Assembly (NCBI RefSeq): GCF_010907035.1
Contig: NZ_QUMK01000004.1
Span: 1-64,000 of the forward strand
Length of the DNA stretch: 64,000 nt
DNA from: Rhodopseudomonas sp. BR0M22
GTDB lineage: Bacteria; Pseudomonadota; Alphaproteobacteria; Rhizobiales; Xanthobacteraceae
Direction: 5' to 3'
Positions within the stretch are counted from its first letter, which is position 1; the number at the start of each line of letters is the position of its first letter. Both the position numbers and the translations under genes were made by a program. A model generated the notes under the pieces. That model was not told where the DNA came from, did not search any database, and was given only the letters and a program-made list of their open reading frames with translations. Positions 1 through 64,000 of this stretch are shown in pieces.

Positions 1-76
1 GGCAGCGGCAGATGGTTATAAGGGACGGGGGGGGGGCCGGCTGCAATTGCGGCCGCATTGATCGTGAACGACGAAC
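1..76. other. Intergenic 3' flank with G10 run
   Basis: I see no gene in these bases. They lie just downstream of the stop of the minus-strand ATP-grasp gene. They contain an uninterrupted run of ten G at 27-36 and a NotI-type GCGGCCGC palindrome near 49-56. No T-tract hairpin that would make a convincing terminator is visible. Confidence 0.5.
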
Positions 77-1495
77 CTACTCATCCAGCACCCAGGTGTC
101 CTTGGTGCCGCCGCCCTGGCTGGAATTCACCACCAGCGAGCCTTCCTGCAGGGCGACGCGGGTGAGACCGCCGGGGACGACGGTGATGCGGTCGCTGCCG
201 GTCAGGACGAACGGGCGCAAGTCGACGTGGCGCGGGGCAAGGCCGGCCTCGGTGCAGGTCGGGCAGGTGGAGAGCGCCAGCGTCGGCTGAGCGATGAAGC
301 CCTCCGGCTCGCGCTTCAGCTTCTCGCGGAACGCCTCGATGGTCGCCTTGGTGGCGGTGGGACCGATCAGCATGCCGTAGCCGCCGGAGCCGTGGACTTC
401 CTTGACCACCAGCTCGGACAAATGGTCGAGCACATAGGCTAGGTCGCTCGGTTCGCGGCAGCGCCAGGTCGGGACGTTCTTCAGGATCGGCTCTTCGTCG
501 AGATAGAACTTCACGATGTCCGGCATGTAGCTGTACACCGCCTTGTCGTCGGCGATGCCGGTGCCGACCGCGTTGGCCAGCGTGACGTTGCCGGCCCGAT
601 AGGCCGACATCAGTCCCGGCACGCCGAGTACCGAATCCGGGCGGAAGGTCAGAGGATCGATGAAGTCGTCGTCGACCCGGCGATAGATCACGTCGACCCG
701 CTTCAGCCCTTCGGTGGTGCGCATGAACACTTCCTCGTTCTTGACGACGAGGTCGCGGCCTTCGACCAGTTCGATGCCGAGCTTGTCGGCGAGGAACGAG
801 TGTTCGTAATAGGCGGAGTTGAACACGCCCGGCGTCATCAGTGCGACGGTCGGCTCCGACGATGAATGCGACGGGGCGACCGAGCGCAGCGCGGTGAGCA
901 GTTCGTCCGGATAGCGCTCGACCGGCGCGATGCGGTGCCGCGCGAACAGATCCGGAAACAGCCGCATCATGATCTCGCGGTTTTCCAGCATGTAGGAGAC
1001 GCCCGACGGCGTCCGTGCGTTGTCCTCCAGCACGTAGAAATGTTCGTCGTCGACTCGAACGATGTCGATACCGGCGATGTGGACGTAGACGTCGTGCGGT
1101 ACCGCCTGACCGTTCATCTCCGGACGGAACACCGGGTTCTGAAAGATCAGATCGTCGGGAATGATGCCGGCGCGCAGAATGTCGCGGCCGTGATAGATGT
1201 CGCGCAGGAACATATTGAGCGCGCGCACCCGCTGCTTCAGCCCGAGTTCCATCCGCGCCCATTCCCGCGCCGATAGAATTCGGGGGATGACGTCGAATGG
1301 GATCAGCCGCTCCTGCGCCTCGGCATCGCCATACACCGCGAAGGTGATGCCGATCCTGCGGAACAACAGCTCCGCTTCCTGGCGTCGATTGGTGAGGGCT
1401 TCGGGCGGCGTTTCGCCGAGCCAGCGGGACAATTCCTGATAGGCCGCGCGTACATCGCCGCCGGGGCCCTTCATTTCATCGAACGCAACTGCCAT
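77..1495 (-). CDS. Circularly permuted ATP-grasp type 2 family protein (COG2308)
   Basis: The 472-residue product matches the circularly permuted ATP-grasp family, whose usual length is about 470-480 residues. These proteins are predicted ATP-dependent carboxylate-amine ligases whose substrate in this organism is unknown; relatives sit with alpha-E-domain and transglutaminase-like genes in putative peptide-modifying operons. Visible family signatures are PFDVIPRI (about 66-73), VLEDNARTPSGVSY (about 155-168) and, in the C-terminal third, a glycine-rich VHGSGGYGMLIGP loop and a FIAQPT segment. I chose the ATG giving MAVAFDE; an in-frame ORF continues upstream but its extra residues do not look like family sequence. 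MKGPGG seven codons later is the alternative start. Any operon partners would lie beyond the left edge. It diverges from the CinA-like gene across 227 bp. Confidence 0.88.
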   Translation of the reverse strand: MAVAFDEMKGPGGDVRAAYQELSRWLGETPPEALTNRRQEAELLFRRIGITFAVYGDAEAQERLIPFDVIPRILSAREWARMELGLKQRVRALNMFLRDIYHGRDILRAGIIPDDLIFQNPVFRPEMNGQAVPHDVYVHIAGIDIVRVDDEHFYVLEDNARTPSGVSYMLENREIMMRLFPDLFARHRIAPVERYPDELLTALRSVAPSHSSSEPTVALMTPGVFNSAYYEHSFLADKLGIELVEGRDLVVKNEEVFMRTTEGLKRVDVIYRRVDDDFIDPLTFRPDSVLGVPGLMSAYRAGNVTLANAVGTGIADDKAVYSYMPDIVKFYLDEEPILKNVPTWRCREPSDLAYVLDHLSELVVKEVHGSGGYGMLIGPTATKATIEAFREKLKREPEGFIAQPTLALSTCPTCTEAGLAPRHVDLRPFVLTGSDRITVVPGGLTRVALQEGSLVVNSSQGGGTKDTWVLDE

Positions 1496-1722
1496 GAAAC
1501 CAGTCTGATTCCCATCGGTGCTGCGTGAGAGTGCAGCATTGAACACAGCAGTAGCAAGGGGCGGGCCAGCACGATATGGAAGGAGTGGACGGTTTTTGAC
1601 CGCGGGCTCACGATGTTGCCTGCAATTCGGGCGGCGCACTGCCCAAATGAGTGGCAGGCGTCTATGGAGACGGCAACAGCGGTGGTTGTCCGGTAATGCG
1701 CAGCGGGGAAACGGAAGCATTC

Positions 1723-2460
1723 ATGAGCGAGATCGTTACGGCGGGTATTCTGGTGATCGGCGACGAAATCCTGTCGGGCCGGACCAAGGACAAGAACATC
1801 GGTTTCATCGCCGAGTACCTGACCAACATTGCGATCGATTTGCGCGAAGTCCGCGTGGTTGCCGACGACGAGGCGGCGATCGTCGAGGCGCTGGATGCGC
1901 TGCGCAATCGCTACACCTACGTCTTCACCACCGGTGGGATCGGGCCGACCCATGACGACATTACCGCCGACTGTGTCGCCAAGGCGTTCGGTGTCGGGAT
2001 TGATTATCACCCCGAGGTGGTGGCGCGGTTCCGCGAGCGCTTCTCCGAAGCCGGGCTGAACGAAGCGCGGTTACGCATGACGCGGATTCCGGATGGCGCC
2101 GAGCTGATCCAGAGCGCGACCATCATCGCGCCCGGCTTCAAGATCGGCAACGTCATCGTGATGGCCGGCGTGCCGTCGATCATGCAGGCGATGATGGACA
2201 TCGTCGCGCCGACCCTGAAGTCCGGCGTCAAGATGCTGTCGGAGACGGTGAAGGCGAACGCGCGCGAGGGCGACATCGGCGGGCCGTTGCGCGAGATCGC
2301 CGCCGCGCATCCAGACGCGATGATCGGCAGCTATCCGTTCCTCGACGAAGAGCGCAAGCCGAACACCAACCTGGTGGTTCGCTCACGCGACCCGGAAAAG
2401 CTGCAGCAGGCGATGGCGGCGGTGAAGCAGATGCTGGCGGATCTGCAGGCGGCGAAATAG
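1723..2460 (+). CDS. CinA N-terminal (molybdopterin-binding MoCF) domain protein
   Basis: This 245-residue protein is a stand-alone MoCF-fold domain of the competence/damage-inducible CinA type. The N-terminus reads VIGDEILSGRTKDKN (from about residue 10), followed near 65-75 by TGGIGPTHDD, the two hallmark segments of the MoaB/MogA/CinA fold. In full-length CinA a C-terminal PncC-type NMN deamidase domain follows; it is absent here, so pyridine-nucleotide recycling by that domain is not expected. In-frame sequence extends upstream, but the ATG at 1723 gives the conserved start of the fold directly. The exact reaction of the single-domain form is not established. It diverges from the ATP-grasp gene and is followed by a 159-bp gap before gpt. 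Confidence 0.85.
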   Translation: MSEIVTAGILVIGDEILSGRTKDKNIGFIAEYLTNIAIDLREVRVVADDEAAIVEALDALRNRYTYVFTTGGIGPTHDDITADCVAKAFGVGIDYHPEVVARFRERFSEAGLNEARLRMTRIPDGAELIQSATIIAPGFKIGNVIVMAGVPSIMQAMMDIVAPTLKSGVKMLSETVKANAREGDIGGPLREIAAAHPDAMIGSYPFLDEERKPNTNLVVRSRDPEKLQQAMAAVKQMLADLQAAK

Positions 2461-2619
2461 AGCAAGACAAGTAGGTAGCGGTCGTTGCGAGGGGCGCCGC
2501 GACGAAGCGATCCAGCAACGCCCGCGCGGTCGCTCGGTTTGCTTCGCGGAGCGTGTGTCCGGACGGTGCAAAGCATCCGATCCGGGTGCCCGCAATGAGC
2601 GTATAGTCGGAGTGAGTGG

Positions 2620-3141
2620 ATGACGCAGAGTGAACCGACCGAGCAGAAGCGGGCGGGCCGACCGTTCCCGGTGTCGTGGGACCAGTTTCACCGCGACTGC
2701 CGGGCGTTGAGCTGGCGGCTGAACGAGCTCGGACCGTTTCACGCGGTGATCGCGATCACACGTGGCGGCTTGGTCCCTGCGGCGATCGTCGCGCGTGAGC
2801 TTGGCATGCGAGTGATCGATACGGTTTGCATCGCCAGCTACGAGCACGACAAGCAGGGCGAACTGCAAGTGCTGAAGGGCGTGTCCGATCAGACCGCCGC
2901 GCTCGGCGGCGGCACCGGCAAGGGCCTGTTGATCATCGACGATCTGGTCGACACCGGCAAAACCGGCCGAATGGTGCGGTCGATGCTGCCGGACGCACAT
3001 TTCGCTGCGGTCTATGCCAAGCCGAAGGGGCGGCCATTGGTCGATACCTTCATCACCGAAGTGTCGCAGGACACCTGGATCTTCTTCCCCTGGGACACCG
3101 GGCTCAGCTTCCAACCGCCGCTGAAGGACGGGGCGGCGTAG
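2620..3141 (+). CDS. gpt: Xanthine(-guanine) phosphoribosyltransferase
   Basis: A type I phosphoribosyltransferase of 173 residues that transfers the phosphoribosyl group of PRPP to xanthine or guanine in cytoplasmic purine salvage. The PRPP-binding motif [15 protein letters not shown] is at about residues 104-118, and [16 protein letters not shown] at about 45-60 matches the first substrate loop. The C-terminal WIFFPWD segment is typical of bacterial Gpt. The start ATG follows a GGAGTGAG ribosome-binding stretch at 2609-2616, and a TATAGT hexamer at 2602-2607 could be a -10 element giving a very short leader. Together with guaA and guaB elsewhere in the window it belongs to guanine nucleotide metabolism. 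The choice between xanthine and guanine preference is from family knowledge. Confidence 0.9.
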
Positions 3142-3201
3142 AACGCGTGCTGGACGGCAGCCAATTTGTCGTCCCCGGCCTGACCAAGCGCCGCAGCCTA
3201 A

Positions 3202-3410
3202 CCTCTCCCCGCGCGCGGGGAGAGGTCGGATTGCGTAGCAATCCGGGTGAGGGGGCGTCTCCACGAGTCCGAGCTTTCGGATGGCTCGCTGCGGTCGCCC
3301 GTGATCTGATTGTTGACAGCTGAGGGGCGCTCGGCTGCGCGGCGCCGCCCCCTCATCCCACCCTTCTCCCCGCGCGCGGGGAGAAGGAGCAGGCAGCGCG
3401 CGCTGAGCAC
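3202..3410. repeat. GC-rich palindromic repeats (CTCTCCCCGCGCGCGGGGAGAG family), two copies
   Basis: Two copies of an intergenic palindrome lie between gpt and the following gene. The first (about 3202-3255) joins a CCTCTCCCCGCGCGCGGGGAGAGG palindrome to a second stem, GGATTGCGTAGCAATCC, and a GTGAGGGGG tail. The second copy (about 3345-3390) is read in the opposite sense. Related units recur at 32806-32975. They behave like REP/BIME-type elements and carry no coding signal. Confidence 0.75.
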
Positions 3411-3434
3411 CCTTTGCCTTGCAGGAGACAGTTG

Positions 3435-4109
3435 ATGCCGCTGCAGAACCGCGTCACCCCGTTCGGCGAGATTGTCGCGGTGGCGGCGCGCGGGATGTTC
3501 ACGGGCAATCGCGGCATCCTTCACGATCCGGCGACCAAGACGCTGCTTGCGCGGCGCTGGTCGAGCCGGGCTTGGATCACATGCACCTGCGAGTTCCGCG
3601 GTCGCCGCCGCGACGTGATGGCGACGCGGAGCTGGACCGAGCTGTTCTTCCTGGATGAGGCCACCGCGCTCGCTGCCGGACACCGGCCTTGTTACTATTG
3701 CCGCCGCGAGGATGCGCAGCGCTTCGCGGATGCCTTTGCCCGTGGCAATGGCTTGTCGTGCGTGAGCGCCAGGGAAATCGACGCCACCTTGCATCGCGAA
3801 CGGCTCGATGGCCGCGCCAAGCGACTGCAACCGCTGCCGTGTGCGGTGAGTGAGTTGCCGGAGGGAGCGATGGTGGCGGACGTAAAGCCCGACGATGCCG
3901 GCGTCCGCGATCTTGCCTTGGCGGGCACTGCTTATCTTTCTACACAGGGCGCGCTTCTGCGGTGGTCGTTTGAGGGTTATCAGCCGGCCGAAGTGGTGGT
4001 GATCGACGGCTTGCAGGGTCGTCTCGTCCTCCTCACGCCACCATCGACGCTAAGGGCTCTCGACGCCGGGTACCAACCCGCACTGCATCCAACTTCACGC
4101 ACAAACTAA
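3435..4109 (+). CDS. Conserved hypothetical protein with CxC and CxxC pairs
   Basis: I do not recognise a named family for this 224-residue protein. The ATG at 3435 has a good AGGAG ribosome-binding site at 3424-3428; a TTG seven codons upstream is a weaker option. Visible features are a TCTCEFRGRRRDV stretch near residues 50-62, a HRPCYYCRRED segment near 82-92 that supplies a CxxC pair, and a basic middle region. The four cysteines could bind a metal, but this is only a suggestion. It stands alone between two blocks of palindromic repeats and is convergent with the methyltransferase gene. Confidence 0.7.
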   Translation: MPLQNRVTPFGEIVAVAARGMFTGNRGILHDPATKTLLARRWSSRAWITCTCEFRGRRRDVMATRSWTELFFLDEATALAAGHRPCYYCRREDAQRFADAFARGNGLSCVSAREIDATLHRERLDGRAKRLQPLPCAVSELPEGAMVADVKPDDAGVRDLALAGTAYLSTQGALLRWSFEGYQPAEVVVIDGLQGRLVLLTPPSTLRALDAGYQPALHPTSRTN

Positions 4110-4113
4110 CCAC

Positions 4114-4257
4114 GTCATTCCGGGGCGCTCGCGCAGCGAGCGAGCCCGGAATCCATACCCCCCGTGCATGTGATTGAGCACTGCGGCGCGGGCTTCGAGC
4201 TACATTTTCACTGGGGGTATGGATTCCGGGTTCGCGCTACGCGCGCCCCGGAATGAC
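4114..4257. repeat. Inverted pair of GTCATTCCGGGG-type palindromes
   Basis: Two copies of the main intergenic palindrome family (GTCATTCCGGGGCGC ... CCCGGAATCC) face each other at about 4114-4157 and 4215-4257, about 60 bp apart. Each copy is itself an imperfect palindrome, and the flanking GGATTCCATACCCCC-like ends also pair, so the whole block could fold into a large hairpin. It lies between two convergent genes, where such a structure could end transcription from both sides. There is no coding signal. Confidence 0.75.
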
Positions 4258-4301
4258 GAAAGAGCGGGCAATAATGCCTTGCGATCGGCGAGTTATGCTC
4301 A

Positions 4302-5324
4302 CTACGCAAACCGCTGCCGTGCCAGTTCCGCCCCCGCGCCGAGCGCAAATAGCTTCGCCTCGGCGATCTCCCGCCGCATCGGGGCCATGCCGCAGTTGGT
4401 GGTGGCGATGATGTTGCTCTTGGGCACATGCTTCACCACCGCTTCGATCGTGGCGCAGACGTCGTCGGCTGTCTCGACCTCGTCGCTGGCGACATCGATA
4501 ACGCCGGCCTGCACGATCTTGCCCTTCAGCAGCGACAGCAGCTCCAGCGGCACTTTCGAATTGCGGCACTCGACCGCGACCTGCTGGATTGCGCTCTTGT
4601 CGATCGCCGGGAAGATGTCCTCATATTGCCGCCACTCGGCGCCGAGCGTCTCTTTCCAGTCGGTGTTGGCCTTGATGCCGTAGCCGTAGCAGATGTGCAC
4701 GGCGGTGGCGCAGCTAAGCCCCTGCGCGGCGCGCTCCAGCGCCTTGACGCCCCAGTCGGCAGCCTCGCTCATGTAGACATTGAACGCCGGCTCGTCGAAC
4801 TGGATCATGTCGATGCCGTCCGCCTGCAGCGCCTTGGCTTCCTCGTTGAGCAGTTCGGCGAAGGCGAATGCCATCTTGACGCGGTCGCCGTAGTAGCGAT
4901 CGGCGATGGTGTCGATGATCGTCATCGGGCCGGGCAGGGTGAACTTGATCTTGCGGGTTGTATGCGCTCGTGCGACCCGAGCTTCGAGACCGTGGACGCG
5001 CTCCCTCAGTCGCAGCGGCGCGACGACCTGCGGCACCATCGCTTTGTAGCGATCGTTGCGGATGCCCATCTCGACCTTGTGGGCGAAGTCGATGCCTTCG
5101 ACGGCTTCGAGGAAGCCGTGGACGAAATGCTGCCGCGCCTGCTCGCCCTCGGTGACGATGTCGATGCCGGAATCCTCCTGCAGCTTCAGCGCCAGGATGG
5201 TGGCGTCGCGCTTGGCGCGGATCAGCTCGTCGCCGCTCGACTTCCACGGCGCCCACAACTTGTTCGGCTCGGCGAGCCATTCGGGCTTCGGCAGCGAGCC
5301 GGCGATCGTGGTCGGAAACAGCAT
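4302..5324 (-). CDS. Core-MetE-like cobalamin-independent methyltransferase (COG0620)
   Basis: The 340-residue product matches the C-terminal catalytic half of cobalamin-independent methionine synthase, a TIM barrel that binds zinc and homocysteine. Probable zinc ligands are His and Cys of VHICYG (about 218-223) and the late Cys of TTNCGMAP (about 317-324). The start MLFPTTIAGSLPKP is typical, and a GGGAG site precedes this ATG by seven bases, so the in-frame upstream extension is not needed. It lacks the N-terminal folate-binding half of full MetE, placing it with the short core-MetE group, members of which use other methyl donors. It diverges from a glutathione transferase gene. Substrate and donor cannot be read from sequence. 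Confidence 0.8.
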   Translation of the reverse strand: MLFPTTIAGSLPKPEWLAEPNKLWAPWKSSGDELIRAKRDATILALKLQEDSGIDIVTEGEQARQHFVHGFLEAVEGIDFAHKVEMGIRNDRYKAMVPQVVAPLRLRERVHGLEARVARAHTTRKIKFTLPGPMTIIDTIADRYYGDRVKMAFAFAELLNEEAKALQADGIDMIQFDEPAFNVYMSEAADWGVKALERAAQGLSCATAVHICYGYGIKANTDWKETLGAEWRQYEDIFPAIDKSAIQQVAVECRNSKVPLELLSLLKGKIVQAGVIDVASDEVETADDVCATIEAVVKHVPKSNIIATTNCGMAPMRREIAEAKLFALGAGAELARQRFA

Positions 5325-5463
5325 GGTTCGCTCCCTCTGGGGCCTGATTGACGCCCTCTGTGCCACGTCCGCGGCGGGGCGTACAGAAGCGCGAGACCGA
5401 GGTGACAAGGCGGCCGAAGCCGGGCTAGGATCGGCTCAAACCCGTCAAGAGGACCCAGCGGCC

Positions 5464-6183
5464 ATGATCGATCTGTATTACGCGCCGACGCCGAACGGCT
5501 GGAAGATCTCGATCATGCTGGAAGAGTGCGGCCTGCCGTACAAAGTGGTGCCGATGCAACTCGGCCGCGGCGACCAGCACAAGCCCGAATTTCTCGCGCT
5601 CAGCCCCAATGGACGGATGCCGGCGATCGTGGATCACGCGCCGCCGGGCGGCGGCGGGCCGCTTTCGGTGTTCGAGAGCGGGGCGATCCTGATCTATCTG
5701 GCGGAAAAATCCGGGCAGCTGATGCCGACGGAGACGCGGGCCCGGTTCGAGGTAATGCAGTGGCTGATGTGGCAGATGGCCGGGCTCGGGCCGATGCTCG
5801 GGCAGAACGGCCACTTCCTGCTGTATGCGCCGGAGAAGATCCCTTACGCGATCGACCGCTACGCCCGCGAAGCGAAGCGGCTGTACGGCGTGCTCGATCA
5901 GCGGCTGGCCGATCGCGACTATATCGCCGGCGACTACTCGATCGCCGACATCGCCTGTTTCCCCTGGATCATGACCCACAAGGCGCAGGGCCTGACGCTC
6001 GACGACCATCCCAACATCAAGCGCTGGTACGCGACGTTGCGCGCCCGGCCCAAGCTGCAGGCCGGTCTCGCCCTCGGCAAGGAGGACAAGAAGCCGATGG
6101 ACGAACAGGCGCGCAAGCTCTTGTTTGGCGTCGATAAGCCGGCGCACGCCGACGCGCAGGCGCAGAGCGCGCAGCAGCAGTGA
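5464..6183 (+). CDS. Glutathione S-transferase, YfcG/Ure2-like
   Basis: A 239-residue cytoplasmic glutathione transferase. The N-terminal thioredoxin-like domain (about 1-85) reads MIDLYYAPTPNGWKISIMLEE with the YfcG-type Asn-Gly instead of an active Ser or Cys, followed by SPNGRMPAI (cis-Pro loop) and FESGAILIYLAEK (glutathione gamma-glutamyl site). The all-helical C-terminal domain contains the usual DYSIADIACFPW N-capping box near 156-167. The family uses glutathione for disulfide-bond reductase or conjugation reactions. The ATG at 5464 was chosen because it begins the fold; much in-frame upstream sequence overlaps the divergent gene. It may head the following acyl-CoA gene set, but a repeat-bearing 105-bp gap separates them. 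Confidence 0.88.
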   Translation: MIDLYYAPTPNGWKISIMLEECGLPYKVVPMQLGRGDQHKPEFLALSPNGRMPAIVDHAPPGGGGPLSVFESGAILIYLAEKSGQLMPTETRARFEVMQWLMWQMAGLGPMLGQNGHFLLYAPEKIPYAIDRYAREAKRLYGVLDQRLADRDYIAGDYSIADIACFPWIMTHKAQGLTLDDHPNIKRWYATLRARPKLQAGLALGKEDKKPMDEQARKLLFGVDKPAHADAQAQSAQQQ

Positions 6184-6209
6184 GGGCCGCTTATACAGTA
6201 TCCGCGTTT

Positions 6210-6247
6210 GTCATTCCGGGTTCGCGCTGAGCGCGCCCCGGAATGAC
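6210..6247. repeat. GTCATTCCGGG-type palindrome
   Basis: One copy of the dispersed intergenic palindrome, reading GTCATTCCGGGTTCGCGC and its near-complement GCGCGCCCCGGAATGAC. It sits between the GST gene and the DsbA-like gene and could act as an intercistronic stem-loop. Confidence 0.75.
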
Positions 6248-6288
6248 AAGATGAGAGACAATCAATAACAACAACGGAGGAAATCCCG

Positions 6289-6909
6289 ATGCTCGAATTC
6301 TTCTTCGACTGCTCCAGCCCCTGGACGTATCTCGCCTTTCACAACATTCAGCCGCTGGCAAAAGAGATGGGCGAGGAGATCACCTGGCGGCCGATCCTGG
6401 TCGGCGGCATCTTCAACTCCGTCAATCCGAGCGTGTACGAGTCCCGCAAGACGCCGGTGCCGCTGAAGGCGCGTTACATGAAGAAGGATTTGGCGGACTG
6501 GGCGCGATCGTCCAATCTGGCGATCAAGATGCCGCCCAGCGTGTTTCCGGTGAACAGCGTCAAGGCGATGCGCGGCTGTCTCTGGTTGCTGCGCGACAAG
6601 CCCGACGCGATGGTGCCGTTTGCGACCGCGGTGTTCGAAGCGTACTGGGGCGACGATCAGGACATCTCCAAGGACGACGTGCTGACCGCCATCTGTGCTC
6701 GGTGCGGCCTCGACCCGCAGGCATTCTTCTCCGCGATCGCGGAGCAGAGCATCAAGGACCAGCTTAAGGACAACACCGACGAGGTGATGGCACGCGGCGG
6801 CTTCGGCTCGCCGACCATCTTTGTGGACAAGACCGACATGTATTTTGGTAACGACCGGCTGCCGTTGGTGCGCGAGGCGCTGGCGCGTCGCAAGGCGGGT
6901 GCAGCCTGA
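6289..6909 (+). CDS. DsbA-family isomerase (2-hydroxychromene-2-carboxylate isomerase-like)
   Basis: A 206-residue kappa-class GST/DsbA-fold protein. The N-terminus LEFFFDCSSPWTYLAF carries the Ser-Pro pair that replaces the CxxC of true thiol oxidases in this isomerase family. Near residues 165-185 FGSPTIFVDKTDMYFGNDR is the typical cis-Pro and C-terminal substrate loop. No signal peptide is present, so it is cytoplasmic and probably glutathione-dependent. The GGAGG ribosome-binding site lies a few bases before the ATG. Its stop overlaps the next start (TGATG), showing translational coupling to the quinone oxidoreductase. Likely role: an isomerase or conjugating step in degrading an aromatic or acyl compound; the substrate is unknown. 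Confidence 0.82.
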   Translation: MLEFFFDCSSPWTYLAFHNIQPLAKEMGEEITWRPILVGGIFNSVNPSVYESRKTPVPLKARYMKKDLADWARSSNLAIKMPPSVFPVNSVKAMRGCLWLLRDKPDAMVPFATAVFEAYWGDDQDISKDDVLTAICARCGLDPQAFFSAIAEQSIKDQLKDNTDEVMARGGFGSPTIFVDKTDMYFGNDRLPLVREALARRKAGAA

Positions 6910-7883
6910 TGCCGAAGGCTGTGGTGTGCCGCGAACTCGGACCTCCCGAGTCGCTGCGGTTTGAAGAGATCGAACGCAAGGCGTTGAAGTCTGGTGAGGT
7001 GCGCGTTGCGATCCGCGCCGCCGGCATCAACTTCCCCGACATCCTGATGTGCGCCGGCGAGTATCAGCTCAAGCCGGAGCTGCCGTTCATTCCAGGAATG
7101 GAAGCGGCCGGTGAGATCATCGAGCTCGGCGCAGATGTGACCAGCGTCAAGCTCGGCGATCGGGTGATCGTCAAGCTGCGGTTCGGTGCCTATGCCGAAG
7201 AGGTGGTGGCTGCGGCCTCGCAGCTCACGCCGGCACCGGCGAACTTCGATTTCGCCGAAGCTGCGACTTATCTGGCCGGCCATGGCACCGCCTGGCACGG
7301 CCTGGTCGAGCGTGGCCAGTTGCAGCCCGGCGAAGTTCTGCTGGTGCATGGCGCCGGCGGCGGCGTCGGGCTCGCGGCGGTCGAGGTCGGCAAGTATCTC
7401 GGCGCCACCGTGATCGCGGCGGCGTCGAGCGAAGAGAAGCTCGCGGTGGCACGGCAGCGCGGCGCCGACCATGGCATTCTCTACGGTGCCGAGCCTTTCA
7501 AGGATGCGGTGAAGCGCATCACCGAGGGCCGCGGCGCCGACGTGGTGTTCGATCCGGTCGGCGGGCAGATCTTCGAAGACAGCGTGCGCTGTATCAATTG
7601 GGGCGCGCGGTTGCTGGTGGTCGGCTTCACCGGCGGCATCGGGCTCGCGCGCACCAACCTGATCCTGATGAAGGGCGCAAGCGTGATCGGCGTCCGCGCC
7701 GGCGAGGCGGTGCGGCGTGATCCGGCGCGCGGCGAGCAGCGCACCGCCAAGCTGCTCGAGCTGGCCGCCAACGGCGTGCTTCGCCCCAACGTGTCGCATC
7801 GCTTGCCGCTCTCCGAGTGGGCACCGGCGATGCGTTTGCTGATCGACCGCAAGGCGATCGGCAGGGTGGCTTTGCTCCCGTAA
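6909..7883 (+). CDS. NADPH:quinone oxidoreductase-like MDR protein
   Basis: A 324-residue zinc-independent medium-chain dehydrogenase/reductase. Segments visible are the GroES-like N-terminal fold with INFPDILMCAGEYQ (about 39-52), the PFIPGMEAAGEI motif (about 59-70), and the Rossmann fingerprint LVHGAGGGVGLAAVEVG (about 143-159). No structural or catalytic zinc cysteines are present, as expected for quinone oxidoreductases and acyl-CoA-related reductases. The ATG overlaps the stop of the upstream DsbA-like gene by one base. It probably reduces an enoyl- or quinone-type intermediate using NADPH; context suggests fatty or aromatic acyl metabolism. Confidence 0.88.
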   Translation: MPKAVVCRELGPPESLRFEEIERKALKSGEVRVAIRAAGINFPDILMCAGEYQLKPELPFIPGMEAAGEIIELGADVTSVKLGDRVIVKLRFGAYAEEVVAAASQLTPAPANFDFAEAATYLAGHGTAWHGLVERGQLQPGEVLLVHGAGGGVGLAAVEVGKYLGATVIAAASSEEKLAVARQRGADHGILYGAEPFKDAVKRITEGRGADVVFDPVGGQIFEDSVRCINWGARLLVVGFTGGIGLARTNLILMKGASVIGVRAGEAVRRDPARGEQRTAKLLELAANGVLRPNVSHRLPLSEWAPAMRLLIDRKAIGRVALLP

Positions 7884-7974
7884 CACGGAATGTTCTGCAC
7901 CCGCGCCGCGCGAAGATTTCGCTTGGCGCGGGTTTCGCGATGTGGAAAGTGCAGCGCGGAACAACGAGGTTGGA

Positions 7975-8442
7975 ATGAGCACTGAACTGGAACTCGACGC
8001 CTATATGAAGCTGGTCGGCACCGAGATCGGCGTGTCGGAATGGCATGTGCTCGATCAGAAGCGGATCGATCAGTTCGCCGATTGCACCGAGGATTGGCAG
8101 TATATTCACGTCGATCCGGAGCGCGCCGCGCGCGAGACGCCGTTCGGCACCACGATCGCTCACGGCTTTCTGACGCTGTCGATGCTGAGCGTATTTTCCT
8201 ACGAGGCGATGCCGAGGATCAAGGGCGTCACCATGGGTGTCAATTACGGCTTCGACCGTCTGCGCTTCATCTCGCCCGTAAAGGCGGGGTCGCGTGTGCG
8301 TGGCCGTTTCATGCTGGCTGAAGCCACTATGCGCAAGCCGGGCGAATTGTTGTCGCGTACCAGCGTCAACGTCGAAATCGAGGGCGAGAAACGCTCCGCG
8401 CTCGTGGCCGATTGGCTCGGCCTGATCTACTTCGAACAATAA
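7975..8442 (+). CDS. MaoC-family (R)-specific enoyl-CoA hydratase
   Basis: A 155-residue single hotdog-fold hydratase. The hydratase-2 motif is clear: DWQYIHVDPERAARETPFGT followed by IAHGFLTLSML (about residues 41-70), containing the catalytic Asp/His pair (DPxRA and HGF). It hydrates trans-2-enoyl-CoA to (R)-3-hydroxyacyl-CoA. The ATG at 7975 follows a GAGG stretch and gives the normal family start; an upstream GTG is in frame but less likely. It sits 18 bp before the short-chain dehydrogenase, which would oxidise the product, so the two form a natural pair of beta-oxidation steps of the multifunctional-enzyme-2 type. Confidence 0.92.
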   Translation: MSTELELDAYMKLVGTEIGVSEWHVLDQKRIDQFADCTEDWQYIHVDPERAARETPFGTTIAHGFLTLSMLSVFSYEAMPRIKGVTMGVNYGFDRLRFISPVKAGSRVRGRFMLAEATMRKPGELLSRTSVNVEIEGEKRSALVADWLGLIYFEQ

Positions 8443-8460
8443 TCCGGGGAAGCAACACAC

Positions 8461-9378
8461 ATGGCTATCAGGTTCGACGGACGCGTCGCCATCGTCACCG
8501 GCGCGGGCAACGGTCTCGGCCGCGCGCATGCGCTGGGTCTCGCGGCGCGAGGCGCCAAGGTGGTGGTGAACGATTTCGGCGGTGCGCGTGACGGCACCGG
8601 CGGTTCGATGACCGCGGCCGAGACGGTGGTCGAAGAGATCAAGAAGGCTGGCGGCACCGCGATGGCCGACGGCGCCGACGTGTCGAACTACGAGCAGGTC
8701 CAGGCGATGGTCGCGAAGGCGACCAAGGAGTGGGGCAGCGTTGACCTGCTCGTCGCCAACGCCGGCATCCTGCGCGACAAGTCGTTCGGCAAGATGGAGC
8801 TGAGCGACTTCCAGAAGGTGATCGACGTGCATCTGGCCGGCACGTTCTACTGCTGCAAGGCGGTGTGGGACGGCATGAAGGAGCGCAACTACGGCCGCAT
8901 CGTGCTGACCACCTCGTCGTCGGGCATGTTCGGCAATTTCGGCCAGGCCAACTACGGCGCGGCGAAGGCCGGCATCGTCGGGCTGATGAATGTGCTGGCG
9001 CAGGAAGGCCGCAAGACCGACATCCGCGTCAACACCGTCTCGCCGACCGCCGCGACCCGCATGACCGAAGAGCTGCTGCCGCCGCAGGCGCTGCAACTGA
9101 TGAAGCCGGAGGCGATCACGCCCGCGGTGCTGTTCCTGCTCAGCGAGAACGCGCCGACCCGCACCACGCTCGGCGCCGGCGCCGGCTCGTTCGCGCAGAT
9201 CAAGATCATCGAGACCGAAGGCATCAACCTGCCGGAATCCGAATGGACCCCCGACGCGATCGCGGCGCATTTCGCCGAGATCAGCGACGACTCCAAGGCC
9301 CAGGCGCTCGAAGGCGCGTTCCAGCAGACGCAGAAGTACGTGGCCCAGGCCGCCGCGCGCCTCGGCATCAAGATGTAA
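8461..9378 (+). CDS. Short-chain 3-hydroxyacyl-CoA dehydrogenase (MFE-2-like SDR)
   Basis: A 305-residue short-chain dehydrogenase. It has the TGxxxGxG cofactor loop TGAGNGLGRAHA (about 14-25), an NDFGG segment at about 39-43 where an Asp selects NAD, NAGILRD (about 101-107), and the catalytic Ser-Tyr-Lys set in TTSSSGMFGNFGQANYGAAK (Ser near 152, Tyr near 165, Lys near 169). The extended RDGTGGS insertion and C-terminal tail match the (3R)-hydroxyacyl-CoA dehydrogenase domain of peroxisomal multifunctional enzyme 2. It follows the MaoC hydratase after 18 bp, so the two enzymes should act on the same acyl-CoA. Confidence 0.9.
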   Translation: MAIRFDGRVAIVTGAGNGLGRAHALGLAARGAKVVVNDFGGARDGTGGSMTAAETVVEEIKKAGGTAMADGADVSNYEQVQAMVAKATKEWGSVDLLVANAGILRDKSFGKMELSDFQKVIDVHLAGTFYCCKAVWDGMKERNYGRIVLTTSSSGMFGNFGQANYGAAKAGIVGLMNVLAQEGRKTDIRVNTVSPTAATRMTEELLPPQALQLMKPEAITPAVLFLLSENAPTRTTLGAGAGSFAQIKIIETEGINLPESEWTPDAIAAHFAEISDDSKAQALEGAFQQTQKYVAQAAARLGIKM

Positions 9379-9385
9379 TGCGGTC

Positions 9386-9545
9386 GTCATTCCGGGGCGC
9401 GCCGAAGGCGCGAACTCGGAATCTTAGCGTAGCAGAACAGCTCGGGATTCCGGGTTCGCTCGCTGGCGCGAGCGCCCCGGAATGACGGGGAAGGTGCTCT
9501 CCACGAGTCATTCCGGGGCACGCCGAAGGCGTGAACCCGGAATCT
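9386..9545. repeat. Three consecutive GTCATTCCGGGG-type palindromes
   Basis: Three copies lie in a row at about 9386-9424, 9444-9486 and 9507-9545, with alternating orientation in the first two. This is a BIME-like mosaic after the SDR gene. It probably acts as 3' structure or as a transcription terminator block; no coding signal. Confidence 0.8.
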
Positions 9546-9603
9546 CTACGCCGATCCCGGTTGGTGTATAAGCGCCGGATGATTTTCTCCGGATACAGCC
9601 GTC

Positions 9604-10836
9604 GTGGCTGACATTCTCGACATCGACGCTGCCGTGATCGGCGCCGGCCCGGCCGGGCTGATGGCGGCCGAGCAGCTCGCACGCGGCGGGATGCGCGTCA
9701 CCGTGTTCGACGGGATGGGTGCGCCGGCGCGGAAGTTTCTGCTGGCCGGCCGCGGCGGCCTCAACCTCACGCACAGCGAAGCACTGCCGGACTTCCTGGC
9801 GCGCTACGGCGCCGCGCAGGCTCACCTGACCCCGGCGATCGAGGTGTTCGGGCCGCAGCAGCTGCGTGCCTGGGCCGACGAGCTCGGACAGCCCACCTTC
9901 GTCGGCACGAGCGGGCGGGTGTTTCCGGTGGCGATGAAGGCGTCGCCGCTGCTGCGCGCCTGGCTGCGCCGGCTGGATGCGCAGGGCGTGCAGCTCCGCC
10001 TGAAGCATCGCTGGACCGGATGGGACGGCGAGGGGCGTCTGTCGTTCGACACGCCGGAAGGCCCGCGAAGCTTTGCGGCGGGGGCAACGGTGCTGGCACT
10101 CGGCGGCGCGAGCTGGCCGCGGCTCGGTTCGGATGGAAGCTGGAGCGATATGCTCGCCCGCAAAGGCGTTACGGTTGCGCCACTGAAGCCGGCGAATTGC
10201 GGTTTTGTGGCCGCATGGTCCGCGCTGTTCGCTGACAAGTATCAGGGCGCGCCGCTGAAGAATGTTGCGTTGTCGTTCGGCGGACGCACCGTGCGCGGCG
10301 AGGCGGTGATCACCCGCGACGGATTGGAAGGCGGCGCGATCTACGCGCTGTCGGCGCTGCTGCGCGATGCGATCCTGGCCGAGGGCGAAGCGAAGCTGTC
10401 GATCGCGCTGCGGCCCGATCTCACTACAGCCGATCTCGCCGCGCGATTAGCGAAGCCGAAGGGCAAGCAGTCGCTGTCGACGTATTTGCGCAAGACCGCC
10501 GGGCTGTCGCCGGCCGGCATCGGCCTGCTGCAGGAGGCCGCCCATGGATCGGGCGTCGCCCTGGCGACGTTGCCGGCTGATCAGCTCGCCGCGCTGATCA
10601 ACGCTGTGCCGGTGCGTCTGGTTAGCACCACGCCGATCGAGAAGGCGATCTCGACCGCGGGCGGCATCGCGCTCGACGAGATCGACGCGAACTACATGCT
10701 GCATAAGCTACCCGGCGTCTTCGCCGCCGGCGAGATGCTCGACTGGGAAGCGCCGACCGGCGGCTATCTGCTCACGGCCTGCTTTGCGACGGGCCTCGCA
10801 GCGGGCCGTGGGGCGGCGAACTATCTGGGGCGATAA
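9604..10836 (+). CDS. YhiN/HI0933-family FAD flavoprotein
   Basis: A 410-residue NAD(P)/FAD-dependent oxidoreductase of the HI0933 (YhiN) type. The dinucleotide-binding loop is VIGAGPAGLMAAEQLA (about 12-27). The family motif GRGGLNLTHS (about 49-58) is present, and GVFAAGEMLDWEAPTGGYLLTACFATG near the C-terminus is the second FAD-binding signature. I used the GTG at 9604 as start because it precedes the Rossmann strand by about eleven residues; no strong ribosome-binding site is seen. The physiological substrate of this widespread family is not known. It is flanked on both sides by palindromic repeats and looks monocistronic. Confidence 0.88.
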   Translation: MADILDIDAAVIGAGPAGLMAAEQLARGGMRVTVFDGMGAPARKFLLAGRGGLNLTHSEALPDFLARYGAAQAHLTPAIEVFGPQQLRAWADELGQPTFVGTSGRVFPVAMKASPLLRAWLRRLDAQGVQLRLKHRWTGWDGEGRLSFDTPEGPRSFAAGATVLALGGASWPRLGSDGSWSDMLARKGVTVAPLKPANCGFVAAWSALFADKYQGAPLKNVALSFGGRTVRGEAVITRDGLEGGAIYALSALLRDAILAEGEAKLSIALRPDLTTADLAARLAKPKGKQSLSTYLRKTAGLSPAGIGLLQEAAHGSGVALATLPADQLAALINAVPVRLVSTTPIEKAISTAGGIALDEIDANYMLHKLPGVFAAGEMLDWEAPTGGYLLTACFATGLAAGRGAANYLGR

Positions 10837-10878
10837 CGCGAACGGCGGCGCGGTCGTTCGCGGGCGAACAGGTCGTCT

Positions 10879-11061
10879 CGTCATTGCGAGCGAAGCGAAC
10901 CAATCCAACTCAGTGCTCGGGTTGGATGCTTCGTCGCTTCACTCCTCGCGATGACGGGAGTTGTCGTCATTCCGGGGCGCCGGGCAGCGGCGAACCCGGA
11001 ATCTCTCTTGGTGCCAACTTCGGGGTTCCGGGTTCGCGCTTCGCGCGCCCCGGAACGACGC
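10879..11061. repeat. Palindromic repeat cluster (two families)
   Basis: An imperfect palindrome at about 10879-10957 has arms GTCATTGCGAGCGAAGCGA and TCGTCGC...CTCGCGATGACG. It is followed by two copies of the GTCATTCCGGGG family at 10966-11005 and 11023-11060. The cluster separates the convergent flavoprotein and ABC-F genes. Confidence 0.75.
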
Positions 11062-11068
11062 GGTGATC

Positions 11069-12886
11069 CTACGCGCTTTCGATCTCTTCGCGCAGCATCT
11101 CCAGCTCGAGCCAGCGCTGCTCGGCGGCGTGCAGCTCGTCGTGCGCCTTGGCCATCGCGGCCGAGACCTTGTCGAACTTGGCGCGGTCCTTGGCATAGAG
11201 CTGCGGATCGTCGAGCTGCTTCTGCAAGTTCGCGATCTCGGCTTCCAGCTTGGCGATGGTCTTCGGCAGCGTTTCCAGCGCGTGCTTCTCGTTGAAGCTC
11301 AGCTTGCGCTTCGGCGCGGGCGCGGCGGCGGGCGAGGGCGCCGCCTTCGCGGCCGTCGGCTCGGTCGCGGCGGCCTTGGCCGGCTGCCGGGTCAGGTCGG
11401 CACCGCGCTGCCCCAGCATGTCGGAATAGCCGCCGGCATATTCGATCCATTTGCCGCCACCGTCCGGCGCGATCACCGAGGTGACGACGCGGTCGAGGAA
11501 GTCGCGGTCGTGGCTGATCAGGATCACGGTGCCGTCGTAGTCGCCGAGCATCTCCTCGAGCACGTCGAGGGTTTCGAGGTCGAGGTCGTTGGTCGGCTCG
11601 TCGAGCACCAAGAGGTTGGACGGTTTCGCCAGCGAGCGCGCCAGCATCAGCCGGCCGCGTTCGCCGCCGGACAGCGCCTCCAGCGGCGTGCGCGCCTGCT
11701 CCTGGGTGAACAGGAAGTCCTTCATGTAGCCGATGACGTGGCGCGGCTTGCCGCCGACCATCACCTGGTCGCCGCGGCCGCCGGTCAGCGCGTCGGAGAG
11801 CGTCGATTTCGGATCCAGGCTGTCGCGGCTCTGGTCGAGCGTGGCGATCTCCAGATTGGTGCCGAGCCGCACCGTGCCGCTGTCGGGAGCAAGCGCGCCG
11901 GTCAGCAGGCTGATCAGCGTGGTCTTGCCGGCGCCGTTCGGGCCGACGATGCCGACGCGGTCGCCGCGATTGATCCGGATCGAGAACGCATCGACGATCG
12001 GCCGGTCGCCCCAGGCCTTGTTGATCGACTTGGCTTCGATCACCAGCTTGCCGGACTTGTCGGCTTCCGCAGCGGCGAGCGAGGCGGCGCCAGTCGGGCC
12101 GCGATAGTCGCGGCGCTGCGCGCGGAGCTCGTGCAGCCCGGCGAGCCGCTTGACGTTGCGCTTGCGGCGGCCGGAGACGCCGTAGCGCAGCCAGTGCTCT
12201 TCCATCACGATCTTGCGGTCGAGCTTGTGCTGATCGCGCTCCTCTTCGGCCAGCACGTCGTCGCGCCAGCTTTCGAACTGCGAGAAGCCGCGGTCGATCT
12301 GGCGGATCACGCCGCGGTCGAGCCAGGCGGTGGCGCGCGACAAATTGGTGAGGAAGCGGCGGTCGTGGCTGATCATCACGATCGCGCATCTGCGCTGGGC
12401 AAGATCGTTTTCCAGCCATTCGATCGTGGTCAAGTCGAGATGGTTGGTCGGCTCGTCGAGCAGCAGGATGTCGGGATCGGGCGCGAGAATCCGCGCCAGC
12501 GCCGCGCGCCGGGCTTCGCCGCCGGAGAGATTGGCCGGGTTCTCGTCGCCATGCAGGCCGAGCTGTTCGAGCAGATAGGCGGCCTGATAGTGATCGTCGC
12601 CCGGCGCGAGCCCGGCCTCGACGTAAGCCAGCGTGGTGGCGAAGCCGTCGAAATCCGGCTCCTGCGGCAGATAGCGCACCGTGGCACCGGGCTGCACGAA
12701 ACGGCTGCCGCGATCGGGCTCGATCAGGCCGGCGACGATCTTCAAAAGCGTCGATTTGCCGGAGCCGTTGCGGCCGATAAGGCACAGCCGGTCGCCGGCG
12801 GAGACGGCGAGTTCGACGCCGTCGAACAGCGCCGATCCGCCGAAGGTCAGCGCGATGTCTTTCAATTGAATCAGCGGCGGCGCCAT
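11069..12886 (-). CDS. ABC-F family ATPase, Uup-like
   Basis: A 605-residue soluble protein with two ABC ATPase domains and no membrane segment, as in the ribosome-associated ABC-F proteins. Domain 1 has GRNGSGKST (about 39-47), LSGGEARRA and LLLDEPTNHLD; domain 2 has GPNGAGKTT, LSGGERGRLML and LVLDEPTNDLD. The charged linker between them and a C-terminal coiled coil with many Glu, Lys and Gln residues match Uup. Uup-type proteins act on ribosomes or branched DNA; which applies here is not known. The start MAPPLIQLKDI was chosen over long in-frame upstream sequence that overlaps the UPF0178 gene. The two genes are eight bases apart and should be co-transcribed. Confidence 0.9.
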   Translation of the reverse strand: MAPPLIQLKDIALTFGGSALFDGVELAVSAGDRLCLIGRNGSGKSTLLKIVAGLIEPDRGSRFVQPGATVRYLPQEPDFDGFATTLAYVEAGLAPGDDHYQAAYLLEQLGLHGDENPANLSGGEARRAALARILAPDPDILLLDEPTNHLDLTTIEWLENDLAQRRCAIVMISHDRRFLTNLSRATAWLDRGVIRQIDRGFSQFESWRDDVLAEEERDQHKLDRKIVMEEHWLRYGVSGRRKRNVKRLAGLHELRAQRRDYRGPTGAASLAAAEADKSGKLVIEAKSINKAWGDRPIVDAFSIRINRGDRVGIVGPNGAGKTTLISLLTGALAPDSGTVRLGTNLEIATLDQSRDSLDPKSTLSDALTGGRGDQVMVGGKPRHVIGYMKDFLFTQEQARTPLEALSGGERGRLMLARSLAKPSNLLVLDEPTNDLDLETLDVLEEMLGDYDGTVILISHDRDFLDRVVTSVIAPDGGGKWIEYAGGYSDMLGQRGADLTRQPAKAAATEPTAAKAAPSPAAAPAPKRKLSFNEKHALETLPKTIAKLEAEIANLQKQLDDPQLYAKDRAKFDKVSAAMAKAHDELHAAEQRWLELEMLREEIESA

Positions 12887-12894
12887 GGTTTGTC

Positions 12895-13371
12895 TCAGCT
12901 CTGGTCGGTGCGGCGGCGCGCGATCCGGCGGATCGCGCTGTCGAGCGCCGAAAGAAAGGTGGAGCGGTCGCGCGGCGAAAACGCGCGCGGGCCGCCGGTG
13001 ATCTCGCCGGTCGAGCGCAGATCGGTCATCAGATTGCGCACCGCCAGCGTCATGCCGATCGACTCCTCGGTGAACGGCTTGCCGTTCGGAGCGATCGCGG
13101 TGGCGCCCGCTTTGACGCAGCGGCTCGCCAGCGGAATGTCCGCGGTGATGACGATATCGCCCGGTTTGATCCGCTCCGCAATCCAGTCGTCGGCCGCATC
13201 CATGCCGGAACCGGCAGCGACGCGCTCGATTCTCGGATGCTGCGGCACCCGGATGAAGCCGCCGGCCACCACCGTCACCGGAAGATGGTGACGCTCGGCC
13301 ACCTTGTACACCTCGTCCTTCACCGGACAGGCGTCGGCGTCGACATAGATGCGGGTGAGGGCGTCGGTCAT
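12895..13371 (-). CDS. UPF0178 (YaiI/YqxD) family protein
   Basis: A 158-residue protein of the UPF0178 family, related to the PIN/NYN nuclease fold. The diagnostic start is [21 protein letters not shown] (about 8-28), with further family segments [18 protein letters not shown] (about 78-95) and [19 protein letters not shown] (about 124-142). The acidic DADACP and TADIPLA clusters resemble metal-binding sites of PIN-like nucleases, but activity has not been established for the family. It precedes the ABC-F gene in one transcription unit with an eight-base gap. The ATG giving MTDALTRI is preferred over a longer in-frame version. Confidence 0.9.
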
Positions 13372-13472
13372 CGGGCGGTGTGCGGTTCTCTGGGCGGCCT
13401 TGCGTTGCCGGCGCAGTGGCGTAGCATCGCCGGCAACGATCGCCAACAAGATCGGGCAAACCGGGAGACACC

Positions 13473-14273
13473 ATGGCCGCATCGCTTGCGCTCTGGCGCG
13501 TCAGCGCCTTCAACACCGCCAAACAATCCGAAAACAAGATGCACGACGACACCGTGGCCCGCCGCTTCGGCTTCACCGGCGGCCTGGTGCCCGGGGTCGA
13601 GGTGATGGCCTACATGATGCATCTGCCGGTCGCCCGCTGGGGGCGGGACTTCCTGGAGCGCGGGCTGATCGAGGCGCGGTTCGTGAGGCCGGTGTACGAC
13701 GGCGAGACCGCGACGGTGACAGGCGAGGAGCAGGGCGAGGCCATCACGCTCGCGGTCGAGAGCCGCGGCGAGCTTTGTGCCACCGGCAGCGCATCACTGC
13801 CGGCACGGGCGCCGGCTGTCGATCTGGCCGCCTATCCGGAGACAGCCGCGGCGGCGAACCGGCCGCCGGTGGATGCGTCGTCGTTTCCCGAAGGGCACTG
13901 GTTCGGCACCGCACCGGTGAGCTGGGGCGGGGCGAAGCTGCGCGCGTATCTCGACGAGATCCGCGAGACCGATCCGATCTACCAAAGCGATGACCTGATC
14001 CATCCCGGGACGCTGCAGCGGATCATGAACCGCGTGCTGGTCGACAATGTCGTGCTCGGGCCGTGGATCCATGTCGGATCGAAGATGCAGCTGCTCGCCG
14101 CCGCACGCGGCGACGACGTGCTCACCGCGCGGGCCAGGGTGGTCGCCAACTACGACAAGAAGGGCCACCGCTTCGCCGAGTTCGACGCGCTGATCGTGGC
14201 GAATGGCGACCGGCCGGTGGCGCATTGTCACCACGTCGCGATCTTCGCCCCGCGACAGCAGGCGGCCGCGTAG
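13473..14273 (+). CDS. Hotdog-fold / MaoC-like dehydratase family protein
   Basis: A 266-residue protein with the look of a double or extended hotdog fold. The stretch [29 protein letters not shown] (about 20-48) resembles the MaoC hydratase motif in which Asp and His/Pro positions line the substrate tunnel, and [13 protein letters not shown] (about 70-82) is the typical next strand. A GGGAGA site precedes the ATG. It diverges from the UPF0178/ABC-F operon. Substrate is unknown; an acyl-thioester hydratase or thioesterase role is an inference from fold alone. Confidence 0.68.
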
Positions 14274-14467
14274 CAGACGTTTATTCCGTCAGGCGGATAG
14301 CGGGCGACGTCATGCGACGTTCTGCCCCTCTCGCCTTGCGGGCGGGCGCAGCCAGAATGCTTGCCGACAATCACAGCAACCAGGAGGGCGGGGGCACATC
14401 CATTCATGCGCGGGAGCCGGCGATACGGCCGAACTGATAACAAATCAAAAAATCATCCGGAGGAAAC

Positions 14468-15682
14468 ATGACACTCGTTCAACGGGCGGCGGCGATGATG
14501 CTGGCTGCGCCGCTGCTGCTGGGCGCACCCGCCTTCGCGCAGCAACAGGCTCCGCTCAAGATCGGTCTGCTCGGCGACTTCCAGTCGGTGTATTCCGACA
14601 TTGGCGGCCAGGGCAACGTCGAAGCCGCCAAAATGGCGATCGAGGAGATGGGCGGCACGATGTTCGGTCAGCCGATCGAGTTCATCTCGGCGGACGTGCA
14701 GAACAAGCCCGACATCGCCGCGTCGCTGGCGCGCAAATGGTACGAGAACGAAAACGTCGACATGATCGTCGATCTGCCGACCTCGGCCACCGCGCTTGCC
14801 GCGATGGAGATGAGCAAGAAGTTCGAGAAGATCATGATCGTCACCGACGCGGCGTCGTCGGACATCACCGGCAAATCGTGCTCGCCCTACACCGCGCACT
14901 GGACCTACGACACCTATTCTAACGCCCACACCGTCGGCTCGGCGATCGTCAAGAACGGCGGCGACACCTGGTTCTTCATCACCGCGGACTATCTGTTCGG
15001 CCATTCGATCGAACGCGACACCGGCGAGGTGGTGAAGGCGGCGGGCGGCAAGGTGCTCGGCAGCGCACGGCATCCCCTGAACAACGCCGACTTCTCCTCG
15101 TTCCTGCTGCAGGCGCAGTCGTCGAAGGCCAAGATCATCGGCATGGCCAATGGCGGTGGCGACACTATCAACACCATCAAACAGGCGGCCGAATTCGGCA
15201 TCGTCACCGGCGGCCAGAAGCTCGCCGGCATCGTGATGTTCATCTCCGACATCCACAGCTTAGGGTTGAAGATGGCCAACGGCCTGATCATCACCGAGGC
15301 GTACTACTGGGACCTCAACGACCGCACCCGCGAGTTCGGCAAGAAGTACTTCGAACGCATGAAGCGGATGCCGACGATGAACCAGGCCGCGACCTACAGC
15401 GCGACACTGCACTATTTGAAGGCGGTGAAGGCGGCGAACAGCAAGGACACCAAGACGGTGCTGGCGAAGATGCGCGAACTGCCGGTGCGCGACGCCTTCA
15501 CCGACAACGGCTTTCTGCGCGAGGACGGCCGAATGGTGCACTCGATGTTCCTGTTCGAAGTCAAGAAGCCGGAAGAGTCGAAAGCGCCGTGGGACTACTA
15601 CAAAGTCCTCGCCGAAGTTCCCGGCGACCAAGCGTTCCGTCCCCTGAAAGACGGCGGCTGCCCGCTGGTGAAGGCGGAGTAG
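14468..15682 (+). CDS. Branched-chain amino-acid/amide-type ABC transporter substrate-binding protein
   Basis: A 404-residue periplasmic binding protein of the Leu/Ile/Val (Peripla_BP_6) class. A Sec signal peptide with a hydrophobic core MMLAAPLLLGAPAFA ends with an AxA site before QQQAPLK. The mature start IGLLGDFQSVYSDIGGQGN is characteristic, and ADVQNKPDIAASLARKWYE (about 75-93) follows the usual fold. A strong GGAGG lies just upstream of the ATG. No permease or ATPase gene is adjacent, so it is an orphan; the liv operon at 51-54 kb has no binding protein of its own and could in principle use it. Ligand cannot be predicted; related proteins bind amides, aromatic acids or amino acids. Confidence 0.9.
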   Translation: MTLVQRAAAMMLAAPLLLGAPAFAQQQAPLKIGLLGDFQSVYSDIGGQGNVEAAKMAIEEMGGTMFGQPIEFISADVQNKPDIAASLARKWYENENVDMIVDLPTSATALAAMEMSKKFEKIMIVTDAASSDITGKSCSPYTAHWTYDTYSNAHTVGSAIVKNGGDTWFFITADYLFGHSIERDTGEVVKAAGGKVLGSARHPLNNADFSSFLLQAQSSKAKIIGMANGGGDTINTIKQAAEFGIVTGGQKLAGIVMFISDIHSLGLKMANGLIITEAYYWDLNDRTREFGKKYFERMKRMPTMNQAATYSATLHYLKAVKAANSKDTKTVLAKMRELPVRDAFTDNGFLREDGRMVHSMFLFEVKKPEESKAPWDYYKVLAEVPGDQAFRPLKDGGCPLVKAE

Positions 15683-15714
15683 AGAGCAGGCTTCTGACGA
15701 CTAGGTAACATCCT

Positions 15715-15900
15715 TGCCGCACAACAGACGTCGTCGCCGGGCTCGACCCGGCGACCCACCTTCTTGGATAGGACGTTGTCGTTTGCGCGCTCCTCGCGCG
15801 ATGGATGCGCGGGTCAAGCCCGCGCATGACGATCTGGTTTGAGGAGGCGCAGTGCCACAAGCACAGCGTCATTCCCCGCATGCGCGGGCGATGACGGGGT
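15715..15900. repeat. Palindromic repeats, CGCGGGTCAAGCCCGCG family
   Basis: Several short palindromes follow the binding-protein gene. They include CGTCGCCGGGCTCGACCCGGCGA at about 15731-15753, ATGCGCGGGTCAAGCCCGCGCAT at 15805-15827 and CCGCATGCGCGGGCGATGACGGGG at about 15877-15900. The middle one recurs exactly downstream of prfC near 61654-61676. They separate two convergent genes. Confidence 0.75.
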
Positions 15901-15903
15901 GGA

Positions 15904-18279
15904 CTACGCCGCCGTCTTTGCCTTGGCGTCGTGGATCGCCCGCCACACCTTCTCCGGCGTCAGCGGCATGTCGAGCGTCGTCACGCCGTAATCCTTCAGC
16001 GCATCGAGCGCGGCGTTGACGATGGTCGCAAGCGAGCCGGCGCAGCCGGCTTCGCCGCAGCCTTTGGTGCCGAGCGGATTGGTCTTGGCCGGCACCGGGT
16101 GATCACCGACCGCCATCAGCGGGACATCGTCGGCGCGCGGCAGTGCGTAGTCCTGCAGCGAGCCGGTGATCGGCTGGCCGTCGGCGTCATACGAAATCTT
16201 CTCCATCAGCGCCTGGCCGATGCCTTGCGCGACGCCGCCATGGAGCTGACCGGCGACGATCATCGGATTGACGACGGTGCCGAAATCGTTGACCGCGGTG
16301 TAGCGCACCACGCGGGTGACGCCGGTGTCCGGATCGATCTCGACCTCGGCGACATGGCAGCCGTTGGGGAAGGCGGAGGGGGCTCCTTCGGTGGTGTGGT
16401 CGACGTCGAGCGATGCCGGCACGCCGTCGGGCAGCTCAGTGCCGCGCAGCCGCTGCGCCAGCTCCATGATGCCGATGCTGCGGTCGGTGCCGGCGACGGT
16501 GAAGCGGCCAGCCTCGAATTCGATATCGGCTTCGGCAGTCTCCAGCAGATGCGCGGCGGCGCTCTTGCCCTTGGCGATCACCTTTTGCGACGCCTCGACG
16601 ATCGCCATGCCGCTGGCGGTGATCGAACGCGAGCCGCCGGTGCCGTTGCCGCTGTGGACGATGTCGCTGTCGCCCTGTTCGAGCCGGATGCGATCGAACG
16701 GCACGCCGAGGAACGCGCTCAGCACCTGGGCGAACGGCGTGGCGTGGCCCTGGCCGTAGTCGAGCGTGCCGGTGATCAGCCGCACCGTGCCGTCGTCTTC
16801 GAACACGATCTTGCCGAGTTCGACGCTCGGCGGCGCGGTGACTTCCAGATACGAGCCGACCGCGATGCCGCGCAGCTTGCCGGCCTTGCGCGCGTCCTTC
16901 TTGCGTTTGGCGAAGCCTTGATAGTCGGACAGTTCCAGCGCCTGTCCGAACACGCCGGCGAAATCGCCGCTGTCGTAGGTGACACCGGAGCAGGCGGTGA
17001 ACGGCATCTGCGCCGGCTTGATGAAGTTGCGCTTGCGCAGGGTGAGGCGGTCGATCCCCATCTCGTCGGCGGCGCGATCGATCAGCCGTTCCAGGAAGTA
17101 GTTGGCTTCAGGACGTCCGGCGCCGCGATAGGCACCCATCAGCGTGACATTGGTGACGACGCATTTGATGTCGACGCTGAGCAGCGGCGTGCGGTACACG
17201 CTGCCGATGTTCTTGCCGGTGTTGAGCGACAGCGGCAGCGGCGCGACGCCGGTGATTTGGGCGCCGAGATTGCCGGTGCCGGAGAGGCGGATCGCGAGAA
17301 AACGCCCGCCGGCGTCCAGCGCCAGCTCGGCGCGGATCTGCTGGCCGCGGCCCTGACTGTCGGACAGGAAGCTGGTCGAGCGCTCGTCGGTCCATTTCAC
17401 CGGACGTCCGAGCGCTTTGGCGGCGTGCAGGATGCAGATGTACTCCGGATAGGAGATGTTCTTCATCCCGAACGAGCCGCCGACCTGGCCGGTCAGCACC
17501 CGCACCTTGTCGGTCGGCACGCCGAGCAGTTTGGCGAGCGTGTTCCGGTTGCCGGAGACACCCTGGGTCGGCAGTTGGATGGTGTAGCGGCCGTTCTGCT
17601 GATCGTAGGAAGCGAGCCCGACCCGCGGCTCCATCGGCACCGCGGCGACGCGGGTGTTCTCGATGTCCAGCGTAGTGACATGCGCGGCCGCGGTGAACGC
17701 CGCGTTCACCGCGGCGGTGTCGCCGAAGTGATAGTCGAGCGCGACGTTGTTCTCGATGTGATCGTAGAGCTGCGGCGCGCCGGGCTGCATCGCGGCTTCT
17801 GCATCGGTGACGGCCGGCAGCGGTTCGATGTCGAGTTCGACCGCTTCGGCGGCATCGCGGGCCTGCGCCAGCGTCTTGGCGACCACGCAGGCCACGGGTT
17901 CGCCGACGTAGCGCACCTTGTCGGTGGCCAGCGCGCCGTGATGGGTCTGTTTCAGCGGGGTGCCGTCTCGGCTCTTCAGCGGCAGGCCCGAGCTGAACGG
18001 TGCGTAACCTGCGGCGGCGAGGTCGGTGCCGGTGTAGATCGCGCAGACACCCGGCATTGCCTTGGCGGCCTCGGTGCCGATGCCGCGGATGATGCCGTGC
18101 GGATGGGGGCTGCGCACCATCACGGCATAGAGTTGCCCGGGCAGGTTGCAATCGTCGGTGTAGCGGCCCTTGCCGCGCAACAGTGTCTCGTCCTCCTTGC
18201 GCCGGACCGGCTGGCCCACGCCGAATTTGTGCAGCGCGAGGGACGTGTCGAGCGACGCGTTGGCGGGGCGGTCCTGCAT
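15904..18279 (-). CDS. Molybdenum hydroxylase large subunit, form-II CoxL-like (XDH family)
   Basis: A 791-residue molybdopterin-cytosine-dinucleotide-binding subunit of the xanthine dehydrogenase/CO dehydrogenase family. Order of features: the Ald_Xan_dh hammerhead domain (RRKEDETLLRGKGRYTDD at about 26-43), the MoCo-binding loop GQVGGSFGMKN (about 263-273), the AYRGAGRPE active-site loop (about 381-389) and KGCGEAGCAGS (about 743-753), whose Glu is the general base. AYRGAGR marks form II; the AYxCSFR loop with the catalytic Cys of true CO dehydrogenase (form I) is absent, so the substrate is more likely an aldehyde, purine or other heterocycle. No FAD (CoxM) or 2Fe-2S (CoxS) subunit gene is adjacent, so the partners must lie elsewhere. 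Confidence 0.9.
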   Translation of the reverse strand: MQDRPANASLDTSLALHKFGVGQPVRRKEDETLLRGKGRYTDDCNLPGQLYAVMVRSPHPHGIIRGIGTEAAKAMPGVCAIYTGTDLAAAGYAPFSSGLPLKSRDGTPLKQTHHGALATDKVRYVGEPVACVVAKTLAQARDAAEAVELDIEPLPAVTDAEAAMQPGAPQLYDHIENNVALDYHFGDTAAVNAAFTAAAHVTTLDIENTRVAAVPMEPRVGLASYDQQNGRYTIQLPTQGVSGNRNTLAKLLGVPTDKVRVLTGQVGGSFGMKNISYPEYICILHAAKALGRPVKWTDERSTSFLSDSQGRGQQIRAELALDAGGRFLAIRLSGTGNLGAQITGVAPLPLSLNTGKNIGSVYRTPLLSVDIKCVVTNVTLMGAYRGAGRPEANYFLERLIDRAADEMGIDRLTLRKRNFIKPAQMPFTACSGVTYDSGDFAGVFGQALELSDYQGFAKRKKDARKAGKLRGIAVGSYLEVTAPPSVELGKIVFEDDGTVRLITGTLDYGQGHATPFAQVLSAFLGVPFDRIRLEQGDSDIVHSGNGTGGSRSITASGMAIVEASQKVIAKGKSAAAHLLETAEADIEFEAGRFTVAGTDRSIGIMELAQRLRGTELPDGVPASLDVDHTTEGAPSAFPNGCHVAEVEIDPDTGVTRVVRYTAVNDFGTVVNPMIVAGQLHGGVAQGIGQALMEKISYDADGQPITGSLQDYALPRADDVPLMAVGDHPVPAKTNPLGTKGCGEAGCAGSLATIVNAALDALKDYGVTTLDMPLTPEKVWRAIHDAKAKTAA

Positions 18280-18519
18280 GAGGCTGATTTCCGGCGTAAG
18301 AGACGTGCGTGACGGGAAAAAGCCGCGTGTGGCGGCTCTTCTGCGCGGGCAATGTCAGTGCTGATAGTGTTTAGGGATAACGCAGCCGACCGCACGCGAC
18401 AACGCATGAAACCGCATGCTTCGCCCGCAGGTGGGTTGCGCCCGGACGGTGCGCTGCTAAACTTTCCGTGAATGATGATTTCGACGTCGGTCGCGCGCGG
18501 CCGCGGAAAGACGAATTAG

Positions 18520-19581
18520 ATGGACGACGAAACGCGGCTTCGCCCGGGCTCGCTGCCGGGCGAGGATCCGCACGCGATCGTTGCGATCGCTGAGGAGGAG
18601 CGCGCGCCACACGGCGACGGCGTCTACGCCGCGCTCGACCTCGGCACCAACAACTGCCGGTTGCTGATCGCGCGACCGGCAGGCGATGGCTTTCGCGTCA
18701 TCGACTCGTTTTCGAGGATCATTCGGCTCGGGGAGGGCGTCGCCACCACCGGCCGGATCAGCGACGCGGCGATCGCGCGTGCGATTTCGGCGCTGGCGGT
18801 GTGCCGCGACAAGATCGACGCCCGCCACGCCAAGCGGCAGCGGTTGATCGCGACCGAAGCCTGCCGCGCCGCCAGCAATGCCGACGAGTTTTGTGACAAG
18901 GTCGCGCAGGCCACCGGCATCCGGCTGGAGATCATCGACCGCGAGACCGAAGCGCGGCTCGCCGCCACCGGCTGTTCGCCGCTGCTCGATCCGAATGGCC
19001 GCGGCGCGATCCTGTTCGACATCGGCGGCGGCTCCAGCGAACTGGTGCGGATCGCCCGCGATCCGGAGCGGCCCGAGCTGGCGCCACGGATCGACGCCTG
19101 GATGTCGGTGCCGCTCGGCGTGGTGACGCTGGCGGAAGCGTTCGGCGGCAGGGTGGTGACGCAGGAGACCTATGAGGCGATGGTCGCCGAAGTCGCCAAG
19201 CACGTCGCGCCGTTCGCCGCGAAGCATGGCGGCGATCTCGGCCGGATGCATCTGCTCGGCACGTCGGGCACCGTGACCACGCTGGCGGGGCTGTATCTCG
19301 ATCTGATCCGCTACGACCGTCGCCGGGTCGACGGCATCTGGATGAACGACGACGAACTCAGCGCCACCGTCGAGAGACTGCGCAGCATGAGTTATCACGA
19401 CCGCGCCCACAACCATTGCATCGGCAACGAGCGCGCCGATCTGGTGCTGGCCGGCTGTGCCATCCTGGACGCGGTGCGCGCCGCCTTTCCGCTGCCAAGG
19501 CTGCGGGTCGCCGATCGCGGGCTGCGCGAGGGGATGCTGGTCGAAATGATGCGTGAAGACGGTGTGCTGGGGGCCGTGTAG
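18520..19581 (+). CDS. Ppx/GppA family phosphatase
   Basis: A 353-residue exopolyphosphatase/guanosine pentaphosphate phosphatase homologue of the ASKHA ATPase fold. The phosphate-1 loop AALDLGTNNCRLLIA is at about residues 37-51 and the phosphate-2 loop LFDIGGGSSELVRIA at about 166-180; the catalytic Glu lies in the TEACRAA segment (about 117-123). Proteins of this length lack the C-terminal HD-like domain of long Ppx, as in the short alphaproteobacterial form. It would hydrolyse polyphosphate or pppGpp in the cytoplasm, linking it to stringent control. It is followed 72 bp later by rlmE, a pairing seen in related genomes. The start used leaves a 35-residue acidic leader. Confidence 0.9.
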   Translation: MDDETRLRPGSLPGEDPHAIVAIAEEERAPHGDGVYAALDLGTNNCRLLIARPAGDGFRVIDSFSRIIRLGEGVATTGRISDAAIARAISALAVCRDKIDARHAKRQRLIATEACRAASNADEFCDKVAQATGIRLEIIDRETEARLAATGCSPLLDPNGRGAILFDIGGGSSELVRIARDPERPELAPRIDAWMSVPLGVVTLAEAFGGRVVTQETYEAMVAEVAKHVAPFAAKHGGDLGRMHLLGTSGTVTTLAGLYLDLIRYDRRRVDGIWMNDDELSATVERLRSMSYHDRAHNHCIGNERADLVLAGCAILDAVRAAFPLPRLRVADRGLREGMLVEMMREDGVLGAV

Positions 19582-19653
19582 GCCGCTTCCGCACTGGTTT
19601 TTCCGGGCCCGTCTGCTAAGCAGCGGCCTTATCCCTCGATCGTAAGCAAAGCC

Positions 19654-20367
19654 ATGGCCAAAGACACAACCGGACGAATGCGCGTCACCGTCAAGAGCGG
19701 CGGGCGGATGAAGCTGTCGTCGAAGCTGTGGCTGGAGCGCCAGCTCAACGATCCCTATGTGGCGCAGGCCAAGCGCGACGGCTATCGCTCGCGCGCCGCC
19801 TACAAGCTGACCGAGATCGACGACAAGTTTCGTCTGCTGAAGTCAGGCATGGCGGTGGTCGATCTCGGCGCTGCGCCAGGAGGCTGGAGTCAGGTCGCCG
19901 CCAAGAAGGTCGGCGCCGCCGAAGGCCGCGGCAAGGTGGTGGCGATCGATCTTCTGGAGATGGGCGAGGTGCCCGGCGTCATCTTCGCGCAGCTTGATTT
20001 CCTCGACCCGTCGGCGCCGGACCGGCTCCGCGAGATGCTGGGTGGCGGCGCCGACCTGGTGATGAGCGACATGGCCGCCAACACCACCGGCCATCGCAAG
20101 ACCGACCAGCTCCGCATCGTCGGCCTGGTCGAGACCGCGGCGATGTTCGCGGCCGAAGTGTTGAAGCCGGGCGGGGCGTTTCTCGCCAAGGTGTTTCAGA
20201 GCGGCGCCGATGCGGCGCTGATGGCCGAGCTGAAGCGCGACTATGCCAGCGTGAAACACGTCAAGCCGGCGGCGAGCCGTAAGGACTCGTCCGAGCGCTA
20301 CCTGCTGGCGACCGGATTTCGCGGTGGTGCCGCCAGCGCCCCGGCGGCGGACGGCGAGATGGCGTGA
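19654..20367 (+). CDS. rlmE: 23S rRNA (uridine-2'-O)-methyltransferase RlmE/FtsJ
   Basis: A 237-residue Rossmann-fold methyltransferase that 2'-O-methylates U2552 of 23S rRNA using SAM. The KDKE tetrad can be traced: Lys in YRSRAAYKL (about 49-57), the SAM loop VVDLGAAPGGWSQVA (about 68-82), Asp in VMSDMAANTTGH (about 138-149), Lys in GAFLAKVFQ (about 175-183), and Glu in SSERYLLATGF (about 210-220). The N-terminal basic extension and the alanine-rich tail are modestly longer than in E. coli RlmE (209 residues). It lies downstream of ppx/gppA and is probably co-transcribed. Confidence 0.94.
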   Translation: MAKDTTGRMRVTVKSGGRMKLSSKLWLERQLNDPYVAQAKRDGYRSRAAYKLTEIDDKFRLLKSGMAVVDLGAAPGGWSQVAAKKVGAAEGRGKVVAIDLLEMGEVPGVIFAQLDFLDPSAPDRLREMLGGGADLVMSDMAANTTGHRKTDQLRIVGLVETAAMFAAEVLKPGGAFLAKVFQSGADAALMAELKRDYASVKHVKPAASRKDSSERYLLATGFRGGAASAPAADGEMA

Positions 20368-20453
20368 GTGCGTTCGGTTCTTAGGTTGATTAGCTAAAGT
20401 GCGAATTAGTTGCGCATCAAATCGGGAATTCATCTGGTTAATTGTTGGTAGAG

Positions 20454-20487
20454 GTAGCTTTCTACAGAGAACTTCTCCGTAGTTCTC
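20454..20487 (+). promoter_or_regulatory. Two small hairpins in the leader of the zinc-ribbon gene
   Basis: The region 20380-20470 is unusually AT-rich for this window. It is followed by two short stem-loops: GTAG-CTTT-CTAC at 20454-20465 and GAGAAC-nine-base loop-GTTCTC at 20467-20487. They lie 40-75 bases before the ATG at 20529. Function is unknown; they may simply stabilise or control the leader RNA. Confidence 0.35.
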
Positions 20488-20528
20488 ATAGGCTGATCGG
20501 TATCCATCGGGCGAATCGGGAGGGACCA

Positions 20529-20708
20529 ATGGAGATTCCTACGCCGATGTGCAGAACCTGCGGGGTCGATCGCGAGCTGATCGAGATCGAGCACGCCAAT
20601 GCGTCGTTCGACGTGCCGCATTATCGCTGCCCGATCTGCAACGACGTGCTGCGCCTGGCTGTCCGTCATGCCGACCTCACACCGAATCGCGGCGACAATC
20701 GTCATTAG
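20529..20708 (+). CDS. Small zinc-ribbon-like protein, 59 residues
   Basis: The ATG at 20529 is preceded by a strong GGGAGGGA site (20518-20525), giving a 59-residue product; the longer TTG-initiated reading has no comparable site. It has two CxxC knuckles, CRTCGVDRELIEIEH (about 8-22) and YRCPICNDVLRL (about 33-44), separated by about 25 residues, as in small treble-clef or rubredoxin-like zinc ribbons. No named family is assigned. Similar tiny zinc-ribbon proteins are common in this bacterial group; the function is unknown. Confidence 0.7.
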   Translation: MEIPTPMCRTCGVDRELIEIEHANASFDVPHYRCPICNDVLRLAVRHADLTPNRGDNRH

Positions 20709-20923
20709 CACGACCACCGAGACGGGGGTGGAGTTCGGTCCGCCGCCGGCTCAGCCAGTCCGATAACGATCAACCAGCATCGCATAATCGAACAACGCGC
20801 GGCCGGCGCAGGACGCGGGTGAGCGTAGCCATCGGCCGACAGGTCAGAAGGTGATGGTAATGTTCATTGAATGATCGCTCCAAAGAATGTAGGGGGTGCA
20901 CGGCATTCGTCAGGGAGATCGCC

Positions 20924-21826
20924 ATGTCCATCACCCTCAAGCAGATCGAGGCGCTTCACTGGGTGGTCCAATTGGGCACGTTCGACCGCGCAGCGAACCG
21001 GCTCCACACCAGCCAATCGGCTGTATCGAAGCGGATCATGGAGCTCGAAGCGACGGTCGGCGTTCCGATCTTCGATCGGAGCCAGCGGGGCGCCCGGCTG
21101 ACGGAGCAGGGTGAGCACTTGCTTGCCCTCAGTCAGGACATGCTGGACATTCAGGATCGCATGATGGCGCTCAAGGACGCGGGCACCATGCCGGCGCGAC
21201 GCCTGCGGCTCGGAATTACCGAACTGTCCGCGCTCACTTGGCTTCCACGGCTGATTTCCGTGCTACGCGAGACGTTTCCCACTCTGGAGATCGAGCCGGA
21301 CGTTGACACGAGCCGCGATCTTTACGCGCGATTGCAGGAAGACGAGCTCGATCTGATCGTCATTCCGGAATGCTTCGTCGATCCGGAGATTGTGTCCGAT
21401 CGGTTGGCGGAGGTCGGCAACGTTTGGTTTGCCCGGCCGGGTCTCGTGAAATCGCGGCGGGCGCTGACGCTGGAGGAGCTTGCGGCCTATCCGGTGCTGA
21501 TCCAGGGGCGCCGGTCGGGGTCGGGCCTGTTCGTCAATAAATGGCTGAAATCCCAAGGTGTGGCGTTTCCGCGGGTGTTGTCCAGCGACAACCTGACGAC
21601 CGTATTGGCTTTGGCGGTGGCTGGGCTTGGGATCGGATATCTGCCACGGCAGTGTTTTCGATCGATGGTGACCGAAGGCAAGCTGGTGACGGTGCCGACC
21701 AAGCCGTCGCTGCCGCTGGTTCCCTATTCGGCGATGTATCGGAACGATCGCCCGTCGATGTTCATCGCGAAGGTCGTGGAGATCGCCAAAGAGGTTTGCG
21801 ATTTCTCGGTTCAATTCCAAGCGTAG
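20924..21826 (+). CDS. LysR-family transcriptional regulator
   Basis: A 300-residue LysR regulator. The winged helix-turn-helix is clear at about residues 5-62: LKQIEALHWVVQLGTFDRAA, then LHTSQSAVSKRIMELEATVG and FDRSQRGARLT. The rest is a periplasmic-binding-protein-like effector domain. The ATG at 20924 follows a CAGGGAG site and begins the fold correctly; an upstream in-frame ATG is less likely. It precedes an aldolase, an MFS carrier and a 2-hydroxyacid dehydrogenase on the same strand, and is the likely activator of that locus. The AT-rich gap at 21905-21960 before the aldolase gene is where its operator would be expected. Confidence 0.92.
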   Translation: MSITLKQIEALHWVVQLGTFDRAANRLHTSQSAVSKRIMELEATVGVPIFDRSQRGARLTEQGEHLLALSQDMLDIQDRMMALKDAGTMPARRLRLGITELSALTWLPRLISVLRETFPTLEIEPDVDTSRDLYARLQEDELDLIVIPECFVDPEIVSDRLAEVGNVWFARPGLVKSRRALTLEELAAYPVLIQGRRSGSGLFVNKWLKSQGVAFPRVLSSDNLTTVLALAVAGLGIGYLPRQCFRSMVTEGKLVTVPTKPSLPLVPYSAMYRNDRPSMFIAKVVEIAKEVCDFSVQFQA

Positions 21827-22015
21827 AGTCCAGTCTGCCGATGAGCCGCGCGGCGTCGACGGCACCGCAGCAGCTCGCCCGTCACTCAGGGGAGCTGCTG
21901 TCTTTTTCGATATATGCGCGGAGAGAATGAATCGGGATGAATTAATATCGTTTTTCCGACGGCGCTGTGGACGCTAGTGCTGCGTCCACACAAGTGAAAC
22001 TCGTGGGGAGAACTT

Positions 22016-22663
22016 ATGATTGGTGATCGTCGTCATCCGAATGCAGCTCAGGCCGACGCCGGCTTGATCGAAGCGTTCAAAACCGCGGCAACCGCGATCA
22101 TCAGCGACAATCTCGGCCGTTTGCCGGGAGCCGTCGGGTTGCGGGCATTCCATCGTGCGGACCGGGTAATGGTCGGTACCGCGCTCACGGTGAGCACGCG
22201 CGCTGGGGACAATCTAGCGATCCACAAGGCGCTGGACATGGTTCGTCCTGGCGATGTGATCGTCGTCGACGGTGGCGGTGATACCAGCAGGGCGCTGGTC
22301 GGCGAAATCATGATGACCATCGCACAGGTTCGCGGCGCCGCTGGCTACGTGATCGACGGATCGATCCGGGATTGCGGCGCCTTTGCGCGCGCCGACTTCC
22401 CTTGTTTCGCAAAAACCGCCATTCACCGCGGCCCCTACAAGAACGGGCCAGGTGAGATCAATGTGCCCGTCACTGTCGGGGGAATGGTGGTCGAGCCCGG
22501 CGATATCGTCGTCGGCGATGAAGATGGTGTCGTTGCCTTCCCGCAATCTATCGCCACGGAGTTGCTGCAGGCTGTACGTGCTCAAGAGAGCAGGGAGGCG
22601 GAGATCCTGCAAAGCATCCGAGAGGGGCGGTACACCGGGGTCTACGGTAAGACCGCCGGATAG
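22016..22663 (+). CDS. RraA-fold aldolase (HMG/CHA aldolase-like)
   Basis: A 215-residue protein of the RraA/4-hydroxy-4-methyl-2-oxoglutarate aldolase family. The family core is visible: AIISDNLGRLPGAVG (about 24-38), GDVIVVDGGGD (about 79-89), LVGEIMMTIA (about 94-103) and GYVIDGSIRDCGAF (about 109-122), in which the adjacent Arg-Asp pair is the catalytic base and metal-binding site of the aldolases. It therefore looks like a divalent-metal class II pyruvate aldolase and not an RNase E inhibitor. A GGGGAG site precedes the ATG. Next on the strand come an MFS carrier and a D-2-hydroxyacid dehydrogenase. The aldol substrate is not identifiable. Confidence 0.85.
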   Translation: MIGDRRHPNAAQADAGLIEAFKTAATAIISDNLGRLPGAVGLRAFHRADRVMVGTALTVSTRAGDNLAIHKALDMVRPGDVIVVDGGGDTSRALVGEIMMTIAQVRGAAGYVIDGSIRDCGAFARADFPCFAKTAIHRGPYKNGPGEINVPVTVGGMVVEPGDIVVGDEDGVVAFPQSIATELLQAVRAQESREAEILQSIREGRYTGVYGKTAG

Positions 22664-22904
22664 CCGAGGACGACCGATACGACGCGTCGGCGCTTGCGTT
22701 GAATCGAGCATGACGGCTCGGGATCGCTGCGTCGTAACGGCAGACCGATCTTTCAATTCGCTGTTCACGATGTGCGGAGCGGAGCCCCTTTGAGGGGGCC
22801 AGCTTCGAGCAGTCGAGCGCGTCGTTCGGCAGCGTCATGCAGTTCGAAGCGATTGCAGAACAATAGTCGTCTCCGACGACACAACAAAACGTGGGAAAGC
22901 GCCG

Positions 22905-24275
22905 ATGGCCTCACAGTCTCAAGCAAGCCGATATCGTTGGATCGTGCTCCTGCTGATTTTTCTGTCCTACATGATCGCCGGTGCCGACAGGGCGAACATC
23001 GGTGTCGTTGTCCCGTTCATGAAGAAGGAATTCGAACTCAGCAACACTGATATCGGTGCGATGGCGAGCCTGTTCTACCTTGGCTATGCGTTCATCCAGG
23101 TCCCGGTCGGTCTGCTGTATGAGAAGTTCGGCGTGCGGCGCATCTTCACTTTCGCAATGGTGGCGACGTCGTTGTCGACGATGTTTCTCGGCTTCGCGCA
23201 CAGTGCTTTGCAACTGAAGATCGGTCGCGTGCTGCTTGGCCTGGCGGAAGGGCCGATCAATGTCGGCATTCTCACCGTCATCAATCGCTGGTTTCCGCCC
23301 CACGAGAAGGCGACCGCGGTCGGGGTGTTCATGTCGTCGATTAAATTCGCGCCAGCGGTCGTGCCGCCGCTTTGCGCGTTCATCATCTACACTTTCGGGT
23401 GGCGCGAGGTCTTCTACATCTTCGCGCTGCCGGGACTGTTCATTGCCGCCATCTGGTTCTTCTGCGTGAGTGACGATCCGCGGCGCAGCCGCTTCGCGAA
23501 TGCGCAGGAGGTCGCATACATCGAGTCGACCGCGGTGACCGATGGCAGTGCGCCGACCGACGGCGTGAAGACCCGCGCAGGCTGGCCGATCCTGGATCGA
23601 CTGATCATGGCGCGCGAGATCCAGCCCCTTGCTGACAATGTCGCCATTCTGCGGTCGTGGAACGTCTGGGGATGCGCGCTCGGATACGGCTTCATCGTTG
23701 GCGTCGCCTATGCCATCATGACCTGGGTGCCGACCTATCTGATTAACGTAAAGCACTATCCCCTTTTTCAGATGGGGTTTGTTGCCGCGACGCCGTGGGT
23801 TGGAGCAATTATCGGCAATCTGATAGGCGGCGTGTTGTCCGATCGGTTGTTCGACAAGCGTCGCAAGCCGGTGATGATCCTGACGGCGGCGTCGACGGTG
23901 CTGATGATGTACGCGCTGATCTATTCACCGGGCGATCCGTTCCTGCTCGCGGGGTTGTTCATCGCCACCGGCATTCTTCTCAACCTCGGCTATTCCACGT
24001 TCTTGGTTTATCCGATGGGGCTGGTCGCCAAGGACAAGGTGCCGCTGGCATCCGCCATTGTGAATACCGTGGGGTCGCTCGGTGGTGCGTTTGCGCCGTT
24101 CGTCGTGGGCATGATTCTCGATCGCTACAGCTGGGACATGGTGTTCCTGTTCCTTGCCGCATCTTCGCTCGCCACTCTGGCGCTCGTCCTCACGATCATC
24201 GAGCCGATCGCGCTGTTTCGCCAGGCGCCTTCGGCTCCGGTGACGGAAGTCCCCCGCACCGAGCCGATCGCATAG
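22905..24275 (+). CDS. MFS transporter, anion:cation symporter (ACS) family
   Basis: A 456-residue inner-membrane carrier with about twelve membrane segments. The start SRYRWIVLLLIFLSYMIAGADRANIGVVVPFM is the ACS-family TM1 with the conserved DRxNI motif (about 26-30). The loop 2-3 sequence GLLYEKFGVRRIF and loop 8-9 VLSDRLFDKRRKPVM match the MFS signature. Family members take up organic anions such as glucarate, galactarate, tartrate, phthalate or 4-hydroxyphenylacetate with protons. Position between an RraA-type aldolase and a hydroxyacid dehydrogenase suggests uptake of the compound those enzymes degrade. The TAG is followed 18 bp later by the next gene. Confidence 0.9.
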   Translation: MASQSQASRYRWIVLLLIFLSYMIAGADRANIGVVVPFMKKEFELSNTDIGAMASLFYLGYAFIQVPVGLLYEKFGVRRIFTFAMVATSLSTMFLGFAHSALQLKIGRVLLGLAEGPINVGILTVINRWFPPHEKATAVGVFMSSIKFAPAVVPPLCAFIIYTFGWREVFYIFALPGLFIAAIWFFCVSDDPRRSRFANAQEVAYIESTAVTDGSAPTDGVKTRAGWPILDRLIMAREIQPLADNVAILRSWNVWGCALGYGFIVGVAYAIMTWVPTYLINVKHYPLFQMGFVAATPWVGAIIGNLIGGVLSDRLFDKRRKPVMILTAASTVLMMYALIYSPGDPFLLAGLFIATGILLNLGYSTFLVYPMGLVAKDKVPLASAIVNTVGSLGGAFAPFVVGMILDRYSWDMVFLFLAASSLATLALVLTIIEPIALFRQAPSAPVTEVPRTEPIA

Positions 24276-24293
24276 CTGGGAAGGGCATTGCCA

Positions 24294-25289
24294 ATGACGA
24301 CCAAGCATAAAGTGCTGGTGACTACGCGCTTCTTCGATGACGCGGCAGAGGCGTATCTGCGGCAACACGGGTGCTCGATCGTCACCGCCGGCCTGCCGCA
24401 TGGCCAGACCGATGTCGAATTGTCTGCCGCTCGCTTGCACGAGTTGCTCGCGGGTGTCAGCGGTTGGGTCGTGGGAGTGGCTCCGGTGACGCGGGAGGTC
24501 CTGGCGGCTTCCCCTGAGCTTCGGGTCATCGCTCGCCGCGGCGTCGGCTACGACAATGTCGACGTGGCGGCGGCTAAGGAGTTTGGCAAAGTCGTGACGA
24601 TCGCGGCCGGAGGTAACGAGGCTTCGGTCGCCGACCATGCGATTGCGATGATGCTCGCACTCGCCAAACGGCTGCGCGAGACGCACGAGCGCATGACGGC
24701 GGGCCACTGGATTCCGCTGAGTGGCTCGGAACTGTACCGCAAGACCGTGGGACTCGTGGGCCTGGGACGGATCGCCCGCGGCGTCGCGCAGCGGTTACGC
24801 GGGTTCGAGGCCAAGATCCTGACTTACGATGTCGCGCCGGATCTGGCCTATGCCGAAAGCCACGACATTTCGGTGGTGGATCTGCCGACACTGTTGTCAC
24901 AGAGCGATTATGTGAGCCTCCACCTTCCGTTGCTGCCGCAGACGGCGCATTTGATCGACGCGGCGGCTCTGGCGCTGATGAAACCCTCGGCGATTCTCAT
25001 CAATACGGCGCGCGGCGGATTGATCGACGAGGCGGCGCTGCTGGCGGCGCTGCAGGACGGCCGGATCGCTGGTGCAGGTTTGGATGTTTTCGAGGCGGAA
25101 ACTGACTCCAGCAAACGGCCCACGGCCGACGCACTGCTAGGGCTGCCCAATGTGATCGCATCGCCGCATGCTGGAGGGGCAAGTCGAGAGGCGCTGGCGC
25201 GCGCCAATCTGATTGCGGCGCAGACCGTCATCGATGTGCTCGACAATCGGACGCCTGCGGCCGAGCGTGTTGTCGTCGATGGGCGGTAG
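24294..25289 (+). CDS. D-isomer-specific 2-hydroxyacid dehydrogenase
   Basis: A 331-residue NAD-dependent dehydrogenase of the phosphoglycerate/glyoxylate reductase family. The substrate domain has VIARRGVGYDNVDV (about 79-92); the NAD-binding loop is VGLVGLGRIARGVAQRL (about 147-163); and the catalytic Arg-Glu-His set lies in LINTARGGLIDE (about 234-245), DVFEAE (about 263-268) and ASPHAGGAS (about 285-293). It interconverts a 2-oxoacid and a D-2-hydroxyacid. ATG at 24294 was preferred over a TTG two codons upstream. It closes the LysR-aldolase-MFS locus, where it may reduce the oxoacid released by the aldolase. Confidence 0.9.
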   Translation: MTTKHKVLVTTRFFDDAAEAYLRQHGCSIVTAGLPHGQTDVELSAARLHELLAGVSGWVVGVAPVTREVLAASPELRVIARRGVGYDNVDVAAAKEFGKVVTIAAGGNEASVADHAIAMMLALAKRLRETHERMTAGHWIPLSGSELYRKTVGLVGLGRIARGVAQRLRGFEAKILTYDVAPDLAYAESHDISVVDLPTLLSQSDYVSLHLPLLPQTAHLIDAAALALMKPSAILINTARGGLIDEAALLAALQDGRIAGAGLDVFEAETDSSKRPTADALLGLPNVIASPHAGGASREALARANLIAAQTVIDVLDNRTPAAERVVVDGR

Positions 25290-25341
25290 ACCCGGCCGGG
25301 CGCGGCGCGTAATCCGCTCCCGCACTTCGCCCGGTTCGTCG

Positions 25342-26817
25342 TCAACCGAGCCGCTGATCGCGTGCGTCCTGGGTTTCTTCCGACGCTGCTTTGGTGGCCG
25401 CCGCCGCCACGCCCTTCTTGCTGGCGATCGCGATCGCCTTGCGGCCTGAGATTTCGTGGCCGGCGTCGTCCGGCATCTGCCAGAAGAAGTACGCCGACAG
25501 CGCTGCCAGGACCGCGACGACCACGAAGGCCGGACCGAAATCGCCGGCGCTGAGCTCGGTGACGTGGCGCAGCGCCATCGTGGTCTCCACCGAGAACGCG
25601 CCGATTGCCACGCCGGCGGAGATCGCGAGCTGCTGGCCGACACTGACCAGCGTGGTCGCCCGGCTCATCTGTGCCTGCTCGACTTCGGCATAGGCGACGG
25701 TGTTGATCGCGGTGAATTGCAGCGAGCGGAAGAAGCCCCCGACCACCAGGATGATCATGATCAGCAGCAGCGGGGTGCCGGGGGTGAACAGCGCGCAGGC
25801 GGCGAGAAACACCGAGCTGACCACGGCGTTCACCGTCATGATGTTGCGGAAGCCGAAGGTGCGGATGATCCGCGCCGCCAGCGTCTTCATCCCGATCGCG
25901 CCGACCGCGGAGGCGAAAGTGACCAGACCGGAGTGAAACGGCGACAGGCCGAAGCCGATCTGCATCAACAGCGGCAGCAGGAACGGCAGCGCGCCGATGC
26001 CGAGCCGGAACAGGAATCCGCCGACCAGGCTGGAGCGCAGCGTCGTCAGGCGCAGCAGCGAGAAGTCCAGCACCGGCGCGGGCACCCGGCGGGAATGGAA
26101 CACGTACAGCGTCATTGCGATCGCGCCGACGCCGATCAGCGCGGTCACCACGGTCCATGGCAGCAGATTGAGGCCGGCGACCGACAGCCCGAAAGCGATA
26201 CCGGCGACGCCGATCCCGGCCAGCACCAGCCCCCACAGGTCGAACTTTTCGAGGTGGTCGCTGCGGATCGGGTCGATATACCGCAGCGCCATCACGATCC
26301 CGATGAGCCCGATCGGAATGTTGATCAGGAAGATCCAGTGCCAGGAGAAGTACGTGGTGATGAAGCCGCCGAGCGGCGGCCCGATCACCGGGCCGATCAG
26401 TGCCGGTACGGTCACCCAGGCCATCGCCCCGACCAGCGCGCTCTTGTCGATCGAGCGCAGCAGCACCAACCGCCCGACAGGAGTCATCATCGCCCCTCCG
26501 ATGCCCTGGACGATGCGGGCGATGACGAAATCGGTGATCGAGCTCGACAATGCGCAGCCGATCGAGCCGACCATGAACACCGCAATCGCGATCGAGAAAA
26601 CCGTGCGTGCGCCGAACCGGTCGGCGGTCCAGCCCGACGCCGGAATGAAAACTGCCAGCGACAGCAGATAAGACGTGATCGCCAGTTTCAGCGTCAGCGG
26701 CGAGGTGCCGATGTCGGCGGCGATCGCCGGCAATGAGGTCGCGATCACGGTGGCGTCCATGTTCTCCATGAACAGCGCGGCAGCCACGATCAGCGGAATA
26801 ACTCGATCTTTGTTCAT
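25342..26817 (-). CDS. DHA2-family (14-TM) MFS drug exporter
   Basis: A 491-residue exporter of the EmrB/QacA class with about fourteen predicted membrane segments. Diagnostic pieces: NMDATVIATSLPAIA in TM1 (about 19-33), motif A GWTADRFGARTVF (about 57-69), and motif C in TM5 ALIGPVIGPPLGGFI (about 137-151). The C-terminal tail is charged and cytoplasmic. No membrane-fusion or outer-membrane partner gene is adjacent, so it may work alone in the inner membrane. It is convergent with the hydroxyacid dehydrogenase. Substrate is unknown. Confidence 0.9.
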   Translation of the reverse strand: MNKDRVIPLIVAAALFMENMDATVIATSLPAIAADIGTSPLTLKLAITSYLLSLAVFIPASGWTADRFGARTVFSIAIAVFMVGSIGCALSSSITDFVIARIVQGIGGAMMTPVGRLVLLRSIDKSALVGAMAWVTVPALIGPVIGPPLGGFITTYFSWHWIFLINIPIGLIGIVMALRYIDPIRSDHLEKFDLWGLVLAGIGVAGIAFGLSVAGLNLLPWTVVTALIGVGAIAMTLYVFHSRRVPAPVLDFSLLRLTTLRSSLVGGFLFRLGIGALPFLLPLLMQIGFGLSPFHSGLVTFASAVGAIGMKTLAARIIRTFGFRNIMTVNAVVSSVFLAACALFTPGTPLLLIMIILVVGGFFRSLQFTAINTVAYAEVEQAQMSRATTLVSVGQQLAISAGVAIGAFSVETTMALRHVTELSAGDFGPAFVVVAVLAALSAYFFWQMPDDAGHEISGRKAIAIASKKGVAAAATKAASEETQDARDQRLG

Positions 26818-27008
26818 CGGAGATTTCGACCAGAGGAGGGCGCTCGGGCTGTAGCACCGTGTCGCGGCCCCGGCTATTGCGGAGCTTGCGCGGTTACCTA
26901 AATCCTCCGTGACCGGGCCACATTCCTCATGGCGGAATCGCTTTGAGATGTGCAGCCGGTGATCACGATGAGCGGCGCCTCGATCGGTTCCGCGACGGAG
27001 ATTGGCCG

Positions 27009-27257
27009 ATGATCTACCTGCTCGCTGCCTTCCTGCCGCCGCTCGGCCTGTTGTTCAACGGCCAGCCACTGTCGGCGGTGTTCAACCTCGTGCTGCTGGT
27101 GGTGTGCATCGTCCTCGGACTGATCTTCCACCCGCTGCTGGTGATCCCCTCGCTACACGCGCTGATTGCCGTGCGGATGGAGCGCGAAAAGCGCATGCAC
27201 CGCGAAGTCGTGGAGGCGATCCGCGAACACGGCCTTCCGCCGGGCTATCGGCGCTGA
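27009..27257 (+). CDS. Small YqaE/Pmp3-like membrane protein
   Basis: An 82-residue protein whose first half forms two hydrophobic hairpin segments, YLLAAFLPPLGLLF and VFNLVLLVVCIVLGLIFHPLLVIP, followed by a charged tail with EREKRMHREVVEAIREHG. This architecture resembles the proteolipid-3/YqaE family of stress-related membrane proteins. The ATG at 27009 opens the first helix directly; longer in-frame versions add unrelated residues. Function in bacteria is not established. It is a single gene. Confidence 0.7.
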   Translation: MIYLLAAFLPPLGLLFNGQPLSAVFNLVLLVVCIVLGLIFHPLLVIPSLHALIAVRMEREKRMHREVVEAIREHGLPPGYRR

Positions 27258-27332
27258 GCGCGCCGTCGGCAAAACGCCTCATGGACAATGGGAATCGTCG
27301 CAAAAGCAGCGGTTTCGTGCTAGTCTGCCACA

Positions 27333-27653
27333 ATGACCGTCGCCCTTCGGATGCCTCCTGATTTTGCGGCCGAGCTGGAGCGGAAGTATTTCTGGTGGGA
27401 GGCTGTCGACGCCGCGCCGCGCACGGAGGCCCGCATCCTGGCACAGGCGATGAGCTTCGCCAATTTCGATGAGGTGCGGAGGCTGGAGACCGTGCTGGGT
27501 CCCGACGCGCTGGTCGAAGTGATGCTGGCGGCGCAGCCGGGTTGGATCGATCCGCGCTCCTGGGAGTTCTGGCGGGGTCGCCTGCAGCGGGCGACCGGCC
27601 GGTCGATCCCGGACATCCCGCCGCAGAGAAAGTTCGATGCCGGAGACGTTTGA
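27333..27653 (+). CDS. Putative antitoxin partner of AbiEii-type protein
   Basis: A 106-residue soluble protein without a recognised named domain. It begins MTVALRMPPDFAAELE and contains a helical region with AQAMSFANFDEVRRLE and a WIDPRSWEFWRGRLQ segment. Its last 17 bases overlap the start of the AbiEii-like nucleotidyltransferase, so the two are translationally coupled. By position it is the expected antitoxin, though it lacks the recognisable winged-helix AbiEi motif. A TAGTCT hexamer at 27319-27324 ends about eight bases before the ATG, so the mRNA could be leaderless. Confidence 0.65.
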   Translation: MTVALRMPPDFAAELERKYFWWEAVDAAPRTEARILAQAMSFANFDEVRRLETVLGPDALVEVMLAAQPGWIDPRSWEFWRGRLQRATGRSIPDIPPQRKFDAGDV

Positions 27654-28302
27654 GCCGTGCCTTGAGGTGCTGCCGGAAGCCCAGCGACAGATTTGGCCGC
27701 TGCTCGGATTCAGCTCCGGCCTGAACTTCGTGCTCTATGGCGGGACCGCGGTCGCGCTGCATCTCGGCCATCGCGTTTCGGTCGATTTCGACTTTTTCCG
27801 TTCCGAGCCTCTCGACAAGCATCAGGTGGGCGCCGCCCTCGATCGACTTCCCAATTCCGACATCGTCCAGGAAGCCAAGGATACGCTGGTGGTTCGGGTG
27901 GCGATGCCGGCCGGTGCGGTCAAGTTGTCATTCTTCGGCGGCCTCAACTTCGGCAGGCTCGCCCCGCCATTGCTGACCGCTGACCGTGTGATGCGGGTTG
28001 CGTCGCGCCAGGATTTGCTGGCAACCAAGCTGAAGGCGATCTTGGACCGGGCCGAAGCCAAGGATTATCGGGACATCGCGGCGTTACTGGCGTCGGGCGA
28101 ATCGTTGCCCCGTTCGTTGGCAGGCTTTTCGAAGATGTTCGGCCGCGATCCCGCTCTGCCATTGCGGGCGATTGGATTCTTTGAGGACGGCGACCTCGCC
28201 GCGGTACCCGAAGCGGACCGCCGAGTGCTCCGCTCGGCCCGCGATGCCGTCAGCGAAATCCCTGAAATTGCGTTGATTTCCGGCTCGCCGGCGGGCCCTT
28301 GA
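27637..28302 (+). CDS. AbiEii/AbiGii-type nucleotidyltransferase (putative type IV toxin)
   Basis: A 221-residue nucleotidyltransferase-fold protein. The family fingerprint is FVLYGGTAVALHLGHRVSVD with FDFF following (about 31-54): the GG(T/S) loop and the DxD-like acidic pair that bind metal and nucleotide. Later RQDLLATKLKAILDRAEAKDYRDIAALL (about 127-154) is the conserved Lys and DxxD segment. AbiEii toxins modify tRNA or other RNA by adding nucleotides and cause growth arrest or phage abortive infection. It overlaps its upstream 106-residue partner by 17 bp. Whether this pair is an active toxin-antitoxin module is not shown by sequence. Confidence 0.82.
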   Translation: MPETFEPCLEVLPEAQRQIWPLLGFSSGLNFVLYGGTAVALHLGHRVSVDFDFFRSEPLDKHQVGAALDRLPNSDIVQEAKDTLVVRVAMPAGAVKLSFFGGLNFGRLAPPLLTADRVMRVASRQDLLATKLKAILDRAEAKDYRDIAALLASGESLPRSLAGFSKMFGRDPALPLRAIGFFEDGDLAAVPEADRRVLRSARDAVSEIPEIALISGSPAGP

Positions 28303-28478
28303 GGAATGCTTGGGGAGCGGGGCGGGGCTGTCGTGCTTGCCTCTTTGATTCGTCATATCCCCATGCTATCGACCACCGCCAACCCTACCGACGGGCTCGA
28401 TTCGACGGTGCCGCACCCAGCGGCGCCGAACGTGCCTCCCGTCCCCGCAAAATCGAGCGCGGCCTTCGGCGCCGCTGA

Positions 28479-29987
<1,509 letters not shown>

Positions 29988-30018
29988 GGCGGCTGACTTA
30001 AGTAACGACCTCTTCTCA

Positions 30019-30133
30019 GTCATTCCGGGGCGCGCGTGAAACGCGCGAACCCGGAATCTGGAGATCGTCGCCGTCTCTGAGGTGCGCCGAACTGCGAGAT
30101 TCCGGGTTCGCGCTTCGCGCGCCCCGGAATGAC
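30019..30133. repeat. Inverted pair of GTCATTCCGGGG-type palindromes
   Basis: Copies at about 30019-30059 and 30098-30133 face each other downstream of guaB. The outer ends are complementary (GTCATTCCGGGGCGCGCG and CGCGCGCCCCGGAATGAC), so this block could form a long hairpin. It is the same arrangement as at 4114-4257. Confidence 0.78.
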
Positions 30134-30229
30134 GATGAAGGCTGCCTGCACGGCTGCGCAGTTGGCGAATGCGGTGGTGTCGCTTACAGTCGCGGCCCTG
30201 ACGACAACGAACATCAAAAAGGAAACGAA

Positions 30230-31255
30230 ATGCCCAAGGGTCAGCGTATCGTGCTCGCGTCGCGTCCGGTCGGCGAGCCGACGCCGCAGAATTTCCGCCT
30301 CGAAGAGTTCGACGTTCCGGCGCCCGGCGAGGGGCAGGTACTGCTGCGGACGATCTGGCTGTCGCTCGATCCGTATATGCGCGGCCGCATGAGCGATGGT
30401 CCGTCCTACGCGCAGCCGGTGCCGGTTGGCGGCGTGATGGAAGGCGGCACCGTTTGTGAAGTGATCGATAGCAAGAGCCCGGCTTTTGCCAAGGGTGACA
30501 TCGTGCTCGCGCATTCGGGCTGGGCGACGCATGCGGTCGCCGATGCCAAGCCGCTGCGCAAGATCGACCCGGCGCTGGGCCCGATCTCGACCGCGGTCGG
30601 CGTGCTCGGCATGCCGGGCATGACTGCCTATACCGGCCTTTTGGACATCGGGCAGCCGAAAGAAGGCGAGACTGTCGTTGTGGCTGCCGCGTCCGGCGCG
30701 GTCGGCTCCGCGGTGGGGCAGATCGCGAAAGTGAAGGGCGCGCGGGCGATCGGCATCGCTGGCGGCAGGGCCAAATGCGACTACGTCAAGCAGGAACTCG
30801 GCTTCGACGATTGCCTCGATCACCGCGACCCCGATCTCGCCGCAAAGCTGAAGGCGGCGTGTCCGAACGGCATCGACGTGTACTTCGAGAATGTCGGTGG
30901 CGAAGTGTTCGAGGCAGTGTTTCCGCTGTTCAACAACTTTGCCCGTATGCCGGTGTGCGGCCTGATCGCGCAGTACAACGCGTTCGAGACGCCGCCGACG
31001 CCGAAATGGGCGACCGCTTTGATGCGCCACGTGCTGACCAAGCGGCTCACCATCCGCGGCTTCATCGTCAGCGATTTCGCCGGCCGCCGTCAGGAATTCT
31101 TGCGCGAGATGTCGGAGTGGGTGCGCGACGGCAAGGTGAAGTACAAGGAGTTCGTCACCGAGGGCGTCGAGAGCGCGCCGGAGGCGTTCATCGGTCTGCT
31201 CAAGGGCGCGAATTTCGGCAAGCAGCTGGTCCGCGTCGGGCCGGACAAGGCGTAA
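30230..31255 (+). CDS. NADP-dependent oxidoreductase, PTGR/CurA-like MDR
   Basis: A 341-residue medium-chain reductase of the leukotriene B4 dehydrogenase/alkenal-one oxidoreductase group, which reduces the double bond of alpha,beta-unsaturated ketones and aldehydes with NADPH. Typical segments are WLSLDPYMRGRM (about 43-54), the VLGMPGMTAYTGLLDIG stretch (about 125-141) and the nucleotide fingerprint VAAASGAVGSAVGQIA (about 151-166). No zinc ligands. The sequence GGRAKCDYVKQELGFDDCLDHR (about 178-199) carries the Lys/Arg region that selects NADP. It stands alone after a palindromic block. Confidence 0.92.
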   Translation: MPKGQRIVLASRPVGEPTPQNFRLEEFDVPAPGEGQVLLRTIWLSLDPYMRGRMSDGPSYAQPVPVGGVMEGGTVCEVIDSKSPAFAKGDIVLAHSGWATHAVADAKPLRKIDPALGPISTAVGVLGMPGMTAYTGLLDIGQPKEGETVVVAAASGAVGSAVGQIAKVKGARAIGIAGGRAKCDYVKQELGFDDCLDHRDPDLAAKLKAACPNGIDVYFENVGGEVFEAVFPLFNNFARMPVCGLIAQYNAFETPPTPKWATALMRHVLTKRLTIRGFIVSDFAGRRQEFLREMSEWVRDGKVKYKEFVTEGVESAPEAFIGLLKGANFGKQLVRVGPDKA

Positions 31256-31449
31256 CCGGAAGCGCGGCGTGGCGGAGCCCCGGCATCGCCGGGACTCTGC
31301 GTTGCGGTGGCTCGATTGTCATCGGCGGGGGCGGCGGTTATAGCGGGGGCCGGAAAGCGTCGGACCGACAGTGCCCTTTGCGCAGGTCGCGTCCATGTTG
31401 TGACGCCGCTCGGCGCGTTGCGCGCCCTCGACCTGATTGAAAGCTCCGC

Positions 31450-32751
31450 ATGACCCCCGCCGCACGGCTTTCCGCAGCCATCGATCTGATTTCGACCATC
31501 GACAGTCAGCGCATTCCCGCTGCCAAGGCCCTGAAAGAATGGGGGACCGCGCATCGCTACGCCGGGTCCGGGGATCGGGCGGCGATTGCCGGCCTGGTCT
31601 GGGACGTGCTGCGCCGGCGCGCGTCCAGCGCCTTCATCATGGATTCCGATACCGCCCGGGCGCGGGTGCTCGGCATGCTGAAGCTGGAGCGCGGGATGAC
31701 GGCGGAGGCGATCGCGGCGCTGTGCGACGGTAGCCGGTTCGCGCCGGCGCCGCTGACCGACGCCGAACACGCCGCGCTGTCGGGGCGGACGCTGGACGGA
31801 GCGCCGCCGCATATCGCCGGCGACTATCCGGAATGGCTCGACGGCGCGCTCGCCGAGATGTTCGGCGAGGCCCGCGTCGCCGAGGCCGCAGCGATGGCCA
31901 GCCGGGCGCCGCTCGACCTGCGCGTCAACACGCTGAAAGCCGCGCGCGACAAGGTGCTGGCCTCGCTGGCGCATCTGCGCGCCAAGGCGTCGCCATGGTC
32001 GCCCTGGGGGCTGCGGATCGAACTGCCGGCCGACGCACGCAATCCCGGCGTCCAGGCAGAGCCGGATTTCATCAAGGGCGCGGTCGAGGTCCAGGACGAG
32101 GGCTCGCAGCTCGCGGCACTGTTTTCCGCCGCCAAGCCCGGCGAGCAGGTGATCGACCTCTGCGCCGGGGCCGGCGGCAAGACCCTGGCGCTGGCGGCGA
32201 TGATGCAGGGCAAGGGCCGGCTGATCGCCACCGACGCCGACAAGCGCCAGCTCGCCCCGATCCACGAGCGGCTGTCGCGCGCCGGCGTCCACAACGCCGA
32301 GGTGAGGGCGCCGAAGGGCGAGGCCGATCCGCTGGCCGACATCAAGGGCAGCGCCGATCTGGTGCTTGTCGACGCGCCGTGCACCGGCACCGGCACCTGG
32401 CGTCGCAACCCGGACGCGAAATGGCGGATGCGCCCCGGCGCGCTGGACATCCGCCTCAAGGACCAGGCCGAGGTGCTCGGCCGTGCCGCGCGGCTGGTCA
32501 AGCCCGGTGGGCGGATCGCCTATGTCACCTGCTCGGTGCTGGCGCCCGAAAATACCGGCCAGATCCAGGCGTTTACCGCCGCCCATCCGGAGTTCGCCGT
32601 CGTCCCGCCGGCCGAGGTTGCGGCTGCGCTGTGGGACAAGACCGAGCTGTTCCTGGCCGCCGCCTGGACCTCGCCCGAAGGCCTGCTGATGACCCCGCGC
32701 CGCACCGGCACCGACGGGTTTTTCGTCAGCGTGCTGAAGCGCAGAGCCTGA
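31450..32751 (+). CDS. RsmB/NOP-family rRNA (cytosine-C5)-methyltransferase
   Basis: A 433-residue SAM-dependent RNA m5C methyltransferase. An N-terminal helical region (about 1-70) resembles the NusB-like domain of RsmB. The catalytic domain has RVNTLKA (about 158-164), the SAM loop VIDLCAGAGGKTLALAA (about 233-249), motif IV VDAPCTGTGTWRRNPD (about 309-324) and motif VI TCSVLAPEN (about 360-368), the two Cys residues of NOP/NSUN enzymes. It most likely modifies 16S rRNA in the cytoplasm; the exact target base is assigned by homology. It lies upstream of guaA and is separated from it by palindromic repeats. Confidence 0.88.
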   Translation: MTPAARLSAAIDLISTIDSQRIPAAKALKEWGTAHRYAGSGDRAAIAGLVWDVLRRRASSAFIMDSDTARARVLGMLKLERGMTAEAIAALCDGSRFAPAPLTDAEHAALSGRTLDGAPPHIAGDYPEWLDGALAEMFGEARVAEAAAMASRAPLDLRVNTLKAARDKVLASLAHLRAKASPWSPWGLRIELPADARNPGVQAEPDFIKGAVEVQDEGSQLAALFSAAKPGEQVIDLCAGAGGKTLALAAMMQGKGRLIATDADKRQLAPIHERLSRAGVHNAEVRAPKGEADPLADIKGSADLVLVDAPCTGTGTWRRNPDAKWRMRPGALDIRLKDQAEVLGRAARLVKPGGRIAYVTCSVLAPENTGQIQAFTAAHPEFAVVPPAEVAAALWDKTELFLAAAWTSPEGLLMTPRRTGTDGFFVSVLKRRA

Positions 32752-32805
32752 ACCGGGCGGGGCGCAGCGCTTCTTTTTTGAGTCCGCGTCCGCCCCAAGC
32801 ACGGC

Positions 32806-32975
32806 GCGCTCCCTCTCCCGCGCACTGGAGAGGGCTGGGGTGAGGGCGCCCCAGGTACAGTGCGCTCCCTCGCCCCGCCCTTGCGGGGAGAGGGTTGGGT
32901 TGAGGGGCGCTGCGGGCACTGAGTCTCGGCCTTGCGGAGGCGCCCCTCACCCGACCCGCATGGGGAGAGGTCAGG
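32806..32975. repeat. GC-rich palindromic repeats, three units
   Basis: Three copies of the CCTCTCC...GGAGAGG / GTGAGGGCGCC family occur at about 32806-32850, 32868-32907 and 32937-32975, upstream of guaA. They match the units at 3202-3390. There is no coding potential apart from in-frame read-through into guaA, which I judge spurious. Confidence 0.72.
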
Positions 32976-33039
32976 GGACGCTGCCGCTCATCCTGTTTTC
33001 CCCGTTGCGAGCCGGGCTGCGGTCGCGTATCTGCTGCCC

Positions 33040-34662
33040 ATGACAGCCCCCAGCACATCCTCCGCTTCGTCCGTCGTCCCCTCTGGCGCCGACACCTCGC
33101 CGCACGTCGCTGCGATCCACGAGAAGATCCTGATCGTCGACTTCGGCTCGCAGGTCACCCAGCTGATCGCCCGCCGCGTCCGCGAGGAGGGCGTGTATTC
33201 CGAGATCGTGCCGTTCCAGAAGGCGGAGGCCGCCTTCGCCGAGATGAAGCCGAAAGCCGTGATCCTGTCCGGCGGCCCGGCCTCGGTGCTGGACGACAAC
33301 GCCCCCAGCGCACCGATGGCGATCCTGGAGGCCGGCGTGCCGGTGCTCGGCATCTGCTACGGCGAGCAGACCCTGGCCAAGCAGCTCGGCGGCACCGTCG
33401 AGGGCGGCCACCACCGCGAATTCGGCCGCGCCCAGATCGAGATCACCGACGACTGCGCGCTGTTCGACGGCGTCTGGCAGAAGGGCGGCAAATACGACGT
33501 CTGGATGAGCCATGGCGACCGCGTCACCAAGCTGCCTGACGGTTTCCGTGCAGTGGCGCAGGCGCCGGGTTCGCCGATCTCGGTGATCGCCGACGACACC
33601 CGCAAGTTCTACGCGATGCAGTTCCACCCCGAAGTGGTGCACACCCCGGACGGCGCCAAGCTGCTGCGCAACTTCGTCCGCAAGGTCGCAGGCCTGACCG
33701 GCGACTGGACGATGCGCGCCTTCCGCGAGGAAGCGATCGAGAAGATCCGCGCCCAGGTCGGCAGCGGCAAGGTGATCTGCGGCCTGTCCGGCGGCGTCGA
33801 TAGCGCGGTGGCGGCGGTGCTGATCCATGAGGCGATCGGCGATCAGCTCACCTGCGTGTTCGTCGACCACGGCCTGCTCCGCAAGGACGAGGGCAAGACC
33901 GTCGTCGACCTGTTCCGCCACCACTACAACATCCCGCTGGTGCACGTGGATGCGTCGGAGACCTTCCTCGGCGCGCTGAAGGGCGTCACCGATCCGGAGC
34001 AGAAGCGCAAGACCATCGGCAAGCTGTTCATCGACGTGTTCGAGGCCGAAGCCAGACGCGTCGGCGGCGCCGACTTCTTGGCGCAGGGCACGCTGTACCC
34101 GGACGTGATCGAAAGCGTGTCGTTCACCGGCGGTCCGTCGGTGACGATCAAGTCGCATCACAACGTCGGCGGCTTGCCCGAACGCATGAACATGAAGCTG
34201 GTCGAACCCTTGCGCGAACTGTTCAAGGACGAAGTCCGCGCATTGGGGCGTGAGCTCGGGCTGCCCGACGTGTTCGTCGGCCGCCATCCGTTCCCGGGTC
34301 CCGGCCTCGCGATCCGCTGCCCCGGCGAGATCACCGAAGAGAAGCTCGAAATCCTGCGCAACGCGGACGCGGTGTATATCGACCAGATCCGCAAGGCCGG
34401 CCTCTACGACGACATCTGGCAGGCGTTCGCCGTGCTGCTCCCGGTCCGCACTGTCGGCGTGATGGGCGACGGCCGCACCTATGAGTACGTCGTCGGCCTG
34501 CGCGCCGTAACGTCCACCGACGGCATGACCGCCGACTTCTACCCGTTTGAAATGTCCTTCCTCGGCGCCACCGCGACGCGGATCATCAACGAAGTGAAGG
34601 GCGTCAATCGCGTGGTGTACGACGTCACGAGCAAGCCGCCGGGGACGATTGAGTGGGAATGA
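33040..34662 (+). CDS. guaA: GMP synthase (glutamine-hydrolysing)
   Basis: A 540-residue enzyme that aminates XMP to GMP. The class I glutamine amidotransferase domain (about 25-220) has [20 protein letters not shown], the nucleophile loop [15 protein letters not shown] and the His-Glu pair in QFHPEVVHT. The ATP-PPase domain shows [17 protein letters not shown] and the C-terminal dimerisation domain ends KPPGTIEWE. The ATG at 33040 leaves a 25-residue Ser/Pro-rich leader typical of rhizobial GuaA; no clear ribosome-binding site is seen. In-frame sequence upstream consists of repeats. It works with guaB and gpt of this window in GTP supply. Confidence 0.96.
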
Positions 34663-34755
34663 TTTTGTCGACCCATAGGATGAGTATTCGGTGTTGATGG
34701 GGGGGGATCACCTCTAATTTCTCACGGTGCTGAGCACGATGGCGGCAACAAATCG

Positions 34756-35658
34756 TTATTGGGTTGCTGCTGCGTCGCGGTTAGCGAGTGTCGGCGGGGG
34801 AGGATTTTGTTTGCCTCCCTGGTCTGTCCAGCCGGGCGGCAGGCCGATGCCGTCTCCGAGCAGGCCGACGACGCCGGGCAACCTTCCGAAAGCTTCGCAG
34901 GCTGGATATTTGGGTGCAGCGCCGAGGGCAGCCATCAGCGCGTTGGCCGACGGAGCTGAAGGGAGGCCACCGAACGGCGTCTTCCCGATCACGAGCATCT
35001 TGCTGAAATCGTCACCGAACGATGCCGCGAGACCATAGGCGTCGCCTTCCTCGGCCACCCGACCCGGATCGAGCGCTGTGGCGCCGCGGCCCCAGACCAT
35101 CGCAGCCTTTTGGTTGCCGCGGTCGTCGGTCGCTTCGGCCTCGAGCGACAGGCTGCCGAGGCCGATCGGGATGCGCGGAATGGGGAAGGGGACGCCGGGA
35201 AGAAGCACTGTTTTGGCCACGAACGCGCCTTTGGAGAGGCCGACTGCCACGGTGTTGGTTGGTGTGACGTGGGTGATGACGGCTCGCACGGTGAGATCGG
35301 CCGGCTCCGCTCCGCTCACGACCCGAAAACGCTCACTCAAACCATAACAGAGTGTCCTGTCGGCGGCATTCGTGACGAGTCTGCGCTGTGTCGCCGTGAG
35401 CGGTCCGCGACCGTCGGGGTCCGGAAACGCCGTCGGAACAATCCGCACCGTCTTTGCTGCAAGTACGTCTTCCCGGCTCACCTTCAGGAGTGAGCGGGTC
35501 ACGAGCCCGTCCGACGGCTTGAGATCGGCATAGCCGTGGAGCGATCCGGCACGGTTCAGGGGGGCGGTGGCGCATCCCGACATCAATCCCGACAGAACCA
35601 CCGCCGTGCAACAGGTGAAGTCGGCCGAACGGCGAAGGGACGGCGCGGGAGGGGGCAT
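34756..35658 (-). CDS. DUF3313-type lipoprotein
   Basis: A 300-residue secreted lipoprotein. The N-terminus has a basic RR, a hydrophobic core and a lipobox LMSGC with Cys at about residue 29, predicting lipid attachment and envelope location. The body contains LKPSDGLVTRSLLKVSREDV and further features of the DUF3313 family, for which no biochemical role is established. The C-terminal region is Pro/Gly-rich. It diverges from the tetR gene; two near-identical 16-bp operator-like sites lie between them, so it is probably repressed by that regulator. Confidence 0.72.
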   Translation of the reverse strand: MPPPAPSLRRSADFTCCTAVVLSGLMSGCATAPLNRAGSLHGYADLKPSDGLVTRSLLKVSREDVLAAKTVRIVPTAFPDPDGRGPLTATQRRLVTNAADRTLCYGLSERFRVVSGAEPADLTVRAVITHVTPTNTVAVGLSKGAFVAKTVLLPGVPFPIPRIPIGLGSLSLEAEATDDRGNQKAAMVWGRGATALDPGRVAEEGDAYGLAASFGDDFSKMLVIGKTPFGGLPSAPSANALMAALGAAPKYPACEAFGRLPGVVGLLGDGIGLPPGWTDQGGKQNPPPPTLANRDAAATQ

Positions 35659-35686
35659 AAGGATGGTTTCCGAGATGCGTGAATAA

Positions 35687-35747
35687 TTGCACTCGGGTGT
35701 AATTTAAAAGTGCGGCCGTTTTGTGAAAACATTGCACTCAGGTGTAA
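35687..35747. promoter_or_regulatory. Paired TetR-type operators (TTGCACTCRGGTGTAA)
   Basis: Two 16-bp imperfect palindromes are seen: TTGCACTCGGGTGTAA at 35687-35702 and TTGCACTCAGGTGTAA at 35732-35747. They differ at one position and are 45 bp apart centre to centre. They lie in the 125-bp gap between the divergent lipoprotein and tetR genes. Size, symmetry and position fit TetR-family operators controlling both genes. Assignment to this regulator is an inference. Confidence 0.7.
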
Positions 35748-35783
35748 TTTTACTTCGAGCGCAATTGATGGGAAAAGGCGCTC

Positions 35784-36395
35784 ATGAAAGAGCTGCAGAC
35801 AAAACAGGACGTTTCCGAGAAGCCGGAAGGCCTTCGCGAGCGAAAGCGGCGCGAGACCTTGCAGCGCATCTCCGACGCCGCGCTCGAGCTGTTTCTCAAC
35901 AAGGGCTTTGATGCGACGACGCTGGATGAGATCGCCGAGGCCGCCGGCATCTCCCGCAGAACCTTCTTCTACTATTTCGCGAGCAAGGACGACATTCTCA
36001 CCGCATATCTTGGCCGACGCACGGACGAACTGAGGGCGGCTGTGCTCCAGAGCTCATCGGCTGGCGAGCCCATCGATGTGGTTTGCAACGCGTTGCTCAA
36101 GCTCGCGTCCAAGTTTGGCGATCGCAAAACGATTGCGACCGCGGGGCTGGTGTCAGGCAGCGAGTTCTTGGGTACTCGCGCTCAGAGCCGGTATCAGACA
36201 TTCGAGCAAGGTGTTGCCGACGCGCTGTTCGAGATCTGGCCAAAGAAGGATCGCCGCGACGGCTTGCGGTTGGTCGCCATGGTCTCGATCGGCGCCCTGC
36301 GGCTTGGCGTCGATCGATGGCTCGAACACGGTGGCAAGCGTCCGCTCGCCAAGTACATCGAGGACGCCTTCAGGAATTTGAAGGCAGAGATCTAA
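35784..36395 (+). CDS. TetR-family transcriptional regulator
   Basis: A 203-residue regulator. The helix-turn-helix is at about residues 22-66: RETLQRISDAALELFLNKGF, then TTLDEIAEAAGISRRTFFYYF and SKDDILTAY, the canonical TetR fold. The C-terminal effector domain is helical and unlike any family I can name. The ATG follows an AAAAGG site. It diverges from the DUF3313 lipoprotein gene, and the two operator-like repeats between them are the likely binding sites. It probably represses itself and the lipoprotein. Confidence 0.92.
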   Translation: MKELQTKQDVSEKPEGLRERKRRETLQRISDAALELFLNKGFDATTLDEIAEAAGISRRTFFYYFASKDDILTAYLGRRTDELRAAVLQSSSAGEPIDVVCNALLKLASKFGDRKTIATAGLVSGSEFLGTRAQSRYQTFEQGVADALFEIWPKKDRRDGLRLVAMVSIGALRLGVDRWLEHGGKRPLAKYIEDAFRNLKAEI

Positions 36396-36449
36396 GCTCT
36401 GGTCGGGATACCCGGACCGGAGCAAGCAGTGCCGGCTATCTCCGCCCGC

Positions 36450-36670
36450 TCACCCCGTCCGCAGCATCGCCGCCGCGAAGTTCCGATACGTGTGCAGCGG
36501 CCTGCCCAGCAGCTTGGTGAGCCGCTAGACATCTCCGGTCTCCGGGATCGTGCCGTCGCTGACGTCGCGTTCGGCCATGAGGTGCATTTTGTAGGCAGTT
36601 CTTTCGGCCTGAAGCTCACCATGGTCTGCTCGAAGCCGCTCGGATCGTCGCCGGAAAAGATCCACGAAGG
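36450..36670 (-). pseudogene. Remnant of an NmrA/NAD(P)-binding oxidoreductase-like gene
   Basis: This stretch, in the 302-bp gap between tetR and gltS, has no intact gene. On the minus strand it reads DPSGFEQTMVSF, then after a frame change AYKMHLMAERDVSDGTIPE, a TAG at 36527-36525, and LTKLLGRPLHTYRNFAAAML before a stop at 36452-36450. The last part resembles the C-terminal tail of NmrA-type reductases (GRPxxxYxxFAxE). With one frame change and one stop it is best read as a decayed gene fragment. The match is from memory of the family and is only moderately sure. Confidence 0.38.
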
Positions 36671-36697
36671 ATACCCGAACCGTGATATCGCGCTCTC

Positions 36698-37894
36698 TCA
36701 ACCGACAAAGACGGAAATGATCAGGGCGTTGACGATGTCGATGAAGAAGCCGCACACTAGGGGCACGACGATGAAGGCGCGGTGGGCGGCGCCGTATTGC
36801 TGGGTGACCGCTGTCATGTTGGCAATGGCCGTGGCTGTCGAGCCCAGCGCGATTCCGCCGAAGCCCGCCGAGATCACCACAGCCTCGTAGTCCTTCCCCA
36901 TAAACCGGAACACGATCGATATGGCGAAGATGACCGCCAGGATGATCTGCACGACAAGGGCCGAGGCGACGAAGGTGAAGACGCCATTGAGCTGCCAGAG
37001 CTGAAGTCCCATGAGCGCCATGGTCAGGAACAGGCCGAGGGCGAGGTCGGAGACGAGCGCCAGCCCGTCGTCCACGCCGGGCCAAAGTTTCTGGACGCGC
37101 GAGCTGACGGCGATGGGCATGAGGTTGCGGATCAGGATTCCGGCCATCAGGCAGCTCACGAAGGCGGGCAGGTTCAGGCCTGTGCGTGTCAGCGCATCAT
37201 GAATGCCGAGCCCGAGGATGATGGCGAGGTTCAAAGCCAGCACTGCCCAAAGGATGCAGAAGTAGTCGAGCTTGGGCTGACGGCCGTCATTGGAAACGCC
37301 GATGGAGAGTTCAGGGTCGTCGGTGGCGGCGACGCTGTGACGCTTCATCAGGAAGGCGGCCACGGGGCCGCCGATCATGCAGGCCGCGATCAGCCCGACT
37401 GTGTTGGCCGCAACCCCCAATTCCATGGCGTTCGGGATGCCCAGCTGCTCGGTGAATGTCGGGGCCCAGGCGAGCGTCGTGCCGATGCCACCGGTCAGCG
37501 AGATCGAGCCCACCATCAGTCCGGCCTTGGCTTCGAGTCCGAACAGCGAAGCCATGCCCATGCCGGCGAAGTTCTGGATCAGCATGAGGACGACAGCGAG
37601 CGACAGCAGGATGACCAGCGGTCGGCCGCCGGCCAGAAGCATCTTGACCTCGGCCTTCAGTCCGATGCCGGCAAAAAACAACAGCAGCAGAAAGTCGCGC
37701 ATCGCGAGATCGAAGGTGACCGGCCGATCGAAAAGCGTGTAGCTGAGCGCAACCACCGCTGTGCACAGGAAGCCGCCGATGACCGGCTCGGGAATGGAGT
37801 ATTTGCGCAGCAGCGGCGCGTTCAGTGTCGCGATCTTGCCGGTCAGAAGCAGGATGACGGCGATCGTGAACGTATAGAAGGCATCGATTTCCAT
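36698..37894 (-). CDS. gltS: Sodium:glutamate symporter-like (GltS family)
   Basis: A 398-residue carrier, close to the 401 residues of E. coli GltS, with ten or more hydrophobic segments. Family features: YSIPEPVIGGFL (about 32-43), LLLLFFAGIGLKAEV (about 67-81), the pore-loop LTGGIGTTLAWAPTF (about 131-145), and a symmetrical second-half loop near SAGFGGIALGSTATAIANM (about 339-357). It would take up glutamate or a related dicarboxylate with sodium. The ATG giving MEIDAFYTF matches the family start; an upstream in-frame ATG would add 28 polar residues. It lies 100 bp downstream of an AraC regulator on the same strand. Confidence 0.85.
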   Translation of the reverse strand: MEIDAFYTFTIAVILLLTGKIATLNAPLLRKYSIPEPVIGGFLCTAVVALSYTLFDRPVTFDLAMRDFLLLLFFAGIGLKAEVKMLLAGGRPLVILLSLAVVLMLIQNFAGMGMASLFGLEAKAGLMVGSISLTGGIGTTLAWAPTFTEQLGIPNAMELGVAANTVGLIAACMIGGPVAAFLMKRHSVAATDDPELSIGVSNDGRQPKLDYFCILWAVLALNLAIILGLGIHDALTRTGLNLPAFVSCLMAGILIRNLMPIAVSSRVQKLWPGVDDGLALVSDLALGLFLTMALMGLQLWQLNGVFTFVASALVVQIILAVIFAISIVFRFMGKDYEAVVISAGFGGIALGSTATAIANMTAVTQQYGAAHRAFIVVPLVCGFFIDIVNALIISVFVG

Positions 37895-37994
37895 AGGCTT
37901 TTCGGATTCCAATGGGGACCAGGCAGGGACAGCAGTTTTGTCATCACTGCGGACGGGGGGATCGGGCTGCTCGCTCAACGCGCGCGATTGGCAG

Positions 37995-38897
37995 TCACCG
38001 GGAGGGGCGGGCGTGGGACACCGCGATGCGCTTATGCCGGCGAAGGCGTGGTTTGGGCGGGTCTGAGCTCCGAAGAGAAACGCTTGTCTGCCGTTCCACG
38101 AGATAGCGGATCGGCGGCTTGCCGACCATCTTGCGAAACATCGTCACGAAACTGCTGGCGCTCTCGTAGCCAAGGTCGAGAGCGACGGTCTGGACCGTCT
38201 CGCCCGCGCTCAGCCGCCGCAGCGCGAGGATGACGTGGAGCTGGCGACGCCAGTGGCCGAAACTCATGCCGATCTCGTCCATCAATATGCGGCTGAGACT
38301 GCGCTCGCTGAGCGCGACCCGACCGGCCCATTCCGCAACGGTCGCATGGTCCGCCGGCGATGACACTAACAGCTCGGCGAGCTGTTTCAGTCGCTGATCG
38401 GAGGGGATCGGAAGGCAGAGCTGCTCGACCGGAGCTTTGGCGAGCTCATCGAGAATCACCGCAACGATGCGGCCGTCGGGGCCATCGACGTCGTAGCGCT
38501 CCGGCAACTCGCTCGCCCTGATCAGCAGATGCCTCAGCAGATCCGAAATCGCGATCGTGCAACATGTGACCGGCCGGCCCGCGGCCGCATCCGGCGCGAC
38601 GAAAAGGCAGATGCATTCCACCTCGCCGGAGCCGAAGGCCGCATGCGGCAGACCGCCGGGAATCCAGATGGCGCATTGCGGCGGCACGATCCAGACGCCG
38701 TCTTCGACCTCGCAGTTGATGACGCCTCTGGCGCAATACAGCAGCTGCGCCTTGTCGTGACGATGCCGCTTGGATTGCTCGATGCTCTCGAGGCTGCCGA
38801 CACCATTCGCTGCGACGAGGTCGCGCGGGACCTCATCGACATACGATGACCAATCTCCTCGGAGAGTCCGATCCACGGGGCTCGCTGCGACAACCAT
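37995..38897 (-). CDS. AraC-family regulator with cupin N-terminal domain
   Basis: A 300-residue regulator. The N-terminal cupin (about 35-115) shows HRHDKAQLLYCARGV and WIPGGLPHAAFG. The C-terminal AraC DNA-binding domain (about 175-275) contains LSERSLSRILMDEIGMSFGHWRRQLHVILA-like first HTH and VALDLGYESASSFVTMFRKMVG second HTH, ending GKPPIRYL. A 25-residue basic tail follows. It lies upstream of gltS on the same strand and diverges from a small membrane-protein gene, so either could be its target. Confidence 0.9.
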   Translation of the reverse strand: MVVAASPVDRTLRGDWSSYVDEVPRDLVAANGVGSLESIEQSKRHRHDKAQLLYCARGVINCEVEDGVWIVPPQCAIWIPGGLPHAAFGSGEVECICLFVAPDAAAGRPVTCCTIAISDLLRHLLIRASELPERYDVDGPDGRIVAVILDELAKAPVEQLCLPIPSDQRLKQLAELLVSSPADHATVAEWAGRVALSERSLSRILMDEIGMSFGHWRRQLHVILALRRLSAGETVQTVALDLGYESASSFVTMFRKMVGKPPIRYLVERQTSVSLRSSDPPKPRLRRHKRIAVSHARPSR

Positions 38898-39012
38898 TTG
38901 GCCGGTTTAAAACATGCAATGTCGTGGTTGCGCAATGACGCCAATTGCGCGTCGCTCTATCGTCGAGGCTAGGCTCAGGTTGACGCGGCTCGCCGCCGCC
39001 GACCGATCGTAG

Positions 39013-39423
39013 ATGGATGGACCTGGGATGGACGACAGCAGACAAATCCAGCTTCCGCTCGTTTGGCTGATCACGGCGGTCGGCGTGACGATCTACGGCA
39101 TGATTCAGATTTTCACCTACCTGGCGCATGCCGGCGCGCAAGAGGCAACGCCGCCGCTGAACTTCACCGCCGCGCAAGTGTGGACGATCGCGGCCTTCTA
39201 CGGTGCTTGGGTGATCCCGGCTCTGCTGGCGCTGATCGAGCGACGCGTGGCCCATTGGGCGTCACTGATCCTCGGCGGGATTCTCGTGGTGCTGACGACG
39301 CTCGCGGGCGTGTTCGACGGCATCCGCGACGGCGGCCATCTTGTTGTCTTGGTGCTGTTGGCCGTCACGCTTCCCGGCGCAGCCGCGACCGCGCTGTCGT
39401 GGCGGCGGCTTCGGGCCGCCTGA
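39013..39423 (+). CDS. Small integral membrane protein of unknown function
   Basis: A 136-residue (or 131 from a second ATG at 39028) protein with four hydrophobic segments: LPLVWLITAVGVTIYGMI, VWTIAAFYGAWVIPALLALI, ASLILGGILVVLTTLAGVF and LVVLVLLAVTLPGAAATALS. Loops are short and the C-terminus is basic. I recognise no family. It diverges from the AraC-type gene and precedes another unknown gene by about 30 bp, suggesting a small operon. Neither ATG has a strong ribosome-binding site, so the start is uncertain. Confidence 0.7.
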   Translation: MDGPGMDDSRQIQLPLVWLITAVGVTIYGMIQIFTYLAHAGAQEATPPLNFTAAQVWTIAAFYGAWVIPALLALIERRVAHWASLILGGILVVLTTLAGVFDGIRDGGHLVVLVLLAVTLPGAAATALSWRRLRAA

Positions 39424-39453
39424 TCAGTACGACAGACCGATAAGGAGCAAGCC

Positions 39454-39912
39454 ATGCCGATGGACAACTCGAATTTCCCTTTCGTCTGGATGAGCTACAC
39501 AGACGGCCCCGGTCACGATCATGACGAGGACTTCGCATCGTTTGAAGAGAATCTGAAGCGCGGCGAGCCGTTCGTGGTGCTGACCGATTCCGCCCCGAGC
39601 GAAGACCATGAGCATTCGCAGACGGAACGAAAGCGGACGTCGCTGTGGATGAAGAAGCACAAGGCCGAGCTGCGGAAGCTCGTGCTGGCCATGATCATCG
39701 TCGAGCCGAGCGCCGCCAAGCGCCTCGCGTTGAAGGCGTTCGGCATCACGTTCCAGAAGTTCTGGGGCTACCCGATGCTGCTCGCCTCGTCGCGCGACGA
39801 GGCGATGGCGATCGGTCGCAAACTGCTGTCGGATCGCGCCGGGCCGAACGCTGCCAGCACGAAATCGGCGCGGGCTGCGGTGGGGAGCTTGGGGAGCGGT
39901 ACGACGTCGTAG
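39454..39912 (+). CDS. Hypothetical cytoplasmic protein, 152 residues
   Basis: A soluble protein that starts MPMDNSNFPFVWMSY and has an acidic, His-rich patch DGPGHDHDEDFASFEENL (about 17-34). Its WMKKHKAELRKLVLAMIIVE segment (about 65-84) is like proteins that report on STAS/SpoIIAA-type or GGDEF-like regions, but I assign no family. The ATG has a GGAG site. The last 145 bases overlap the end of the P-loop ATPase gene on the opposite strand, including a perfect 24-bp palindrome at 39782-39805. The C-terminal 25 residues are low-complexity and may be a later extension. Confidence 0.68.
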   Translation: MPMDNSNFPFVWMSYTDGPGHDHDEDFASFEENLKRGEPFVVLTDSAPSEDHEHSQTERKRTSLWMKKHKAELRKLVLAMIIVEPSAAKRLALKAFGITFQKFWGYPMLLASSRDEAMAIGRKLLSDRAGPNAASTKSARAAVGSLGSGTTS

Positions 39913-40370
39913 CCCAGCGCCGGATAGGCTGCGGATAGGCGGTCGTATTCGGCAACGGCCTCGTCGAAACCGTGGCGGCGGCCGTCGTCGGCGACGTAGA
40001 TCTCGGGCCAGGGCGGGGCCATGAACATGCGAGGGTGATAACGGTGCGCCGCGGCCAGCGGGCGCAGCACGTCGTCGCCGGTCAGGGCCTGCAGCGCCGC
40101 TGCCGCATCGATCAGGCCGCGGTCGAAGAAGGTCCAGCCGGTGTTCTTCGCCGCCGCCGCATGGTCGGCGATTGCCATCGCGATCGCGCGGCGCAGGAAC
40201 GCGGCGAGATCGCACCACGGCAGCGCGCTGCCACCGACAGCCGTCTCCTCGGCGATGATGCGGCGGCCGGGCTCTTCGACCACGCGATGTCCTCTCGCCT
40301 TTAACTCGGCGAGCAGGCTGGATTTTCCGCCGCCGGAGCAGCCGGAGATCACCACAAGTCCACCGTTCAA
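39768..40370 (-). CDS. P-loop ATPase / predicted kinase (AAA_28-like)
   Basis: A roughly 200-residue P-loop protein. The Walker A loop VVISGCSGGGKSSLL begins the protein, followed by VVEEPGRRIIAEE (about 31-43), FFDRGLIDA (Walker B-like, about 83-91) and a basic lid region, as in the small AAA_28 predicted ATPase/kinase family. I place the start at a TTG (40370) because an AGGAG lies eight bases before it; a GTG at 40379 is too close to that site, and a longer in-frame reading has no such signal. The family C-terminus normally ends near LPTAARADFVLAAF; the extra about 24 residues read through the antisense of the convergent gene, suggesting loss of an older stop codon. Substrate unknown. Confidence 0.78.
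   Translation of the reverse strand: MNGGLVVISGCSGGGKSSLLAELKARGHRVVEEPGRRIIAEETAVGGSALPWCDLAAFLRRAIAMAIADHAAAAKNTGWTFFDRGLIDAAAALQALTGDDVLRPLAAAHRYHPRMFMAPPWPEIYVADDGRRHGFDEAVAEYDRLSAAYPALGYDVVPLPKLPTAARADFVLAAFGPARSDSSLRPIAIASSRDEASSIG
39782..39805. repeat. Perfect 24-bp palindrome inside convergent overlap
   Basis: A self-complementary stretch centred between 39793 and 39794, with arms built of TCGCCTCGTCGC and GCGACGAGGCGA. It lies inside the coding sequence of both convergent genes, so each encodes the same Ser-Ser-Arg-Asp-Glu-Ala peptide. No T-tract follows on either strand. Possible functions are a protein-binding site or a duplex stalling element for converging polymerases; neither is shown. 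Confidence 0.75.
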
Positions 40371-40542
40371 ACCTGACACTCCTGTGTTGCGGATTGACGC
40401 TGCGCGATTGAAGCGAAGTCTGCGGCGTGAGGAGCGCATCGAAGATCGCTGATCGGGTTGCTACGGCTCCCGAAGGGGGACGGCCCGGGCCCTCGACGTC
40501 GCGTGTTTGGGCCCGCTACGTCGTGTCCCGGGCCCGTTCAGC

Positions 40543-41334
40543 TTACCCCATCATCCCGATCGCCTTGCGATTTGCGATCTGGACGGGTGAAGCTGGAAGT
40601 GACGGGTCGAACTCACCCTTTGGTAGCAGCGGGGGTTGAGCCAAGAAGCGCGGCTGAGACCCTCGATGCGGTTGTGCCGAATGCACGAGGAAGGGATGGC
40701 AAAGATAGACCGTTCCTGCCTCGCCGGTGGCGAGCACCACATCGTAATTCTCGGTCGAAGCGAAGTTGTCGGCTGCGAGTTCACCGAGGGTGAGGCCTCG
40801 CTCGCCATGCGGCAACAACTGCCTGGCTATCGGCAGATGCGAGCCACAGCGGATGCGGGTCGGCGCATCATTCTCTCCGATGTCCGAGAAGAGGAACAGC
40901 ATCAGCAGAGCACGTCCGCTGCTCTTGACGTTGGCGCGCCATTGCAGGAAGTCGGGATGATCGGTCCCGAAGCTGACGTCGATGTGCCATCCCGTGTCGC
41001 CGGGATCGATCGCAGAGGGGAAGCGGATGGGAAACGTCCCAAGCCCGTTTGGCCTCAGCCAGCGTCCAGCACCCACCAGAGCGTCATATGCGCGGTGCAG
41101 GATCGGCGTGTTCGCGGCCTCAACAAACGGGCCGCAAGTCATGAAGCCAAGACGAACGACCGGCTGTTTCCAAGTCTCCGGTGCATCTGGCGAAAGGCCC
41201 ATGGCGTTCCACAGTTGATCCCGCCCCAGACGAGCGAGTTCGTTATCGAAAGCACCTGCGAGCTTGAGATATCCGTGGTCGATGAAGTGCTCGATCTGAG
41301 CGGGGCTTAGATCTGAATGATATGGGTCCGACAT
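40543..41334 (-). CDS. Phytanoyl-CoA dioxygenase-like Fe(II)/2-oxoglutarate oxygenase
   Basis: A 263-residue double-stranded beta-helix oxygenase. The iron ligands can be traced to HxD in GWHIDVSFG (about 115-123) and a distal His in CHPFLVHSAQPHRG (about 212-225), followed by an Arg in PRFLAQP that would bind 2-oxoglutarate. This is the PhyH fold. The N-terminus, LSPAQIEHFIDHGYLKL (about 9-25), is the usual opening helix. Substrate is not predictable; family members hydroxylate acyl-CoAs, amino acids, sugars or natural products. It is a single gene, transcribed away from the sigma-54-driven gene. Confidence 0.85.
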   Translation of the reverse strand: MSDPYHSDLSPAQIEHFIDHGYLKLAGAFDNELARLGRDQLWNAMGLSPDAPETWKQPVVRLGFMTCGPFVEAANTPILHRAYDALVGAGRWLRPNGLGTFPIRFPSAIDPGDTGWHIDVSFGTDHPDFLQWRANVKSSGRALLMLFLFSDIGENDAPTRIRCGSHLPIARQLLPHGERGLTLGELAADNFASTENYDVVLATGEAGTVYLCHPFLVHSAQPHRGSQPRFLAQPPLLPKGEFDPSLPASPVQIANRKAIGMMG

Positions 41335-41830
41335 TCAATAAATCTCCGCACGACCTCCACTCGGGAACGGCCGTTGATGATCCAGACGGCATAGAAGTGC
41401 CGCGACGACGAACGCCGTCAGATCAGCGGAAAGTATGTGGATTTGAACATCATTGCCCCGATAATTTAGCGATACGTGGCCTCACAGGCAAGACACACGG
41501 GCAGACAGATCGATGCATGTCCGGGACCACAAAGCGCAGCGATCTGTACGTTTTTGTATTTGGTCGGCGTGATCGCGATTGTCGTATCGCCTGACCATCG
41601 TCGTGCGGCGGAGCGAGCGGCTCGCCCCGGCCGGAGATCGCCACGTCGCGATGATTCAAGCCCCACACTCTCTGTGCTGCGGTCGGAGCGGTCGCGACGG
41701 GCGTTTCGCGGTCCTCCGGTGCGGCAAAGATCGACCGGCACCCGGCAACAGTTTCCTGCATTCCGTGGAGCGCGATGCGCGCGTCATCGTCGGTTCGTTC
41801 AGAAACAACGAGAAATCATGCGGTTCCGGA
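41335..41830. other. Gene-free region upstream of the sigma-54 promoter
   Basis: About 500 bp between two genes. Short frames exist on both strands but none has a ribosome-binding site together with family-like sequence, and I do not call a gene. The only strong signal is the -24/-12 promoter at its right end. It should contain the upstream binding site of the activator for that promoter. I looked for TGT-N10-ACA (NifA) and did not find one. Confidence 0.55.
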
Positions 41831-41846
41831 TGGCACGGCGGTTGCT
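41831..41846 (+). promoter_or_regulatory. Sigma-54 (RpoN) -24/-12 promoter
   Basis: The sequence TGGCACG-GCGG-TTGCT matches the RpoN consensus TGGCACG-N4-TTGCW at every position, with exact spacing. The -24 GG is at 41832-41833 and the -12 GC at 41844-41845. It points toward the ATG at 41909, leaving a 5' leader of about 50 bases. The activator is unknown. Confidence 0.82.
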
Positions 41847-41908
41847 TCGAGTCCGGCTGAGCGATTGGGTCGAAGAGTCCAGTCGAGCGATGGGATCGAA
41901 GGTGCGCC

Positions 41909-42352
41909 ATGAGCATTTCCGGCATCGGGTCGTCTGCTGCGGCCCAGAGCATCACCCCGTGGAGCAGCAGCGCCAAGAGCGCGTCGGCTGCACCGGCATC
42001 TGCCGGCGGCGCGACGTCATCGGCATCGGGCAGCGGCGGTGTACAGAGGACCGACTTCACTCAGATGACCCGCAAGGATCTGTTCGACTGGATCAACAGC
42101 AAGATCGCCAGCGGCGAGATGAGTTTCGACGAGAGTTCGACCTTCGTCAGCATGACGGTGAGCTTTCGCGAAGACGGCACGTCCTCGGGGCTGGACGACA
42201 CGCAGCAGGTCGATTTCATGCAGGCGCTGAGGGACGGCATGGCACGGGCGCAGAAGACCAACGATTCAGAGCTGTTCGACCGGCTGCAAGCCGCACTCCG
42301 CACCATGCAGCGCTATCAGGGCGAAGTCCGCGGCGTCGACATCACGGCGTGA
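41909..42352 (+). CDS. Hypothetical protein under sigma-54 control, 147 residues
   Basis: An acidic, soluble protein with a long Ser/Ala/Gly-rich N-terminus (about 1-48, beginning MSISGIGSSAAA) and a helical second half. The second half contains TRKDLFDWINSKIASGEMSF (about 54-73), VSMTVSFREDG (about 80-90) and LFDRLQAALRTMQRYQGEV (about 122-140). The flexible leader without a hydrophobic core recalls flagellar or type III/rod-type secreted proteins, but this is only a resemblance. The upstream -24/-12 element indicates RpoN-dependent expression. Its last 11 bases overlap the end of the WYL regulator on the other strand. I do not recognise the family. Confidence 0.75.
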   Translation: MSISGIGSSAAAQSITPWSSSAKSASAAPASAGGATSSASGSGGVQRTDFTQMTRKDLFDWINSKIASGEMSFDESSTFVSMTVSFREDGTSSGLDDTQQVDFMQALRDGMARAQKTNDSELFDRLQAALRTMQRYQGEVRGVDITA

Positions 42353-43322
42353 GCGCTTTTGCGTATCGCGCAGCCATGGCACGCGCCATCTCTGCGATCG
42401 TGTCACGTAGATCGGTGGGATGCAGCACCTCGACCTCCGGACCGAGCCGGAGGAGTTCGGCTGCTGCGTGCCAGCAGGTTCTGCCAATCGGAATTCTTGC
42501 CGTGCGCCAGCCGTCGGCATCGGCGACATCGTCGAGCTGCGTCCGCGTTCTGACGTAAGGCTGGCTCAGCGCATTCAGCAGCTTAACGCCGATCGGCGAC
42601 AGTCGGACGGTCGCCAGGTTGGGATGTAGTTCGGCCTCCATGCGTAGCGTCGCGCTCTGCCAGTAGGCGGCGAGATCGAAATCGGCCGGACGTTTGAAGC
42701 TGTCGTCGAGCGCCGTGCAGTCGAGCACGCGCGAGATCCGATAGGTCCGGACGCTGCGATCCACCTGTCCGGCGAGATACCAGCTACCGCCCTTCAACAC
42801 CAGGCCGAGCGGGGCGACGCGGCGGCGCTTCTGCCCACGCCAGCTCTCGTAGCGGATGTCGATCAGCGTGCCGCGCAGCACAGCGCCGGCGACGGCGCGC
42901 AGATGCGCGGGTTCTTCGGACTCGCCGAACCAGCCCGGCGCATCGAGATGAAAGCGCTCCTGCATCCGCGCTGCGTCGTCGCGCAAATTCGCCGGCAGCG
43001 CAGCCATCAGCTTGTTCTGTCCGGCAATCATCGCCGCATCGAGCCCGAGCGCTGCGGCGGGGCCGGGCAGGCCGGCGAGGAACAGCGCTCCGGCTTCGCT
43101 CTGCGACAGCCCGTTCAGCCGCACGCGATAGCCGTCGAGCAGCCGATAGCCGCCGTCCGCTCCGCGGTCGGCATAGACCGGCACGCCCGACGCTGAGAGC
43201 GCGTCGATGTCGCGATAGATCGTCCGGACCGAGACTTCACAAGCCTCAGCCAGCTCCGGCGCGGTGGCGCGGCCCTTGGCCTGCAGGGTGGTGAGGATCG
43301 ACAACATTCGGCTCGCTCGCAT
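42342..43322 (-). CDS. WYL-domain HTH transcriptional regulator (YafY family)
   Basis: A 326-residue DeoR-like regulator. The N-terminal winged helix (about 1-60) reads MLSILTTLQAKGRATAPELA, then VSVRTIYRDIDALSASGVPVY and GADGGYRLLDGYR. The central WYL domain (about 140-210) has IRYESWRGQKRRRVAPLGLVLKGGSWYLAG with the W-Y-L-bearing strand, and a WCX-type C-terminal region follows. These proteins sense ligands through the WYL barrel. It diverges from a glutathione transferase gene across 72 bp that hold a perfect inverted repeat, so it very likely controls that gene and itself. Confidence 0.9.
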   Translation of the reverse strand: MRASRMLSILTTLQAKGRATAPELAEACEVSVRTIYRDIDALSASGVPVYADRGADGGYRLLDGYRVRLNGLSQSEAGALFLAGLPGPAAALGLDAAMIAGQNKLMAALPANLRDDAARMQERFHLDAPGWFGESEEPAHLRAVAGAVLRGTLIDIRYESWRGQKRRRVAPLGLVLKGGSWYLAGQVDRSVRTYRISRVLDCTALDDSFKRPADFDLAAYWQSATLRMEAELHPNLATVRLSPIGVKLLNALSQPYVRTRTQLDDVADADGWRTARIPIGRTCWHAAAELLRLGPEVEVLHPTDLRDTIAEMARAMAARYAKALTP

Positions 43323-43333
43323 GAATCATTGAA

Positions 43334-43362
43334 CCATACCTGACACAAGATGTCAGGTATGG
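43334..43362. promoter_or_regulatory. Perfect inverted-repeat operator CCATACCTGACA-N5-TGTCAGGTATGG
   Basis: Two perfect 12-bp arms, 43334-43345 and 43351-43362, are separated by CAAGA. The site begins 12 bp from the ATG of the WYL regulator and lies 33 bp before the GST ATG at 43395. Its TGACA-N5-TGTCA core is the type of site bound by YafY-like WYL regulators. Regulation of both genes is inferred from position. Confidence 0.8.
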
Positions 43363-43394
43363 GCTGCTACGACGGTCGCCTCGTAAGATGGCCG

Positions 43395-44051
43395 ATGGAG
43401 ACCGCCTTGACCGATCCGAACCGACTGACCCTGTTCTATTCGCCGCAAACCCGGGCAACCGGCGCGCGCGTGCTTCTGGAGGAATTGGGCGCGCCCTACG
43501 ACCTCCATGTGCTCAACATGAAGGCCGGCGAGCAGCGCCAGCCGGCGTATCTCGCGGTCAATCCACTCGGCAAGGTGCCGGCGATCCGCTACAGCGACGC
43601 GCTGGTGACCGAGCAGGTCGCCATCACGATCTATCTCGCTGATCTGTTTCCGCAGGCGGGCCTCGCGCCGGCGCTGGATGATCCGCTGCGTGGTCCTTAC
43701 TTGCGCTGGATCGCGTATTACGGCTCCTCCTTCGAACCGGCGGTCGTGGACAGGTTCATGCAACGCGAGCCAGCGCCCATTACGATGTCGCCCTATGCCG
43801 ACTACGACACGATGCTCGGTGCCCTCGAAGCTCAACTCGCGCGCGGGCCGTATCTGCTCGGCGACCGCTTTACCGCCGCGGACGTGCTGTGGGGGATGGC
43901 GCTCGACTGGACGATGAATTTCGGCCTGGTGCCGAAGAACGACGTCTTCGTGCGCTACGCAGAGAGCATCACGGCGCGGCCCGCGTTTCAGCTTGTCAAC
44001 GCGGCCGATGCCGAGATGGCGGCGCAGCATGCCGCCGCGACAGGTGCCTGA
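43395..44051 (+). CDS. Glutathione S-transferase, WYL-linked
   Basis: A 218-residue cytoplasmic GST. The thioredoxin-like domain carries LTLFYSPQTRATGARVLLEE (about 11-30), NPLGKVPAIRYSDALVTEQVAI (about 60-81) with the cis-Pro loop and glutathione-binding Glu; the C-terminal helical domain has GDRFTAADVLWGMALDW (about 156-172). The ATG at 43395 is used because an upstream in-frame ATG lies within the operator. It is divergent from the WYL regulator; induction by an electrophile or oxidant is likely but unproven. Confidence 0.9.
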   Translation: METALTDPNRLTLFYSPQTRATGARVLLEELGAPYDLHVLNMKAGEQRQPAYLAVNPLGKVPAIRYSDALVTEQVAITIYLADLFPQAGLAPALDDPLRGPYLRWIAYYGSSFEPAVVDRFMQREPAPITMSPYADYDTMLGALEAQLARGPYLLGDRFTAADVLWGMALDWTMNFGLVPKNDVFVRYAESITARPAFQLVNAADAEMAAQHAAATGA

Positions 44052-44169
44052 ACCGGCATAATGGTTTAGAAACCGGCGACGGCGGACACCGCCGCGCGGA
44101 TCAGTGCCTTCATCGCGCGTACCCCGACGCGCGATGATCCGCAATCCGCGTCAGGACCGGATGCTCTAT

Positions 44170-45273
44170 CTAAATGTCCAGCTCGGCCCAGATCGCCGCG
44201 TGATCGGATGCCGCTTCGGCTTGTTTTGTGATCTCCGGATAGTGCGGGAACAGTTTTCCGTTCTTTCCGCCCCACACCCCCTTCCTGAAGATGCCACCGG
44301 CCGTCGCCTTGTCGAACAGCGCAGGCGACAGCAGGATGTAGTCGATCTTATTGGATGCCGTACCGTTCTTGTAGGTGCCCGGTCGGCCGTCATCGTCGAA
44401 TCCCGGGATTTCGCTGATGTCCTTGAGGCCGGTCTGATGGAACAGCGGGCTGATTGGATCACTGTCGGGGGTGTCGTTGAAGTCGCCGATGATGGCGATA
44501 TAGTCGTGCTGCTGCCGGATCTGCCGATAGATCGTCGCGACCCGTGACGCTTGGCGTTTGCGCTTCGCGTTCGAGCTGGCGAAGCTGCCGAATCCCTTGC
44601 TCTTGAAATGATTGATCAGCACGATCAGACGGTTGCCGTTGGCGGTAGATACTTCGTACTGCGCGCAGTCGCGGCTGAAGATCGTGCCGTCCTCGTCGGC
44701 GTCGTCGACATGACTGACGATCGAGAGAATATCGAACTTGTTGCGCGTCATCAGTCCGACGTCGATGCCGCGTTCGTCGTTGCCGTCGACGAGCATGATG
44801 TGATCGTAGGGTTTTCCGGCGACCGCGGGCAGGACATAGTTGGAAAAACGCACGAGCGCCGGCCGGCTTTCAGCCTCGACCACGCCGAGGACGTCGGCAT
44901 CGATGTCGACGATGACCCGCGCGGTGTTCCGGGTCGCGCTCTCATTGACCTGCTCGACGACGAGATCGACCCAACCGATCCAGTCGCTCCGTCCGTCGGC
45001 GACAACGGTGATCTCGCCGCCGCTCCGCTTGACCAGATGGCCGCGGTTCTGGCGCAGAATAGCGAATTTGCTGTCGTCGGAGTTCTTCAGGCCGAGCTGG
45101 TCGAGCAGTTCGATGATCTTCGATTTGTCGGCGGTGGTATAACGTTGCTTGCCGAGGATGCGATTGATGTCGGCCTGAGCCTTCAGGATCTCACGCCCTT
45201 CCGCGAAGGTTTCGTTGTTGAGGGCGCGGGCCCGCAAAAACAGGTTCTCGACGTTGAACGAGGCGAGCTTCAT
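44170..45273 (-). CDS. Endonuclease/exonuclease/phosphatase (EEP) family protein
   Basis: A 367-residue EEP-fold phosphodiesterase. The conserved metal-site motifs are in order: ASFNVENLFL (Asn, about 4-13), VLGVVEAESRPAL (Glu, near 128-140), IAIIGDFNDTPDSDPISPL (Asp and Asn, near 259-277) and AASDHAAIWAEL (Asp-His, about 354-365). No signal peptide, so a cytoplasmic nuclease or phosphatase is expected. The ATG giving MKLASFNVENL is preferred to a GTG three codons earlier. It diverges from the flavin reductase gene and shows no other partner. Confidence 0.88.
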   Translation of the reverse strand: MKLASFNVENLFLRARALNNETFAEGREILKAQADINRILGKQRYTTADKSKIIELLDQLGLKNSDDSKFAILRQNRGHLVKRSGGEITVVADGRSDWIGWVDLVVEQVNESATRNTARVIVDIDADVLGVVEAESRPALVRFSNYVLPAVAGKPYDHIMLVDGNDERGIDVGLMTRNKFDILSIVSHVDDADEDGTIFSRDCAQYEVSTANGNRLIVLINHFKSKGFGSFASSNAKRKRQASRVATIYRQIRQQHDYIAIIGDFNDTPDSDPISPLFHQTGLKDISEIPGFDDDGRPGTYKNGTASNKIDYILLSPALFDKATAGGIFRKGVWGGKNGKLFPHYPEITKQAEAASDHAAIWAELDI

Positions 45274-45391
45274 CGCAATCACTCCGTTAAGAATTTGTCA
45301 TGATACAAATGAATGGCAGTCGATCTGGAGAGTGACCGCAAAGCCCGATTCTGCCAACTCACATTCTGGCGGTCGACGGGGAAAGAGCCGC

Positions 45392-45949
45392 ATGCGCCGT
45401 ATCGCAAAATCCGACTTTCCGGTCTCTCGCGTGCGCCGCTATCTCGAGCCGGGGCCGATCGTGCTGGTGAGCTCGCATTGGCGCGGCGCGCACAACGTCA
45501 TGACGCTCGGCTGGCACGTCGTGCTGGAATTTGCCCCCTCGCTGATCGGCCTGATGATCTCGAGCGGTAACCACTCGTTCGAGATGATCCGCGGCTCCGG
45601 CGAATGCGTTGTCAATCTGCCGACCACGGCGCTGACCGATATCGTCGTCGGCATCGGCAACACGTCGGGCGCCGAGATCGACAAGTTCGCCCATTTCGGA
45701 CTGACGGCGGAGAAGGCGACGGCGGTTGCGGCGCCGCTGATCGCCGAATGCCACGCCGCGTTCGAATGCCGGCTGCACGACGATGCCATGGTCGACAAGT
45801 ACAACTTCTTCATCTTCGAAGTCGTCAAAGCCCACGTCGCCGCCCGGCCGAAGCATCCGGAGACGCTGCATTACACCGGCGACGGCGTATTCATGGTCGC
45901 CGGCAAGACGATCAGCCGCAAATCGCTGTTCCGACCGGGGATGCTGTGA
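45392..45949 (+). CDS. Flavin reductase-like FMN-binding protein
   Basis: A 185-residue split-barrel flavoprotein of the DIM6/NTAB flavin reductase family. Typical pieces are GPIVLVSSHWRGAHNVMTLGWH (about 21-42), which binds FMN, and GNHSFEMIRGSGECVVNLPT (about 59-78). Such proteins bind FMN and reduce flavin or act as FMN-dependent oxidoreductases. The ATG at 45392 was chosen to start the family sequence; in-frame upstream sequence covers the divergent gene. It precedes a VapBC-like pair on the other strand. Confidence 0.85.
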   Translation: MRRIAKSDFPVSRVRRYLEPGPIVLVSSHWRGAHNVMTLGWHVVLEFAPSLIGLMISSGNHSFEMIRGSGECVVNLPTTALTDIVVGIGNTSGAEIDKFAHFGLTAEKATAVAAPLIAECHAAFECRLHDDAMVDKYNFFIFEVVKAHVAARPKHPETLHYTGDGVFMVAGKTISRKSLFRPGML

Positions 45950-45965
45950 GTGCGGGCGGCGCCAA

Positions 45966-46355
45966 TCAGGGCGCCGAAACGTTTGTGAGACCAACTGCCT
46001 TGGCGGCGCGGATTAAGCGTTGATCGAACGTGACGAAGCCATCGCAGGCCTCCGCGCAGCCGAGATGCAGGGCATCGGCGAAGTCCAGGCCGGCCTCGAC
46101 GCGGTCGAGGGCGGCGGCGACCAGCGCTGGGTTCTCAAGCGTGACGCTGGGCAATCCGGCGAAGCTGCGGAGCGCGTGACATACCGCGGAACCATCGAAC
46201 TCGTAGGCGCTGCGCAGCACCCATTCTGTCTCGAGCATCACCGTCGTGGCGACGAAGACGTCCTCGCCATCGATGGTGACGCGGGCTCGGGCGGATTGCA
46301 TGGGATGATCACCGGTCAGATACCGGACGATCAGATTGGTATCAATCGCGCGCAT
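45966..46355 (-). CDS. vapC: PIN-domain toxin, VapC-like
   Basis: A 129-residue PIN-domain ribonuclease. The acidic active-site residues lie in AIDTNLIVRYLTGD (Asp at about residue 5), MLETEWVLRSAYE (Glu near 42), and GLDFADALHLGCAEA with GFVTFDQRL (Asp near 93 and 114). VapC toxins cleave specific RNAs such as initiator tRNA or the sarcin-ricin loop; the target here is unknown. It follows the AbrB-like antitoxin, whose stop overlaps its start by 14 bp, the classical VapBC arrangement. It ends 17 bp from the flavin reductase gene on the opposite strand. Confidence 0.85.
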   Translation of the reverse strand: MRAIDTNLIVRYLTGDHPMQSARARVTIDGEDVFVATTVMLETEWVLRSAYEFDGSAVCHALRSFAGLPSVTLENPALVAAALDRVEAGLDFADALHLGCAEACDGFVTFDQRLIRAAKAVGLTNVSAP

Positions 46356-46620
46356 GACGACGCCGTGCTTCCGCGGCTACCGCGGCGGCCATGTCGTCCA
46401 GCGATTTCGGTGGCCCGTCGAAGCGTAGCGAGGCGTAAACCTGATCCGGCCGGGTCGAAGCGAACAGCGGAGCAGGGCGCAGCAGCACGCCGTCAGGCGT
46501 CTCTTCGACGGTCAGTCGGGTGCCGGCCGGCCACTGCCGGCGCTGCCGGATCGCCTTGGGCAGGATGACCTGCCCCTTGGTCGAGACTGTCGTCGTTAGC
46601 TTGTCGGCCGGTGCTGCCAT
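46342..46620 (-). CDS. vapB: AbrB/SpoVT-like antitoxin, VapB-type
   Basis: A 92-residue antitoxin. The N-terminal swapped-hairpin DNA-binding fold reads LTTTVSTKGQVILPKAIRQR and LTVEETPDGVLLRP (about 8-50). The C-terminal tail (about 55-92) is helical and would wrap the PIN toxin. It should repress its own operon. The ATG at 46620 starts the domain; longer in-frame sequence is unrelated. Overlap with vapC is 14 bp. Confidence 0.85.
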   Translation of the reverse strand: MAAPADKLTTTVSTKGQVILPKAIRQRRQWPAGTRLTVEETPDGVLLRPAPLFASTRPDQVYASLRFDGPPKSLDDMAAAVAAEARRRHARD

Positions 46621-46728
46621 TGGTCGTGCCCTGTAAGACGAACGTAAGATAGGGCGGGCTTCGCCGGTCGACAAGCCAGAGCGATGCCGGAGGGTGGCTG
46701 TAGCCGCTCCCCAGGGGGCGGTAGTCAC

Positions 46729-48531
46729 TCAACCCAGGTGATGCACCTGTTGCAAGCCATAGACCGGGGTGGGTAGGCCTTCCATCCGGGCTTTGAGCTG
46801 CAGCGCCAGGAACTGCGAGTAGTGGCGCGACTGGTGCAGATTGCCGCCGTGGAACCACAAGCCTTCCTGTTGGGTCGGCTTCCACATGTTGCGCTGCTCG
46901 CCTTCCCACGGGCCGGGGTCTTTGCGGGTGTTGGAGCCGAGGCCCCAGACTTTGCCGACCTTGTCGGCGACCTCTTTCGAGATCAGGTCCGCGGCCCAGC
47001 CGTTCATCGAGCCATAGCCGGTGGCGTAGACGACGAGATCGGCCGGCAGCTCGGTGCCGTCGCTGAGGATGACGGAATTTTCGGTCAGACGCTGAACGTC
47101 GACGCCGCTCTTCAGCTTGATCCGGCCGTCGGCGACCAGTTCGGAGGCGCCGACGTCGATGTAGTAGCCCGAGCCGCGGCGCAGATACTTCATGAACAGG
47201 CCGGAATCGTCGTCGCCGTAGTCGAGCATGAAGCCGGCCGCTTCCAGCCGCTTATAGAACTCGGCGTCGCGCTCCCGGATCGCGTTGTAAATCGGGATCT
47301 GGAATTCGTGCAGAATCTTGTAGGGCAGCGAGGCGAAGATCAGGTCGGCCTTGGCGGTGGTGATGCCGTTCTGCACCGCCTGCTCGGAGTAGAGACCCGC
47401 GAGCCCGAGCTCCATCAGCGAGTTCGACTTGACGATGTGGGTCGACGAGCGTTGCACCATGGTGACATCGGCGCCGGCTTCCCATAGCGCCGCGCAGATG
47501 TCGTGCGCCGAGTTGTTCGAGCCGATCACCACCGCCTTCTTGCCCTTCCACGCATCCGGCCCGGGATGCTGTGAGGAGTGGTGCTGATCGCCCTTGAACA
47601 CGTCCATGCCCTCGAATTTCGGCATGTTCGGCTTGGCCGACATTCCGGTGGCGAGCACGAGCTGCTTCGGCTTCAGCGTGATCTCCTGGCCGTCGCGCTC
47701 GACCACCACGGTCCATTGCTTGGTGGCGTCATCGTAGGAGGCGCGCTTGCAGACGGTGGAGCCCCAGTAGTTCAGCTCCATCACCTTGGTGTACATCTCC
47801 AGCCAGTCGCCGATCTTGTCTTTCGGCGCAAACACCGGCCAGTTCGGCGGGAACGGCAGATAGGGCAGGTGGTCGTACCACACCGGGTCGTGCAGGCAGA
47901 GCGACTTGTAGCGCTTGCGCCAGCTGTCGCCTGGGCGCTCGTTCTTCTCGATGATGAGCGTCGGCACGCCGAGCTGGCGTAGCCGCGCGCCGAGCGCGAT
48001 GCCGCCCTGGCCGCCGCCGATGATCACGCAGTAAGGCTGACGGGTGATGCCGAGTTCGGCGGCCTCGGCGTCGCGTTCTTCCTTCCAGGTCTTGCGGCTG
48101 GGATCAGCGCCGTGCCTGACGCCCATCGGGCGCTGAAAGCCTTGCGGCTCTTCGAAGCCTTTCAGTTCGGCCATGGTGGTGAGCAGCGTCCAGATCCGGC
48201 CGTCCTTGATGCGGAGATGGCCGACGCCGCGGGCGAGCGCGGTGTCGAACTGAATGAAGCACTCGACGATGCCGTCGGTCTCGGCGGCGTCCTCGCCGTC
48301 GGCGATCCGCCAATGCGACGGCTTGGTATCGGCGAGCCGTGCGGTCAGCATGTCGCGGACCTGGTCCTTACCTTCCATGGTCTTGATGTTCCAGGTGAAG
48401 GCGATCAGATCGCGCCAGTAGCAGTCGGTCTGAAACAGATCGACTGCGCAGTCGATGTCGCCGGCGCTCAGCGCGTCGTCGAGTTGTCCGAGGAGCGTGG
48501 TGACTTTGCCGTTCGGTGCGGTGTCGAGCAT
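46729..48531 (-). CDS. NTF2-fused flavin-containing monooxygenase
   Basis: A 600-residue two-part protein. Residues about 1-140 form a SnoaL/NTF2-like domain (AGDIDCAVDLFQTDCYWRDL and so on). From about 165 a flavin-dependent monooxygenase follows: FAD loop VIIGGGQGGIALGARLRQLG, the Asp-Ser-Trp-Arg stretch GDSWRKRY, a second nucleotide loop VVIGSNNSAHDICAAL and an FKGDQHHSSQHPG segment that resembles the Baeyer-Villiger/FMO fingerprint FxGxxxHxxxW but ends in Pro. Such hybrid proteins occur in actinobacteria and alphaproteobacteria; a substrate-guarding role for the NTF2 part is only a suggestion. It is transcribed alone. Confidence 0.85.
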   Translation of the reverse strand: MLDTAPNGKVTTLLGQLDDALSAGDIDCAVDLFQTDCYWRDLIAFTWNIKTMEGKDQVRDMLTARLADTKPSHWRIADGEDAAETDGIVECFIQFDTALARGVGHLRIKDGRIWTLLTTMAELKGFEEPQGFQRPMGVRHGADPSRKTWKEERDAEAAELGITRQPYCVIIGGGQGGIALGARLRQLGVPTLIIEKNERPGDSWRKRYKSLCLHDPVWYDHLPYLPFPPNWPVFAPKDKIGDWLEMYTKVMELNYWGSTVCKRASYDDATKQWTVVVERDGQEITLKPKQLVLATGMSAKPNMPKFEGMDVFKGDQHHSSQHPGPDAWKGKKAVVIGSNNSAHDICAALWEAGADVTMVQRSSTHIVKSNSLMELGLAGLYSEQAVQNGITTAKADLIFASLPYKILHEFQIPIYNAIRERDAEFYKRLEAAGFMLDYGDDDSGLFMKYLRRGSGYYIDVGASELVADGRIKLKSGVDVQRLTENSVILSDGTELPADLVVYATGYGSMNGWAADLISKEVADKVGKVWGLGSNTRKDPGPWEGEQRNMWKPTQQEGLWFHGGNLHQSRHYSQFLALQLKARMEGLPTPVYGLQQVHHLG

Positions 48532-48738
48532 GCTGATCCTCCCATCGTGATTTGTTGCGGCGCGATAGGCGCTCTTGTTAGTTCGACGATCCTAACATCG
48601 GCCGCCCGGGAGGCGAGGGCGAAGCCGGTGCGGTCCAGCAATCGTGATCATGCGTTCGCAGGCGCATCATGGGCGCCGCAAACCGGATTGCACGAGAATC
48701 GGAAGAGGATCGGCGAGCGCGCTTGCGGGGCGGGGCGC

Positions 48739-50217
48739 TCAGCCCCAGCTCTGCAGCCGGCGAAGCTGCGGCGTTTTCTTGTGCTGATGGTCGGCCATCC
48801 GACCGAGCAACGTATCGAGTTCGGTGATCGCCTTGAACAGATACGGGCCCTTGTTCAGCATCACACACTCGGCGCGCGCTGCCATCGCGGCGTCGGTCAT
48901 CTCGCCGCGCGACGGCGTGCCCTTCTTCACCAGATGTTCGAGCACCTGGGTGGCCCAGATCACCGGGACATGGGCGGCTTCACCGATCCACAGGATCTCT
49001 TCCTGCATCTCGGCGAGCCGGGCAAAGCCGATCTCGACCGCCAGATCGCCGCGCGCGATCATCACCGCGGTCGGCTGGCGGCCGGCGGCCTGGACCAGAA
49101 TGTCCGGCAGGTGCGCGACCGCATCCGGCGTCTCGATCTTCAGCACCAGGGACAGCTTGTGCCAGTCGTCGGGCCGGCGTTCGGCGAGCGCATCCTGCAG
49201 CATCTTCACGTCGCCGACCGACTGCACGAACGAAAACTCGACGCCGTCGGCATGGGCGGCGACGAAGTCGAGGTCGGCGCGGTCCTTGGCGGTGAGCGCC
49301 GGGATGTCCAGCGGCGTATCCGGGAAGTTCAGGCCTTTCTCCGGCTTCAGCCGGAAGCCGGTGTCGGCGGTGGCGGTGACGCGGCCGACGAGACCCCAGG
49401 CGGTCTTGCGCTCGATCCGGACGCACAGCTTGCCGTCGTCGACGAACACCCGGGCGCCGACGGCGGCGCGGGTCAGCGGATCGGGCAGGGTGCATTCCAC
49501 CGCGAAATGTTCGTCGTCGAGATCGATCCGCTCGAATTGGCCCTGCGCCACGATCGCCACCAGATCGCCGGTGACGATGCGGTCGCGGCCGTCGGGCGTG
49601 CGGGCTGCGCCGGTGCGGATCTTCGGGCCGGCAATATCCATCAGCACCTTCATCCGCCGCCCGGTGGCCTCCTCGGCGACATGGAGGTGATTGATCATCC
49701 GCTGCCAGGCGGCGGCATCGTCATGGGCGCAGTTGATCCGCACCGCTTCGACGCCGCGCTCGGCGAGCCGCAGCATGAAGGTCGGATCGTCGGCCGCTTC
49801 GCTCGGGCAGGTGACCAGCAGGGCGGAACGGCGGGCGCCGGACAGCGGCCCGAACAATTCGGCGCTGCGGCTGGCGAGATTATGCTCGCCGGCGAAGAAC
49901 TGCTTCGACGACGGCCGCAGCATGTCCGGCTCGCCCGCCAGCGCCGCCAGGGTGGCGCGCACGGAGAGCAGCGTCGGCATCACCCGGCTTTCCAGCCGGC
50001 CGAGCGACGACAGACCTAGCGCCATCAAGGCATGCTGCAGCGGGCGCAGATCGTGGTGACGCAGCGCCAAATAATGAGCGAGGTTTGCCGCGCTGGGGCC
50101 GAAGCCGGGGCGATGGATCTGGTCCGCCCAACCATCGATCCGCGGCCTGCTGTCGGTTTCGATCTCCGAGATCAGCGTATCCAGCTTATGCTTGAGGCGA
50201 AGGATTTCTGTCGGCAT
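48739..50217 (-). CDS. Pyruvate-kinase homologue with N-terminal extension and no C domain
   Basis: A 492-residue protein related to pyruvate kinase. The first about 125 residues are an unrelated helical extension (LRLKHKLDTLISEIETDSR and so on). The barrel then shows VEAVRINCAHDD (usual RxNFSH), VLMDIAGPKIRTG with the K-binding region, a B-domain insertion, and FVQSVGDV, LKIET, VMIARGDLAVEIG and IWATQVLEHLV. The sequence stops after SRGEMTDAAMAARAECVMLNKGP and about 30 more residues, so the C-terminal allosteric domain of normal enzymes is missing, and MLSGETA is MLNKGPY. It may still make pyruvate, or be a divergent paralogue. The ATG giving MPTEIL was taken. Confidence 0.8.
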   Translation of the reverse strand: MPTEILRLKHKLDTLISEIETDSRPRIDGWADQIHRPGFGPSAANLAHYLALRHHDLRPLQHALMALGLSSLGRLESRVMPTLLSVRATLAALAGEPDMLRPSSKQFFAGEHNLASRSAELFGPLSGARRSALLVTCPSEAADDPTFMLRLAERGVEAVRINCAHDDAAAWQRMINHLHVAEEATGRRMKVLMDIAGPKIRTGAARTPDGRDRIVTGDLVAIVAQGQFERIDLDDEHFAVECTLPDPLTRAAVGARVFVDDGKLCVRIERKTAWGLVGRVTATADTGFRLKPEKGLNFPDTPLDIPALTAKDRADLDFVAAHADGVEFSFVQSVGDVKMLQDALAERRPDDWHKLSLVLKIETPDAVAHLPDILVQAAGRQPTAVMIARGDLAVEIGFARLAEMQEEILWIGEAAHVPVIWATQVLEHLVKKGTPSRGEMTDAAMAARAECVMLNKGPYLFKAITELDTLLGRMADHQHKKTPQLRRLQSWG

Positions 50218-50401
50218 CGCAGGCGGCTCACGGGTTTGGGCGGCGCGCACTGCCGCATTCCATCCGCTCTAGAAGTGCTGGATGAAGCCGATGTGACATC
50301 TGGTGCTGCGCAGTCTCAGACTTTCCTCTGAAGCGCTTGACGGGTGAGGGCGCCGCAGCCTGAATGCGACTCGTTTGCTTGACCTTTTGCGGAGCCTGCG
50401 C

Positions 50402-50749
50402 GTGCCCACCACTCTCTATGGCATCAAGAACTGCGACACGATGAAGAAGGCGCGGACCTGGCTGGATGGCCACGGCGTCAGCTACACGTTCCACGACTAC
50501 AAGACCGCAGGCATCGATCGGGAGCATCTCGAGCGCTGGGCGAAGCAGGCCGGCTGGGAGACGCTGCTCAACCGCGCCGGCACCACCTTCCGCAAGCTCC
50601 CCGAGGCGGACAAAGAAGGGCTGACCGAAGCCAAGGCGATCGCGCTGATGCTGGCACAGCCGTCGATGATCAAACGCCCGGTGCTGGAGCACGGCCGCAA
50701 GCTGCTGGTCGGCTTCCGCCCGGAAGCTTATGCCGAAGTGTTCGACTGA
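50402..50749 (+). CDS. ArsC/Spx-family protein, YffB-like
   Basis: A 115-residue thioredoxin-fold protein of the arsenate reductase/Spx superfamily. It starts TTLYGIKNCDTMKKARTWLD, with the single active-site Cys of YffB-type proteins, then SYTFHDYKTAGID and the typical cis-Pro segment PSMIKRPVLE (about 85-94). YffB-like proteins are thought to be glutathione-dependent thiol reductases and not necessarily arsenate reductases. GTG at 50402 gives the exact family start; a TTG nine codons upstream is in frame. It is a single gene ahead of the liv operon. Confidence 0.85.
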   Translation: MPTTLYGIKNCDTMKKARTWLDGHGVSYTFHDYKTAGIDREHLERWAKQAGWETLLNRAGTTFRKLPEADKEGLTEAKAIALMLAQPSMIKRPVLEHGRKLLVGFRPEAYAEVFD

Positions 50750-50831
50750 TATTGAAGACTGGCCGCCAATGCTGCCTGTCAGGAAGTTTCCCCAGCCCCG
50801 ACCAGCTTGAAACGCTGCCCAGCTTTGCATC

Positions 50832-50861
50832 TTGCACAAGGCTTGCGAATAGCGGCATAGT
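50832..50861 (+). promoter_or_regulatory. Possible liv operon promoter
   Basis: The stretch TTGCACAAGGCTTGCG at 50832-50847 followed by CATAGT at 50856-50861 can be read in two ways. TTGCAC and CATAGT, 18 bp apart, would be a sigma-70-type promoter. TTGCACA-N4-TTGCG is one base off the -24 GG of a sigma-54 promoter. Neither is proved; the ATP-binding gene starts 115 bp downstream. Confidence 0.35.
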
Positions 50862-50975
50862 CGGGGACAGAAAAACCGGGCCGCGGGCGCCGATCGAGGC
50901 GCTCCGAGCACCGGCTCACAAGAAGACATCGGCTGTGCGCGTCGGCACCGCGCGCGATCGATGGGGGGAATTTGC

Positions 50976-51731
50976 TTGGCCGATGACATCATCCTCGAAA
51001 CCAACGGATTGACCAAAGAGTTCGCCGGTTTCTTTGCCGTGCGCGACGTTAATCTGCGGGTCCGCCGTGGTCACATTCACGCGCTGATCGGCCCTAACGG
51101 AGCCGGTAAGACTACGTGCTTCAATCTGCTCACCAAGTTTCTGCGGCCGTCCGCGGGGCAGATTATGTACAAGGGACGGGACATTACCGCGATGGCGCCG
51201 GCCGACGTGGCGCGCCTAGGGCTGGTGCGCTCGTTCCAGATCTCTGCGGTGTTCCCGCATCTGACTGCGCTGGAGAATGTTCGGGTCGCACTGCAGCGGC
51301 AGCACGGCTCGTCGTTCGATTTCTGGCGCTCCAAGAGCGTGCTTGACAAGTACAACCAGCGCGCGCGCGAGCTGCTCGACGACGTCGGCCTGAGCGAGTT
51401 TACCGATACCCCGGCGGGAGAGATGGCCTACGGCCGCAAGCGCGCGCTGGAGATCGCCACCACGCTGGCGCTTGATCCGGAAATGATGCTGCTCGACGAG
51501 CCGATGGCCGGCATGGGCCACGAGGACATCGACAAGATTGCGGCGCTGATCAAGCGGATCTCGGCGAAGTACACGATCTTGATGGTCGAGCACAATTTGA
51601 GCGTGGTCGCCAATCTGTCGGACGTGATCACCGTGTTGACCCGCGGCCAAGTGCTCGCAGAAGGGAATTACAACGACCTCACGCAGGATCCACGGGTCAA
51701 GGAAGCCTATCTCGGAGCGGGTCATGGTTGA
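50976..51731 (+). CDS. livG: Branched-chain amino-acid ABC transporter ATPase LivG
   Basis: A 251-residue ABC ATPase. Walker A is GPNGAGKTT (about 38-46), the signature region is AYGRKRALEIATTLALDP (LSGGQ replaced by AYGRKRALE, typical of LivG), Walker B is MMLLDEPMAG (about 171-180) and the H-loop follows in MVEHNLSVV. I place the start at a TTG (50976) because GGGGGGA lies at 50963-50969, seven bases before it; an ATG at 50961 would be inside that site and has no ribosome-binding site of its own. It overlaps livF by eight bases and is the first gene of livGFHM. Confidence 0.88.
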   Translation: MADDIILETNGLTKEFAGFFAVRDVNLRVRRGHIHALIGPNGAGKTTCFNLLTKFLRPSAGQIMYKGRDITAMAPADVARLGLVRSFQISAVFPHLTALENVRVALQRQHGSSFDFWRSKSVLDKYNQRARELLDDVGLSEFTDTPAGEMAYGRKRALEIATTLALDPEMMLLDEPMAGMGHEDIDKIAALIKRISAKYTILMVEHNLSVVANLSDVITVLTRGQVLAEGNYNDLTQDPRVKEAYLGAGHG

Positions 51732-52470
51732 GGCGACGACATTGCAACGGCCCGTATCGTCAGCCGCGGCTGCGGCACTGTTGAGCGTGCGTGACCTGCA
51801 GGCGTGGTACGGCGAGTCCCACATTCTGCACGGGATGAATTTCGAGGTTCGCGAAGGCGAGGTGGTGACGCTGCTCGGCCGCAACGGAGCTGGCAAGACC
51901 ACCACGCTGAAGTCGGTGATGGGTATCGTCGCCAAGCGCAGCGGCAGCGTCATATTCGATGGGACCGACATCGGCCGCGCGACGTCGGACAAGATCGCCA
52001 AGCGCGGCATTGCGTTCTGTCCAGAGGAACGCGGCATCTTCGCCAGCCTCGACGTTCGGGAAAACCTGATGCTGCCGCCGCAGGTTCGCCCCGGCGGGCT
52101 GTCGCTCGAGCAGATCTTCGAGCTGTTCCCAAACCTGCGGGAGCGGCTGAAGAGCCAGGGCACCAAGCTCTCGGGCGGTGAACAGCAGATGCTGGCGATC
52201 GCCCGCATCCTGCGCACCGGCGCGCGGTTCCTGATGCTCGACGAGCCGACCGAAGGCCTCGCCCCGGTGATCATCCAGCAGATCGGCCACACCATCGCGC
52301 GGCTGAAGAAGCAGGGCTTCACCATCCTGCTGGTGGAGCAGAACTTCCGCTTCGCCGCGACGGTGGCCGACCGCTACTACGTGGTCGAGCACGGCAAGAT
52401 CATCGACGGCTTCGCCAATTCCGAGCTCGAAGCCAACATGGACAAGCTACACACCTATCTCGGCGTCTGA
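51724..52470 (+). CDS. livF: Branched-chain amino-acid ABC transporter ATPase LivF
   Basis: A 248-residue ABC ATPase of the LivF type: LLGRNGAGKTTTLKSVMGI (about 53-71), FCPEERGIFASLDVRENL, signature LSGGEQQMLAIARILRTG, Walker B FLMLDEPTEGLAPVI and the LLVEQNFRFA switch. Its ATG overlaps livG by eight bases. It drives inward transport by LivH and LivM of amino acids or related compounds; the substrate is set by the binding protein, which is not in this operon. Confidence 0.93.
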   Translation: MVEATTLQRPVSSAAAAALLSVRDLQAWYGESHILHGMNFEVREGEVVTLLGRNGAGKTTTLKSVMGIVAKRSGSVIFDGTDIGRATSDKIAKRGIAFCPEERGIFASLDVRENLMLPPQVRPGGLSLEQIFELFPNLRERLKSQGTKLSGGEQQMLAIARILRTGARFLMLDEPTEGLAPVIIQQIGHTIARLKKQGFTILLVEQNFRFAATVADRYYVVEHGKIIDGFANSELEANMDKLHTYLGV

Positions 52471-52526
52471 CGTTTCTTGGCGTCCGACGTTGGGAACGGT
52501 GACTTCCTCGAAAGACTGAGAGCAAG

Positions 52527-53402
52527 ATGGATATCAATGTCCCCGCTCTGCTGGCGCAGCTTCTGGTCGGCCTGATCAACGGCTCATTCTACGCGCTGCT
52601 CAGCCTCGGCCTCGCCGTGATCTTCGGCATGCTCAACATCATCAACTTCGCGCACGGCGCGTTGTACATGATGGGCGCGTTCTGCGCGTATTTCCTGCTC
52701 AATCTGCTCGGCCTGAACTATTGGTGGGCGCTGATTCTGTCCCCGGTCATCGTCGGCGTGTTCGGGATGGTGATGGAACGCACGCTGCTGCAGTGGCTGT
52801 CGGGGCTCGACCATCTCTACGGCCTGCTGCTCACCTTCGGCGTGGCACTGATCATCCAGGGTGTGTTCCAGAACTATTTCGGATCGTCCGGCCTGCCTTA
52901 TGCGATCCCCGAACAGCTCCGCGGCGCGATCAATCTCGGCTTCATGTATCTGCCGGTTTATCGTGGCTGGGTGGTGGTGTTCTCGCTGGTGGTCTGCCTG
53001 CTCACCTGGTTCCTGATCGAGCGCACCCGGCTCGGCGCCAATCTTCGCGCTGCCACCGAGAACCCGACCTTGGTGCGGGCGTTCGGCATCAACGTGCCGC
53101 GAATGATCACGCTGACCTACGGCCTCGGCGTTGGCCTCGCTGCGCTGGCCGGCGTCCTGTCGGCGCCGATCAACCAGGTGCGCCCGCTGATGGGCGCCGA
53201 TCTGATCATCGTGGTGTTCGCGGTGGTGGTGATCGGCGGCATGGGCTCGATCATGGGTTCGATCATCACCGGATTCACCCTCGGCGTGATCGAGGGCTTG
53301 ACCAAATATTTCTACCCCGAGGCCTCCAACACCGTGGTGTTCGTGCTGATGGTGCTGGTGCTGTTGGTGAAACCCTCGGGCCTGACCGGACGGGCAACCT
53401 GA
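52527..53402 (+). CDS. livH: Branched-chain amino-acid ABC transporter permease LivH
   Basis: A 291-residue inner-membrane permease with about eight hydrophobic segments. Typical signatures are LLVGLINGSFYALLSLGLAV at the start, IFGMLNIINFAHGALYMMGA and RAATENPTLVRAFGINVPRM (the EAA-like cytoplasmic loop contacting the ATPase), followed by GADLIIVVFAVVVIGGMGSI. It forms the channel with LivM. It stands 56 bp after livF and two bases before livM, so it is in the same operon. Confidence 0.94.
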   Translation: MDINVPALLAQLLVGLINGSFYALLSLGLAVIFGMLNIINFAHGALYMMGAFCAYFLLNLLGLNYWWALILSPVIVGVFGMVMERTLLQWLSGLDHLYGLLLTFGVALIIQGVFQNYFGSSGLPYAIPEQLRGAINLGFMYLPVYRGWVVVFSLVVCLLTWFLIERTRLGANLRAATENPTLVRAFGINVPRMITLTYGLGVGLAALAGVLSAPINQVRPLMGADLIIVVFAVVVIGGMGSIMGSIITGFTLGVIEGLTKYFYPEASNTVVFVLMVLVLLVKPSGLTGRAT

Positions 53403-53403
53403 C

Positions 53404-54375
53404 ATGACCACGATTACACAGAATTCCGTCCCGACCACGACCCGCCGCCCGGTACGCGACGAGATGATCGCTTTCGCGATCATGACCGTGCTGCTGTTGG
53501 TGGTCCCGTTCACCGGGGTCTACCCGTTCTTCGTGATGCAGGGGCTGTGCTTCGCGCTGCTCGCCTGCGCCTTCAACCTGCTGATCGGCTATGGCGGCCT
53601 GCTGTCGTTCGGCCACGCGATGTTTCTCGGCACCGCCGGCTATGTCAGCGGCCATGCGCTGAAAGTGTGGGGGCTGCCGCCCGAACTGGCGATCGTCGCC
53701 GGCACTGCCGCAGCGTTCGGGCTCTCGGTGATCACCGGTCTGATTGCGATCCGCCGCCAGGGCATCTATTTCGCGATGATCACGCTGGCGCTTTCGCAGC
53801 TTTTGTACTTCATCTATCTGCAAGCGCCGTTCACCCATGGCGAAGACGGCATCCAGGGCATTCCGCAGGGCAAGCTGTTCGGCTTCATCGATCTGTCCAA
53901 CACCGACACGCTGTATTTCGTGGTGTTGGCCGGCTTCCTGATCGGCTTCCTGATCATCTACCGCGCCATCAACTCGCCGTTCGGCGAGGTGCTGAAGGCG
54001 ATCCGTGAGAACGAGCCGCGCGCGGTGTCGCTCGGCTACAAGACCGATCAGTACAAGTTGTTGGCGTTCATCCTGTCGGGCACGCTGGCGGGCTTTGCCG
54101 GCGCGCTCAAGGTGTTCGTGGCGCAGAACGCATCGCTGACCGATGTGCACTGGACGATGTCGGGCGAGATCGTGCTGATGACCCTGGTCGGCGGCCTCGG
54201 CACCGTGTTCGGTCCGGTGGTCGGCGCCTTCGTGATCATCGCCATGCAGCAATATCTCGCCGGCTTCGGCCAGTGGGTCACGGTGATCCAGGGCGTGATC
54301 TTCGTCGCCTGCGTGCTGACCTTCCGCCGCGGCATCGTCGGCGAGATCGGACATCTGTTCAAACGGTCGCTGTAA
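53404..54375 (+). CDS. livM: Branched-chain amino-acid ABC transporter permease LivM
   Basis: A 323-residue permease. It has LLACAFNLLIGYGGLLSFGH (about 52-71), FAMITLALSQLLYFI (about 122-136), the EAA-type loop KAIRENEPRAVSLGYKTDQYK (about 199-219, shortened here) and GEIVLMTLVGGLGTVFGPVVGA near the end, all typical of LivM. The basic end RRGIVGEIGHLFKRSL is cytoplasmic. It completes livGFHM. A strong bidirectional terminator lies about 90 bp after its stop. Confidence 0.94.
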   Translation: MTTITQNSVPTTTRRPVRDEMIAFAIMTVLLLVVPFTGVYPFFVMQGLCFALLACAFNLLIGYGGLLSFGHAMFLGTAGYVSGHALKVWGLPPELAIVAGTAAAFGLSVITGLIAIRRQGIYFAMITLALSQLLYFIYLQAPFTHGEDGIQGIPQGKLFGFIDLSNTDTLYFVVLAGFLIGFLIIYRAINSPFGEVLKAIRENEPRAVSLGYKTDQYKLLAFILSGTLAGFAGALKVFVAQNASLTDVHWTMSGEIVLMTLVGGLGTVFGPVVGAFVIIAMQQYLAGFGQWVTVIQGVIFVACVLTFRRGIVGEIGHLFKRSL

Positions 54376-54463
54376 AGCCGGCGAGGCGAGGGCTTCGGCT
54401 CGACGTGCGGGCCGCTGCGAGCTTCACTTCGCGTCCCCTGAAATTTGGTGCCTGTCCAAACGA

Positions 54464-54500
54464 AAAACCGCCGCGCGGCTGAGCCGGGCGGCGGTTTTCT
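54464..54500. terminator. Bidirectional rho-independent terminator
   Basis: An 11-bp perfect stem, AAAACCGCCGC at 54464-54474 pairing with GCGGCGGTTTT at 54488-54498, encloses a 13-base loop. The stem ends in T4 on the plus strand and in a run of five T on the minus strand, so it should terminate both livM and the convergent DUF4407 gene. Confidence 0.88.
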
Positions 54501-54528
54501 GTTTTGGGTAGGCCTGTTCCGGTCGGCG

Positions 54529-57129
54529 CTATGCCTGCGGCGGCGTCTTGTTTCGCACCTTGTGCTCCAGCGGCAATTCGGCTTCGCCGTCGGCGTGGTG
54601 CTCCCGCCGTGGATGCGCCGCCTTCTTGCGGGGCCGCGACAGCTCGACGGCGTCGGTCATCAGCTTCTCGACGTCGGCGCTGAACTTCGGCAGCGGGCCG
54701 ATCTCTTCGGGATGAGCGTCCCCTGCGGTTGCAGCTTCGTCCGACGCTGTCGTCTGCGGAGAAGGCGCTGGCTGCTCCGCCGGAACCGCGCGCGTGCGCG
54801 TCAGCACGTTCGGCAGCACATCCGGCTCCAGAGCCTCCGGCGGCGTGGACAGCGCTTCGGCGACTGTGAGGACCGGTTCCGGTTCCGGAGTGGAGGTTGC
54901 CGGGTCCGCTACAGCCGTGGCGGTGGGCTCGGTCGCGACAGCTTCTGAAACCACGGGCGAGATCATAGCCGGTTCGCTTGGTACCGGCGCGGCGGGGGAA
55001 GGCTCGACCGGGCGGATCGGTTCGACGCGCGTGGTGGTCTCGGCCTGCGCTGGTTCGCTGCGGATCGGTTCGGCGCGGGCGGCGGTGCCGGCATCGGCCA
55101 GCACTTGGCGGACCAGTTCCCGGGTGTTGAGGTCGTCGACCGGAATGCCGTCCGGCCAACGCAGGCTGCGTTCGGCGACGGGCTCCAGGGCAGCGTTCCG
55201 GGCCATCGCCCGGTCATCGACGGGGGCCCGAATCCGCGCAGCCAGTTCGACCGCGTAGGCCTCGCGCCGCGCCGAGCCGCGCCGCGGCATGATCAGGTTG
55301 CGAACGTCGAGGTCGCTGGTCTCGTACTCCGGTTCGCTGAAGTCGCGGCCGCCATAGTCGCGGACCGCATAGTCCCGTGCGACGAATTGCGGCTGGGCCC
55401 GCCGAGCGGTGGCGCGGCGCGGCCGCTCGTCGTAGCGATCGTAGTCGTGGCGACGGGCAAACTCCCGGCGTTCGAACTCGCGCGGATCGTAATCGTCATA
55501 GCCGCCGTCGCTGTCGCGACCGCCATGGCGCCGCCACTCGTAGGCGCGGCGATCGTCCCGGCGGCGCATCTCGTCGTAGTCGGCTTCGTTTTCATGCAGA
55601 GCATTCTCGAAGTCGCGGGCCGTCTCGACCGGGCGCGGCGGCGCGGCCGGCGGTTTGGCGGCGCGCACTGGCTCCGGAGCTGGGGCTTGTGGTTTCGGCG
55701 CCTGAGCCTGAGGCTGCGCGACGGTGACGGGATCGAGTGCCATCGCTGGCAGCGTGATGGCAGCCATCGCCGGGGCAGGGGCGGGCGCCTGCTTCTCGTC
55801 TTCGAGGTCCTCGTTGTTCTCGATCCGCTGCCGGGCGCGTTCGACCTGCGCCTGAATCTTGGCGGCGTAGACGCTGGGCGGCGAGAAGAAGATTTTCGCA
55901 ACCACCGGCACGATTTCCAGGAAGATGATGAAGCACCGGGTCATCCACGAGAACAGCGTCATGGTCGCGCCGTCACGCGGGTCGTTCTTCAGTTCCTGAT
56001 AGGCGGCGATGCGCGTGAGCGGATCGAATGTGTCTTTCTTTTCCTGGAAGTAGGAGTCCGACATCACCTTCTTGCGGAAGTCGGCGACGCTTGCGGTCTT
56101 GTCGACCTCGAATTGCTTCAGGTCGGCGCGCGCGGCGTCGATCCGCAGTTGCAGCGCATCGGCGCGGGCCTTGATCGCCGCGCGTTCCTGCTCCCGACCG
56201 GCGAGCGCGTCGGCGGTGATCTTGGCCTGCACCGCCCGCAGATCGTCGCGGCGGGCGTGCAATTGCGCGATCTCGGCCTCGCGCTCGACGCGCTGGGCCT
56301 GAAATGCCTGCCGCTGTTTCTTGGCGAATTCGTAGCGCGGACCGGCGCCCGGACGGCCGGAGTTGTTCGGCGCGGCCTTCAGTCCGAACTCCTCGGCGTT
56401 CATGTCGGCGGTGTAGCGCTGGATCGTTTTGTCGATCTCGGCGATGTCGGCGCGGATCCGGGCCTCGCGCTCGGTCACCGACCTGATCTGCTGCTCGATG
56501 TCCGAAGTGCGAGTCTGGGTGGTCGGTTCAGGCTTCGGCTGCTCGGTGAGGGCGGCGCGATGGAGCGCTTCGAGCTGCTCGATATCGGCCTGCCGGCGCC
56601 TAGCCTCTGCATTCAGACCGGCCTCGAAGGCGGCGATCTTGTCGTAGATCGGCTGATTGGCGGCGACCCGGTCGGCTTCGATCTTCTCGTTGATGGTCGA
56701 GGAGAAGATCGCCAGTTCCAGGAACATCGCGATCACCCAGGCCAGCCCGAACGACAGCATCAGACGGATGCCGACGCGGACGAAGCGCCACGCCGTCTGC
56801 CGGGCCTCGGCCCTCGATACGATCGGCGAGGTGTTCCACAGCGTGCCTTGATAGAACCAGTCCGATTGGCACAGCGCGCGGTCGAACATCAGCACCGTCA
56901 GCGCGATCACGGTGGACACCAAGAGCCGGGTCCAGATGTTGTCGATCATGTAGCCGGTGGCGTGAAACGACACGCCGAGCACCACGATGAAGGACAGGCA
57001 GAGCGAGGCGCCCAGATGCGTGGCCCATAATTTGTCCGACGCCGGACAGCTCTGCAGGGTCTTGCGATCGACGCCGGCGATGATGCCAAGGACGCGTTGA
57101 ATCATGGCCGCCCAGTTCTGCGGTGACAT
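54529..57129 (-). CDS. DUF4407 membrane protein with long disordered C-terminus
   Basis: An 866-residue membrane protein. The N-terminal part has three hydrophobic segments (about 38-56, 62-85, 122-148), as in DUF4407 proteins; a coiled-coil region of about 200 residues rich in Glu, Gln, Arg and Ala follows (about 165-365, QADIEQLEALHRAA and similar heptads); a fourth hydrophobic segment MTRCFIIFLEIVPVVAKIFF is near 390-410. The last about 450 residues are Pro/Ala/Glu-rich with an Arg-Asp-Tyr-rich tract (near 530-600) and are predicted disordered. DUF4407 proteins are usually about 350-450 residues, so the tail is a large addition. Function is unknown. It runs convergent to livM. Confidence 0.82.
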   Translation of the reverse strand: MSPQNWAAMIQRVLGIIAGVDRKTLQSCPASDKLWATHLGASLCLSFIVVLGVSFHATGYMIDNIWTRLLVSTVIALTVLMFDRALCQSDWFYQGTLWNTSPIVSRAEARQTAWRFVRVGIRLMLSFGLAWVIAMFLELAIFSSTINEKIEADRVAANQPIYDKIAAFEAGLNAEARRRQADIEQLEALHRAALTEQPKPEPTTQTRTSDIEQQIRSVTEREARIRADIAEIDKTIQRYTADMNAEEFGLKAAPNNSGRPGAGPRYEFAKKQRQAFQAQRVEREAEIAQLHARRDDLRAVQAKITADALAGREQERAAIKARADALQLRIDAARADLKQFEVDKTASVADFRKKVMSDSYFQEKKDTFDPLTRIAAYQELKNDPRDGATMTLFSWMTRCFIIFLEIVPVVAKIFFSPPSVYAAKIQAQVERARQRIENNEDLEDEKQAPAPAPAMAAITLPAMALDPVTVAQPQAQAPKPQAPAPEPVRAAKPPAAPPRPVETARDFENALHENEADYDEMRRRDDRRAYEWRRHGGRDSDGGYDDYDPREFERREFARRHDYDRYDERPRRATARRAQPQFVARDYAVRDYGGRDFSEPEYETSDLDVRNLIMPRRGSARREAYAVELAARIRAPVDDRAMARNAALEPVAERSLRWPDGIPVDDLNTRELVRQVLADAGTAARAEPIRSEPAQAETTTRVEPIRPVEPSPAAPVPSEPAMISPVVSEAVATEPTATAVADPATSTPEPEPVLTVAEALSTPPEALEPDVLPNVLTRTRAVPAEQPAPSPQTTASDEAATAGDAHPEEIGPLPKFSADVEKLMTDAVELSRPRKKAAHPRREHHADGEAELPLEHKVRNKTPPQA

Positions 57130-57692
57130 GCGCCGCGGTTTGAAGTGACAAGTCGGCCGAGTCTAACAGAGCGTAAACAAATTCAATACGAGTTGCGCTT
57201 CGCGGGCCGATTCAACTGGTTCGGATTTTGTCTGAACAGTCGCTGCTAAGTGTTCGTGATCGATTGGAAACTTGCTGAGTTGGTGGAGCGGCGAGGGGGC
57301 TCGTCCCGTCCTCATTAATTTGTCGGCGAAGCTGCTTCGGTCATGCTCATCCCGTCCTCGATTACCACTCGGAATCGTGGGCGCGGCGTTCGATTTCACT
57401 TCAAACGCTTCAAGTGATTCGCGAGCGGGCCAGGGAGAAGACGACGGCAAGGCGGCTCTCCAAACCACGGCGTCGTCAATCCTGTGGACGGACCCGCTGG
57501 GCGATCGACGTGCTGCGGCTGGCTCAAGCCGGCTCCGACGAGCGCGGCGCGGAGCCGTCCCGCGCGATCCGGAATCCACGGTTGCCTGACCGCCTCCGAA
57601 GTGTTTTATGACGCCGGTGTGACGCGGCCGGTTGCCTCCGGTCTCGGACGGCCGACCTGCGAACCCGCGTCACGTCAACCGGATAGCTCCCG
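57130..57692. other. Gene-free region between DUF4407 and DUF47 genes
   Basis: About 560 bp between two divergent genes. Short frames are present on both strands but none shows a ribosome-binding site or recognisable protein. It must hold the promoters of both genes. I looked for a PhoB box (tandem CTGTCAT) before the phosphate genes and did not find one. Otherwise I see nothing in it. Confidence 0.5.
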
Positions 57693-58337
57693 ATGCTACG
57701 TTACTTTCGAGCCTTTCTGCCCAAGGAAGAGAGGTTCTTCGACCTGTTCGCCCAGCACACCCATACCGTCGTGCAAGGCGCCCAGGCGCTGCAGGACATG
57801 CTGCGCGGCGGCGACGAAACCCTGGTGCACTGCCAGCGCGTCAGCCATTTCGAATCCGAGGCGGACAACGTCACCCGCGAGGTGCTGACCGCGGTGCGCC
57901 GCACCTTCATCACCCCGTTCGACCGGGTCGACATCAAGAACCTGATCACCTCGATGGACGATGCCATCGACCAGATGCAGCAGACCGCCAAGGCGGTGAT
58001 CCTGTTCGAGGTTCGGGAGTTCGAGCCGCCGATGCGTGAGATCGGGGCGCTGCTGGTCGAAAGCGCCAATCTGGTCGGGCGGGCCGTGCCGCTGATGCAG
58101 TCGATCGGGCCGAACCTGCAGATGCTGACGGCGATGACGGAGGAAATCACCAAGCTGGAAGGCCGGGTCGACGATCTGCACGACATCGGGCTGAAGGAAC
58201 TGTTCCTCAAGCATCGTCACGCCAACACCATGGATTACATCGTCGGCGCCGAGATCTACGACCATCTCGAAAAGGTCGCCGACCGGTTCGACGACGTCGC
58301 CAACGAGATCAATTCCATCGTCATCGAGCAGGTCTAG
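57693..58337 (+). CDS. DUF47 (PhoU-like) phosphate transport accessory protein
   Basis: A 214-residue helical protein of the DUF47/TIGR00153 family. It starts FRAFLPKEERFFDLFAQHTH and contains the family segments FESEADNVTREVLTAVRRTFITPFDR (about 50-75, cut here) and DRFDDVANEINSIVIEQV at the end, with Asp/Glu motifs ExxxD that bind metal clusters in PhoU-like proteins. It precedes a PiT transporter by 14 bp, the classical DUF47-PiT pair, in which it is thought to act as a regulator of phosphate uptake. Confidence 0.92.
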   Translation: MLRYFRAFLPKEERFFDLFAQHTHTVVQGAQALQDMLRGGDETLVHCQRVSHFESEADNVTREVLTAVRRTFITPFDRVDIKNLITSMDDAIDQMQQTAKAVILFEVREFEPPMREIGALLVESANLVGRAVPLMQSIGPNLQMLTAMTEEITKLEGRVDDLHDIGLKELFLKHRHANTMDYIVGAEIYDHLEKVADRFDDVANEINSIVIEQV

Positions 58338-58351
58338 GGCAGGGGCCGGCC

Positions 58352-59362
58352 GTGGACGCTTCGCTCGGGCTGCCCATCCTGGTCGGGTTGATCGCCGTCG
58401 CACTGCTGTTCGATTTTCTGAACGGCCTACACGACGCCGCCAATTCGATCGCCACCATCGTCTCGACCCGGGTGCTGCGGCCGCAATATGCGGTGCTGTG
58501 GGCGGCCTCGTTCAATTTCATCGCCTTCATGGTGTTCGGCCTGCATGTCGCCAACACCATCGGCACCGGCATCATCGAACCCGACGTGATCGACGCCGCC
58601 GTGATCTTCGCGGCGCTGACCGGCGCGATCGTCTGGAACCTGGTGACCTGGGGGCTCGGGATTCCGTCGAGCTCGTCGCACGCGCTGATCGGCGGCCTGC
58701 TTGGCGCCGGCCTTGCCAAGGCCGGGCTGTCGGCCGCGGTGTGGAGCGGCCTGACCAAGGCGCTGCTGGCGATCGTGCTGTCGCCGCTGGTCGGCTTCTT
58801 GCTGGCGCTGGTGCTGGTCGCGATCGTCTCGTGGGCGTCGGTGCGCTCGACGCCGTTTGCCGTCGACCGCGCTTTCCGCATCCTGCAGTTCGCCTCGGCG
58901 TCGCTGTATTCGCTCGGCCACGGCGGCAACGATGCCCAGAAGACCATGGGCATCATCGCTGTGCTGCTCTACTCGCAGGGCTATCTCGGCGGCGAGTTTT
59001 CGGTACCGTTCTGGGTGGTGCTGTCGTGCCAGGCGGCGATGGCGCTCGGCACCCTGATGGGCGGCTGGCGGATCGTCCGCACCATGGGTCTGCGCATCAC
59101 CAAGCTGACGCCGATGCAGGGCTTCTGCGCCGAAACCGGCGGCGCCGCCACGCTGTTCATGGCGACCTTCCTCGGTGTGCCGGTGTCGACCACCCACACC
59201 ATCACCGGCGCCATCGTCGGCGTCGGTGCGGCGCGGCGGATGTCGGCGGTGCGCTGGAACGTGGCGAGTTCGATCGTCTACGCCTGGGTGATCACGATCC
59301 CGGCCTCGGCGATCGTGGCCGCCCTGGCGTATTGGGGAACCAAGCTGCTGCCGACGTTCTGA
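58352..59362 (+). CDS. pit: PiT-family inorganic phosphate transporter
   Basis: A 336-residue low-affinity phosphate:proton symporter. The duplicated signature is present as FLNGLHDAANSIATIVSTRVL (about 24-44) and GHGGNDAQKTMGIIAVLLYS (about 189-208), the GANDVAN-like repeats. About ten hydrophobic segments are visible. The GTG start at 58352 lies 14 bp after the DUF47 stop, so the genes form one operon. It imports metal-phosphate complexes across the inner membrane. Confidence 0.93.
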   Translation: MDASLGLPILVGLIAVALLFDFLNGLHDAANSIATIVSTRVLRPQYAVLWAASFNFIAFMVFGLHVANTIGTGIIEPDVIDAAVIFAALTGAIVWNLVTWGLGIPSSSSHALIGGLLGAGLAKAGLSAAVWSGLTKALLAIVLSPLVGFLLALVLVAIVSWASVRSTPFAVDRAFRILQFASASLYSLGHGGNDAQKTMGIIAVLLYSQGYLGGEFSVPFWVVLSCQAAMALGTLMGGWRIVRTMGLRITKLTPMQGFCAETGGAATLFMATFLGVPVSTTHTITGAIVGVGAARRMSAVRWNVASSIVYAWVITIPASAIVAALAYWGTKLLPTF

Positions 59363-59377
59363 CGGGCCGGCCCGCTG

Positions 59378-59692
59378 TCAGCCCACCATTTTCAGCCCGA
59401 CGATGCCGGCGACGATCAGGCCGATGCAGGCGAGGCGGCCGACCGTGGCCGGATCGCCGAACAGCGCGATGCCGAGCGCCGCGGTGCCGACTGCGCCGAT
59501 GCCGCTCCACACCGCATAGGCGGTGCCGATCGGCAGCGTCTTCAGGGCGAGCCCGAGCAGCGCGACGCTGGCGACCATCGCCGACACGGTCAGGGCCGTC
59601 GGCACCAAGCGGGTGAAGCCTTCGGTGTATTTCAGGCCGAGCGCCCAGCCGATCTCCATCAGACCGGCGACGAACAGATAGAACCAAGCCAT
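59378..59692 (-). CDS. sugE: SMR-family guanidinium exporter Gdx/SugE
   Basis: A 104-residue four-helix transporter of the small multidrug resistance family. The essential Glu is residue 13 in FVAGLMEIGWALGLK; the Gdx-type signature TLPIGTAYAVWSGIGAVGTAALG lies at about 55-77. Gdx proteins export guanidinium with protons, in contrast to polyaromatic-cation exporters. The ATG at 59692 has a strong AAGGAGG five bases upstream. About 85 bases upstream are two ACGA-loop hairpins forming a guanidine-II riboswitch, which supports the guanidinium assignment. It is convergent with the PiT gene by 15 bp. Confidence 0.93.
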   Translation of the reverse strand: MAWFYLFVAGLMEIGWALGLKYTEGFTRLVPTALTVSAMVASVALLGLALKTLPIGTAYAVWSGIGAVGTAALGIALFGDPATVGRLACIGLIVAGIVGLKMVG

Positions 59693-59777
59693 AGCGGCCT
59701 CCTTGCGCACGTCCGGGCAAATTTCATGAAGCCATCCAGCGGGATGGCGCGCCGGCGCGATGCGCGGTCTTGGCGGA

Positions 59778-59821
59778 GGCCGGGTCGTCCCGGCCGAAAA
59801 GGTGATTTTGAGGTCGTCCTC
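59778..59821 (-). promoter_or_regulatory. Guanidine-II (mini-ykkC) riboswitch
   Basis: Read on the minus strand, two hairpins lie in tandem. P1 is GAGG-ACGA-CCTC at 59821-59810; P2 is GGCCGGG-ACGA-CCCGGCC at 59795-59778; a 14-base linker separates them. Two stems capped by identical ACGR tetraloops are the defining feature of mini-ykkC RNA, whose loops dimerise and bind guanidinium. The element points at sugE, whose ATG is at 59692. A further hairpin GCCATCC-CGCT-GGATGGC lies between P2 and the AAGGAGG site and may be part of the expression switch. Confidence 0.88.
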
Positions 59822-59922
59822 GATCCCCTATATGAGGGAGGCCGTTCCGCCGTGCAACTGCCGGCGCTGCGTCCCGCCGGAAGCCCTTGATCGCGCCGGC
59901 TTTCCCTGCCACAGGCTGATGA

Positions 59923-61548
59923 ATGTCCGACACCGCTGTTCCGGCCGACGCGCCGTCCTCGACTCCGTTTTCGCTCGCCCATGAAGTGGCGCGACGGCGC
60001 ACCTTTGCGATCATTTCGCATCCTGACGCCGGCAAGACCACGCTGACCGAAAAGCTGCTGCTGTTCGGCGGCGCCATCAATCTCGCCGGTCAGGTCAAGG
60101 CCAAGGGCGAGCGCCGCAACACCCGCTCGGACTGGATGAAGATCGAGCGCGACCGCGGAATTTCGGTGGTCACCTCGGTGATGACCTTCGAGTTCGACGG
60201 GCTGGTGTTCAACCTGCTCGACACCCCGGGCCACGAGGACTTCTCGGAAGACACCTACCGGACGCTGACCGCGGTCGATTCCGCCGTGATGGTGATCGAT
60301 GCCGCCAAGGGCATCGAGGCGCGCACGCGGAAGCTGTTCGAGGTCTGCCGGCTGCGCGACATTCCGATCATCACCTTCATCAACAAGATGGACCGCGAGA
60401 CCCGCGATATCTTCGATCTCTTGGACGAGATCGAGAAGACGCTGGCGCTCGACACCACGCCGATGACCTGGCCGGTCGGGCGCGGCCGCGACTTCCTCGG
60501 CACCTACGACGTGCTCGACGGCGGCGTGCGCCTGCTCGAAGGCGGCGGCGCCAAGACCGGCGCGGCCGAGCAGATCACCATCGAGGAACTCGGCAAGCGC
60601 CATCCCAATCTCGACGTCGCCGCGGTCAAGGAGGAGCTCGAGCTCGCCACCGAAGCCTGCAAGCCGTTCGATCTTGAGGCGTTTCGCGAAGGCCATCTGA
60701 CGCCGGTGTATTTCGGCTCGGCGCTGCGCAATTTCGGCGTCGGCGATTTGCTGCAGGGCCTCGGCCGCTACGCGCCGCCGCCGCGCGCGCAGGAAAGCAG
60801 CGCCCGCAAGGTCGAAGCCGACGAGCCGAAGATGAGCGCCTTCGTGTTCAAGATCCAGGCCAACATGGATCCGAACCACCGCGACCGGATCGCCTTCGCG
60901 CGGCTGTGCTCCGGCAAGCTGACCCGCGGCATGAAAGCCAAGCTGGTGCGCACCGGCAAGGCGATGCCGCTGTCGAGTCCGCAGTTCTTCTTCGCCCAGG
61001 ATCGCTCGGTGGCGGATGAAGCCTTCGCCGGCGACGTCGTCGGCATTCCCAACCACGGTAGCTTGCGGATCGGCGATACGCTGACCGAGGGTGAGGACGT
61101 CACCTTCGTCGGCGTGCCTTCCTTTGCGCCGGAAATCGTCCGCCGCGTCCGGCTGACCGATGCGATGAAGGCCAAGAAGCTGAAAGAGGCGCTGCAGCAG
61201 ATGTCGGAAGAGGGCGTCGTGCAGGTGTTCCGCCCGCGCGACGGTGCTCCGGCGCTGGTCGGCGTCGTCGGCCCGCTGCAGCTCGACGTGCTGAAAGCCC
61301 GGCTCGCCGCTGAGTATCAGTTGCCGGTCGATTTCGAAGTCTCCGAATTCCAGCTCGCGCGCTGGATCTCCTCCGACGACCGCAAGAAGCTCGAGACTTT
61401 CATCGCCAATAACGGCTCGTCGATCGCCGACGACGTCGACGGCGATCCGGTGTACCTCGCCAAGAACGAATTCTATCTCGGCTACACCAAAGACCGCGCC
61501 GAGGGCATCGTGTTCTCGGAGATCAAGGACGTGAAGAAGGCGGGGTGA
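59923..61548 (+). CDS. prfC: Peptide chain release factor 3
   Basis: A 541-residue GTPase that recycles RF1/RF2 from the ribosome after peptide release. The G motifs are SHPDAGKTTLTEKLL (about 32-46), LDTPGHEDFSEDTYRT (about 98-113), and FINKMDRETRD (about 149-159). Domains II and III follow; the late segment PLQLDVLKARLAAEYQLPVDFE (about 446-467, shown in part) matches RF3. The first 20 residues are an Ala/Pro-rich leader. It diverges from sugE. It has no operon partner; the downstream DNA is repeats and a gene-free region. Confidence 0.95.
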   Translation: MSDTAVPADAPSSTPFSLAHEVARRRTFAIISHPDAGKTTLTEKLLLFGGAINLAGQVKAKGERRNTRSDWMKIERDRGISVVTSVMTFEFDGLVFNLLDTPGHEDFSEDTYRTLTAVDSAVMVIDAAKGIEARTRKLFEVCRLRDIPIITFINKMDRETRDIFDLLDEIEKTLALDTTPMTWPVGRGRDFLGTYDVLDGGVRLLEGGGAKTGAAEQITIEELGKRHPNLDVAAVKEELELATEACKPFDLEAFREGHLTPVYFGSALRNFGVGDLLQGLGRYAPPPRAQESSARKVEADEPKMSAFVFKIQANMDPNHRDRIAFARLCSGKLTRGMKAKLVRTGKAMPLSSPQFFFAQDRSVADEAFAGDVVGIPNHGSLRIGDTLTEGEDVTFVGVPSFAPEIVRRVRLTDAMKAKKLKEALQQMSEEGVVQVFRPRDGAPALVGVVGPLQLDVLKARLAAEYQLPVDFEVSEFQLARWISSDDRKKLETFIANNGSSIADDVDGDPVYLAKNEFYLGYTKDRAEGIVFSEIKDVKKAG

Positions 61549-61559
61549 GGCGACGTACT

Positions 61560-61682
61560 ACGCGCCATCACGATGCGTCATTGCCGGGCTTGCCCCGGCA
61601 ATCCATCCTCTTCGCTTAGTCGCTGTCTTTGTCGCGCGCTAAGCGCGCGATGGATGCGCGGGTCAAGCCCGCGCATGACGAC
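61560..61682. repeat. Palindromic repeats after prfC
   Basis: A hairpin-forming TTGCCGGG-CTTG-CCCCGGCAA unit at about 61581-61603 is followed by ATGCGCGGGTCAAGCCCGCGCAT at 61654-61676. The second unit is identical to the copy at 15805-15827. The pair probably serves as a terminator region for prfC. Confidence 0.75.
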
Positions 61683-61689
61683 TTTCATA

Positions 61690-62346
61690 TAATCAATCCT
61701 GTCAAACAGCCACACCTCCGCATCCTCGCGGCGCAATGCGCCCGAGCTTTGCCCGAAGAGCCGCCCCCAAGTGAGGGGCGGCGGCGCGCCGCAAGACGCG
61801 GCGTTGGTCGTGTCGCGATCCGGCCTTCGCCCGCGCGAGGGGCGAAGATCGCGAACCGCGCGTCGCCTTGCGGCGCGCCACCCCGGCGGTTTTTGGCTGA
61901 AGGACCGCTCTTCCGGGACCGAGCGAGCTTGCGGGCTTTCCCCGGCCTCTACTCGACCCGTCCAGCCTCTGAAGCGGCGGCCGCTCGTAGTAGCGGCGGA
62001 CGGTGACCCTCAACCTCCCGGGCGCGTGCTTGCGAGGCACGTCACGCAGGACGCCGTATCCCGCTCCGCCTCGCAAGCGCCCTCGAGAAGCGCCCCTCGC
62101 GAACGAGACATATAGGAATATAATCCATGTCCGCGGGAGCGTCAATCCGGTCGTGCGGATCTGGCGGACCTTAGCGCGATCGAAGAAAACGGCGCGAGCG
62201 AGCTGCACGAACGGCACCTGCATCGGCGATTGGCGAAGCCGCGCAGCCGATCAGAGGCCGATACTAGCCGCGAAGCGCGACTTTCAGGTCCGGAGAATGT
62301 ACTCAAGTCGATGTCAGGTAATGACCCGAAGCGGGCGCGGCACCAT
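61690..62346. other. GC-rich gene-free region with many stems
   Basis: About 650 bp without a convincing gene. A 173-codon frame runs on the minus strand (62223-61702) but it is Arg/Ala-rich, lacks a ribosome-binding site and matches no family, so I do not call it. The DNA has many short inverted repeats (for example GGGGCGGCGGCGCGCCGC near 61774-61791 and GGCGAAGATCGCGAAC), and changes from strongly GC-rich to mixed composition near 62100. It could be a structured RNA, a repeat element or decayed DNA. Confidence 0.45.
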
Positions 62347-62372
62347 TTCGAATCGTGTCGGGTGCGCCACCA
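62347..62372 (+). other. tRNA 3'-end fragment (attachment-site-like)
   Basis: The 26 bases hold TTCGAATCGTGTCGGG and then TGCGCCACCA, that is, the T-loop, the 3' half of the T stem and the acceptor strand with CCA of a tRNA, most like a tRNA-Arg with CGGGYGC acceptor. The preceding bases do not fold as the remaining tRNA body. Such 3' fragments are left by tRNA-targeting integrases, so this may be an att site of a genomic island. The intact gene is not in the window. Confidence 0.6.
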
Positions 62373-62621
62373 AATGGACAGCTCTCTCGGACTGACTTAA
62401 CCAGGGCCTGCGACTAGCTCAGAACGGCGCTCTCACACGCCGCTGTACCCCCGGCAGAACAGGCATCTGCATATAAGATCCAAGCTGTCCTTGGTTCTTG
62501 CCTAGAGGGCCGGTATGATCGGTCAGCGGCTTTACCCGAAATTTGCCAAGGAGAGCGCGCCGTGTTGAGTGGCGAGACTCCTTTGATGGACCATTGTCCT
62601 GTTGAGAGCTGACTGAAAGAA
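62373..62621. other. Leader region of the IetAS-like pair
   Basis: This 249-bp region has a lower GC content than the rest of the window and no gene. It should carry the promoter of the ATPase gene. I see no strong hairpin terminator or repeat; a CAAGGAGAG stretch near 62547-62555 has no start codon at a suitable distance other than a GTG that opens no long frame. Confidence 0.45.
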
Positions 62622-63623
62622 ATGCCAAGCGCTGACCAGGTAAAAGCACTTATTTCGTCCCTTACCGAAGGAGACGAAGGGCATTTCTTTGCCGTTGCTA
62701 TGCAAATTGCCGCGCATGAGGCCCGGATGGGTCATGGCAAGCTCGCCGAAGAGATTCGCGGCCTGATCGACAAGGCAAAGTCACGGCCCCGCTTCCCCGC
62801 TAAAAATACTATCCCGTTGGCTCGGCCTCGGGGAGAAGCCTCTGAGCTGTTGAGCGTCTCCTATCCGAACGTTCGCCTTGCCGACATGGTGCTTGCTCCG
62901 GCCACAAAGAATAAGCTGGAAAGAGTGGTCCGCGAACAGCGCGCCATTCAGATGATTCGCGGTAAAGGTCTTGCGCCGCGACGCAAAATGCTTCTCTCGG
63001 GAAAGCCGGGCACCGGCAAAACACTCACGGCTTCCGCTCTGGCAGGCGAACTCGGCTTGCCATTATTCGTGGTCCGCCTGGACGGCCTCATTACGAAGTT
63101 TATGGGGGAGACAGCCGCGAAGTTGCGGGTTGTCTTCGAAACAGTCGCTCAAACACGCGGCGTATACCTCTTCGACGAATTTGATAGCATCGGACCTGCC
63201 CGCGACCTGAGCAACGACGTGGGGGAGATCCGCCGCGTGGTGAACAGCTTCCTGCAGATGGTCGAGCAGGATCAATCCGAGAGCCTCATCGTTGCGGCGA
63301 CGAACCACGTCGGGATTTTGGATGAAGCCCTGTTTCGACGCTTCGATGACATTATCGAGTATGACCTCCCAGATTCTGCTCGTATTACCGAGACGCTCAA
63401 AGCAAGGCTCGCTGGGTTTCATACGACCAAAGACGGATGGCTGAAGCTCGCGAGAATTGCGCGTGGATTAAGTTTTGCTGATATTACCAAGGCATCCGAA
63501 GATGCCGTAAAAGAGGCCCTCATCAACGGCGATACGGCCGTAACGCAGGCTCTGGTTGCACAGGCACTTCAAGACCGAAAGACGTCAGTTACCAAAACAG
63601 TTAGTTCAAAGAAAAAACGTTAA
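62622..63623 (+). CDS. ietA: AAA+ ATPase, IetA-like (anti-phage defence)
   Basis: A 333-residue AAA+ ATPase. Walker A is LLSGKPGTGKTLTA (about 124-137), Walker B is VYLFDEFDSIG (about 180-190), sensor 1 is VAATNH, and FRRFDDIIEY supplies the arginine finger. The N-terminal 100 residues are helical and have no named domain. Size, order and the following subtilase-type gene fit IetA of the IetAS system, an ATPase-protease pair known from plasmid incompatibility and shown to block phages. GC content and codon use differ from neighbours, with TTT, ATT and AAA codons common. The gene ends 22 bp before its partner. An ATG in frame with this start is used; TTG/GTG alternatives are absent. Confidence 0.82.
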   Translation: MPSADQVKALISSLTEGDEGHFFAVAMQIAAHEARMGHGKLAEEIRGLIDKAKSRPRFPAKNTIPLARPRGEASELLSVSYPNVRLADMVLAPATKNKLERVVREQRAIQMIRGKGLAPRRKMLLSGKPGTGKTLTASALAGELGLPLFVVRLDGLITKFMGETAAKLRVVFETVAQTRGVYLFDEFDSIGPARDLSNDVGEIRRVVNSFLQMVEQDQSESLIVAATNHVGILDEALFRRFDDIIEYDLPDSARITETLKARLAGFHTTKDGWLKLARIARGLSFADITKASEDAVKEALINGDTAVTQALVAQALQDRKTSVTKTVSSKKKR

Positions 63624-63645
63624 ATTCATAGCATTTTGAGGCGGC

Positions 63646-64000
63646 ATGGCTCGGCACCCTCATCTGTTTGTCCAAGAAAATCCCGATCCTGTAAGGTTCA
63701 CCAGCCCAAGCTCCGGTCGCCAAGATCCGTTCTCGCTGCCGCCGAGAAACCGCGCCGAGCATGCACGTGCTCTCGCCACAAAGCTTGAAGCGATCGAGGG
63801 CACCTTAAAAGAACGTACCGAGGAGCAGAGGGCATTCGGGTTGGACGAAGGCTTCGGAATTTACCTGACGTTCCAGAGCGAACCGAATTTCGAATTGAAG
63901 TTCGAAAGCCTCGATGTTTCCAAAAGCGGTATTGAGCTTTGCAATCTCAAACTGACAGCCGACAATCGCGTCCAGGCGACCGTCTATGTGCCCGACGGCA
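63646..64000 (+). CDS. ietS: Putative subtilase-like protease, IetS-like (partial, 5' end)
   Basis: The gene starts with ATG at 63646 and runs off the window after 118 codons. The visible part starts MARHPHLFVQENPDPVRFTS and includes RNRAEHARALATKLEAIE (about 38-55) and YLTFQSEPNFELKFESLD (about 78-95). This N-terminal pattern (HLF...P, RxxHAxxLxxxLE, YLxFESxPxFEL) is the prodomain-like region found ahead of the subtilisin-type catalytic domain in IetS proteins. The catalytic Asp/His/Ser set is outside the window, so the identification rests on this region and on the adjacent AAA+ gene. It probably is the effector of the defence system. Confidence 0.72.
   Translation, partial: MARHPHLFVQENPDPVRFTSPSSGRQDPFSLPPRNRAEHARALATKLEAIEGTLKERTEEQRAFGLDEGFGIYLTFQSEPNFELKFESLDVSKSGIELCNLKLTADNRVQATVYVPDG

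Follow-up and report, generated by a model that had tools for sequence, protein, structure and literature searches.

The two genes at the right edge of the window, by which we mean the whole 64,000-nucleotide stretch analysed (C104:1-64000), form a complete, divergent module of predicted IetAS type, in which an AAA+ ATPase (IetA) is followed by a subtilase (IetS). The find is ordinary but sound. The pair lies in a variable stretch behind prfC, which it probably reached by horizontal transfer. With it, an IetAS-type system is confirmed for a bacterium of the Rhodopseudomonas group, and the family gains a divergent branch scoring under the curated NCBI cut-offs. The genome consists of 5.29 Mb in 159 contigs, and this contig runs on past position 64000. 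IetAS was reportedly first described as a defence system by Gao et al. in 2020; no published account of the present pair was found among the literature matches listed, subscription papers lying mostly outside that search.

The gene pair and its assignment

The following features of the pair were located in the window:

62622-63623, + strand: IetA-type AAA+ ATPase, 333 aa, recognised by PADLOC IetA, Pfam AAA and its motifs
63000-63023, + strand: Walker A motif GKPGTGKT, IetA residues 127-134, read from the translation; the lysine and its neighbours are invariant in the alignment
63646-64000, + strand: IetS-type subtilase, first 118 residues, recognised from the contig continuation, Peptidase_S8, PADLOC IetS and the triad

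IetA matched the PADLOC IetA model at 1.2e-73 over residues 4-327 and Pfam AAA at 5.1e-29, and the top PDB relatives retrieved by sequence search were Cdc48/p97-type ATPases. The initial annotation had described an AAA+ ATPase with full Walker A, Walker B, sensor 1 and arginine finger; all of these are present (GKPGTGKT, LFDEFD, ATNH and LFRRFD, respectively) and conserved in five close relatives. The GKT of Walker A, the DE of Walker B and the sensor-1 Asn are kept in 16/16 distinct IetA sequences. A pore loop of the form K/R-F/L/Y-MGE, which marks an AAA protein as polypeptide-threading, occurs in 13/16, with SFLGE or SRLGE in L006-L008. For all motif counts, L047 and L056, which come from the same genome as L017, and L048 and L057, from that of L021, were each counted once with it. 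The N-terminal 75 residues were searched for a known domain without success: the top PDB match, a calcium-binding protein at E 0.018, is one that we do not believe. The predicted structure of IetA (window plus five relatives) had a mean pLDDT of 52.0, too low for use.

The second gene had been placed 22 bp downstream, and its ORF indeed opens at 63646 on the same strand after a gap of 22 bp and is still open at the window edge. On the contig it is complete, ending at position 66138 and encoding 830 aa (contig ORF reading). Its 118 in-window residues matched no PADLOC or Pfam model, so the identity of IetS is not demonstrable from the window alone: the IetS-type call, originally made on this N-terminal part, was right, as the whole contig gene with its subtilase domain shows. 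The full protein matched Pfam Peptidase_S8 at 9.2e-53 (residues 281-596) and, in the PADLOC run that had been proposed, IetS at 1.6e-29 (residues 267-821), the first 266 residues lying beyond the best match. A search of the contig past 64000 for the catalytic triad, proposed likewise, was also successful. Asp288, His322 and Ser552, which we take to be the subtilase triad, are present, together with Asn432, presumably the oxyanion residue. All four are invariant in 6/6 close sequences and in the 13/13 distinct sequences that span the four positions; this count omits L005, L006 and L007, which end ahead of the Ser column and keep the Asp, His and Asn. No IetS match was found for L008. A search of IetS against PDB sequences gave nothing at E<=1, and structure prediction for a close relative of IetS, from L017 together with four others, reached a mean pLDDT of 36.7, too low for use.

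The pair is assigned to the broad IetAS family in the PADLOC sense, on matches that rest on E-values and not on PADLOC's own cut-offs. It resembles the IetAS anti-phage system in that an AAA+ ATPase lies directly upstream of an S8 subtilase, with both models significant. In contrast, the NCBIfam models IteA and IteS (NF042959, NF042956) scored 200.8 of 510 bits and 67.3 of 900 bits, without reaching the curated cut-offs. Because both scores are far under these equivalog cut-offs, the pair was not filed as IteA/IteS equivalogs and is read as a divergent branch. A simple promoter and terminator scan found no sigma-70-like promoter and eight terminator-like sites, where shuffled sequences gave 5.0 +/- 2.2.

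The variable interval behind prfC

The setting of the pair is described by three further features:

59923-61548, + strand: conserved gene to the left of the site, of prfC type (by eye; peptide chain release factor 3), at 91-100% identity in 16/16 genus genomes
62199-62337, no strand: left cargo flank, from blastn and the junction alignment; the matching DNA adjoins the extra SRPBCC gene copy in G005 and G012
62338-64000, continuing to contig position 66410, no strand: low-GC inserted cargo segment of 4073 bp (~4.07 kb), from the breaks in flanking homology and the low GC

The lower GC of the pair, already pointed out in the initial annotation, was borne out in 500-base windows (0.52-0.60 over the pair vs 0.61-0.70 in the flanks). 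We compared the site with fifteen congeners, one genome per species (loci L023-L037). Matches to the flanks end at ~62327-62337 and restart at 66411-66412 in G005, G006, G007 and G012, with different DNA in between. No blastn match to 62338-66410 was found at the same site in any congener (0/15), the G014 contig ending ~4.1 kb past prfC. With prfC in 16/16 genomes and the pair matched at the site in none of the congeners, this is not a house-keeping pair of the site. An IetA relative of 33-43% identity is present at other loci in four congeners.

The prfC-SRPBCC site varies more than the DNA around it, and its cargo is often small and of defence type. In collinear chains over ~24 kb, the interval (C104:61548-66940) differs in length by >500 bp from 13/14 relatives, G014 being left out for its short contig; the exception, G004, has an interval of similar length but different genes. 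Next in variability comes a place at 59.36 kb, with such differences in 4/14 relatives, followed by places at 50.3, 50.7, 52.5, 54.4, 66.9 and 69.2 kb with 2/14 each. This control is local to the ~24 kb and carries no genome-wide rank. A defence, TA or HEPN-type model was matched in the site cargo of 7/15 congeners. The cargo was as follows:

G002: SIR2_2 protein, PADLOC PDC-S25 at 1.1e-74
G004: AAA_21 protein, its OLD-like TOPRIM match below threshold; top PADLOC match AriA at 2.5e-20
G012: ABC-3C set (MC6, CTD10, DUF2326), PDC-M68B at 7.3e-166
G005, G009 and G010: Gp49/HTH_37 pair, presumably of TA type; a PADLOC search of the G005 pair gave no match
G015: HEPN match at 23.8 bits, barely above the cut-off of 22 bits
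G011: HTH_37 protein, its partner not recognised
G006: DUF4238 protein and a sub-threshold DUF5677 match
G007: transposase (by eye) and a 480-aa protein with no Pfam match
G013: NmrA protein
G001 and G003: ~0.37 kb at the site, SRPBCC gene absent
G008: no defence-type genes seen (by eye)
G014: cargo not judged

No integrase or replicon was recognised by eye among the cargo ORFs of the present segment. To its right lie SRPBCC and TPR genes (Pfam). The suggestion that more defence genes might follow further right found no support: none was recognised (SRPBCC and TPR by Pfam, the rest by eye), and by eye the contig beyond these genes, to position 90000, holds ordinary-looking genes, with no recognised defence island.

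We tentatively propose, at slightly less than even chances, that single small defence or TA modules lacking an integrase are exchanged in the prfC-SRPBCC interval of Rhodopseudomonas. One cargo would replace another while the junctions stay fixed, perhaps through homologous recombination in the conserved flanks and in the SRPBCC duplicate, with the IetAS branch as one passenger. The SRPBCC duplication itself could drive such an exchange by homologous recombination. The literature matches listed, mostly without subscription papers, contained no description of a prfC-adjacent defence exchange site in Rhodopseudomonas. The data point to one short chromosomal interval where further small defence modules of the genus could be sought.

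Several smaller observations were made on the congener loci. The SRPBCC gene is found twice, around the cargo, in G005 and G012 (L024 1856-2295, L027 6423-6862), and in G004 128 bp of the gene recur (L023 2849-2976). Two cargo proteins, at L024 2505-3695 (- strand, 397 aa) and L026 2229-3668 (- strand, 480 aa), matched no Pfam model, and the 397-aa protein had no PADLOC match either.

Linkage, mechanism and alternative explanations

A scan of public genomes gave six IetS loci, five of them complete at 61-74% identity with IetA directly upstream in 5/5; the sixth, L022, is a C-terminal IetS fragment only. Among 296 family genomes, IetS was matched at E<=1e-20 in 25 (13/47 genera) and IetA at E<=1e-35 in 44 (18/47 genera). 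Long IetS matches were defined as those with at least 700 aligned residues (7/31 rows were shorter and were left out of the count); in 23/24 cases IetA is matched immediately before them, on the same strand. The 24th, G112 C17, begins at a contig end; at the end of a different contig of G112, an N-terminal IetS piece adjoins IetA, and this piece is one of the seven short rows. Three of the others lie next to an IetA match (G097, G011 and G002), and G009 C2, G292 C59, which has a stop, and G292 C71 have no IetA match nearby. IetS relatives were present in 2/50,697 phage records.

The fragment at L022 6001-6820 (R. palustris 2.1.18; the same as G009 C2:165733-166359) consists of the last 209 residues of IetS, without IetA and at another locus. 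Its DNA is 97.6% identical to that of the present pair over 765 bp, while between G009 and this genome prfC is 91.5%, another core gene 91.1% and a third region 81.1% identical. The fragment is thus closer than the core genes compared, and the simplest reading of this short stretch would be an exchange between the species.

We consider it likely that IetA restrains IetS, a toxic protease, until infection or module loss frees it, limiting phage spread. IetS would be a subtilase-family serine protease that is toxic once free, and IetA a threading-type AAA+ ATPase holding it inactive, probably by ATP-dependent binding or remodelling. Infection or loss of the module would disturb IetA and release IetS, which could then cleave essential proteins, leading to growth arrest and limiting the spread of the phage. 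The analysis itself shows gene order, domains, catalytic residues, tight linkage and patchy presence. The toxin role of the subtilase and the antitoxin role of the AAA protein are published for relatives, and we infer the anti-phage action of this copy, its trigger and substrates, and the mode by which IetA restrains IetS. Points against this reading are the scores far under the NCBIfam cut-offs, the 266 residues of IetS beyond the best PADLOC match, the negative promoter scan, the poor structure models and two published results described below, on post-segregational killing with sgiAT and on lysogens in P. aeruginosa.

Further close parallels are AAA/subtilase TA systems, and the tightly linked order with the antitoxin upstream, as in pTiC58, sgiAT and TA132/3, is found here in 5/5 and 23/24 cases. 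The IetS/IetA pair of pTiC58 (Yamamoto et al. 2009), which we compared by description only, is plasmid-borne and reported for plasmid stability and incompatibility. In mycoplasma TA132/3, an AAA-ATPase of 353 aa is described as neutralising a toxic subtilisin-like protease of 757 aa (PMC8562856); the host is distant and this comparison, too, is by description only. The sgiAT pair of SGI1 likewise joins a subtilisin-type toxin to an AAA-ATPase antitoxin, every SgiT homologue adjoining a SgiA homologue, and with its own promoter the pair gave no post-segregational killing (PMC5006074). It sits on an integrative mobilisable island (PMC5006074), whereas no integrase was recognised by eye with the pair described here.

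As for defence, one study of a P. aeruginosa collection found a statistical association between IetAS and resistance to phages; an attempt there to obtain lysogens of the IetAS-bearing phage failed, leaving the link a statistical one (PMC11878078). Among its mutation-based escape entries, a review table lists ietAS in the row of functional phage proteins (PMC10286901). Since the IetAS mechanism is called unknown or yet to be described in two articles (PMC11878078, PMC9958689), an intact natural pair could be used as a test case.

The pair might instead be an addiction module only, stabilising its own DNA as its pTiC58 and SGI1 relatives are reported to do, with no dedicated anti-phage role. 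The published tests of the SGI1 and mycoplasma pairs are TA and stability tests (PMC5006074, PMC8562856), and sgiAT is counted among the stability modules of integrative elements. IetS relatives also occur in 482/72,556 plasmid records, all at <60% identity, 336 of the 482 being predicted conjugative. However, the same site in relatives carries other defence-type genes, and a small chromosomal segment with no integrase or replicon recognised by eye leaves little to stabilise, which argues against addiction only; we regard this explanation as unlikely.

A regulated house-keeping or stress protease, in which IetA would feed selected cell proteins to IetS with no toxin behaviour, would fit the resemblance of IetA to Cdc48/p97-type threading ATPases and the pore loop kept in most sequences, but it is quite improbable given the patchy presence (25/296 genomes), the lack of any match at the site in the fifteen congeners and the toxicity of relatives described in two reports (PMC8562856, PMC5006074). 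That this copy is decaying and inactive is harder still to credit: IetS fragments lacking IetA do exist in relatives (once in G009, twice in G292), but here both frames are open and the motifs intact, and dN/dS (NG86), computable in 3/6 comparisons, is 0.078-0.095 in these, with dS saturated. A toxic protease held in check by IetA is the reading that we retain as likely.

Repeats and non-coding DNA near the junctions

The tRNA-derived fragment that the initial annotation had placed next to the pair found no support and was rejected. ARAGORN reported no tRNA, either in the window or in L002 and L003. An Rfam search of 6.5 kb was negative at E<=1, as was one for tRNA across 62320-62640 at E<=10. 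Elsewhere in the genome the tRNA-like stretch has no good copy (best other match E 1.4), and its predicted folding is not better than that of shuffled sequences (z -0.56). The two ends of the cargo form a candidate inverted repeat of 24 nt with 71% complementarity; it was one of 72 such pairs in the region, with its left end unconserved in relatives, and a terminal repeat is therefore not claimed. A 21-base motif at the right end occurs once or twice in 5/7 genomes and is absent from 2/7, and so is not an abundant repeat.

Finally, a non-coding element of ~430 bp lies beside prfC at window positions 61700-62130. It had no Rfam match. Several relatives share it in the same place behind prfC, and four other contigs of this genome carry partial copies of 67-87% identity.
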